Both the position numbers and the translations under genes were made by a program. A DNA stretch of 37,553 bases from Halothiobacillus sp. (GTDB taxonomy: Bacteria; Pseudomonadota; Gammaproteobacteria; Halothiobacillales; Halothiobacillaceae), in assembly GCA_024635755.1 (NCBI GenBank), contig JAGXIF010000009.1:1-37553 (forward strand). The letters are read 5' to 3'. The notes under the pieces are model-generated. The model had not been told where the DNA came from. It was given only the letters and a program-made list of their open reading frames with translations, and ran no database searches. Numbering within the stretch: position 1 is the first letter of the stretch; each line of letters starts with the position of its first letter. Below, one piece after another: positions 1 to 37,553 of the stretch.

Positions 1-52
1 CCCGACCTCGCGGTTCGTAGCCGCACGCTCTATCCAACTGAGCTACGGGCGC
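1..52 (-). tRNA. tRNA-Arg (anticodon ACG), 3' end cut by the window
   Basis: Read on the minus strand, the sequence begins with acceptor strand GCGCCCG, a D-arm AGCTCAGTTGGATAGAGC, and an anticodon stem closing the loop CTACGAA, which gives anticodon ACG (Arg, CGN codons after A34 deamination). The T-arm and 3' acceptor lie outside the window. It follows tRNA-Asn after only 2 nt, so the two are almost certainly one transcript. Confidence 0.93.
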
Positions 53-54
53 TT

Positions 55-130
<76 letters not shown>

Positions 131-155
131 ATACGTCTCTCTGACGTGGGGCGGC

Positions 156-184
156 ATATTAATGATCCGGCGGGGGTACGTCAA
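156..184 (-). promoter_or_regulatory. Sigma-70 promoter of the tRNA-Asn/Arg operon
   Basis: On the minus strand a -35 box TTGACG (179-184) is separated by exactly 17 bp from a -10 box TAATAT (156-161). The bases after the -10 (GCCGCCCC) form a very GC-rich discriminator, a feature of stable-RNA promoters under stringent (ppGpp) control. The predicted start lies about 20 nt before the mature tRNA-Asn. Stringent control is inferred. Confidence 0.85.
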
Positions 185-260
185 CACCCGATCCCATAAA
201 AATGCGGCCCGGAGCGCGGCACGAGGCCAACCCGTTGATAACCGGTGCCCAGACGAAGTC

Positions 261-281
261 AGGCCCGACATGGCCGGGCCT
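261..281 (-). terminator. Stem-loop downstream of the GlcG/HbpS-like gene
   Basis: A perfect 7-bp stem AGGCCCG/CGGGCCT with a 7-nt loop lies about 45 nt past the stop of the secreted protein gene. There is no T-tract on the minus strand, so it is a weak terminator candidate or an mRNA-end hairpin. Confidence 0.35.
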
Positions 282-324
282 AGGATTGGTCAGCTAACCT
301 GACGAGCGTGCCGGAGGAACGAAC

Positions 325-834
325 TCAGAGAAATTCCAGGTCCATTGTCACGGCCTCGGCCCCCTTGCGGGCGCACATTTCATCGGTCTCGCCGGACGGC
401 GCGCCGGAAACCCCGATGGCCCCGTAGGTCTTGCCGCCGGCCTCGATGGTGACCCCGCCGGCGCCCATCATCAGGCCGGGCACATTGCCCAGGGCACCCT
501 GCCCCCGGTCCTCGAGGGTCGAAGTCGCCGTGTTGAAGGACATGGCGGTGTAGGCCTTCATCTTGGAAATGTTCAGGGTCAGGTCCGGCGCGAGCACGTC
601 ACGCAGCACGACCTGCGGGTTGCCACCACGGTCGACGACGGTCACGCCCACCTGAATCCCTTCCTCGCGGCAAGTCTCCACGGCCGCCTGGGCGGCCTTG
701 AGGGCCATTTCCATCGACAGGCGATCAACGCTGACGGTCAACGGCTGATCGGAAGCGGCCATGGCCCCACCGGCGGCCATGGTCAGGCCCATGGCCAGGG
801 CGGTACGACGGAGGCGGTTTGTGACGAGTTTCAT
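325..834 (-). CDS. Secreted GlcG/HbpS-family (heme-binding-like) protein
   Basis: 169 aa. The chosen ATG at 834 follows a purine-rich AAGGGGA ribosome site and opens a clear signal peptide (MKLVTNRLRR, a hydrophobic stretch, then AMA-AS near residue 27), so the product is periplasmic. The mature part has the GlcG/HbpS/DUF336 fold pattern: a helix with AAQAAVETCREEG, then GVTVVDRGGNPQVVLR, KAYTAMSF, a glycine-rich GLMMGAGGVTI strand, and GAIGVSGAPSGETDEMCA near the end. Family members bind heme or small ligands, or act as accessory sensors; the ligand here is unknown. It lies 68 bp downstream of the old yellow enzyme gene on the same strand, so co-transcription is likely. An upstream in-frame ATG at 906 would bury the signal peptide and was rejected. 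Confidence 0.88.
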   Translation of the reverse strand: MKLVTNRLRRTALAMGLTMAAGGAMAASDQPLTVSVDRLSMEMALKAAQAAVETCREEGIQVGVTVVDRGGNPQVVLRDVLAPDLTLNISKMKAYTAMSFNTATSTLEDRGQGALGNVPGLMMGAGGVTIEAGGKTYGAIGVSGAPSGETDEMCARKGAEAVTMDLEFL

Positions 835-902
835 GCTTATCCCCTTTTTCTCTGGTTGTAATACACGGTTACCGGTTCTGCCCTGACCCATCAGCGGGAC
901 GC

Positions 903-1994
903 TCATTCCTCGAGCGTCGGGTAATCGATGTACCCCTTCTCGCCGCCCCCATAGAAGGTGCTGGAGTCGGCCTCATTCCAGGGAGCGTCCCGTCGAATCC
1001 GCGCGACCAGATCCGGATTGGCGATGAAGGGAATGCCAAAGGCCACCGCATCGGCACGCCTAGCGCTCACGTCTGCCTCGGCACGGGCCTGGTCATACTT
1101 GAAATTGCGGATCACGGGGCCATCGAACAGCGGCACGAGGTCAGCCAGATCGAAGACGGGGCCCGCGGCACCCGGGGCATCCTCGCCCATGCCGGCCAAA
1201 TGCAGATAGGCCAGGCCAAACGGATTGAGTTCGCGCACCACGTAGGAAAAGGTGCCCCAGGGATCGCTGTCGTACATGCCGTTCATCTGCTGCAAAGGCG
1301 AGAGGCGCACGCCGGTGCACGCGGGACCGGCGACCTGAGTGACTGCCGCGAGCACTTCACGCAGCAACCGCATCCGGTTCTCCAGCGAACCACCATATTG
1401 ATCGCTGCGCTTGTTGGTGCCATCCCGCAGGAACTCATCGATCAAGTAGCCGTTGGCGGCGTGCACCTCGACCCCGTCGAAGCCGGCGGCCAGGGCCCGC
1501 TCGGTGGCCCGGGCATAGTCCTCGACCAGCCCCGGGATTTCTTCGGTTTCCAGGGCGCGCGGGGTCTCGAACGGCTTTTTTTCCCCGGAGGGCACGTAGC
1601 CCTCCCCGTCGATGGCAATCGCCGAGGGGGCCACCGGCAGCTTGCCGCCGGGCTGGAAGTCCGAATGCGAAACCCGACCGACGTGCCAAAGCTGCAGGAC
1701 GATCCGGCCACCCTCGTCGTGCACGGCTCGGGTGATCATCTCCCAACCGGCCTGTTGCGCATCGTCGTGAATGCCGGGAGTGGCCGGATACCCCTGCCCT
1801 TCCGGGACGATCTGCGTGGCCTCGCTGATGATCAGGCCCGCCCCGGCACGCTGGCGATAGTAGGTGCACATCATCTCGTTGGGCACGTTGCCCTCACTCG
1901 CCCGGCAACGGGTCAACGGGGCCATGATCACGCGATTGGGCAATGACAGGTCGCCCAGGGCGACGGGGGTAAGCAAAACGGAATCCTGGCTCAT
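903..1994 (-). CDS. Old yellow enzyme family ene-reductase (NemA-like)
   Basis: 363 aa, the usual OYE length. FMN-dependent, NAD(P)H-using reductases of this family reduce activated alkenes, N-ethylmaleimide, nitrate esters or nitro compounds in the cytoplasm. Visible motifs: NRVIMAPLTRCRA (residues 20-32), GLIISEAT, QLWHVGRVSH (101-110), and EVHAANGYLIDEFLRDGTN (176-194), which holds the substrate-anion pair H178/N181 and the proton donor Y183, then DQYGGSLENR. The start at 1994 has GGGAGAAG upstream; an ORF extension to 2018 lacks a ribosome site. It is the first gene of a pair with the secreted GlcG/HbpS-like protein. The true substrate cannot be told from sequence. Confidence 0.93.
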   Translation of the reverse strand: MSQDSVLLTPVALGDLSLPNRVIMAPLTRCRASEGNVPNEMMCTYYRQRAGAGLIISEATQIVPEGQGYPATPGIHDDAQQAGWEMITRAVHDEGGRIVLQLWHVGRVSHSDFQPGGKLPVAPSAIAIDGEGYVPSGEKKPFETPRALETEEIPGLVEDYARATERALAAGFDGVEVHAANGYLIDEFLRDGTNKRSDQYGGSLENRMRLLREVLAAVTQVAGPACTGVRLSPLQQMNGMYDSDPWGTFSYVVRELNPFGLAYLHLAGMGEDAPGAAGPVFDLADLVPLFDGPVIRNFKYDQARAEADVSARRADAVAFGIPFIANPDLVARIRRDAPWNEADSSTFYGGGEKGYIDYPTLEE

Positions 1995-2143
1995 GGTGCT
2001 TCTCCCAAATACGGGCATGGATGTTCAGGCAATCACCGACCCGGCAACGCGGAGCGCGCCGTCAACGGCAAAAACGTTAGTGGGCTAATTTGTAGACGAC
2101 CGCAGCCCGGATTGCCACCCCGTCAGCCCCCGCCTGCGGTGTT

Positions 2144-2506
2144 TCAGTGCCGGGTCGGCCCACCCTCGGCCTCCTGCACCAGGATCCAGGGAGGCGTGAC
2201 CACCGCCCAGAGCGTCGCTTCGCCCGAGGCCCAGTGGCGAGCCGTTTCCGCCTCCAGCGGTGCGATGCCGCCGTCGGCCTGCCATGCCTTGAACTGCTCG
2301 GCACGGTCCCGAATCATGGCCATGGCCACGGCCACCAGGTCCAGTGACGCGTCCACCCGCACGACCTGCCCCTTGGCGAAAAATCGCTCGATCTCAGACC
2401 AGTCGACCTTGGCGGTCTGGCCGACCAATTCCTGGTAGAGCGCCTGATCATCCAGCCCGTCGGTCGATTCGCTGGGGTGCCCGGGATGGGAAGAGTTTTC
2501 TGTCAT
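2144..2506 (-). CDS. DUF2288 family protein
   Basis: 120 aa. The core DWSEIERFFAKGQVVRVD, then SLDLVAVAMAMIRD and the end segment SGEATLWAVVTPPWILVQE, is characteristic of the small DUF2288 family of proteobacteria and cyanobacteria, whose function is unknown. The first 30 residues are hydrophilic and probably disordered. Soluble, with no signal peptide. The start at 2506 (MTENSS) was preferred over 2572 because the latter would run through the divergent cupin gene. Its start faces the cupin start across 43 bp, so the two promoters must overlap. Confidence 0.85.
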   Translation of the reverse strand: MTENSSHPGHPSESTDGLDDQALYQELVGQTAKVDWSEIERFFAKGQVVRVDASLDLVAVAMAMIRDRAEQFKAWQADGGIAPLEAETARHWASGEATLWAVVTPPWILVQEAEGGPTRH

Positions 2507-2549
2507 GATCTGCCTGCCTAATCTTGATGTATTTGAGGAGATGCCGCCG

Positions 2550-2960
2550 ATGGCCCGACGCCGCCCGCCCACGATCGATCGCTCCGCCTATCTCAACCAT
2601 CGCAGCAAGACGCCGGTAATCAACGTGCCGGACGGGTCGCGCGTTCGGGAGTTGATGCATCCGGCCCGGCACGCGATCAAGCGGATGAGCATCGCCGAGG
2701 CCGAGGTCGAGCCGGGATGCCCGACCCGGTTGCACCGCCACGCGGTGGCCGAGGAGGTCTACCACATCCTGGACGGGGCGGGCGTCATGCAGCTCGGCGA
2801 GGACCGCTTTGCCGTGGTTCCCGGTGATATCATTCGCATCGCGCCCGGACAATCGCACCGCATCGAGGCCCACAGCGAAGGGCCGCTGCGCTTCCTGTGC
2901 ATCTGCCAACCGGCTTATCGTGACGAGGATACCGAACTCGTCGATCGTCCCGACAACTGA
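2550..2960 (+). CDS. Single-domain cupin protein
   Basis: 136 aa. A small cupin with the two metal-site motifs: RLHRHAVAEEVYHILDGAG (His, His, Glu ligands, about residues 63-81) and PGDIIRIAPGQSHRIEA (the second-motif His), followed by LRFLCICQPAY. Such proteins bind a divalent metal and act as small dioxygenases, isomerases or sensors; the substrate is unknown. The ATG at 2550 is placed 9 nt after GAGGAG; the in-frame ATG at 2541 sits directly on that ribosome site and is less likely. The N-terminus is rich in Arg/Pro (MARRRPPTIDRS). Divergent from the DUF2288 gene, with a small membrane-protein gene 10 bp downstream. Confidence 0.9.
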   Translation: MARRRPPTIDRSAYLNHRSKTPVINVPDGSRVRELMHPARHAIKRMSIAEAEVEPGCPTRLHRHAVAEEVYHILDGAGVMQLGEDRFAVVPGDIIRIAPGQSHRIEAHSEGPLRFLCICQPAYRDEDTELVDRPDN

Positions 2961-2970
2961 GCACGAACCC

Positions 2971-3177
2971 ATGGTCATTCAACGCAGCACGCTGGAGTTC
3001 CTGATCGCCGCCCTGGCACTGGGCATGGTGATGGCCGCCACCCTGTGGCTGGGCCAAGGCGCCGGGGTCCTGGTCCTGCTGGCCTGGGGTATCGGACTGG
3101 CCATCCACCTCAAACGCAAGTCCAAACGCACGGTCTCTCGGGACGACGATGCTGACGACGATTCCGGGAATACCTGA
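2971..3177 (+). CDS. Small membrane protein, unknown function
   Basis: 68 aa. I do not recognise a family. Two hydrophobic segments are visible: LEFLIAALALGMVMAATLWL (about residues 7-26) and GVLVLLAWGIGLAIHL (about 31-46). A basic patch KRKSKR and an acidic tail DDDADDDSGNT follow, consistent with a two-pass inner membrane protein. It starts 10 bp after the cupin stop, which suggests co-transcription. No clear Shine-Dalgarno sequence precedes the ATG, so the call is moderate. Confidence 0.6.
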   Translation: MVIQRSTLEFLIAALALGMVMAATLWLGQGAGVLVLLAWGIGLAIHLKRKSKRTVSRDDDADDDSGNT

Positions 3178-3254
3178 CCCCTACGGCGATTCCGCCGCCG
3201 CCCTGCGGCCGAGCCGCGCCCCGTTGAGTTGACGGCACGCATCCCCGTTTCGAA

Positions 3255-4025
3255 TCAGTCGCCCGATTCATCTGCCAGCAGGGTGCGTACCCGGTCGAGG
3301 TCGGCCTGCGTATCGACGCCCGGCGGAGGCGTCACCTCCGCGAGGTCCACGGCAATGATCTCGCCCATCGATAGTGCGCGCAGCTGTTCCAGCTTCTCCA
3401 GACGCTCGACCTCCGGGCTGAAGGTCTGGACGAAACGTCGCAGAAACCCCGCCCGGTAGGCATAGAGGCCCAGATGGCGAAAGCCGTACACCCCGGCCTC
3501 GGACGGCTCCGGCAGCCCATCGCGGTGGAAGGGAATGGGCGCACGCGAGAAATACATGGCCTCGGCACGGGCGTTCGCGACCACCTTGACCGCATCCGGC
3601 GACAAAAACTCGTGCTTGTCGAGGATCGGCACCATCAACGTGGCCATGGCGGCCTCGGGCTTGGCGCGCAGCAGATTGGCCACCTGCGCGAGCAAGACCG
3701 GCGGCATCATCGGCTCGTCGCCCTGCAGGTTGACCACGACCGTCTCGTCGGGCAATTCCAAAAAATCGATCACCTCGGCCAGCCGATCGGTCCCCGACTC
3801 GTGTCCCTCGCTGGTGAGCACCGCACGGGCACCAATCTCGGCGGCCGCCTCCTGGATGCGCTCGTCGTCCGTGGCGATCACCACCTGCTCGGCCCCGGCG
3901 GCGACGGCGCGCTCATAGACCCAGTCGATCATGGGCCGACCGCCAATGTCGGCCAGCGGCTTGCCCGGCAGCCGGCTGGAGTCGTATCGCGCCGGGATCA
4001 CGATCCAGTCGGTTTCCGCCATCAT
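3255..4025 (-). CDS. kdsB: 3-deoxy-manno-octulosonate cytidylyltransferase (CMP-KDO synthetase)
   Basis: 256 aa. KdsB activates KDO with CTP to CMP-KDO for the LPS inner core, in the cytoplasm. Signature motifs are present: [15 protein letters not shown] near the N-terminus (nucleotide loop), [39 protein letters not shown] (metal/nucleotide site), and APIPFHRDG. Length is normal. The start codon overlaps the upstream Trm112-like gene (stop and start share bases in ATGA), so translation is coupled. It is the last gene of the exbB-to-kdsB envelope operon. Confidence 0.97.
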
Positions 4026-4246
4026 GAGGCCGACCCACCGTTCGTCGCCGGATGCTTCTTGCGCCAGGCGGCATGTTCCTCGTCGGAAAGGCGACGTGCC
4101 TCGTCTTCGAGCATCACGGGAATATCGTCACGGATGGGATAGGCCAAGTGCGCCGACAGCGAGATCAGTTCCTGGTTGGCCTTGTCGTAGATCAGCGGCC
4201 CCTTGGTCACGGGGCAGACGAGGATATCGAGCAGCTTCTTGTCCAT
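4022..4246 (-). CDS. Trm112-like / YcaR-UPF0434 family protein
   Basis: 74 aa. Small zinc-ribbon-like protein of the Trm112 family: [18 protein letters not shown] and [18 protein letters not shown] are diagnostic. Only one Cys of the usual ligand set is present, as in many bacterial YcaR proteins. In bacteria the role is not settled; members may act as small methyltransferase partners. It sits between lpxK and kdsB, the same place as ycaR in Escherichia coli, and its stop overlaps the kdsB start. Confidence 0.93.
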
Positions 4247-4273
4247 GGGCTAATTACCTTTTGAGTTGGGGCA

Positions 4274-5290
4274 TCACGAAGGAGAGCGCGCCGACAGCGT
4301 TGCCAGCCGGGCCAACGTGGACTCGATCAGAGCCGGCGGCAATTCGATACCACCGCGTGCGACCAGCACCTGCTCCGGGCCGCTGGGGGCGACCGGCCAC
4401 TTGACCGCGTCCTTTTCCGTGATGATAACCGGACGGCCGTCACCGAGCAGTTCCTCGGCGTGGGCCGCTGTGGGCGCGGCATGATCATCGAGTGGGACGC
4501 CCTCCACCCGGGCCCCGTCCGCCTCCAGCATGTTGAAGAAGCGATCGGGGTTACCGATGCCGGCCAGAACGAGCACCTCCCGCCCGGCCAGATACTCGGC
4601 CGGGTGCTCCCGCCCATCGAACAGGTCGAACACGCCGGTGAGTCGGAAATCGCTGCGATAGGCATTGGTCGCGCCGATGGCCGTCGCCGGCAAGGTCTCC
4701 ACCGGCCCGCCATTTACCAGGATGGCATCCGCCTCGACCAGGGTGGCCACCGGCTCGCGCAGTGGGCCGGCCGGCAGGCACAGACCATTGCCCAGCCCGC
4801 GGCGGCCATCGACCACCACCCATTCGATATCGCGAGCCAATCGGTGATGCTGTAGGCCATCATCACTGATGATCACGTCGACCTCCGGGTAGCGTGCCAG
4901 CAATTGCTCGGCGGCCTGACGGCGACGGGGGTGGACCACTACCGGCGCGCCCGTCCGCTGCCGGATCAGCCAGGGCTCATCGCCACAGACCGAAGCGCCC
5001 TGCGCTTCGGCAAGATCCAGCGGCTCGATCCCCACCTTCACGCCCACGCCCCGGCTGACCACACCCGGTTGCCAGCCGGCTTGGTGCAAGGCCTCCACCA
5101 GGGCGATCACGATCGGGGTCTTGCCGGTCCCTCCCACCGTGATGTTGCCCACCACGATCAGCGGACAGACCAGGGGGACGGGGCGCGCCCGCCGCCGACG
5201 CCGGGCCGCCTCGAGGCATACCAATCGCGACAACGGCCGCAGCAACCAGGCCAGCGGCCCGCGACGTTGCCAGAATGACGGGTAACGCAT
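4274..5290 (-). CDS. lpxK: Tetraacyldisaccharide 4'-kinase
   Basis: 338 aa. LpxK phosphorylates the 4' position of the lipid A disaccharide at the inner membrane, using ATP. The N-terminus WLLRPLSRLVCLEAARRRRR is the usual membrane-facing helix. The P-loop GNITVGGTGKTP is at residues 49-59; SRGVGVKV, DEPWLIRQRTGAPVVV and ISDDGLQHHRLARDIEWVVVD (catalytic Asp region) follow, and ITEKDAVKW is near the C-terminus. The start codon abuts the msbA stop with no spacer, so the two are translationally coupled and work in sequence in lipid A assembly and export. Confidence 0.97.
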   Translation of the reverse strand: MRYPSFWQRRGPLAWLLRPLSRLVCLEAARRRRRARPVPLVCPLIVVGNITVGGTGKTPIVIALVEALHQAGWQPGVVSRGVGVKVGIEPLDLAEAQGASVCGDEPWLIRQRTGAPVVVHPRRRQAAEQLLARYPEVDVIISDDGLQHHRLARDIEWVVVDGRRGLGNGLCLPAGPLREPVATLVEADAILVNGGPVETLPATAIGATNAYRSDFRLTGVFDLFDGREHPAEYLAGREVLVLAGIGNPDRFFNMLEADGARVEGVPLDDHAAPTAAHAEELLGDGRPVIITEKDAVKWPVAPSGPEQVLVARGGIELPPALIESTLARLATLSARSPS

Positions 5291-7090
5291 CTAATCGCCC
5301 GCCTGGTCGGCGAACTGCAACCGATACAGCCCGGCATAGGCGCCGTCGGCGGCCAGCAGCTCGTCATGATGCCCCTGCTCGACCACCCGGCCGGCCTCCA
5401 TCACGACGATGCGGTCGGCATGCTCGATGGTCGACAGACGATGGGCGATCACCAAGGTGGTCCGCCCGCGGGTGAGATTGACCAGCGCTTGCTGGATGAA
5501 GCCCTCCGAACGCGTATCCAGGGCCGAGGTGGCCTCGTCGAGCAGCAGGATGGGTGCATCGCGGTACAGCGCCCGGGCGATGGCGATACGTTGGCGCTGC
5601 CCCCCGGAGAGCAGCACGCCGTTCTCTCCGATATTGGTCTCGAATCCATCGGGCATCTTCTCGATGAATTCGTCGGCAAAGGCGGCCCGCGCGGCCCCCC
5701 GGACCCGCGCCATGTCGAAATCCGCCCCGTCGGCATAGCCGATGTTCGCGGCAATACTGGTGTTGAACAGCACGGTTTCCTGCGAGACATAGGCGAACTG
5801 CTGACGCAGGTTGGCCAGCGACATCGACTCATGCGGGATATCGTCGAGCCGGATCTGGCCGCGCTGGATCTCGACGAATCGCGGCAGCGCGCCCATCAGG
5901 CTCGACTTACCCGCCCCGGACTGGCCGACGAACGCCACGGTCTCGCCGACGCCGATATCCAGGCTGACACCGCGCAACACCCAGTCCTCGTCGGCCACCT
6001 CGCCGGCGGGTCGCTCGGCATAGGAAAGCCAGACGTCGTCGAAGGCGATCTGCCCGGTCACTCGCCGTCCGGTCGGCGTACCGCCCTCGTTTTCGCGCGG
6101 CTCGTCGAGCAGGGCGAACAGGCTCTCGCCCGCCGCAATACCCTTCTGGATGGTCGCATTGAGATTGATCAGGCGCTTGGCCGGGGCCAGGGTCATTGCC
6201 AGGGCCGTGATGAAGGAGACGAAGGTGCCGACGCTGATCTCGTCCATGCGATCGCCACTGGTGGCGAACCAAACCACGCCGGCCACCCCGATGGCGAGCA
6301 CGAACTGGGTGATCGGCGACGAGGCCGCCTGGACCGCCTGCATCTTCATGAAGGCCCGGAAGTTGTACTGGTTCTGTCGAGCGAAGCGTTCCCGCTCATA
6401 GTCCTCGCCGCCGTAGAGCTTGACCACGCGGTGGGCGCTGATGGTTTCCTCGGCGACGTGCGAGACCTGCCCCATCGACTCCTGGATGCGGCGCGCATAA
6501 CGACGGAAGGCCCGCGAGATGCCGGCCACCATGCCGACCAGCAACGGTAGCAACACCAGGATGAACAAAGTCAGTTGCCAGGAGAGATACAGCATCCAGG
6601 CCAGCAGCCCGAGCACCGTGATGCTATCGCGGATCAGCACGGTCAGCGCCTTGGAGGCCGCCTCGGAGACCTGCTCGCTCTGGTAGTTCAGCCGGGTGAG
6701 CACTTCGGTGCTCGGCACGCGGTCGAAGTAGCGCGGTGGCAGATGGAGCACCTGGTCGAAGGTATCGCTGCGCAGGTCGCGGATGACCGAGCGGCCCACC
6801 CAGGCCATGCCGTAATTGGAGGCGAACTCGCCGACCACACGGAAGAGGAATACCCCCAGCAAGGCCAGCGGCATCAGCGTGACCAGAGTCGGGTCCCGCT
6901 CGACGAAGCTGCCATCGAGCAACGGCTTCATCAGCGCAGCGAAGCCGACTTCCGACAGGCCGGCGACCACCATGCCGACGATGGCGATGACCAGGATGCG
7001 GAGGTAACGCCAGGTATACGCCAGCAGGCGGCGGTAGGTATCCCAACCGGCCGGGGCGTTGGCACGCTGTTTGAGGCGTTCGGAGGTCAT
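5291..7090 (-). CDS. msbA: Lipid A export ABC transporter, ATP-binding/permease protein
   Basis: 599 aa. MsbA is a homodimeric half-transporter that flips lipid A-core across the inner membrane. About six membrane helices fall in residues 25-310. The nucleotide-binding domain carries Walker A GQSGAGKS (389-396), signature LSGGQ (494-498), Walker B ILLLDEATSALD (514-525) and switch His in VIAHRLST. The ATG at 7090 overlaps the exbD stop by 4 bp (ATGA). A longer open frame to 7192 runs into exbD and was rejected. The ExbB/ExbD-MsbA-LpxK order is common in gammaproteobacteria. Confidence 0.96.
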   Translation of the reverse strand: MTSERLKQRANAPAGWDTYRRLLAYTWRYLRILVIAIVGMVVAGLSEVGFAALMKPLLDGSFVERDPTLVTLMPLALLGVFLFRVVGEFASNYGMAWVGRSVIRDLRSDTFDQVLHLPPRYFDRVPSTEVLTRLNYQSEQVSEAASKALTVLIRDSITVLGLLAWMLYLSWQLTLFILVLLPLLVGMVAGISRAFRRYARRIQESMGQVSHVAEETISAHRVVKLYGGEDYERERFARQNQYNFRAFMKMQAVQAASSPITQFVLAIGVAGVVWFATSGDRMDEISVGTFVSFITALAMTLAPAKRLINLNATIQKGIAAGESLFALLDEPRENEGGTPTGRRVTGQIAFDDVWLSYAERPAGEVADEDWVLRGVSLDIGVGETVAFVGQSGAGKSSLMGALPRFVEIQRGQIRLDDIPHESMSLANLRQQFAYVSQETVLFNTSIAANIGYADGADFDMARVRGAARAAFADEFIEKMPDGFETNIGENGVLLSGGQRQRIAIARALYRDAPILLLDEATSALDTRSEGFIQQALVNLTRGRTTLVIAHRLSTIEHADRIVVMEAGRVVEQGHHDELLAADGAYAGLYRLQFADQAGD

Positions 7091-7488
7091 CGTGGCGGCG
7101 TCGTCCCCATGCCGATCTTTTCTATCCCCGCTCGGCGGGCGTAGTCGAGCACGGTGATCACGCGCTGGTTGACCACCGCGGCATCGGCCCACAGCACGAC
7201 GGGACGGCCATCCTCGGCAATCTGCTTCAGCGCGGCGGGCAGGCCCTGTTCACCCACCCGTGTCCCATCCACGACAATCGCGCCCTGGGCATCCAGCTCG
7301 ATCACGTGATTCTCCAGCGGTGTGCGTTCGCTGCTGCCGGACTCGGAGACTGGCAGGTCCACTTTAAGGGTCCGGTCGTGGACAAAGGTCGTGGTCAGCA
7401 TGAAGAAGATCAACAGCATGAACACGACGTCGATCAGCGGGATCAGGTTGAGTTCCAGAGGCTCGCGAGGCCGCTGACGAAAATTCAT
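7087..7488 (-). CDS. exbD: ExbD/TolR family biopolymer transport protein
   Basis: 133 aa. One N-terminal membrane helix, NLIPLIDVVFMLLIFFMLTT (residues 14-33), holds the conserved proton-path Asp in LIDVVFMLL. The periplasmic domain VDGTRVGEQGLPAALKQIA and VVLWADAAVVNQRVI is typical of the family. With ExbB it forms the proton-driven motor that energises TonB or Tol-like outer-membrane processes. It overlaps exbB and msbA by 4 bp on each side. TolR is the alternative name, but no tolA/tolB/pal lie nearby. Confidence 0.93.
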   Translation of the reverse strand: MNFRQRPREPLELNLIPLIDVVFMLLIFFMLTTTFVHDRTLKVDLPVSESGSSERTPLENHVIELDAQGAIVVDGTRVGEQGLPAALKQIAEDGRPVVLWADAAVVNQRVITVLDYARRAGIEKIGMGTTPPR

Positions 7489-8117
7489 GCCGCGCGCCTC
7501 CGCACCTGTCCCGCCGGATGCAGCATGTCGACCAGCCGAATCGCCTCGCCTTCCATGTCGATCACCAGTTCGTCCACCAGCCCACGGAAGTAGCGATGAA
7601 AGATGAACGCCGGCACGGCCACCATGATCCCCGCCGCCGTGGTGACCAACGCCTTGGCGATCCCCCCGGCGAGCAGCTCGGGCGCAACGGCGCCGGCCGC
7701 GCTGTGGGCCGTGATGGCCTGAAAGACGTCGATGATGCCGATCACCGTGCCCAGCAGACCCAGCAGGGGGGCGATCAGGGCAATCGTGCCCAAGGTATTG
7801 AGGTAGCGCTCCATCTGGTGCGCCACGTGCCGGCCGGCATCCTCGATGCGGATACGCATGGTGTCGGCCGAGTGGCTGCCCGCCAGCCCGGCTGCCAGGA
7901 TGTGGCCCAGCGGCGACTGCCGGGCAAGCTCCTCCACTCGGGCGACCGTGATGCCGCCCTGCCCCTGCCAGGACCGCACGGTGCCGAGCGGATCACCCGC
8001 CATCAGGCGGCTGCGTCGCAACGTGTAGAACCGCTCGAAGATGATCGCCATGGCGATCACCGAAGCGACGATAATCGGCAGCATCATGCCGCCGCCTGCC
8101 AACACCAGATCAAGCAT
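7485..8117 (-). CDS. exbB: MotA/TolQ/ExbB family proton channel protein
   Basis: 210 aa. Three membrane segments are visible: about residues 12-28, 110-132 (LGTIALIAPLLGLLGTVIGI, the conserved pore motif) and 155-175 (KALVTTAAGIMVAVPAFIF). The long cytoplasmic stretch between the first two is the usual ExbB layout. It pairs with ExbD, whose start overlaps its stop (ATGA). It heads the exbB-exbD-msbA-lpxK-trm112-kdsB operon; the 104-bp gap upstream must hold the promoter. Confidence 0.94.
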   Translation of the reverse strand: MLDLVLAGGGMMLPIIVASVIAMAIIFERFYTLRRSRLMAGDPLGTVRSWQGQGGITVARVEELARQSPLGHILAAGLAGSHSADTMRIRIEDAGRHVAHQMERYLNTLGTIALIAPLLGLLGTVIGIIDVFQAITAHSAAGAVAPELLAGGIAKALVTTAAGIMVAVPAFIFHRYFRGLVDELVIDMEGEAIRLVDMLHPAGQVRRRAA

Positions 8118-8193
8118 GTCCCTTGTGTTTCCTCAAGTTTCCCTGTCATTGATTGAAATCGGGCGGCCCAGCCAACCGGCCGTTGACCGCCCG

Positions 8194-8212
8194 GGAATGG
8201 CCCGGCCATTCC
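8194..8212 (-). terminator. Stem-loop downstream of the DUF4139 gene
   Basis: A 7-bp perfect stem GGAATGG/CCATTCC with loop CCCGG lies 9 nt past the DUF4139 stop, in the gap before exbB. No T-tract follows on the minus strand. It could protect the mRNA end or give weak termination. Confidence 0.35.
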
Positions 8213-8221
8213 GGCTGCGCA

Positions 8222-9922
8222 TCAGAACGGCGAGATGGCTTTATCTTCCGGCCAGCGCACACGGTAGGCGAAGGTGATTTCCCAGGGCTCGTCAGGCGCC
8301 AGCTTGCGCTCGTAGGCCCAGACCCCGGATTGCTCGTCATGCTTTTTCTGACTGGACGTGCTGGTCTCCGGCAGCGGCTCGACCACGATATCGGCGTCCA
8401 GCGCCGTAGGCATGCGCAATAACACCGTCACGGGCAACGCCTGTTCGTGGCGGCTAGTGACCATGACCTCGTGACGGCGCTCGATCTGGCTGAACTTGCC
8501 GATCAGACCATGGCCCGCACGCTGATCGGGTGCCTGCTCGTGCTCGACCGCGATGCGTGGATCGACTCCAAAGCTGAGATCAACACTCTCCGCCGGGCGA
8601 ATGGCCGGGCGCGAGGCGCCGGCCTGCTGTTGCCCATCCCGATGGATATCCCAACGACCGGCGGGCAACGGGTGCACGATGTTGGGCGCGAATCGCCCCA
8701 CCAGCACGGCATCCCGCGACTCCTGAGGTGCGATGCGCAACTCGATCTCGGCGTCCAGACGTTGCTCGAACACCGCGAGGTTCACGCCGCCCTCGCCGCT
8801 GGGAATGGCCAGCGGCTTGTTGACGGCAATTTCGGTGGCAAAGCCGGTTTCATCCTGCAGGCTGGCGGCTTCTGCGCGGCTGTCGCTCGACAGCGCCCGG
8901 CCCATGACCATGGGCTCGATCAGCCGCCGCTCCTCCGAATCGACAAAGCCGATGGTCAAGGGCACCAGGGTCGGCACGGGATAGAAACGACGCTGGTCAC
9001 TGGTCACCAGGGTTATGGGGACCACTGGCCAATCCTCGCCGGTCTGCTGGTGGACCCGTGCGGTCATGCGCCAATCCACCTGCCGGCTCTCGGTATCCAG
9101 CGCGGCGCGGTAGATAGGCTCCCAACCGGCACGGGCCACGCGGTACTCGACCCGCAGTGCCTCGGCATCCGGGTCGGCATCGCTGGCCGGGTCACGGGAG
9201 GCCATCAGCGGAATTCCCAACTGCCAGCCGGGCTGGGCCGAGCGGAGACCATCCATCTGCTCTCGAATGGCGGCTAGATCTGCCTCCACATGCGCCTGGC
9301 GCTCCAGGTGCGTCCGGCGGGCCTCTGCCAGGCGTCCGAGCAAGCGGGCGACCGGGCCCGCTTCTGCCCAGACCGCCTCAAGCGCATTGCCGTCGGCCGG
9401 CAGGGCGCCCAGCTGATCACGCGCGATCTCACGCCGCAGGGCATTGTCTTCCAGCTCGACCCGCACCTCGCGCAAGGCCACCTCGGCCTCGGCCAGGCTC
9501 GCCTCCAGGCGGCGGTACTCCCGGGTCTGCGTCAATACCTCGCGCTCGAGGCGCACGCCCAACTCCGGGTCAACGCGGTTGCCGCCCACACGTACCGACG
9601 AGGCATCCAGGTCCGCCGGCAGGCCCAGCAACCAGAGGTGCCTCTTGCCAGCGCCTCCCAAGGCCAGGCGCACGCCGGCCGGCTCGGCCTTCTCATCGGC
9701 GAGCAACGCATCAAAGTCACCGACGGACAGTTGACGGGTGACCCAGGCACCCGACGGGGCGATGGTCACCGCATCGATGCCCATCGCATGCTCGCCCGGG
9801 GCCGGGGATGCGGCTTGGTCGTCGCTTGCCGCCGTTGCCGCCGGCAGTGACAGCAATACCGCCAACGAGCACAGGCCCGCAATCACCACCCGTCGCGCTA
9901 TGTGAACCGTCGAGTCAGCCAT
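8222..9922 (-). CDS. Secreted DUF4139 / mucoidy-inhibitor-like protein
   Basis: 566 aa. A signal peptide is clear (RRVVIAGLCSLAVLLSLPAA, cleavage near TAA-S). The layout fits the DUF4140/DUF4139 family: an N-terminal strand-rich part (AVTIAPSGAWVTRQL, LALGGAGKRHLWLLGLPADL), a helical Glu/Arg-rich coiled-coil middle (about residues 120-230), then the DUF4139 beta domain starting LRVEYRVARAGWEPIYRAALD and ending WEITFAYRVRWPEDK. Function is unknown; it is presumably periplasmic or surface-linked. The start at 9922 lies inside the end of the DAHP synthase gene (8-bp overlap), an ATG at 9937 is also possible, so the pair is translationally coupled although no metabolic link is obvious. Confidence 0.85.
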   Translation of the reverse strand: MADSTVHIARRVVIAGLCSLAVLLSLPAATAASDDQAASPAPGEHAMGIDAVTIAPSGAWVTRQLSVGDFDALLADEKAEPAGVRLALGGAGKRHLWLLGLPADLDASSVRVGGNRVDPELGVRLEREVLTQTREYRRLEASLAEAEVALREVRVELEDNALRREIARDQLGALPADGNALEAVWAEAGPVARLLGRLAEARRTHLERQAHVEADLAAIREQMDGLRSAQPGWQLGIPLMASRDPASDADPDAEALRVEYRVARAGWEPIYRAALDTESRQVDWRMTARVHQQTGEDWPVVPITLVTSDQRRFYPVPTLVPLTIGFVDSEERRLIEPMVMGRALSSDSRAEAASLQDETGFATEIAVNKPLAIPSGEGGVNLAVFEQRLDAEIELRIAPQESRDAVLVGRFAPNIVHPLPAGRWDIHRDGQQQAGASRPAIRPAESVDLSFGVDPRIAVEHEQAPDQRAGHGLIGKFSQIERRHEVMVTSRHEQALPVTVLLRMPTALDADIVVEPLPETSTSSQKKHDEQSGVWAYERKLAPDEPWEITFAYRVRWPEDKAISPF

Positions 9923-11003
9923 GATCGGGCAGCTCATCCAGCACCCCGCCGCCGGCGCGACGAATGCGCACGGCCTCGGCCAGACGGTGGATCACGGCGC
10001 TACTGTCGTCCCAACCGATGCAGGCGTCGGTGATGCTTTGCCCGTAGTGCAGCGGCTTGCCGGGGGCGACATCCTGGCGACCGGCGACCAGGTGGCTTTC
10101 CACCATGGCGCCGACGATTCCCGCATTGCCACCGGCGATCTGCCCGGCCACATCCTCGGCCACCTGGATCTGCCGGGCGTGCTGCTTCTGGCTATTGGCA
10201 TGCGAGAAGTCGATCATCAGCCGCTCAGGCATCTCGGTCTGGCGCAACTGCTCGAGGGCCTCGCTGACACTGGCGGCGTCGTAGTTGGTGCTGCGCCCGC
10301 CGCGCAAGATGATGTGGCAATCCGGGTTGCCCTTGGTGGCGAAGATCGCCGAGTGTCCAGCCTTGGTCACCGAGAGGAAGTGATGCGGCCGACCCGAGGC
10401 GCGGATGGCGTCAATGGCCACGCGCAGCCCCCCGTCGGTGCCGTTCTTGAAGCCCACCGAGCAGGAAAGCCCCGAGGCCAGCTCACGATGCACCTGCGAT
10501 TCGGTGGTCCGCGCGCCGATGGCGCCCCAGGAGATCGAGTCCGAAATGTACTGTGGGCTGATCAGGTCGAGGTACTCGGTCGCCGTCGGCACGCCCATGT
10601 CGGCCAGATCGACCAGCAGGTGCCGGGCCACGCCCAGCCCCTTGTTGATATTGAAGCTGCCGTCGAGGTCCGGGTCGTTGATCAGCCCCTTCCAACCCAC
10701 GGTGGTGCGCGGTTTCTCGAAGTAGACCCGCATCACCAGGAAAACGTCTTCCTTGACCTCCTCGGCCAGTTCCCGCAAGCGCTGGGCGTATTCGCGGGCC
10801 GCATCGACGTCGTGGATGGAGCACGGCCCCATCACCACCATCAGGCGGTCATCGCGGCGCGTGAGGATGTCCTGGATCGTCTGACGCGCCGAGGCCACCG
10901 TTGCCGCGCCCTTTTCGGAGAGCACGTATTCGGCACGAAAGACCTCCGGCGGGGTCAGTTGGTGGATCTCCTCGATGCGCAGGTCGTCGGTCTGTACGGT
11001 CAT
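9915..11003 (-). CDS. 3-deoxy-7-phosphoheptulonate (DAHP) synthase, class I
   Basis: 362 aa, the AroF/AroG/AroH type. It joins phosphoenolpyruvate and erythrose 4-phosphate in the first step of aromatic amino acid synthesis. Motifs: VVMGPCSIHD (metal-ligand Cys), RVYFEKPRTTVGWKGLINDP, GARTTESQVHRELASGLS, GFKNGTDGG, ILRGGRSTNYD, DFSHANSQK and GIVGAMVESHLV. The ATG at 11003 is used; the frame can be extended three codons to a TTG. Feedback type (Phe, Tyr or Trp) cannot be assigned with confidence. A 7-bp hairpin lies in the leader just upstream. Confidence 0.95.
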   Translation of the reverse strand: MTVQTDDLRIEEIHQLTPPEVFRAEYVLSEKGAATVASARQTIQDILTRRDDRLMVVMGPCSIHDVDAAREYAQRLRELAEEVKEDVFLVMRVYFEKPRTTVGWKGLINDPDLDGSFNINKGLGVARHLLVDLADMGVPTATEYLDLISPQYISDSISWGAIGARTTESQVHRELASGLSCSVGFKNGTDGGLRVAIDAIRASGRPHHFLSVTKAGHSAIFATKGNPDCHIILRGGRSTNYDAASVSEALEQLRQTEMPERLMIDFSHANSQKQHARQIQVAEDVAGQIAGGNAGIVGAMVESHLVAGRQDVAPGKPLHYGQSITDACIGWDDSSAVIHRLAEAVRIRRAGGGVLDELPDHG

Positions 11004-11036
11004 TTTGGTCAATTGTCCGGTTGCGGGTCACCAAAT

Positions 11037-11053
11037 GCCCCGTGCGACGGGGC
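11037..11053 (-). promoter_or_regulatory. Leader hairpin upstream of DAHP synthase
   Basis: The perfect stem GCCCCGT/ACGGGGC with a 3-nt loop lies about 34 nt before the start codon on the minus strand. A purely structural 5' leader element is plausible. I saw no aromatic-rich leader peptide, so classical attenuation is not supported. Confidence 0.35.
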
Positions 11054-11153
11054 GTCAAAGTAGTCCCATGGTAAAGGCCAAGTGCGTTTTGCGCCATGGG
11101 CGCCGCACCCAGCGCCATGCCGCGATGCGAAGCGCCTGAGGCGGTGATGATCG

Positions 11154-11984
11154 TCACTCGAGCTGGCGCAGATCCCGGACCGGAAATCGAGCACGCAGGT
11201 CGGCCAGGCGGCCGTAATCGAGGCGGGCCGTGGCCACGGTGTCCGGACTGTCGCCACAGTCGACCAGCACCTCGCCCCAGGGGTCGACGATCAGGCTGTG
11301 GCCGTAGGTTTCCCGGCCGTCGGCATGCTTGCCGACCTGCGCGGGCGCCACGACCCAGGCCGAATTCTCGATCGCCCGGGCACGCGCCAACACATGCCAA
11401 TGCGCCTGGCCAGTGGCCCGGGTGAACGCCGAGGGCAGACAGAACCAGTCGGCGCCACGCTCGACCAGGTTGCGAAACAGTTCGGGAAAGCGCAGGTCGA
11501 AGCAGGTCGCCATGCCCAACCGACCCACCGGGGTATCGACGACCACCGGCGTCTCGCCGGCACGGAAGGTGGCCGACTCGCGGTAGCTCGCCCCGTCGTC
11601 GAGCACCACGTCGAACAGGTGAATCTTGTCGTAATGCGCCACGATGGCGCCATCGGCATCGATGACCAGGCTGCGCGCGGCGACACGTCCCGGCTCGTCG
11701 ACTGCAAACGGCAGGGTGCCGGCCACCAGCCACAGACGGAAACGCGCCGCCAGGGCACACAAATCCGCGACCGCGCCGGGCGTGTCACGGGTCGACATCT
11801 CAACAAACTCACGCGGGTCGGCGGGCATGGCGAGCAGGTTCTCGGGCAACGCCACCATCGTCGCACCCTCGACGGCAGCGGCACGCAACAAGCGCTCGAC
11901 CACGGGCCGGTTGTCCGACCACCTCGCCCGGCCATTGATCTGCACGACGGCCACCTTGGCCGGCGCCTCTTCCCGATGCTGCAT
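11154..11984 (-). CDS. Carbon-nitrogen hydrolase (Nit1/Nit2-like amidase)
   Basis: 276 aa. Nitrilase-superfamily amidase with the Glu-Lys-Cys triad visible: E48 in ALPENLLA, K120 in AHYDKIHLFD, and C161 in MATCFDLRFPELFR. RARAIENSAWVVAPAQ and YGHSLIVDPWGEVL complete the pattern. This subgroup hydrolyses deaminated glutathione or omega-amides as metabolite repair; the exact substrate is inferred. ATG 11984 is preferred because AGGGAG lies about 9 nt before it; the ATG at 12005 has no such site. It lies 112 bp downstream of yhdP, an arrangement common in gammaproteobacteria. Confidence 0.92.
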   Translation of the reverse strand: MQHREEAPAKVAVVQINGRARWSDNRPVVERLLRAAAVEGATMVALPENLLAMPADPREFVEMSTRDTPGAVADLCALAARFRLWLVAGTLPFAVDEPGRVAARSLVIDADGAIVAHYDKIHLFDVVLDDGASYRESATFRAGETPVVVDTPVGRLGMATCFDLRFPELFRNLVERGADWFCLPSAFTRATGQAHWHVLARARAIENSAWVVAPAQVGKHADGRETYGHSLIVDPWGEVLVDCGDSPDTVATARLDYGRLADLRARFPVRDLRQLE

Positions 11985-12096
11985 GGGTGTCGCTCCCTGA
12001 TTCATGGTGCCGGTTTCATGACGACCCGTTGTCAACGGCGCGGGTTGGTTACCGCTCTCCCTAGTCAACCCAGCCTGCTTTTCACAAGCTCCGTTT

Positions 12097-15000
12097 TTAG
12101 GGCGGGGTAGTTGACTGCGTCTGGGGCGGGGCACCCACCATGGGCTGATCAAAACTACCCCCGATGTAATAGACCACGTCCGGCCCGGGGGCCTGGTCCA
12201 ACTGCTTGAAGGTTTGCTGCAAGGCCAGGATCGCCCCGCCCACCAGCGGGCCGCCGGCAACCGTGCCAATCAGCGGCAACAGCATACCGAAGTCGGCATA
12301 GACCCGCGCAGTCAGGTCGAGTCGGCGGTCGACCAAGTCCACATCGCCATCGATCAAGGCGGTCAACGAGGGGTTGATCAGCTCGATCGAGTTGATCGAC
12401 AGCATGCCGCGATCCAGCCGCAAGTCGCCCGCCAAGGTCTCGAAGTACAGCCCGTCGCGAGTGACATCGCGGAAATCCAGGCGCAATCGATCCGTCAGGG
12501 CCCCGAGGCTCATCAGGCCGGCCAACCGGCCGGCGCCGGGATCGATCCGGCTCAACTGTCCGTCCGTGAGCAGGAAGCGACCGTTCCCCGCCGCCCTCGC
12601 CACGCTGAAGCTCGCGGGGCTGCCGGGCCAGGTCAGCGTCAACATGCCCTCCTTGACCTGGCCATTTTCGAGGGGCGAATCGCCGGTGATCGAGGTGATC
12701 GCCGCTCCCACGTCCCGACCGTGGACGCCCAGGGACAGGCGGGTTTGCTGGCCGTCCGGGGCCGAGCCGACCCCGTTCTCCACCCGGCCGCTGCCGGTGA
12801 CCGAGAGATCCGGAGTCGGCAACCAGTCGACCCGGTCGATCAGGTAGGCATCGCCCTCCCAGTGTGCGCCGATCCGCAGCCGCCCCATGGCCGCCTCCCC
12901 GAGGGTGAAAGCAGCGATATCGGCATCGAACGTGGGCAGGGACTCGATCTCCCAGGCGGTCGGGGGCGCCGGCTCCTTGCTCGACCCATTATCGGCGTCA
13001 CTGCGGTGGAGTCGCAGACGTTCGACGTCGGCAGTCAGCCGCCCGCTGCCGGCGGCCTCGCCGACAAAGCTCACCCGGCCACGATTCTGCTCTCCCAGGA
13101 GATCGAGTCCCCAGCCATCGTCCCGGCTGGACCAGTCCAGCCCCACCTTCTCCATGGACCAGTCACCGAGACCGAGGCTGCCAATGTGTGCATCGACCCG
13201 CAGGCCGATGTCTCCCATGCCCCCGCCGTCAGCCTGCCCCGCCAACTCACCGACCAGCGCAACCCAGGGCGCGAGCTGCAATTCCTCCAGGGCGATACCC
13301 ACCCGGTGAGGTTGGTCCGCTGCATCCAGTGCACCGCGATTGCTCACCCGGCTGCCCGTGATTTCCCCGGCGGCGTTGAACGACAGATCCGCCTGCCAGT
13401 CCTGCCGCGCCGCCAAGCGGGCCGATAGGCTGTTCATCCCGCCCCCGGTGGTCGTCAGATCCACCCGCAGCGGCCAGGCCAGGGCTGCAGGCTTGGCAAA
13501 GGGGGCGGGCAGCCGGCTTTCCCAGCCGGAGAGATCACTGTCCACGCGCACCGCCACAGAGTCGGAGCCATGCGGCACATCCACCCGCACCGTCATGCCG
13601 GTCTCGCCGGACAGCCGATCGAGCAATGCGTCGACCCAGGGCGCCTCGCTCTGCATGACCTCTCCCAGCCCGGCAGGGGTCAGGTGGGTCTCGGCGGTAA
13701 CCCGCGTGGCAGCGATACCTTCTCGCGGCGCCACCCGGGCGGTGAACGGTTGATCGAGAAAGCGACCGCGCAGGCTGTTAGCGGAAAAGCGGGGGCCCTC
13801 GAATCCGAGCCGCCCTTGCAGGCGGTCGAGCCGGAAACGGTCGCCGAGAATACCCAATTGGTTGCCATCGAAGGTGTACGCCCCGGTCACGCGGGGCGCG
13901 CCAGCGCCCTCTCTCAGCCCCAGCAGGACATCGAGTTCGAAACGTCCCTCACCGCTTGCCGAGATGCCAGCCAGGGCATCGGCCTCCATCAGAGGGGTAC
14001 GTCCCAGCCCGCTCAGGAGATCGTCCAATGGCACCCGACGGTCGAGCGCGAGCTGCAACTTGGGCTGTTCCATATCGAAGATGCTGACGCGCGCACCTCC
14101 GACGGTCAGCCCATCGACCCGGCCCGACTCGAGGTCGACATGATACTGCTGGTTGACGAAGGCCATGTGGCCACTGGCCTCGGTCAGCGGCGGCCAGTCC
14201 GGCCGATACGGCAAGGTGAAGTCGTTGAAGTCGAAGACCACGGAGAAATGACCTCCTCCCTGATCGAATGGGGCGCGAGCCGGATCGCCGTGAAAGATGA
14301 AACGGCCGTTGGTCACCTCGCCCTGGGCCCCGGGACCTTCCAGCGCCCCATCCAGCCATTGCAGTGTCCGCCCACCCATGAGGTGACGGGGCAGGTAACC
14401 CGGCACGGTCCGGCTATCCGCCAGGGAAAAACCGGCGTCGATGCCCAGGTAACCCGGCTCGGCCGGCCCGCCCGCACGGTAGAAGAAACGCCCTCCCAAG
14501 CGCAGGCCCTGCGAATTCACGGCGAGGCTGGGGCTGTACAACCCGAACCCGTTCCGGTCGAACCAGTAGAGATTTCCCTGGATGTGGTCGATGGCAACCG
14601 GTTCGCGGAACATGCCCGGCACCGCCAGGATCAGGTCATATTGGTCAATCTGGGCGAGCCAGCCGGCCGGCTGGCGGTAGAGCGTCAGGTCGGCACCGCC
14701 CTCCCCCGAACGCGTGCCGACCACCGGGCGCAAGGGCACGCCGCTGGTGTTGCCGAAGTTCTCGAGTTGCAGGAAGCCCTGGGTCAGGCGGCCGCCGTCG
14801 AATGCCAGTCGCACGTCGCGCGCCTGGCCGCGCGGGACGTTCTGGTCCAGCAGCCGCAGAAAGTCTCGCGGCAGGGGGGCGGCCGCCAGCCAAACCGCCA
14901 ACTGGTCGATGTCGGCGTGATTGGTGGCAAAACGGGTCTGGTCGCCCTGGGCAATGAGTCGCACGAACTCGGTCGGCAGACGCGGACCATCGGTGGGGTG

Positions 15001-16050
15001 CACCTCGATGTCCTGGGCATCCAGGCGCCAGCCCTGCTCGTTGCGCTGCCAGGCCAGATTGGCGGAAACCTGAGCCAAGGTGGCCTGCTGGGCGGCGGAT
15101 CCCAGAAGATTCTCTCGCGTCACTGCGAGCGCGCGCACATCGGCCGCGATGGTCACGGCATCGAGATGGCCGGCCTGCCAGTCGAGCCACAGGCGCCCGT
15201 CGAGGTCACCGCTGTCGATCCGCGGCATGCCCACTTCGCAGCTTTCGGGGTCGCTGTCGCCGGGACAACCGCCGAGGGTCCGTTGGGTGCTGGGCCCACC
15301 GTAGCGATCCAGACGCCGCTGCACGGCGGCGAGTTTCCAGCCATCCACGCGCAGAAACAGGGTGTTGCCGGCTTGCGCGCCGAACGCGCCCTCGCCGGAA
15401 AACTGCATCGGCTCGTCGCTGATGCCGGTCATCAGCGCGGTGCCCGACGCGCGCCAGCGATCACGGTCTAGCTGCGCGGCCACGCTGAATTCCAGGCGAT
15501 CACGGCTGCCGTCGGGCGCGCGGAACTCGACCACCGCGTCACGGATGCTCACATGCCCCAGGCGGACGAGTTGCTCTTCCAGATCCGCCCAGGAGATCGA
15601 TTGCCCCGACGCCCCCAAGCGTGGCTCGAAGGCCAGGTCGGCGATCGACCAACCGGTTTTAGCGCCACGAATCAACGTAAAGCGCGGCGCATCCAGTGTG
15701 ATCTTGTCCGCCACCAGCCGGCGCTCGGTGAGGCTGCGCCACACGGACAGCCCCAGGCTGAGGGACGCCATGCGCGGGCCAGAGGCGATGCGCACGTCTT
15801 CCAGGACCAACTGGGGCTGATAACCTTGCCAACGCAGGTCGACGCTGCCGAATCGCACCGGCGTGTCCAGGTACTCGCTGATGACCGCCTCGAGATCCGG
15901 CTGGTAGCGTTCGGCCCAGGGAAGCATGGCGCGCGAGAGCGCACTCAGGGCCGCCACCAGCACGAGCACACCCGCCACGACCATCAGCAGGCGACGAAAT
16001 ACCTTCCGAAGCCGACGTTCCCGTTTCTGGCTGCTCACGCTTTCCTGCAC
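12097..16050 (-). CDS. yhdP: YhdP family AsmA-like protein
   Basis: About 1317 aa. YhdP proteins are anchored in the inner membrane and bridge the periplasm as a long beta-groove that moves phospholipids to the outer membrane, with TamB and YdbH. Seen here: a short basic N-terminus (QKRERRLRKVFRR), one membrane helix LLMVVAGVLVLVAALSAL, then AERYQPDLEAVISEYLDTPV and YQPQLVLEDVRIA, a long strand-rich body, and an AsmA-like C-terminus (TDGQLSRIDPGAGRLAGLMS, then LALQQTFKQLDQ). The start is uncertain: GTG 16050 has GGAG five nt upstream; GTG 16122 is the upstream limit, 18 bp after rng. No frameshift seen. Confidence 0.92.
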   Translation of the reverse strand: MQESVSSQKRERRLRKVFRRLLMVVAGVLVLVAALSALSRAMLPWAERYQPDLEAVISEYLDTPVRFGSVDLRWQGYQPQLVLEDVRIASGPRMASLSLGLSVWRSLTERRLVADKITLDAPRFTLIRGAKTGWSIADLAFEPRLGASGQSISWADLEEQLVRLGHVSIRDAVVEFRAPDGSRDRLEFSVAAQLDRDRWRASGTALMTGISDEPMQFSGEGAFGAQAGNTLFLRVDGWKLAAVQRRLDRYGGPSTQRTLGGCPGDSDPESCEVGMPRIDSGDLDGRLWLDWQAGHLDAVTIAADVRALAVTRENLLGSAAQQATLAQVSANLAWQRNEQGWRLDAQDIEVHPTDGPRLPTEFVRLIAQGDQTRFATNHADIDQLAVWLAAAPLPRDFLRLLDQNVPRGQARDVRLAFDGGRLTQGFLQLENFGNTSGVPLRPVVGTRSGEGGADLTLYRQPAGWLAQIDQYDLILAVPGMFREPVAIDHIQGNLYWFDRNGFGLYSPSLAVNSQGLRLGGRFFYRAGGPAEPGYLGIDAGFSLADSRTVPGYLPRHLMGGRTLQWLDGALEGPGAQGEVTNGRFIFHGDPARAPFDQGGGHFSVVFDFNDFTLPYRPDWPPLTEASGHMAFVNQQYHVDLESGRVDGLTVGGARVSIFDMEQPKLQLALDRRVPLDDLLSGLGRTPLMEADALAGISASGEGRFELDVLLGLREGAGAPRVTGAYTFDGNQLGILGDRFRLDRLQGRLGFEGPRFSANSLRGRFLDQPFTARVAPREGIAATRVTAETHLTPAGLGEVMQSEAPWVDALLDRLSGETGMTVRVDVPHGSDSVAVRVDSDLSGWESRLPAPFAKPAALAWPLRVDLTTTGGGMNSLSARLAARQDWQADLSFNAAGEITGSRVSNRGALDAADQPHRVGIALEELQLAPWVALVGELAGQADGGGMGDIGLRVDAHIGSLGLGDWSMEKVGLDWSSRDDGWGLDLLGEQNRGRVSFVGEAAGSGRLTADVERLRLHRSDADNGSSKEPAPPTAWEIESLPTFDADIAAFTLGEAAMGRLRIGAHWEGDAYLIDRVDWLPTPDLSVTGSGRVENGVGSAPDGQQTRLSLGVHGRDVGAAITSITGDSPLENGQVKEGMLTLTWPGSPASFSVARAAGNGRFLLTDGQLSRIDPGAGRLAGLMSLGALTDRLRLDFRDVTRDGLYFETLAGDLRLDRGMLSINSIELINPSLTALIDGDVDLVDRRLDLTARVYADFGMLLPLIGTVAGGPLVGGAILALQQTFKQLDQAPGPDVVYYIGGSFDQPMVGAPPQTQSTTPP

Positions 16051-16139
16051 CGGCACTCCGCACTGCAAACCCGGATGGGTACCAAACTGGGCGACTCGGG
16101 GCCGTCCGCTCCGCAGACCCACCCCCTTCCTCGGCTGGA

Positions 16140-17624
16140 CTACATCAGGACGATATCGTACTGCTCAGGAAGGTAATGCAGGTCTATCTGCAGTTTAAGC
16201 GGTACACGGGTGAATTCCTGCAATTCGGCCAGCGAGGTCGAATCTTCCTCGCGCAGGCGGTCGATCACCGAGGCGCTGGCAATCACGAGCATGCTCTTGG
16301 GCTGGTACTGGCGGGCGTCACGGGTCACTTCGCGGAATATCTCGTAACAGACCGTCTCGGGTGTCTTGACCGAGCCGCGCCCGTCGCAGACCGGGCAGGT
16401 GTTGCAGAGCACATGTTCCAGCGACTCGCGAGTGCGCTTGCGGGTCATTTCCACCAGGCCGAGCGTGGACACGTCGCACACCTTGGTGCGGGCATGATCG
16501 CGTTCGAGCGCCCGGTTGAGCGCCTGGTGCACCTGCACGCGGTGTTCGGGCTCGACCATGTCGATGAAGTCGATGATGATGATCCCGCCGAGGTTGCGCA
16601 GCCGCAATTGCCGGGCGATGGACGCGGCCGCCTCGAGGTTGGTCTTGAAGATGGTCTCCTCGAGCGTCTTGTGACCGACGAAGGCGCCGGTGTTGACGTC
16701 GATGGTGGTCATCGCCTCGGTCTGGTCGATGACGATGTACCCACCCGACTTCAACGCGACGCGTTTTTCCAGCGCCCGCTGGATCTCTTCCTCAATGTTA
16801 TGCAGCTCGAAGATAGGGCGCTCGCCGGGGTAGTGCTCGATCATCGGCAGGATATCGGGAACCATCTCCTCGGCGAATGACACCGCCCGGTGATAGGTCT
16901 CGCGCGAATCGATGCGGATCTTCTCGACGAACTCCCCGAGAGTGTCGCGCAGCGTGCGCAGGGCCAACGGCAGATCCTCGTAGACCAGCCCGGGGTCGGT
17001 CATCGACTTGCGCCGCTCGATCAGGCTGGACCACAGGCGACGCAGGAAACGGTAATCATCCCGCAGTTGCTCGGGTTCGACCCCTTCGGCGGCGGTGCGC
17101 AGGATCAGGCCGCCCACGCCCTCAAGCGTGCCCTCCTCTTCCAGGATCAGCTCACCCAGAGAGGTTTTGAGTCGTTCGCGCTCGTTCTTGTCCTCGATTC
17201 GGCTGGACACGCCGATATTGCGGCCGTTGGGTACGTAGACCAGGTAGCGCGAGGGGATGGTGATCTCCGTGGTCAGTCGCGCCCCCTTGGTGCCGATGGG
17301 ATCCTTGATCACCTGGACCAACAGGTTCTGTCCCGGGCGCAGCAACATCTCGATCGACGGCGAGGCCGTCTCCAGCTCGGGGTCCGAGTCATCGACCTTG
17401 AGTTCGACATCGGACACGTGCAGAAAGGCGGCGCGCTCCTCGCCGATATCGATGAAGGCGGCCTCCATCCCCGGCAGCACGCGGGTGACGCGACCGCGGT
17501 AGATATTGCCCACCATGCCGCGCGAGCGCGAGCGCTCGATGTTGATCTCCTGCAGGACACCGTTCTCGACCATCGCGATTCGGGTTTCCTGCGGGGTCAC
17601 ATTGATCAGGACTTCTTCACTCAT
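16140..17624 (-). CDS. rng: Ribonuclease G
   Basis: 494 aa, the RNase G length (RNase E would have a long C-terminal tail, absent here). Endoribonuclease for 16S rRNA 5' maturation and mRNA decay. Motifs: an S1 domain (GNIYRGRVTRVLPGMEAAFI, then FLHVSDVELK), the DNase I-like catalytic region with IDVNTGAFVG and GGIIIIDFIDM, and the zinc-link CNTCPVCDGRG that joins dimers. The start at 17624 overlaps the end of maf by 8 bp. The frame can be read further upstream, but that part lies inside maf. Confidence 0.96.
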   Translation of the reverse strand: MSEEVLINVTPQETRIAMVENGVLQEINIERSRSRGMVGNIYRGRVTRVLPGMEAAFIDIGEERAAFLHVSDVELKVDDSDPELETASPSIEMLLRPGQNLLVQVIKDPIGTKGARLTTEITIPSRYLVYVPNGRNIGVSSRIEDKNERERLKTSLGELILEEEGTLEGVGGLILRTAAEGVEPEQLRDDYRFLRRLWSSLIERRKSMTDPGLVYEDLPLALRTLRDTLGEFVEKIRIDSRETYHRAVSFAEEMVPDILPMIEHYPGERPIFELHNIEEEIQRALEKRVALKSGGYIVIDQTEAMTTIDVNTGAFVGHKTLEETIFKTNLEAAASIARQLRLRNLGGIIIIDFIDMVEPEHRVQVHQALNRALERDHARTKVCDVSTLGLVEMTRKRTRESLEHVLCNTCPVCDGRGSVKTPETVCYEIFREVTRDARQYQPKSMLVIASASVIDRLREEDSTSLAELQEFTRVPLKLQIDLHYLPEQYDIVLM

Positions 17625-18279
17625 CTCGATTCCCGTTTTCTGTTCCTTGTGTATCCCGATCCATCCACGCCGGCCGCACGCCGAATCCCGCCAGTAATCG
17701 TCGGGTCGCGGCGAGCGGCAGCCCCACCACGGCGGTGCAATCGCCTGCCATTTCCTCGACAAAGCTGCCGGCTAGGCCCTGCAGCCCGTAGGCGCCGGCC
17801 TTGTCCCGCGGCTCGCCGGTGGCGACATAGGCCCGGATTGCGGCCGCATCGAGTTGGGCGAATCGCAGACGGCTGGCAACCAGCACTTCGTCGTGCCGCG
17901 CGCCATTGCCCACCACCACGGCCGTGACCACCTGGTGCCAGCGACCGCATAACGTGGCGAGCATGCGCTCGGCGTCACGGTCATCGACTGGCTTACCCAT
18001 GGGCCGGCCATCGGGGGCGATCACCAGCGTGTCGGCGGCCAGCAACACCACCCCCGGCGGCAGATCATCGGGCCGGGACAGAGTCGCCGCCAGTTTCGAT
18101 CGGGCCAGGCGCAAGGCGGCCGCCTCGGCGGGCTCCTGGGGGCGCAATGACTCGTCGACGGACGTGGCCGGCCGCAGTCGCCCGGCGATGGTGTAGCCCG
18201 CCTGTTCCAGCAGCGCCCGACGACGCGGCGAGCCGGTGGCAAGCCATAACGAGGGAGACGGCGTGGGCGTCGGTATCAT
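17617..18279 (-). CDS. Maf/YhdE-family nucleoside triphosphate pyrophosphatase
   Basis: 220 aa. Hydrolyses non-canonical or dTTP/UTP-type nucleotides to monophosphates (housecleaning). Motifs: LATGSPRRRALLEQAG (N-terminal loop), PATSVDES, LAADTLVIAPDGRPMGKP and the C-terminal KAGAYGLQGLAGSFVEEMAG with the conserved KAGAYG. The PATSVDE and TLV features fit the YhdE (dTTP/UTP) branch better than YceF, but I would not insist. It is upstream of rng and overlaps it, as in many gammaproteobacteria. A 13-bp tandem repeat lies just upstream. Confidence 0.93.
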   Translation of the reverse strand: MIPTPTPSPSLWLATGSPRRRALLEQAGYTIAGRLRPATSVDESLRPQEPAEAAALRLARSKLAATLSRPDDLPPGVVLLAADTLVIAPDGRPMGKPVDDRDAERMLATLCGRWHQVVTAVVVGNGARHDEVLVASRLRFAQLDAAAIRAYVATGEPRDKAGAYGLQGLAGSFVEEMAGDCTAVVGLPLAATRRLLAGFGVRPAWMDRDTQGTENGNRDE

Positions 18280-18309
18280 CGAGCCATCCTAACGTCTTGG
18301 ACCGACCGG

Positions 18310-18340
18310 CGAGCACGATGGACGAGCACGATGGACGAGC
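18310..18340. repeat. 13-bp tandem repeat upstream of maf
   Basis: The unit CGAGCACGATGGA occurs twice in tandem (18310-18322, 18323-18335) with a partial third copy. It lies 31 bp before the maf start codon, in the promoter/leader region. Slippage between copies could change spacing there. Confidence 0.8.
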
Positions 18341-18404
18341 CGATTCGCAGAAAGACAGACCGAGCGCCAAGCCTAGACCCGAGCAATGAACTCGGGGCAG
18401 GTCC

Positions 18405-18875
18405 TCAGTCGCGGTGATAGGGGTGGTTCTGGTGCAGCGACCAGGCGCGATAGAGCTGCTCGGCGACCAGCACGCGCACCAGCGGGTGCGGCAGCGTCAG
18501 TGCCGACAACCGCCATCGTTCATCGGCCCGTTGGCGCAGCGCGGCGCTCACCCCATCGGGGCCACCAATGATCAGGGCCACGTCGCGGCCGTCGACCAGC
18601 CAGTCGCCCAGCGACCCGGCCCATTGGCGCGTATCGCGATCCTTGCCGCGTTCGTCGAACAGGATCACCCATGCACCCGCGGGAATCGCCCGCTCGATAC
18701 GGTCCGCCTCGATGGCCTTGATCCGCTTGATGTCGGCGTTCTTGCCGCGAGGTGCCGCGGGAATCTCGGTCAGGCGCACCGGACAGCCGGCCGGCAGGCG
18801 CTTGAGATACGTCTGCGTGCCCTCTTCCGCCCAGCCGGGCAACTTGTGCCCCACCGTGATCAACTCGATCCGCAC
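18405..18875 (-). CDS. rlmH: 23S rRNA (pseudouridine1915-N3)-methyltransferase
   Basis: 156 aa. RlmH is a small SPOUT methyltransferase that uses SAM to methylate pseudouridine 1915 of 23S rRNA in the assembled ribosome. Motifs: MRIELITVGHKLPGW at the start, WVILFDERGKD, LIIGGPDGVS (SAM knot) and the C-terminal tail SLHQNHPYHRD, which is essentially invariant. It begins with GTG at 18875, three nt after the rsfS stop, so the two ribosome-related genes are coupled. Confidence 0.96.
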   Translation of the reverse strand: MRIELITVGHKLPGWAEEGTQTYLKRLPAGCPVRLTEIPAAPRGKNADIKRIKAIEADRIERAIPAGAWVILFDERGKDRDTRQWAGSLGDWLVDGRDVALIIGGPDGVSAALRQRADERWRLSALTLPHPLVRVLVAEQLYRAWSLHQNHPYHRD

Positions 18876-18878
18876 GTC

Positions 18879-19283
18879 TTAACTAGAGCTGCCTGCCGCG
18901 GGCGCCGACCAGAGTTTCTCCAACTGATACAGCGCGCGTGTCTCGGGCATCATCAGGTGCACCACCACGTCGATGAAGTCGACCAGCACCCACTCGGTCT
19001 GTGCCGAGTCTTCGCCCTCGACGTTGATGGCCCGCATGCCCTTTTCCTTCAACGCCTTGACCACCTCGTTGGCCATGGCCTTGAGATGGCGGTTGGAGGT
19101 CCCGGAGGCGAACACCATGTAGTCGGTGAAATTGCAGCGCTCGCGCACATCGAGCGTCACCAGGTCGACGGCCTTGATGCCATCGAGGGCCTCAACGGCA
19201 TACTCGAGGATCTCCTCGGCCGGCATCGGCGGGGTCTGCTCGACCGGTTGGTTGCGGATGGATGGCGGTTGTTTGGCAGTCAT
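18879..19283 (-). CDS. rsfS: Ribosomal silencing factor RsfS
   Basis: 134 aa. RsfS binds protein uL14 on the large subunit and blocks subunit joining in starvation. Core: AVEALDGIKAVDLVTLDV, FTDYMVFASGTSNRHLKAMANEV, WVLVDFIDVVVHLMMPETR and YQLEKLW. The family is usually about 105-115 aa; here about 19 polar residues precede the core, so a start at the internal Met20 (MPAEEI) is possible. It is followed directly by rlmH. Unlike the usual tight nadD-rsfS spacing, 190 bp separate it from nadD. Confidence 0.95.
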   Translation of the reverse strand: MTAKQPPSIRNQPVEQTPPMPAEEILEYAVEALDGIKAVDLVTLDVRERCNFTDYMVFASGTSNRHLKAMANEVVKALKEKGMRAINVEGEDSAQTEWVLVDFIDVVVHLMMPETRALYQLEKLWSAPAAGSSS

Positions 19284-19303
19284 CTAAAAAACCTGTTGGC
19301 AAG

Positions 19304-19319
19304 GCGGCCTTCCGGCCGC
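19304..19319. other. Stem-loop in the nadD-rsfS spacer
   Basis: The perfect dyad GCGGCC-TTCC-GGCCGC lies about 20 nt upstream of the rsfS start, inside an unusually long 190-bp spacer. There is no adjacent T-tract on the minus strand. It may attenuate read-through or mark an RNA processing site. I see no gene in the rest of the spacer. Confidence 0.4.
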
Positions 19320-19473
19320 GAAAATAATTGATTCGTCTGCGTGACCCGACACATCGTCGGGATCGAAATACGGACCCCTGCCGACGATTGAGACGCAACA
19401 TGCGCGGCTTGCCCCTGCCGGCCTGGCCAAAGGGAACATCTTGGTGCAATGGTCAGCCGATCCGTGTCGGGCG

Positions 19474-20079
19474 TCAACCGCGGGCAAAGTGGCGTACGAC
19501 CGGATCGGGGACCAGGTAGCGCAACGACCGGCCCTCCTCGACCATGGCACGCAACTCGGTCGCGGAGATGTCGAGCCGGGTGATCGCCACCGGCACGATG
19601 CGTCCCGGGGCGGCACGGGGCAGATCCTTGACCGGCGCACGACGCGCCTCCAGCCACTGCCGCGCCGTGCCCCGGGCCTCGGCCCCCGGTCGCGTGGCCA
19701 CGGCGATGTGGGCCAACTCGAGGATGCGGTCGACCTCGTGCCAGTCCGGCAGGCCGTTGAAGGCATCCATGCCCATCAGCAGCACCAGGGACTCGTCGGG
19801 GAACTCGGCGGCAAACTCGGCCAGGGTGTCACTGGTGTAGGACGGCCCCTCGCGACGATGCTCGCGGTCATCGAGCACGAAGGTCGGCTCCTCGATGATG
19901 GATTCGGCCACCAGGGCCAGGCGCGTCTCCGCGTCCAGCAACGGCTCGCCACGATGCGGCGGAATGGCCGCCGGCACCAAGTGCACCCGCTCGAGGGCGA
20001 GTGCCTCGGCCACCTCGGTGGCCAAGCGCAGATGACCGATATGGATGGGATCGAAGGTACCGCCGAAGATCCCGATCAT
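19474..20079 (-). CDS. nadD: Nicotinate-nucleotide adenylyltransferase
   Basis: 201 aa. NadD makes deamido-NAD from nicotinate mononucleotide and ATP. The N-terminal nucleotidyltransferase motif GIFGGTFDPIHIGHLRLA (HxGH) and the C-terminal ISATELRAMVEEGRSLRYLV (ISxTxxR) are both present, with LLMGMDAFNGLPDWHEVDRI between. Length is normal. It lies 16 bp downstream of proA on the same strand. Confidence 0.97.
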   Translation of the reverse strand: MIGIFGGTFDPIHIGHLRLATEVAEALALERVHLVPAAIPPHRGEPLLDAETRLALVAESIIEEPTFVLDDREHRREGPSYTSDTLAEFAAEFPDESLVLLMGMDAFNGLPDWHEVDRILELAHIAVATRPGAEARGTARQWLEARRAPVKDLPRAAPGRIVPVAITRLDISATELRAMVEEGRSLRYLVPDPVVRHFARG

Positions 20080-20095
20080 GCCTTGCTGCGCCGCA

Positions 20096-21364
20096 TTAGT
20101 GTCGTGTCTCGCCGTTGCCCAGCACGATGAACTTCTGCGAGGTCAGCCCCTCCAGGCCGACCGGGCCACGGGCGTGGATCTTGTCGGTGGAGATGCCGAT
20201 CTCCGCACCCAGCCCGTATTCCATACCGTCGGCGAAACGGGTCGAGGCGTTGATCATCACCGAGGCCGAGTCCACCTCGCGCAGGAAACGACGCGCGGTG
20301 GTGTAGTTCTCGGTGACGATCGAATCGGTGTGGTGCGAGCCATGCGTCTCGATATGCTCGATGGCCGCATCCAGCCCGTCGACCACGGCCACGGCCAGAA
20401 TCGGGCCGAGGTATTCCTCGTCCCAGTCGTCTGCGGTGGCCGGCGTCATCGAATCGACGATCGCCCGGCTGCGTTCACAGCCGCGCAGCTCGACGTCGAG
20501 TTCACCGAAGCGCCGGGCCAGGTCCGGCAGCACGGCCTCGGCCACGGATTGATCTACCAGCAGGGTCTCCATGGCATTGCAGACCCCGTAACGATGCGTC
20601 TTGGAGTTGATGGCGATCGCCCCGGCCTTTTCCAGGTCGGCATCGGCGTCGATATACACGTGACAGACGCCGTCGAGGTGCTTGATCACCGGCATGCGCG
20701 CCTCGCGGGAAACCAGCGCCACCAGCCCCTTGCCGCCGCGCGGGATGATCACGTCGATTGCCTCCGGGCTGTGCAGCATGGCCGTGACCGCCTCGCGGTC
20801 GGTGGTGCCGACAATCTGCACGGTCTCTGCCGGCAGGCCGGCACGCTCCAGCCCGCCCCGGATGCAGTCGGCCAGGGCCTGGTTGCTGTGGATCGCCTCG
20901 GAGCCGCCCCGCAGGATGGTGGCATTGCCGGATTTGAGGCAGAGTGCGGCGGCATCAATGGTCACGTTGGGCCGCGACTCGTAGATGATGCCGATCACGC
21001 CCAATGGCACGCGCATGCGCCCGACCTGGATGCCCGAGGGGCGGAACACCGTGTCGGTGATCTCGCCGACCGGGTCGGGCAGCGAGGCGATCTGGCGCAC
21101 GCCCTCGGCCATCTTCTCGATGCCGGCCGGCGTCAGGGCAAGGCGATCGAGCATGGCCTCGTCTAGGCCATTGGCGCGGCCGGCCTCGAGATCCTTGCCG
21201 TTGGCCGCCACCAGCGAGTCCGCCTGCGCGACCAATTGATCGGCGATAGCCAAAAGGGCAGCATTCTTGGCCCGGGTATCCACTCGCGCCAGCGCACGCG
21301 CCGACCGGCGGGCGGCCTGGCCCATTGCCTGAATGGTTTCTGTCACGGAAGGGATGCTAGCCAT
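20096..21364 (-). CDS. proA: Gamma-glutamyl phosphate reductase
   Basis: 422 aa. ProA reduces gamma-glutamyl phosphate to glutamate semialdehyde with NADPH in proline synthesis. Motifs: [60 protein letters not shown] (catalytic Cys) and [19 protein letters not shown]. The ATG at 21364 is chosen because GGAG lies 9 nt before it; the ATG at 21379 sits only one nt after that site. proB is not in the window. Confidence 0.97.
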
Positions 21365-21447
21365 GGATCCATTCTCCAATTCATTGCCTTGCCCGACGGT
21401 CGCAGTTCGCGGGTCGGGTTGTGCTGGTTTATCTGCTGGGGGCGATT

Positions 21448-22473
21448 CTACCGCCCGGGGCGGGAGGCGTGCAGCACCACCTGGTCTAGTAGTGCCCAGA
21501 CGCGCCCACCGCCGGCATCCGACGTGCAGCCGTCACCCAGCCCCTTGATGCAGCGGTCGACCTCGGCGCAGCCGGCCAGCAGCCGCTGCCAGCTCGATGC
21601 CGGCATGGCGCGCGCCCGCGCCTGGTAGCGGCGGGCCAGAAACGCGGGGATGCGGGTTTTCTTGAAGCCGTCCTGGTCGTTATTGGAGAGGGCGACCAGC
21701 GCCCGCAGGTCCCGAGCGATCACCCACAGGATCAACAGCGGTTCGGTGCCCTCCCCGCGTAACCGCGACAACAGGTACAGCCCGCGCTGACGGTCAGCCT
21801 CGAGGATGGCATCACTCAACGCGAAAGTATCCAGTCGCGACTGGTTAGCCAGCCCCTGGGCGACGCGCGCGGCATCGATCGGCCCGTCGAAATCCTGCAA
21901 GGCCAGCTTCTCTATTTCCTGGGCGGCGGCGAGCAGATTGCCCTCGACCCGCCCGGCGATCAGTTCGGCGGCCTCGCGTTCGAGCGTCACGCCCTGACGC
22001 GAGGCACGCTGGCTGATCCATTGCGGCAGCCGGGCCAACGGCACGTCGTTGAACCGCACCGCCAGCCCCGCCGCGGCAAGCTTCTTGAACCAGACACTTT
22101 TCTGCAGGGCGTTGTCCAGCCGCGGCAGGCTGATGAGCCAGACGTCCGACTCGCCCCCGGCCGCTACCCGGTCGGCGAGCGCGGTCAGCGCCTTGCTGCC
22201 GGCCCGCCCCGGCTTGGCGGTGGGAATGCGCAGGTCGATGATCCGGCGCGAGGCGAACAGCGACAGACTCGCCCCCTGGCTTTCCAGGCTGCCCCAGTCG
22301 AATTTGGCATCCACCTCGAAACGTAGGCGCTCATCGCAACCCTCGGCGCGCGCCTTGGCAACGATGGCATCACGGGCCTCCTGGACCAGCAGCGGCTGGT
22401 CGCCCCCCAGCACGTAGAGCGGCTCCAGCCCGCGGGCCAGGCGCTGGTCGAATTCCTGTGGCTTGGCGAGCAC
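21448..22473 (-). CDS. holA: DNA polymerase III, delta subunit
   Basis: 341 aa. HolA opens the beta clamp in the clamp-loader complex. Seen: [20 protein letters not shown] at the N-terminus, [49 protein letters not shown] and [13 protein letters not shown]. The order leuS-lptE-holA is standard for gammaproteobacteria. The start is GTG at 22473 with GAGG five nt upstream, six bp after the lptE stop. Confidence 0.94.
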
Positions 22474-22479
22474 GCGACC

Positions 22480-23030
22480 TCAGCGCCCGTCGCCCGGCAC
22501 GATGAGCGTATCCGGATCGATGGGGGCGAGCATGCGATAGAACAGGAGCTGTCCGATCAGTTCGCCCAGCTCCCGCCGGATCTGCCCCTCGTTGCTCGAC
22601 GAGGCCAGCACGCCGGTCGGGTCGTAATTGTAGTTGCGGGCCTGGCTGATGCGATCCGACGGAGTACGGCTGCCGTCGAGCAAGGCGATGTGGTAGCGCA
22701 ATTCGTGGCGCAGCTCGTATTGGCGCACGTCCGCGGTGGGGTCGACCACCGAGGCTCGCTTCTCGATGCGATCGTTCTCCACCACTAGCCGTGCGGTGGC
22801 CTCACGCCGGTCGGCGACCAGTTCGGCATCCGCGTTGGCGAATTCGGCGGCCAGCGAGCGGTAGACATGGCTGGAGCGGGATAGCCCGGTGACGTAGACC
22901 TTCTGGAAGCTCGGATCGAGTTCGGTCACCCCTCGCAGGTGATAGCCACAACCGGCCACGGAAACGGCCACCACGGCCACCGTCAGGGCCGTCATCCAGC
23001 GGGGAACCCAGCTCATCCGATACATGCTCA

Positions 23031-23031
<1 letters not shown>
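22480..23031 (-). CDS. lptE: LPS-assembly lipoprotein LptE
   Basis: 183 aa. LptE plugs the LptD barrel that inserts LPS in the outer membrane. The N-terminus has a short basic head, a hydrophobic stretch and a lipobox ending VAGC (Cys28), followed by GYHLRG, the conserved start of mature LptE. The tail includes YNYDPTGVLASSSNEGQIRRE and LIGQLLFYRML. The start overlaps the leuS stop by one base (TAATG), so translation is coupled. It works in the same route as MsbA and LpxK of this window. Confidence 0.94.
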
Positions 23032-25508
<2,477 letters not shown>

Positions 25509-25579
25509 CTAAGGGGTCTACCTTGGGGTGCGTTGTTGCTTGCCCGACTGGCAAGAAGGCCTGCAATCGGCCACGATAG

Positions 25580-25852
25580 GGGAACCTCTGAACAAATGCG
25601 ATATCACTCTGGCTTGGCGAGCCGTTCGTAATCAAGGCGCGGCGTCGCTGGCGTGCCGGTGGCCACGTCAAGACGGCGCAACGCCGAGCACGGGCGGCTG
25701 GCTCGCCAAGCCCCGCAGAGCGGCTCTTGAGCCGAGCATCTGCGGCGTTGCCGTCCTTGGTAAAGGGAATCACCCTTCCACGGCGGACGAGCGCCTTGCA
25801 TCTGCCCGGCTCAAGATGCGCAGAGCGGTATCGCATTTGCTCAGAGGTTCCC
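25580..25852. mobile_element. MITE-like element with 32-bp terminal inverted repeats
   Basis: Left end 25580-25611 (begins GGGAACCTCTGAACAAATGC) and right end 25821-25852 are inverted repeats matching at 29 of 32 positions by hand alignment. Inside, a perfect 13-bp inverted pair GGCTTGGCGAGCC (25611-25623) / GGCTCGCCAAGCC (25700-25712) adds a nested stem. There is no credible coding sequence, so the 273-bp unit looks like a non-autonomous element mobilised by a transposase encoded elsewhere. I found no clear target-site duplication at the edges. The family is not assigned; the ends resemble IS5-type termini only loosely. Confidence 0.7.
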
Positions 25853-25879
25853 TGAAGGCGACTAGAATACCGAAAGGAA

Positions 25880-26036
25880 AGGACCTCTGCACAAATCGGA
25901 CGCCGGCCCGGGATTACCCGCGAGGCTCGGCGGCGAGGCACACCACCCCGATGGGCACCTCGCCGGTCAGCGGGCGGCGATACCCTGGGCGATGTTCATC
26001 TCAGAAGCAGCATGACAAGGCGCGATGCAGAGGTGC
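25880..26036. repeat. Degenerate related repeat ends
   Basis: A second, weaker pair of ends follows the MITE-like element: AGGACCTCTGCACAAATC at 25880-25897 and, in inverse orientation, GATGCAGAGGTGCC near 26023-26036. They share the ACCTCTG(C/A)AC core with the element at 25580. This may be a decayed older copy. It lies just before the zinc-ribbon gene and may contain its promoter. Confidence 0.4.
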
Positions 26037-26079
26037 CGATTCAACACGCATCAACCGAATTCCAACGGAGACCACGCGA

Positions 26080-26598
26080 ATGTCCGACAAACCGCATCAG
26101 GACCACGAGCACAGCGAAACCTACGAGGCATTGCGCCACGGCTACTATCAGCTTCTCGAGCGCGTCTATGCTCGCTTGCTCGACGAAACTGGCGATCAAC
26201 CCGCCGACCGAAAGCGCCTGGCCGAGCTCGCCGAGGAAGAGTCCCGAACCCTGGACCAGGAGGGCTTGCGCGAGGAAATCGTCGAGGCGGTCAAGGATGA
26301 CCTGGAGCATACCCGCGAAGCGCTGGCCTCCGGCGGGCAAGGCGTGCGCGAGACCCTGCACGACTGGGCGGGCGATATCGGCGCCAAGCTGCTATCCATC
26401 GCCGATCACACCGATGTGACCTTGGAGCAGATCCGCCTCGACGCCGAGCGCCATCGTCCCCGCGAGTGGGTGGCCGGGCACATCACCAGCCCCAAGCGCC
26501 TCAAGTGCGTGGATTGCGGGGCAATCCTGCACCACGACACCTTCGGCCCGCTCCCCAAGTGCCCCGAGTGCGGTGGGCAGTCGTTCCGCCGCGCCTGA
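26080..26598 (+). CDS. Zinc-ribbon-containing protein (DUF1451-like)
   Basis: 172 aa. A helical, acidic N-terminal part (YQLLERVYARLLDE, then EEIVEAVKDDLEHTREALAS) precedes a C-terminal four-Cys zinc ribbon LKCVDCGAILHHDTFGPLPK and CPECGG. This architecture matches the DUF1451 zinc-ribbon proteins of gammaproteobacteria, whose function is unknown. Soluble. The ATG at 26080 has GGAG about 10 nt upstream; longer frames run through the repeat element and were rejected. It is the last gene before the direct repeat that bounds the RuBisCO module. Confidence 0.88.
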   Translation: MSDKPHQDHEHSETYEALRHGYYQLLERVYARLLDETGDQPADRKRLAELAEEESRTLDQEGLREEIVEAVKDDLEHTREALASGGQGVRETLHDWAGDIGAKLLSIADHTDVTLEQIRLDAERHRPREWVAGHITSPKRLKCVDCGAILHHDTFGPLPKCPECGGQSFRRA

Positions 26599-26618
26599 CG
26601 ACACCCGGCTGCCCCCCA

Positions 26619-26735
26619 AAGGGCGGCTCAGCGCCGACTGAACAACCGCGGATTGGCGTGAAGAAACGCGGCTATCCACTGCTCGAGAAACGACTTGCCT
26701 ACCGCCACCCTGAGATAGCCGTAGCCCAGCACGGC
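26619..26735. repeat. Direct repeat, left copy, flanking the RuBisCO module
   Basis: 117 bp, same orientation as 32893-33009, 110 of 117 positions identical by hand alignment and no gaps. It covers the 3' end of the membrane-protein gene found intact at 32902-33564. The two copies bracket cbbO, cbbQ, cbbM, cbbR and a glycosyltransferase remnant. Confidence 0.9.
26628..26735 (-). pseudogene. 3' fragment of the DUF2238-like membrane protein gene
   Basis: The fragment still reads in frame for the last 35 residues and stop: AVLGYGYLRVAVGKSFLEQW, then IAAFLHANPRLFSRR. The intact gene at 32902-33564 has the same end with S to N and V to A changes. Four of the six differing codons are synonymous, suggesting that the two copies diverged as functional genes before this one was truncated. 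The rest of the gene is absent; cbbO begins its stop codon 31 bp further on. Confidence 0.85.
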
Positions 26736-26766
26736 TATCTACCACACGCGCCCATGTGCCCGAATA

Positions 26767-29037
26767 TCAGCCGGTGATCTGCATAAACAGCCGTGGCAGC
26801 GCCTCGGGCAGGCGCTCGATGCGGTCAAGGATCGTGTAGTGGTGGCCGAATATCTCGCGCACGTAGGCATCCGCCCGCGGGTCGAGGTGGATGCAGTAGG
26901 TGAACACGCCTTCGGCATCCAACTCCTTGACCGCCTGGCGGGCATCGGCCGTCAGGCGGTGGGGGTCGCGCACGTCCACATCGTGGGGCTCACCGTCGGT
27001 CAGTACCAGCAGCAACTTCTTGTCGCTGTCTCGATGGGCGAGAAAGTGCCCAGCGTGGCGCAAAGCCGCTCCCATGCGGGTGGACAGGCCCGCCTCAACG
27101 ACGGCCAGGCGGGCCTTCACCTCCATTCCCCAGTGCTCGTCGAAACCCTTGATGTGGCGGTAGCGGACCTCGTGACGGGTGTTGGAGTCGAATCCGGCGA
27201 TGGCCAAGGGGTCGCCCAAGGCTTCCACGGCCTCGGCGAGCAGGGAGACCGCCTCTTGGCTGAGCTCCAGGATCGTCTGGCTCGACCCCTCGGGCTGCTC
27301 AGCGATGGAGGCCGACAGGTCCACCAGCAACGAGACGCTGATGTCGCGCTCGGCGTGCCGGTGGCTCATGTTGATGCGCGGGTCAGGCTCGACTCCGCTC
27401 CGTCGGTCGATCATGGCGCGAATGGCCACGTCCAGATCGAGCTCAGCGCCCTCCTCCTGGTAGCGGATCCGCTCCCGGTTCTGGGGTTTCAGGAGGTCTA
27501 CGAGCTGGCGGAGCTGCCGGGAAATCCCCTCATGCTTTTCCAGCAGACGGTCGACGTGATCCGGCTGCCCGGCGGGATGCAGGGCATCGAAGACGCTGAC
27601 CCAGTCCGGGCGGTAAAGCCCGCCCTCCGAATCCCATTCGGGATAGAGCCGCGGCGGCAGGGCGTAGTCTCGGCCCGGTTCCTCGGCCTGGCTGGAACGG
27701 GCCTCCCGGTCGAACAGCTCCTCCTCGTCGCCTTCCTCGATGAACCGCCAGAGATGGCGGTTGTCGTCGCGGAATTCCACCCGCTCGGGCGGGAACCAGA
27801 CCTCGGCGAAGGCATCCGACGGCCGGCGGCTGCGGGCCATGAATCCCACCCCGAGCTCGACCATGTCCGCCGTTCGCGTGTCGCCCTCACGCATCCGCTG
27901 GTGGAAGCGCTCGGTGAACGCGTTCACCTCCGGGTCGGCGTAACCGTGATCCCGGGGATCGAGCAGGGCGAGGGAGAGCATCATCAGGCGGTGATTCACG
28001 CAGGACTGGCGCGTCCCATCGCAGTCGTCCTCCGCCACCCGGGGATGCAGGGCATGGAAAATCCGGCACAGACCCGGATAGCGTTCCATCGCCAGGTATT
28101 CCACCCGGGCATCCTCGAAGACCTCCATGGCCAGGCGCTGCATGGGGCTGTAGTTGTCGGCGACGATCGTCCCGCTCCACTCCAGGTGCGCCATCATGTG
28201 GGCGAGCAACGCACGGTAGCGGTCGATGCCGGGAATGCCGTCGTGATCGTCGAAGAGGTCCGGCAGCCGCAGGCCATGCTCGTCGAAGTACGGCCGCTGG
28301 GGCGTCTCGCTGTCAAGCGTCGGGTACGGCACCAGGGGCTCGTCGACCGCCCACAGGGCCTGCAGGTAGTAGCCCAGCCGGCGCTCGTTGTCGGCCAGCA
28401 GGGTCCCGTGCCGCTCGCGCTGGAGCATGGTGCGACTGTCCGCCGACTTCAGGGTAAAGTAGGCCTTCTGGGCATCCGGGTCGTTGGCATGCGCCCGGGC
28501 GCCGAAGCGTGCCCAGTTGGCCAGCCCCGCCAGATTGAGCCAGGCCAGCACCCGGGGCGCGGTCTCGAAGAAGCGATCCAGCACCGGGCTGGGATGGATG
28601 GCATGGTGCCCGTGGATCGACGGCGTGGTCTCGCGCATGATCTCCAGGCCGAGATCGAGGAAACCCTGCATGGCCTCCCCGCATTCCAGCCGCCGGGCCA
28701 CCGGCAGCATGGACTGCAGGAACGGCACCACTGCCGGGGCGTTGGTGGACGTGGCCAGCTTGTAGGCATAGTGGGCCAGGTCGCCGATCATGGCCTCACC
28801 CACCAGCGCGACGGTATCCGGCCCCTCCTCCAAATAGATCAGTACCGACTCGACGCCCTGCCCCATCATGCACAGCAGATTGGCGCCCTGGAGGAAGTCG
28901 TCCATGGCCTTGTCCGAGCCCAGCTTCTCCAGGGCATTGCTCAGGCAGGGATCGAAGATCTCCCGGGCCTGGTCGAAGCCGCACTTGAAGCGGTCGCGAT
29001 AGTCCTCGCGGGTGGATTCGAAGGGCATGCGTGCCAT
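26767..29037 (-). CDS. cbbO: RuBisCO activase subunit CbbO (VWA domain)
   Basis: 756 aa. CbbO is the adaptor of the CbbQ-CbbO activase: it docks on RuBisCO while the CbbQ ring uses ATP to pull inhibitory sugar phosphates from the active site. The long helical N-terminal part (about 1-560) is the CbbO-specific region; a von Willebrand A domain fills about 565-750, with the metal (MIDAS) motif DLSAS (D573-S577), a STRMGAALRHAGH segment and LVLTDGEPHD. The start is ATG 29037 (or 29028), 7 bp after cbbQ. Paired with form II cbbM, this is the CbbQ2/CbbO2 type. Confidence 0.94.
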   Translation of the reverse strand: MARMPFESTREDYRDRFKCGFDQAREIFDPCLSNALEKLGSDKAMDDFLQGANLLCMMGQGVESVLIYLEEGPDTVALVGEAMIGDLAHYAYKLATSTNAPAVVPFLQSMLPVARRLECGEAMQGFLDLGLEIMRETTPSIHGHHAIHPSPVLDRFFETAPRVLAWLNLAGLANWARFGARAHANDPDAQKAYFTLKSADSRTMLQRERHGTLLADNERRLGYYLQALWAVDEPLVPYPTLDSETPQRPYFDEHGLRLPDLFDDHDGIPGIDRYRALLAHMMAHLEWSGTIVADNYSPMQRLAMEVFEDARVEYLAMERYPGLCRIFHALHPRVAEDDCDGTRQSCVNHRLMMLSLALLDPRDHGYADPEVNAFTERFHQRMREGDTRTADMVELGVGFMARSRRPSDAFAEVWFPPERVEFRDDNRHLWRFIEEGDEEELFDREARSSQAEEPGRDYALPPRLYPEWDSEGGLYRPDWVSVFDALHPAGQPDHVDRLLEKHEGISRQLRQLVDLLKPQNRERIRYQEEGAELDLDVAIRAMIDRRSGVEPDPRINMSHRHAERDISVSLLVDLSASIAEQPEGSSQTILELSQEAVSLLAEAVEALGDPLAIAGFDSNTRHEVRYRHIKGFDEHWGMEVKARLAVVEAGLSTRMGAALRHAGHFLAHRDSDKKLLLVLTDGEPHDVDVRDPHRLTADARQAVKELDAEGVFTYCIHLDPRADAYVREIFGHHYTILDRIERLPEALPRLFMQITG

Positions 29038-29044
29038 CCCCGGC

Positions 29045-29857
29045 TCAACCGAAGACGGTGTCGATGGCGTGGTGCAGGGTGTCCCGGATATCGGCATCGT
29101 CGGTCAGCGGCACGACCATGGCCATGCGGGCCGCCTCCGCCGGCTCCATGCCCTTGCCGATCAGCGTCGCCGCGTAGACCAGCAGGCGGGTGGAAATGCC
29201 CTCGGTCAGGCCGTGCCCCTTGAGGTTGCGTGCCGTGTCGGCGACCTGCACCAGCTTGCCGGTCGTGACCTCGTCCAGGCCGGTCTCCCCCATGATGATC
29301 TCCCGTTCCACGCCGGCAGCCGGGTAGTCGAACTCGAACCCGGCGAAGCGCTGCTTGGTGGACTGTTTGAGGTCCTTCATCAGGCTCTGATAGCCGGGAT
29401 TGTAGGAGATCACCAACTGGAAGTCCGGATGCGCCTCGACCAGTTCGCCCTTCTTGTCCAGCGGCAGGTTGCGGCGGTGATCGGTCAGCGGGTGGATGAC
29501 CACGGTCGTGTCCTGGCGGGCCTCGACCACCTCGTCGAGATAGCAGATCGCCCCATGACGCGCGGCCTGGGTCAGGGGACCATCCACCCAGCGGGTTCCA
29601 TCCGCATCGAGCAGGAATCGCCCGACCAGATCGGCGGCGGTCATGTCCTCATTGCAGGCCACGGTAACCAGTGGCCTGTCGAGCTTCCAGGCCATGTACT
29701 CGACGAATCGCGACTTCCCGCAGCCCGTCGGCCCCTTGATCATCACCGGCATGCGGGCCGAATAGGCGGTCTCATAGGCCGAAACCTCGCGGCCTTGCGC
29801 CTGGTAGAAGGGTTCCTCGGTAACGAGGTACTGCTCGATCTCGAATCGTTCGTTCAT
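29045..29857 (-). CDS. cbbQ: RuBisCO activase AAA+ ATPase CbbQ
   Basis: 270 aa. MoxR-type AAA+ protein; hexamers with one CbbO restore RuBisCO activity. Walker A GPTGCGKS is at residues 42-49, Walker B ICYLDE ends at D108-E109, the sensor region has VISYNPGYQS (150-158), and the arginine-finger region STKQRFAGFEFDYP follows. The start ATG 29857 is preceded by a modest ribosome site; the frame continues upstream into cbbM and was rejected. It is separated from cbbM by 154 bp with two strong hairpins, so it is probably expressed below cbbM. Confidence 0.95.
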   Translation of the reverse strand: MNERFEIEQYLVTEEPFYQAQGREVSAYETAYSARMPVMIKGPTGCGKSRFVEYMAWKLDRPLVTVACNEDMTAADLVGRFLLDADGTRWVDGPLTQAARHGAICYLDEVVEARQDTTVVIHPLTDHRRNLPLDKKGELVEAHPDFQLVISYNPGYQSLMKDLKQSTKQRFAGFEFDYPAAGVEREIIMGETGLDEVTTGKLVQVADTARNLKGHGLTEGISTRLLVYAATLIGKGMEPAEAARMAMVVPLTDDADIRDTLHHAIDTVFG

Positions 29858-29948
29858 TGACTGGCCTGTCTGCAAGAAATGCGTTCCATCCATTCCCCAA
29901 CGCGCGCATGACCTCGCGCGGCACTCGGGAATGGGGAGGAAAGAAAAG

Positions 29949-29970
29949 ACCGCTCGCAAGGGAGCGGTCC
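29949..29970 (-). terminator. Rho-independent terminator/attenuator between cbbM and cbbQ
   Basis: On the minus strand an 8-bp perfect stem GACCGCTC/GAGCGGTC with a 6-nt loop is followed at once by TTTTCTTT (29941-29948). This is a good intrinsic terminator. Read-through would set the cbbM to cbbQO ratio. Confidence 0.65.
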
Positions 29971-29978
29971 GATGAAGG

Positions 29979-30002
29979 ACGGGCGGGATTGGCCGCCCGT
30001 CG
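29979..30002 (-). other. Second stem-loop just after cbbM
   Basis: A 9-bp perfect stem GACGGGCGG/CCGCCCGTC with a 6-nt loop lies 9 nt past the cbbM stop and directly before the terminator. It has no T-tract of its own. It is a likely 3'-end stabiliser for the abundant cbbM message. Confidence 0.5.
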
Positions 30003-30011
30003 TCGCCGGGC

Positions 30012-31397
30012 TTACTTGTGCACGCCCAGCTTTTCCCGCCAGCCGGGGAAGATCGCGTCGGCGTCGTGCGGGAAGGACTCGAACGCCCGGGCAAATTCCT
30101 TGTGCTCCTTGGCGAACTCGATCGGGTCGGCGCCGGCTTTCCAGCACTCGTAGGCCTGACGCAGGGAAATAGCGCCGGCGGCCGGGGAGTCGATGTGGCC
30201 GTAGGCGCCGCCACCGGCAGTATTGATCACGTTGGCATGGCCCAGATTCTCGAAGAAGCCGGGCAGGCGCAGCGCGTTCATGCCACCGGAGATGATCGGC
30301 GTGGTCGGCTTCATGCCGTGCCACTCCTGGTGGTAGACCGGGCCGTCCGCGGAATCGCGCTCGATCATGTAGGCGATGTTGCGGTCGTCCTTGCCGCCTT
30401 CCATCTTGCCGTAGCCCATGGTGCCCACGTGGATGCCGGACGCGCCCTGCAGACGGGACATCTTGGCCAGCACGAAGGCGGTGTAGCCGCGCTTGGCGGA
30501 AGGCGAGGTCACGGCACCGTGACCGGCACGGTGGTAGTGCAGGTACTGGTTCGGATACTGGCGACGGGCGGTGGTGATCATGCCCGGGCCACCGACGTAG
30601 CCGTCGACCAGGAAGGCCACCTTGTCGGCGTCCTCGCCGAAGGTCTCCAGGATGAAGTCGGCACGCGCGCACATCTCGAAGTGGTCGTCGGCGGTGATGT
30701 TCGCGGAGAACAACTTCGCCTCGCCGGTCTCGTCCTGGGCGCGTTTCATGGCGTCGGCGACCAACGGGATGGTCTCCCTCATCGGCGCGAAGGTCTGGTT
30801 GCCCTGCGGCTCGTCGTTCTTGATGAAGTCACCGCCCAGCCAGAACTCGTAGGCCGCCTGCGCGAAGGGCTCGGGACGCAGCCCCAACTTGGGCTTGATG
30901 ATGGTACCGGCAACATAGCCGCCATCGACCACGGGGCGGTCCAAAATGCGCCACAGGTCGGAGATGTCCTTGGACGGACCATCGAACAGCTCGATGACAC
31001 GCTTGGGGACGTAGAAGTCGACCATCTTGGCGTATTCGACGTCGCCCATGCCCTGGTTGTTACCGATGGCCAGGGTGAGGAAGGAGACGATCATCATCCG
31101 ACCGTCGATCATGTTGCGGTCGAACAGCTCCAGCGGATAAGCAATCCGCATGTCCTCGTTGGCCTCGTCGATGTGATAGACGAGCGCGTCGACACCCTTG
31201 GTGAAGTCGTCGGTGGTGGACACTTCGACATTGGTGCCGGTCGACGATTCGGCCGCGAAGTGGGCGGCGGTCGCCAGATAGCCATGCCCCGCGTTGGGCT
31301 TCATCTGATAGGCGACCAAGATGTGCTTGCCACCGGCAATCAGGTCTTCTTCTTTGAGGGTCAGGTCAGCGTAGCGGCTGGATTGATCGTTAGCCAT
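30012..31397 (-). CDS. cbbM: Ribulose-1,5-bisphosphate carboxylase/oxygenase, form II
   Basis: 461 aa, normal for form II, which works without small subunits. It fixes CO2 onto ribulose bisphosphate in the Calvin cycle. Catalytic signatures: K168 in [10 protein letters not shown], the carbamylated Lys193 with metal ligands D195/E196 in [42 protein letters not shown] (flexible-loop Lys) and [19 protein letters not shown]. The ATG at 31397 has GGAGG seven nt upstream; the ATG at 31403 touches that site and is unlikely. No other structural RuBisCO gene is in the window. It is divergent from cbbR and followed by cbbQ and cbbO. Confidence 0.98.
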
Positions 31398-31479
31398 GAG
31401 CATCCTCCGGATATTCTATGAATCGACGGCGGTTCGCCCTAGGCAAACCGCGAGACGGAAAACACCATATTCCATGTGG

Positions 31480-31509
31480 TTTATAAGTAACATTCATTAT
31501 TGGTGATAA
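31480..31509 (-). promoter_or_regulatory. Candidate cbbM promoter with CbbR-type operator
   Basis: In the AT-rich cbbM-cbbR gap, the minus strand has a -35-like TTATCA (31504-31509) and a -10-like TATAAA (31480-31485), 18 bp apart. The -35 box lies inside a perfect dyad TTAT-N5-ATAA (31497-31509) that is also a T-N11-A LysR-type site. Activation of cbbM by CbbR from this site is inferred from family behaviour. Confidence 0.5.
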
Positions 31510-31543
31510 GGTTTCTTAGTTTTCCTGATAATTAGATTTTCTT

Positions 31544-32461
31544 ATGCTAAGACTAACCCTGCGACAACTCCGTATCCTCGAGGCCGTGGCTCACCACGGG
31601 AGCTTTTCCCGGGCCAGCAAGGACGTGCATCTCACCCAGCCGGCGGTCTCCATGCAGATCAAGCAATTGGAGCAATCGCTCGGGATATCGCTGTTCGAGC
31701 ACGTCGGCAAACGCATCCACTTGACCGAGGCCGGGCAGGAAACGCTGGAGACCAGCCGTGCCATCGGGCGCGAGCTCGACAACCTGGAGCATTCGCTCGC
31801 CGACCTGCGCGGGCTCAAAGGGGGCACGCTGAAGGTATCGGTGGCCAGCACGGCCAGCTATTTCGCCGCACGGCTAATGGCCCTGTTCCGCCAGGTGCAT
31901 CCGGATATCCGCATCCGCCTGAACGTGGTCAACCGCGCCACCCTGCTCGACCATCTGGCGAACAACAGCATCGATCTCGCCCTGATGGGGCATCCGCCCG
32001 ATGGCCTCAACCTCACCGCCCAGCCTTTCATGGAGAACCCCTTGGTGGTCATCGCCGCGCCCAGCCACCCCTTGGCCGGCATTCGCGACATCCCGCTGAC
32101 CCGGCTCGCGGACGAGCCGCTGGTAGGAAGGGAACCGGGATCAGGCACACGCAGTGCCGTGGAGAAGGTATTCGCCGAACATGGCCTGACACTCAAGGTG
32201 GCCATGGAGATGAACAAGAACGAGGCGATCAAGCAGGCTGTGGAGGCCGGGTTGGGCCTGGGCGTGGTCTCGCTGCACATCGTGCAGTCGGAACTGGTTT
32301 CCGGAGAGTTGTGCGTGCTGGATGTCCAAGGCTTTCCCCTGATGCGCCAGTGGTACCTGGTCCAGCGGGAAGGCAAGCGTCCCGCCCCTGCCGCCCGGGC
32401 GTTCTCCGACTTCGTACTGACCGAGGCCAAACGGGCGGCACGGCTTGACGGGGTCCAGTGA
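31544..32461 (+). CDS. cbbR: LysR-family transcriptional regulator CbbR
   Basis: 305 aa. The N-terminal winged helix-turn-helix (LTLRQLRILEAVAHHGSFSR, then LTQPAVSMQIKQLEQSLGISL) is followed by a linker helix and a periplasmic-binding-like effector domain (LKVSVASTASYFAARLMALF to about 295). CbbR proteins activate Calvin cycle operons and sense metabolites such as RuBP or NADPH. Divergent placement next to cbbM supports the name. Start ATG at 31544, only 147 bp from the cbbM start, so one operator region can serve both. A broken paralogue fragment lies near 37.2 kb. Confidence 0.93.
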   Translation: MLRLTLRQLRILEAVAHHGSFSRASKDVHLTQPAVSMQIKQLEQSLGISLFEHVGKRIHLTEAGQETLETSRAIGRELDNLEHSLADLRGLKGGTLKVSVASTASYFAARLMALFRQVHPDIRIRLNVVNRATLLDHLANNSIDLALMGHPPDGLNLTAQPFMENPLVVIAAPSHPLAGIRDIPLTRLADEPLVGREPGSGTRSAVEKVFAEHGLTLKVAMEMNKNEAIKQAVEAGLGLGVVSLHIVQSELVSGELCVLDVQGFPLMRQWYLVQREGKRPAPAARAFSDFVLTEAKRAARLDGVQ

Positions 32462-32641
32462 GGATCGGACAAACCCTCGTAACGCTCGAGGTCCACCGTG
32501 GGTAGGGAAGGTCCGTAGCAACTGATATCAGGCAGAAAACACCCCGAAAATGTCGACAGCCGCCAGGCCCCGGGCGCTCGATCCGAGCCCGGGCGGGATG
32601 GGTCAAGCGGACCCTCTTCGCGGGGAAGCTGAAACCTGCCG

Positions 32642-32893
32642 TCCCTGGAGGCGGGCATCGAGGCGCGACCGGAACCGGAATCCGTGCTTGCCGGCGACGG
32701 CCCGCGGTGCGGCGAACTCGAACGGCTGGGGGAGCGATGCCCTGATCTGCGCCTGACCGGCTGGCCGGACCGCCGCGCCCGGAGAGAGGAGATGAACGCC
32801 ACCGACCTGCTGGTCCTCCCCTCGCACCAGGAAGCCTTCAGGACCGTCGCATTGTAGGAGATGGAAGGCGGCCGCCCGGCTCTGGGTACCGCA
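32642..32893 (+). pseudogene. Remnant of a group 1 (GT4-like) glycosyltransferase
   Basis: Within the 440-bp gap after cbbR, one frame reads ESVLAGDGPRCGELERLG, then RLTGWPDR, then ATDLLVLPSHQEAFRTVAL, a TAG stop at 32855, and EMEGGRPALGTA. This is the donor-sugar half of a GT4 glycosyltransferase (AGDGP, TGW, LVLPS..EAF..VAL, EM..GRP.LGT). No start codon, N-terminal half or C-terminal end is present, and the frame is broken, so it is a dead fragment. It ends exactly where the right direct repeat begins. In 32462-32641 I see nothing but a GC-rich imperfect dyad near 32565-32595. Confidence 0.7.
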
Positions 32894-33009
32894 AGGGCGG
32901 CTCAGCGCCGGTTGAACAACCGAGGATTGGCGTGAAGAAACGCGGCTATCCACTGCTCGAGAAAAGACTTTCCTGCCGCCACCCTGAGATAGCCGTAGCC
33001 CAGGACGGC
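32893..33009. repeat. Direct repeat, right copy, flanking the RuBisCO module
   Basis: Partner of 26619-26735. This copy is part of the intact membrane-protein gene (its last 36 codons plus 9 bp beyond the stop). The spacing between copies is 6274 bp start to start. Confidence 0.9.
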
Positions 33010-33564
33010 GATCACCGCGGCGCCCACCGTATCGACGACCAGATCCAACATCGTATCCGTCAGCCCTGACGGGTCATCGAGCATCGCTTTCTGCATGTTT
33101 GTGCCCACCATCTGGTCCATGGCGAACTCGAATATCTCCCAGAGCGCACCCACCCCGACCGCAAACATGAAGGCGAAAAACGCCACGAAACCCGGCGTCA
33201 TGTGGAACCGGAGATTCTTCTTTTCGTTCAGGATGTATACCAGCAGAAAGCCGAAGATGCCCAGCAGGAAACCCGATGCCACGTGCAGCACCAAGTCCCA
33301 CCACCAGAAACGCGTGTAGTACCCCTGCACCTCTCCGAGAAACAGCGAAGCGAAGATGAACAGGGTGGCCAACAGCTTGAATTCCGCAGGTATGAACACC
33401 TCGAAACGCCTGGACATCAGCACCGGCGCCAAGGTCAGCACCAGAATGACAAGCGTCATCACAGCGATTAGCCACAGCCCTTCCCAGAGTGCGAACGCCA
33501 GTTCGGCAAGCATGATCAGCTGGATGAACAGGGTGACGCGTTGATGGATACGTGTGTTTCGCAT
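32902..33564 (-). CDS. Polytopic membrane protein, DUF2238/YjdF-like
   Basis: 220 aa. About six hydrophobic segments: LFIQLIMLAELAFALWEGLW, LIAVMTLVILVLTLAPVL, FKLLATLFIFASLFLG, LVLHVASGFLLGIFGFLLVY, FVAFFAFMFAVGVGALWEIF and DLVVDTVGAAVIAVLGYGYL. Conserved-looking WDLVLHVASG, GALWEIFEFAMDQ and DTMLDLVVDTVGA resemble DUF2238-type proteins. I am fairly sure of the membrane topology and less sure of the family. Function unknown. Start ATG 33564 with CGGAG four nt upstream. Its 3' end is duplicated at 26628-26735 on the other side of the RuBisCO module. Confidence 0.85.
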   Translation of the reverse strand: MRNTRIHQRVTLFIQLIMLAELAFALWEGLWLIAVMTLVILVLTLAPVLMSRRFEVFIPAEFKLLATLFIFASLFLGEVQGYYTRFWWWDLVLHVASGFLLGIFGFLLVYILNEKKNLRFHMTPGFVAFFAFMFAVGVGALWEIFEFAMDQMVGTNMQKAMLDDPSGLTDTMLDLVVDTVGAAVIAVLGYGYLRVAAGKSFLEQWIAAFLHANPRLFNRR

Positions 33565-33598
33565 GGACTCCGTCAGGCTGGATGGAAACCGCTGTCGA

Positions 33599-34636
33599 TC
33601 ACGTGCGCGAGCGGGCCGCGGACCCCGGCGGCACCGCGATGCCGCGCAGCAGCCGGCCGAGAATGTCGGAGGCGGTCAGGACCCGAGGGTGATCGATCCA
33701 CAACAGGATGACATCCTCCTCCAGGATGTCATCCCCCAGCTCCGGCGGTTTGACGTGGAAACGTCGTATCAGGTCGCCGAGCTGACGGGCGCCGTCGCGC
33801 AGGATGATGGGCCGGTGACAGTGTCGGTAGGGGTTGAAGCGGGCGGGCTCGAACAGGGCCTCGCGGAGGAAGTCGTCCGAACTGATCACGAGCTGCGGCG
33901 AACCGCCCTGGTCGACGAGGACCACCCAGCGCTTGCGGGAGCTGTCGATCCGGCGCAGGAACGGATCCTCGGGCGTGGGCTCGATGGGTGGAAACACGGG
34001 GCGCCCGTTCTCGAACGTCATCTGGATGACACTTTCCGGGTCGATCGGCTCGCCCTCGTCATCCAGTGGCACATCGTCGATATCGAGAAAATTGAGCGCC
34101 CCCTGCCCCTCCACGCGCGAGATCTCGGTTCCGGACGTTTCCATGTGCAGTTGGATCATCCGACGCAAATCGCGTTCGCGCAGATAGGTTATCGGCTCGC
34201 CGCCCAGCCAGCGGTCCAACAACCAGGCGCTGGGACGCGCCACCGGGTAGAAGACGAATTGGTAGAAGCGCAGCACGGGCGCCAGGAGGCCGGATACCTT
34301 GAGTGCATGCCGGCTGAAGTAGGCCTGGGGCATGATCTCGGCGAAGATGGTGATAACCACCGTCGAGAATAGGAAGGCCGCCAGTCCGGTCAGCAGCGAT
34401 CCCGAGACCAGCGCCAGCAGCACATTGACGCTGACGTTGCCCCACAGGATGGTCACGAGCGCAAAATTGGAATCCTCGCGCAGACGCAATACCCGGCTCG
34501 CCAGCGAATTCCCCCTATTGACTTCAACCTGAAGTTCGAGCCGGCTCAGCGAGAAGAGTCCCAGGTTCAGTCCCGAGAATATGGCCGACTGGGAAAGACA
34601 GATCAGGATCACGATCCAGGAGGCGAGCGTGATCAT
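33599..34636 (-). CDS. CNNM/DUF21-domain membrane protein with CBS region
   Basis: 345 aa. The N-terminal DUF21 transmembrane domain (LASWIVILICLSQSAIFSGL, then NLGLFSLSRLELQVEVNRGN; TVVITIFAEIMPQAYFSRHA) is the CNNM/CorB signature, followed by a cytoplasmic CBS-pair-like region (about 240-330: RRIDSSRKRWVVLVDQGGSP, then RVLTASDILGRLL). Such proteins are linked to Mg2+ or Co2+ efflux; the role here is inferred. The C-terminal CorC/HlyC domain found in longer relatives is missing. Start 34636 has AAGGA six nt upstream; the upstream extension to 34798 has none. Confidence 0.88.
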   Translation of the reverse strand: MITLASWIVILICLSQSAIFSGLNLGLFSLSRLELQVEVNRGNSLASRVLRLREDSNFALVTILWGNVSVNVLLALVSGSLLTGLAAFLFSTVVITIFAEIMPQAYFSRHALKVSGLLAPVLRFYQFVFYPVARPSAWLLDRWLGGEPITYLRERDLRRMIQLHMETSGTEISRVEGQGALNFLDIDDVPLDDEGEPIDPESVIQMTFENGRPVFPPIEPTPEDPFLRRIDSSRKRWVVLVDQGGSPQLVISSDDFLREALFEPARFNPYRHCHRPIILRDGARQLGDLIRRFHVKPPELGDDILEEDVILLWIDHPRVLTASDILGRLLRGIAVPPGSAARSRT

Positions 34637-34875
34637 GCCGGTTCCTTGCCGATGATCCAGGCCCCTGAAAAAAAATGCTGGCATATCCTGGGCGCGCTGG
34701 CTGCGTGGCGTCCGGATTCGGTCAGTGAGTTCATCGGATCGTGTCCAGCGTGTCCATTTGGCGGGGTAAATCTCTGGAGGCGCGGTGCGACCAGTCACCG
34801 GTGGACCGGGACGGTCGCTCGTGAGGATTGATCAGTCAGGCGCGCGCACGACACTCGAACGCGCTTGAGTTGTTT

Positions 34876-35126
34876 TCAGCGTCGCCGGTTCGCTTCCTTC
34901 TTGCGCTGACGATTCACCATGCCGGCCAGCTGGCCTGCAGCCCGGTGAGTAATTCCATGATGTCATCGACCGTGATGATGCCGATGGGCACACGCTTGCC
35001 CGACGCCTCGTCGACCACCACCAGATTGCCCACGTGATACTGGCGCATGCGTTCCGCCGCTGCCTGGACGGACTCGTCGGCGCCAATTACCTCGGGCACC
35101 CGGTTGCAGACTTCTCCCACTTTCAT
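34876..35126 (-). pseudogene. Shortened, frameshifted CBS-domain gene
   Basis: The intact frame 34914-35126 gives 70 aa: MKVGEVCNRVPEVIGADESV, AAERMRQYHVGNLVVVDEAS, then GIITVDDIMELLTGLQA, ending SWPAW. CBS-pair proteins of this type are about 140 aa. Here the first half of CBS1 runs straight into the end of CBS2 (GIITVDDIMELL), as if the middle were lost between the two similar GI(I/V)T..D motifs. One missing base after LQA would explain the ending: in the next frame the sequence continues ELAGMVNRQRKKEANRRR and stop at 34876, the normal basic tail. So both an internal deletion and a one-base frameshift are likely; a functional single-CBS peptide is possible. Confidence 0.65.
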
Positions 35127-35201
35127 GGCATTTCTACTGCCGAGAACCCCAAGGGGCCTTAGCGGGGTCGTTCATTGGTCGGTGCAGCAAATCACACCAC
35201 C

Positions 35202-35780
35202 TCATCCGCCGACGTGGTGCTTACCCTCCACATGGACCGTGGTCGCCCTCGGCCCGTCGATCCCTTGCACCTCGGCAAAGCGCACGGACTCGCCGCCCTC
35301 GAGCTTGTCGAAGTCGTAATCGACCACGCTGTTCCGGCTGAACGAGACCTCCCGCCCGTCGGCAGACAGGATGACGCCGTAATCAGCCGCTGGCGCAATC
35401 TCGATGATGCGGCCATGTGGCGGCGTCTCGTGCTGCTTCACGTCGCCTCTCTGCTTCGCCGCATAGGCCTGCAGCTGACGCTCCATCGCGTCGAAGGCAT
35501 CACGAACGGCCACATAGGGGTCTTCGTGGGCGTGCTTGTTACCGGGATCACGGCTCACCACCAGTTCCTTGTTGGGCACGGTGACATCAAGGCGGACGTT
35601 GTACAGGTTGCCCTTGTTATGGCGGAGATGATCGGCCTCGACCAGAACCCGGCACCGCATAATGCGGTCGAAGTAGCGGGTCAGCTTGTCAGTCCTCTCG
35701 CGAATCTTGTCCTCGAGAACCTGAGACTGATCCATGTTGTGGAATACGACCTCAACCGGTAGGCGTATTTCTCCATTCAT
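35202..35780 (-). CDS. Ribosome hibernation factor HPF/RaiA family with C-terminal cold-shock-like domain
   Basis: 192 aa. Residues 1-110 show the HPF/RaiA (S30AE) pattern: VEVVFHNMDQSQVLEDKIRE, LTRYFDRIMRCRVLVE, YNVRLDVTVPNKELVVSRDP, and YVAVRDAFDAMERQLQ. Residues 120-190 resemble a cold-shock/S1-like domain (GRIIEIAPAADYGVILSADG, EVSFSRNSVVDYDFDKLEGG, VRFAEVQGIDGPRATTVHV). This is not the long-HPF dimerisation domain. It probably binds the small subunit in starvation and adds an RNA-binding unit. A strong AGGAGG lies seven nt before the ATG at 35780. No rpoN neighbours. Confidence 0.9.
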   Translation of the reverse strand: MNGEIRLPVEVVFHNMDQSQVLEDKIRERTDKLTRYFDRIMRCRVLVEADHLRHNKGNLYNVRLDVTVPNKELVVSRDPGNKHAHEDPYVAVRDAFDAMERQLQAYAAKQRGDVKQHETPPHGRIIEIAPAADYGVILSADGREVSFSRNSVVDYDFDKLEGGESVRFAEVQGIDGPRATTVHVEGKHHVGG

Positions 35781-35995
35781 TACACGTCCTCCTATTCACC
35801 TCAGGGATGGCGAATCTGTGGCCCGGAAAGGGACTGAACACTAGGGGCTTCCACTGAAGTGTAGGACAAGTTCTCAGACAAAAAGGGCATGATCCTCGAC
35901 CCCCCTTGAACCGAAGGTTCAGCCCAGCCGATGGCCCAAGATCGAGCGATGAGCGATCAAATCGAGGAGAACAAGCGGCCATCCGGCCGGACGAC

Positions 35996-36487
35996 TCAAA
36001 AGGACTGAATCTCCGCCAGTTCAAGGCGAAAGGCGCCCGCTTGCCGATCGGAAAGCAGCACACCCAGCTGCTCCAATTGAGCAGGGTCCAATGGCGGCGC
36101 GTCCGGAACCTCACGGCCGTGGTAGACGGCCGCGAACGCCGACCATGGCAGCCGGACCATCAGCCATTTTCCCGACTGGGTGTCGAACGGGGCGCCATAC
36201 GCAATGCCATCGAACGCCCGATCGTTGCGCACGCGGCACTGGTATGTCCGGCCATCCCCGCGCATGCGCAACAACACCCCTTGTGTTCCGGCCAGCGGAT
36301 AGGTCGTCGGCACGCGACGCACCGAGGCAAACCCACCGCCCTGATCCAGCGAGAGCTGGCCGCTGAAAATCCCGATGCCCTCCTCTGCATGGAAGTGTCC
36401 CTCCGAGAGGCCGCCCATCACGCCATCATTGACCACGAACCAGCGACCACCCTCATCCGGATCGGAAAAGTCGACTAATCTTTGCAT
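35996..36487 (-). CDS. CIA30-family protein
   Basis: 163 aa. It carries the beta-sandwich pattern of complex I intermediate-associated protein 30: LVDFSDPDEGGRWFVVNDGV, MGGLSEG, GIFSGQLSLDQGGGFASVR, GVLLRMRGDGRTYQCRVRND, and WLMVRLPWSAFAAVYHGREV, with IGVLLSDRQAG-like end LGVLLSDRQAGAFRLELAEI. Bacterial members are of unknown role, possibly carbohydrate-binding; a link to complex I is not shown. No signal peptide. Divergent from the small secreted protein gene, 140 bp apart. The 215-bp gap between it and the hibernation factor gene holds no gene that I can see. Confidence 0.88.
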   Translation of the reverse strand: MQRLVDFSDPDEGGRWFVVNDGVMGGLSEGHFHAEEGIGIFSGQLSLDQGGGFASVRRVPTTYPLAGTQGVLLRMRGDGRTYQCRVRNDRAFDGIAYGAPFDTQSGKWLMVRLPWSAFAAVYHGREVPDAPPLDPAQLEQLGVLLSDRQAGAFRLELAEIQSF

Positions 36488-36566
36488 GTACCAGACGGTA
36501 GACCAGGCACCAGGCGTTTACCCGAAACACATAGAGGGCTTTGCCCACCTGGCAGACGCGCAACAG

Positions 36567-36591
36567 TGGCGCACTTCGGTAGCGAAGCGCC
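36567..36591. other. Stem-loop in the CIA30/secreted-protein divergent region
   Basis: GGCG-CA-CTTCG and CGAAG-CGCC form a 9-bp stem with a 2-nt bulge and a GTAG loop. It lies about 35 nt before the start of the plus-strand gene, in its probable leader. Its role is unknown. Confidence 0.3.
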
Positions 36592-36627
36592 CTGCACTGG
36601 CAATCACACCAAGAGGAGGGCCGGATC

Positions 36628-37137
36628 ATGTTTTCGATGACTGCTACAACTGCGATTCCAATGGCGCTTTTGCTCGCTATCTCTCCACTCCATGCAAATG
36701 AACACATGGGTGACAAGGAACCGTGGCAACAGCCGGGCTGGGAGCCCGTCACCGAGGAAGAACGCAACCCGGGAGTAATCGAGTCCGAAATCGCGCAAGC
36801 CCGACTCCCCATCCACGAGAACAACGGCATCCGGTATGTGACCGGTGGAGTGGGCGCAGCCGAGCGCGCCTGGCTGAAACAGGAGGGGCGTGACTACTCC
36901 CTCAGGCTCACGTTCTCCAAAGGCAATCGAGGCGCATTCGTCTCGCAGGTGAAAACCACCCTCCAGGGAACCAACGGCCAACCGGCATTCCAGGCAACCA
37001 GCCAGGGACCTTGGCTGTACGTCGACGTGCCGGCGGGGCGCTATCAAGGCCAGGCCCACTATCGCGGCCAGACACACGACTTCCGGGTCACGGTGCCGAA
37101 CGCTGGACAAGCTCAGCGGGCAATCAACTTTCCCTGA
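36628..37137 (+). CDS. Small secreted protein with carboxypeptidase-regulatory-like fold
   Basis: 169 aa. A signal peptide is present (TTAIPMALLLAISPLHA, cleavage near residue 23). The mature part contains RYVTGGVGAAERAWLKQEGR, YSLRLTFSKGNRGAFVSQVK, then GPWLYVDVPAGRYQGQAHYR and a final strand VTV. This matches a common type of small periplasmic protein in proteobacteria whose core looks like a carboxypeptidase-regulatory (beta-sandwich) domain; function unknown. GGAGG lies eight nt before the ATG. No catalytic motif is seen. Confidence 0.8.
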   Translation: MFSMTATTAIPMALLLAISPLHANEHMGDKEPWQQPGWEPVTEEERNPGVIESEIAQARLPIHENNGIRYVTGGVGAAERAWLKQEGRDYSLRLTFSKGNRGAFVSQVKTTLQGTNGQPAFQATSQGPWLYVDVPAGRYQGQAHYRGQTHDFRVTVPNAGQAQRAINFP

Positions 37138-37149
37138 ATCAATCATCCG

Positions 37150-37400
37150 CCGACCAGCAAACCGCGAACAAGGCCCGGATCGGGCTGAACCATCGGAAAC
37201 GGCTTCTCCAAGCACAGTCTCGAGCTCAAAGTCGCCATGGAGAGACGCAAGACCGAGTCCATCAAGCAGGCCGTCGAAGCGGAAGGTAGGGGGAAATGGT
37301 CTCCCTTCCCATCGTCCAGCGCGAGGACAAGCGCCTCTGCCCAGCCGCGCGCGCCTTCGCCGAGTCCGCGCTCAACGGGAGGAAGCACGCCTCCAGCTCG
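37150..37400 (+). pseudogene. Broken cbbR-like LysR regulator fragment
   Basis: One frame reads PGSG, a stop, then TIGNGFSKHSLELKVAMERR and KTESIKQAVEA; the intact CbbR has PGSGTRSAVEKVFAEHGLTL, KVAME and NEAIKQAVEAG at the same place. After a frameshift the next frame gives MVSLPIVQREDKRLCPAARA and FAESAL, matching CbbR VVSLHIVQSE joined directly to VQREGKRPAPAARAFSDF. About 35 codons are thus missing between two similar VQ(S/R)E sites. The DNA-binding half is absent. Sequence is clearly diverged from the local cbbR, so it is an old paralogue rather than a fresh copy. Edges are approximate. Confidence 0.7.
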
Positions 37401-37423
37401 ACGCGACGGTGTCAATGTAGTGG

Positions 37424-37553
37424 TCAAGCGATCTTGGACAGTTCGTTGAGTGATTTCTCGGTTTCCGCCGGCGTATCGCCGTCCAGATACTGGTGAGGAC
37501 GGACCGAATCGTAATAGCCCATCAGGTACGCTCCGGCGTCTCGTCGGGCTGCG
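37424..37553 (-). mobile_element. IS3-family transposase (OrfB) C-terminus, cut by the window
   Basis: The minus strand reads MGYYDSVRPHQYLDGDTPAE and then TEKSLNELSKIA and a TGA stop at 37424. The YY..VRPHQ.LDG.TPAE pattern is the end of the integrase-type (DDE) domain in IS3-family OrfB proteins. The element continues beyond 37553. Its terminal inverted repeat should lie just left of the stop, near 37409-37423 (TGTCAATGTAGTGG), next to the broken cbbR fragment. Confidence 0.85.

What the first reader, a model, noticed from the sequence alone, without database searches (positions are those of the whole stretch)
26619..33009. The form II RuBisCO module is bracketed by 117-bp direct repeats that are the 3' end of a membrane-protein gene
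The two copies (26619-26735 and 32893-33009) are in the same orientation and match at 110 of 117 positions. The right copy is the 3' end of an intact gene; the left one is an in-frame 35-codon remnant. Between them lie cbbO, cbbQ, cbbM, cbbR and a dead glycosyltransferase piece. This is the layout left when DNA enters by recombination at the 3' end of a gene and the gene is rebuilt. Four of the six differing codons are synonymous, so the copies seem to come from two once-functional homologues, which favours acquisition from another strain over a local duplication. The repeats could also let the whole CO2-fixation module be lost by one recombination. No integrase is visible, so homologous recombination is my preferred route.
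Basis: partly seen in the sequence, partly recalled or inferred. Interest (0 to 1): 0.75.

Follow-up and report, generated by a model that had tools for sequence, protein, structure and literature searches.

The report
Old repeat-bracketed RuBisCO gene cluster
A second, optional set of CO2-fixing genes sits between a whole gene and a leftover copy of that gene's tail in a sulfur-oxidising bacterium; the arrangement is old and shared with two relatives, while other relatives lack the genes and two of them show a clean, uninterrupted site.

Summary
The repeat is real: 110 of 117 bases match, and the window has no other direct repeat of that length. The genus is Guyparkeria. Among 11 genus genomes, three carry the form II module (cbbO-cbbQ-cbbM, divergent cbbR), each at this site. 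All three share a dead glycosyltransferase scrap between cbbR and the intact membrane gene, and a 3' stub of that gene beyond the cbbO end. Two relatives (G008, G009) show the predicted empty site. Carriers are not a clade (AU p 6.7e-29), and the module's synonymous divergence is close to that of core genes. So recent acquisition from another strain is not supported. Best reading: one old insertion at the membrane gene's 3' end, inherited, then lost 3-5 times depending on topology, with the two repeat copies in this genome homogenised since. Recombination between the repeats would leave exactly the empty sites seen, but nothing here shows it happening, and never-occupied sites would look the same. 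One insertion followed by spread within the genus remains possible. Direct repeats around an optional gene block are a known kind; the patchy form II RuBisCO of this genus is the more useful part.

The parts
26080..26598 (+). zinc-ribbon (DUF1451) gene, left anchor of the locus, conserved in the genus
   Evidence: PF07295 E 9.8e-18; matched in 11 of 11 genus genomes, in G004 only weakly and with stops
26619..26754 (-). left repeat copy: 3' stub of the membrane gene (codons 185-220 plus stop, stop codon at 26628-26630)
26767..29097 (-). cbbO (VWA-domain protein; activase partner by its place beside cbbQ); start codon not settled
   Evidence: PF00092, no NCBIfam family; 80-85% aa identity to G002/G007
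29045..29857 (-). cbbQ (AAA+ activase)
   Evidence: PF07728 and PF08406 CbbQ_C
30012..31403 (-). cbbM, form II RuBisCO large subunit
   Evidence: NF010002 E 4.3e-274 over its cut-off; 84-88% aa to the form II copies of 12 other family genomes
31544..32461 (+). cbbR, LysR-type regulator, divergent from cbbM
   Evidence: PF00126/PF03466; best NCBIfam match NF045990 CbbR E 5.7e-84, below its cut-off
32636..32892 (+). dead group-1 glycosyltransferase scrap; homologous stretch at the same place in G002 and G007
32893..33026 (-). right repeat copy, 3' end of the intact gene and 9 bases beyond its stop
32902..33564 (-). intact membrane-protein gene (220 aa; no Pfam or NCBIfam family at E<=0.001)
   Evidence: 83-92% aa in six other genus genomes
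33599..34798 (-). CNNM-domain membrane gene, right neighbour; broken in G008
   Evidence: PF01595
34890..35135 (-). fragmentary match to a CBS-domain gene that is continuous in G005, G006 and G008
   Evidence: PF00571 for the G005 copy
35202..35780 (-). S30AE/HPF-type gene; a homologue lies beside cbbO in G002
   Evidence: PF02482
35996..36487 (-). CIA30-domain gene, right anchor in 9 of the 10 genomes with the locus (G008's contig ends before it)
   Evidence: PF08547

Best explanation
The repeats are the old scar of one insertion. In an early Guyparkeria ancestor a form II RuBisCO cluster (cbbR-cbbM-cbbQ-cbbO, with a piece of a glycosyltransferase gene attached) entered next to the 3' end of a membrane-protein gene, leaving an intact gene on one side and a roughly 125-bp 3' stub on the other. 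The cluster was then inherited down the main lineages and lost several times. In this genome the stub and the gene end were made alike again later (gene conversion or equivalent). RecA-type recombination between the two copies would delete module and scrap and merge the copies in one step, leaving the membrane gene whole beside the zinc-ribbon gene, as seen in G008 and G009. Shown: repeats, shared boundaries, empty sites, non-monophyly of carriers, matched divergence. Inferred: the single origin, the direction (loss), the conversion and the deletion route.
For: Form II cbbM is in 3 of 11 genus genomes, always at this locus. Shared right boundary: cbbR / dead glycosyltransferase / membrane gene in G000, G002 and G007. 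Shared left boundary: 3' stubs in all three; the G000 and G007 stubs end 125 and 128 bp upstream of the stop (offsets), and the G007 stub groups with its own gene end (bootstrap 98). Empty sites: zinc-ribbon gene facing the membrane gene in G008 and G009; the join 'left flank + stub + right gene body' aligns to G008 over 764 of 767 bases, 671 of 762 identical, 10 gap columns. In G007 the stub follows the rhodanese gene, as the whole gene does in G001 and G003. Carriers are rejected as a clade: AU p 6.7e-29 (six genes), 1.6e-17 (parE+gyrB+rpoB, where G000 has parE only), 5.5e-7 (parE). Module dS against core dS: 0.596/0.573, 0.556/0.546, 0.365/0.279 for the three carrier pairs (three of the four core genes, proA, holA and leuS, lie in this window). 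The cbbM tree splits G000 from G002+G007 with other family members as outgroup. Stub and gene end in G000 differ by 8 of 111 with equal branch lengths (0.040, 0.039), too alike for an untouched relic as old as the insertion.
Against: Counting events alone, three to five losses are more than one insertion plus one transfer. The tree root is weakly supported (63-65). No intermediate or deletion junction was seen; one genome per species is held. Joining the two G000 copies has support 53 only. The G002 stub is closer to other species' genes (90 of 110 to G001) than to its own (86 of 110), its match runs on through a tandem repeat and so does not share the 125-128 bp end, and a CBS remnant and the HPF gene lie between it and cbbO: its left side was rearranged or formed otherwise. 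No second stub was found between HPF and cbbO in G002 (p 0.08). The protein-level match of the scrap is weak in the other carriers (E 0.003 in G007, 0.15 in G002). cbbO is more diverged between G002 and G007 than the other module genes (pS 0.40), and with it the module's deep-to-shallow ratio, 1.58 (1.43-1.78), overlaps core, 2.01 (1.75-2.25), only at the edge. G005, G006 and G010 lack the membrane gene as well, so simple repeat-mediated loss does not explain them.
Confidence: 0.6

Rival explanations
1. One insertion in one Guyparkeria lineage, followed by lateral spread of the occupied locus within the genus by homologous recombination in the flanking genes and the membrane gene.
For: Needs two gains instead of 3-5 losses on the trees; the locus is a variable region in the genus; the G002 left side is rearranged.
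Against: Module dS is close to core dS in all three carrier pairs, so a transfer must be about as old as the core split or come from an unsampled lineage; the G000 membrane gene is sister to G008's with support 100, and G008-type bases occur in every segment of it, so no donor tract is visible.
Confidence: 0.25
2. The stub in this genome is a recent local duplication of the gene end, independent of the stubs in G002 and G007.
For: Left and right copies are each other's closest match (103 of 111) and equally diverged; the G002 stub does not share their end point.
Against: Three carriers having a stub of the same gene end on the same side, two ending within 3 bp of each other in the gene, would be a coincidence.
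Confidence: 0.08
3. Recent acquisition from another strain by recombination at the gene's 3' end, the two copies being donor and recipient alleles.
For: Patchy presence; empty site in the sister genome G008.
Against: Copies are nearest to each other, neither is nearest to another lineage; boundaries shared with two other species; no compositional difference; divergence close to core.
Confidence: 0.05
4. Site-specific integration of a mobile element using the gene's 3' end as attachment site.
For: Direct repeat of a gene's 3' end at both sides of the block.
Against: No Phage_integrase match on this contig (5 matches elsewhere in the genome; other recombinase families and the other carriers were not searched); no tRNA nearby; repeat far longer than usual attachment sites (recalled).
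Confidence: 0.02

Closest known systems
Repeat-mediated deletions between strains of Haloquadratum walsbyi (PMC3119063; passages read)
   Same: A block present in one genome is bounded by direct repeats, with a single copy at the corresponding place in the other genome; four cases there have repeats over 20 bp (22, 43, 139, 734 bp).
   Different: There mostly repeats under 20 bp between two strains of one species; here a gene end of 111-136 bp, between species.
Merodiploids made by natural transformation in Streptococcus pneumoniae (PMC3784515; abstract and section list seen)
   Same: Duplications bordered by repeats, formed by recombination with a DNA fragment that is partly repeated in the chromosome.
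   Different: There tandem duplications of about 100 to 900 kb; here a 6-kb block and a partial gene copy. Competence of Guyparkeria was not examined.
cbbR-cbbM-cbbQ-cbbO clusters of other genera of the family (Halothiobacillaceae by recall)
   Same: Same gene order and a divergent cbbR-like gene in 8 of 8 family loci fetched, out of 12 family genomes with form II.
   Different: In 4 of those 8 (G011, G013, G022, G025) a form I-type gene lies in the fetched stretch, and in G015 a second cbbR-like gene; none of the 8 stretches (17-19 kb) has the zinc-ribbon or membrane gene.

Membership tests
Optional gene block lost or gained through flanking direct repeats | Near-identical direct repeats at both ends of the block | tested here: met
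   110 of 117
Optional gene block lost or gained through flanking direct repeats | Relatives with one repeat copy and no block at the same place | tested here: met
   G008, G009; G001 and G003 likewise with a rhodanese gene between
Optional gene block lost or gained through flanking direct repeats | Recombination between the copies observed | not testable with these tools
   needs reads or cultures
Integrative element at a gene's 3' end | Integrase gene within or beside the block | tested here: not met
   no Phage_integrase match on contig C20; serine recombinases were not searched for
Form II RuBisCO (CbbM) | Match to the best NCBIfam RuBisCO model over its cut-off | tested here: met
   NF010002, 909 bits against a cut-off of 489; that this model stands for form II is recalled; form I copies match it at 31-36% only
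CbbQO activase pair | AAA+ CbbQ with CbbQ_C domain and VWA-domain CbbO adjacent | tested here: met
Recently acquired foreign DNA | Composition or divergence out of line with the host | tested here: not met
   GC 0.647 against 0.661 left and 0.610 right; GC3 0.82-0.87 against 0.71-0.88 in flanking genes; dS close to core

The most novel reading that the evidence does not exclude
The 3' stub is kept alike to the gene end by repeated gene conversion, and the pair works as a standing deletion device that lets Guyparkeria populations shed an expensive second RuBisCO in one scarless step, making form II CO2 fixation an inherited but disposable trait of the genus.
Probability: 0.12. Interest if true: 0.6.

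Novelty: new member of a known kind. Interest (0 to 1): 0.35.

Why it matters
It turns a suspected recent gene transfer into a testable case of an old, repeatedly lost CO2-fixation module. It also shows that some Guyparkeria carry a form II RuBisCO; the genus pangenome paper (PMC9032823, passages read) describes form I with carboxysomes, and 'form II' occurs 0 times in its main text. That makes the genus a natural comparison of strains with and without form II in the same locus background.

Tried and rejected
Recent transfer from another strain: disfavoured on shared boundaries, divergence and composition. The membrane gene as part of a travelling cbb cassette: among 77 loci outside the genus (75, with flanks up to 10 kb, and two with about 1.5 kb; one search kept the best 80 of 95), none has cbbM, cbbQ or cbbO at E<=1e-8; six have a distant LysR-type match only. 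A terminator hairpin kept whole only by the left copy looked suggestive (noted) but is not better than chance (z -1.55, 15 of 200 shuffles). A chimeric right gene with a donor 3' end: no clear break in which lineage's bases it carries. A second stub beside cbbO in G002: not found. Literature searches; no title or abstract start in those listings names this locus; only four papers were opened (PMC9032823, PMC6504805, PMC3119063, PMC3784515).

Rows dropped and mended: G004 (64% complete, parE branch near 1.9) was left out of the trees. In one search the parE rows that involve G003 and G008 rest on a wrong frame (corrected); the dS figures used come. Note 2 says 0 of 75 loci and gives slightly different G007 stub ends; the figures here (77 loci; 6339-6472 of L130) are. 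Note 2 also says that carriers are scattered with G007 alone; the larger gene sets pair G002 with G007.
Full report
Observation. The repeat is as described. Copies 26619-26735 and 32893-33009 match at 110 of 117 bases, extend to 121 nt at 93% and, with gaps, to 26754/33026 at 91%. The only other direct repeat in the window at E<=1e-3 is a 98-bp match between cbbR and the right end of the window, and the held assembly has no third copy. The right copy ends an intact 220-residue gene with no Pfam or NCBIfam family; that it is a membrane protein is read from its hydrophobic stretches, not from a call. The left copy is a stub, codons 185-220 and stop, with an in-frame stop just before it. Between them are cbbO, cbbQ, cbbM, a divergent cbbR and a glycosyltransferase scrap (PF13692).

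Where it is. Named contigs of the closest matches are Guyparkeria or 'Halothiobacillus sp.' MAGs; the window's genome is one of 11 held for the genus (G000-G010).

The locus in relatives. Form II cbbM is found in G000, G002 and G007, 3 of 11, each time here. The order in each genome, from the zinc-ribbon gene: G000 stub, cbbO-Q-M, cbbR, scrap, membrane gene, CNNM, CBS fragments, HPF, CIA30; G007 rhodanese gene, stub, cbbO-Q-M, cbbR, scrap, membrane gene, CIA30; G002 stub, CBS remnant, HPF, cbbO-Q-M, cbbR, scrap, membrane gene, CIA30. Without the module: G008 membrane gene, broken CNNM, CBS, HPF (contig end); G009 membrane gene, CIA30; G001 and G003 rhodanese gene, membrane gene, CIA30; G005 and G006 rhodanese gene, CBS, HPF, CIA30; G010 CIA30. 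Rhodanese and CBS are PF00581 and PF00571 for the G005 copies. G004 (64% complete) has no usable locus. In the seven module-free genomes the stretch from the zinc-ribbon gene to the next gene listed is on one contig, so absence there is not an assembly gap.

Shared boundaries. A stretch homologous to the scrap region lies between cbbR and the membrane gene in all three carriers (DNA matches of 69-80%; sequences). At protein level it matches at E 0.003 in G007 and 0.15 in G002, so in G002 it rests on the DNA. Stubs of the membrane gene's 3' end lie on the other side in all three (best scores G000 218, G002 145, G007 98, against maxima of 46, 52 and 50 in 200 shuffles each). The stubs of G000 and G007 end 125 and 128 bp from the stop, by the offsets; the G002 match runs further, through a tandem repeat. 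The five other stretches tested, including the one between HPF and cbbO in G002, gave nothing beyond chance (p 0.08-0.25). A shared scrap and shared stubs argue for one origin.

Age. Six core genes (parE, gyrB, rpoB, leuS, holA, proA; not all present in every genome) put G000 with G008 and G002 with G007, support 100 each. The three window-linked genes alone also pair G002 with G007, but join G001 to G003; parE alone puts G002 with G001 (83) and leaves G007 next to them. A tree with the three carriers as a clade is rejected in the three data sets (AU p 6.7e-29, 1.6e-17, 5.5e-7). Synonymous divergence of the four cbb genes is 0.596, 0.556 and 0.365 for G000-G002, G000-G007 and G002-G007, against 0.573, 0.546 and 0.279 for four core genes, three of which lie in this window. 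The ratio of deep to shallow distance is 1.58 (1.43-1.78) for the module, 2.17 (1.77-2.56) without cbbO, and 2.01 (1.75-2.25) for core. The lower figure comes with cbbO, whose 3' half is unusually diverged among all three. GC and GC3 are ordinary. So the module has been in these lineages about as long as they have been apart, or came from an equally distant unsampled one. If it was in the common ancestor, it was lost three times on the unlinked-gene tree and five on the six-gene tree (my count on the trees, rooted between G000+G008 and the rest as, where that root has support 63-65). Outside the genus, form II is in 12 of the 16 other family genomes. In the 8 loci fetched the cluster has the same order but neither the zinc-ribbon nor the membrane gene beside it; in 4 of the 8 it lies near a form I-type gene.

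The two copies. They differ at 8 of 111 positions, fewer than either differs from any other copy (13 or more), with branches of 0.040 and 0.039; the support for joining them in that short tree is only 53. Where G008 differs from G001, G002 and G009 together, the right copy has the G008 base at 8 of 17 sites and the left at 5 of 15. Neither looks like a foreign allele. A relic untouched since the insertion should be far more changed, as are those of G007 (75 of 100 to its own gene) and G002 (86 of 110). I infer later homogenisation.

Mechanism. Insertion beside a gene's 3' end with a partial copy is what recombination with DNA sharing that end can give; the original event is too old to resolve. 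Loss by recombination between copies would leave the left flank, one gene end and the gene body. That join aligns to G008 over 764 of 767 bases (671 of 762 identical, 10 gap columns) and to G009 over 720 of 767 (619 of 718, 6 gap columns). The same would be seen if those genomes had never had the module, so anatomy alone does not decide; the tree and divergences do, moderately. G005, G006 and G010, which lack the membrane gene too, need another explanation.

Known context. PMC9032823 (passages) and PMC6504805 (passages) describe form I RuBisCO with carboxysomes in Guyparkeria; 'form II' occurs 0 times in either main text. Repeat-bounded strain differences are known (PMC3119063, passages), as are repeat-bordered duplications by transformation (PMC3784515, abstract and section list). 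The system is a new case of a known kind.

Noticed in passing
window 25575-25857: A 283-bp stretch with 32-bp inverted repeats near its ends (91%) belongs to a dispersed repeat family: 8 matches in this genome, 4 to 47 in nine other genus genomes, none in G004 (40 candidates scored per genome, so counts near 40 are lower bounds). It looks like a MITE-like element (label recalled).
   Followed up: partly
G000:C39:20000-25200 (L164): The only form I large-subunit gene found in this genome is followed by a cbbQ and is 85% identical to the cbbL of relatives, whose copies in G002, G007 and G008 are 97-99.6% identical to G001's; it is nearer (90%) to a second copy in G010. The genome is 88% complete, so another copy may be missing from the assembly.
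   Followed up: partly
window 26767-27900 (3' half of cbbO): The 3' half of cbbO is more diverged among the three carriers (71-81% nt) than the 5' half (81-91%).
   Followed up: no
L129 (G002), beside the zinc-ribbon gene: In G002 the stub runs through a short tandem repeat into a partial CBS-domain gene, as if a deletion had fused two genes.
   Followed up: partly
window 32192-32287 and 37225-37319: cbbR matches a stretch at the right end of the window (73% over 98 bp), probably a second LysR-type gene.
   Followed up: no
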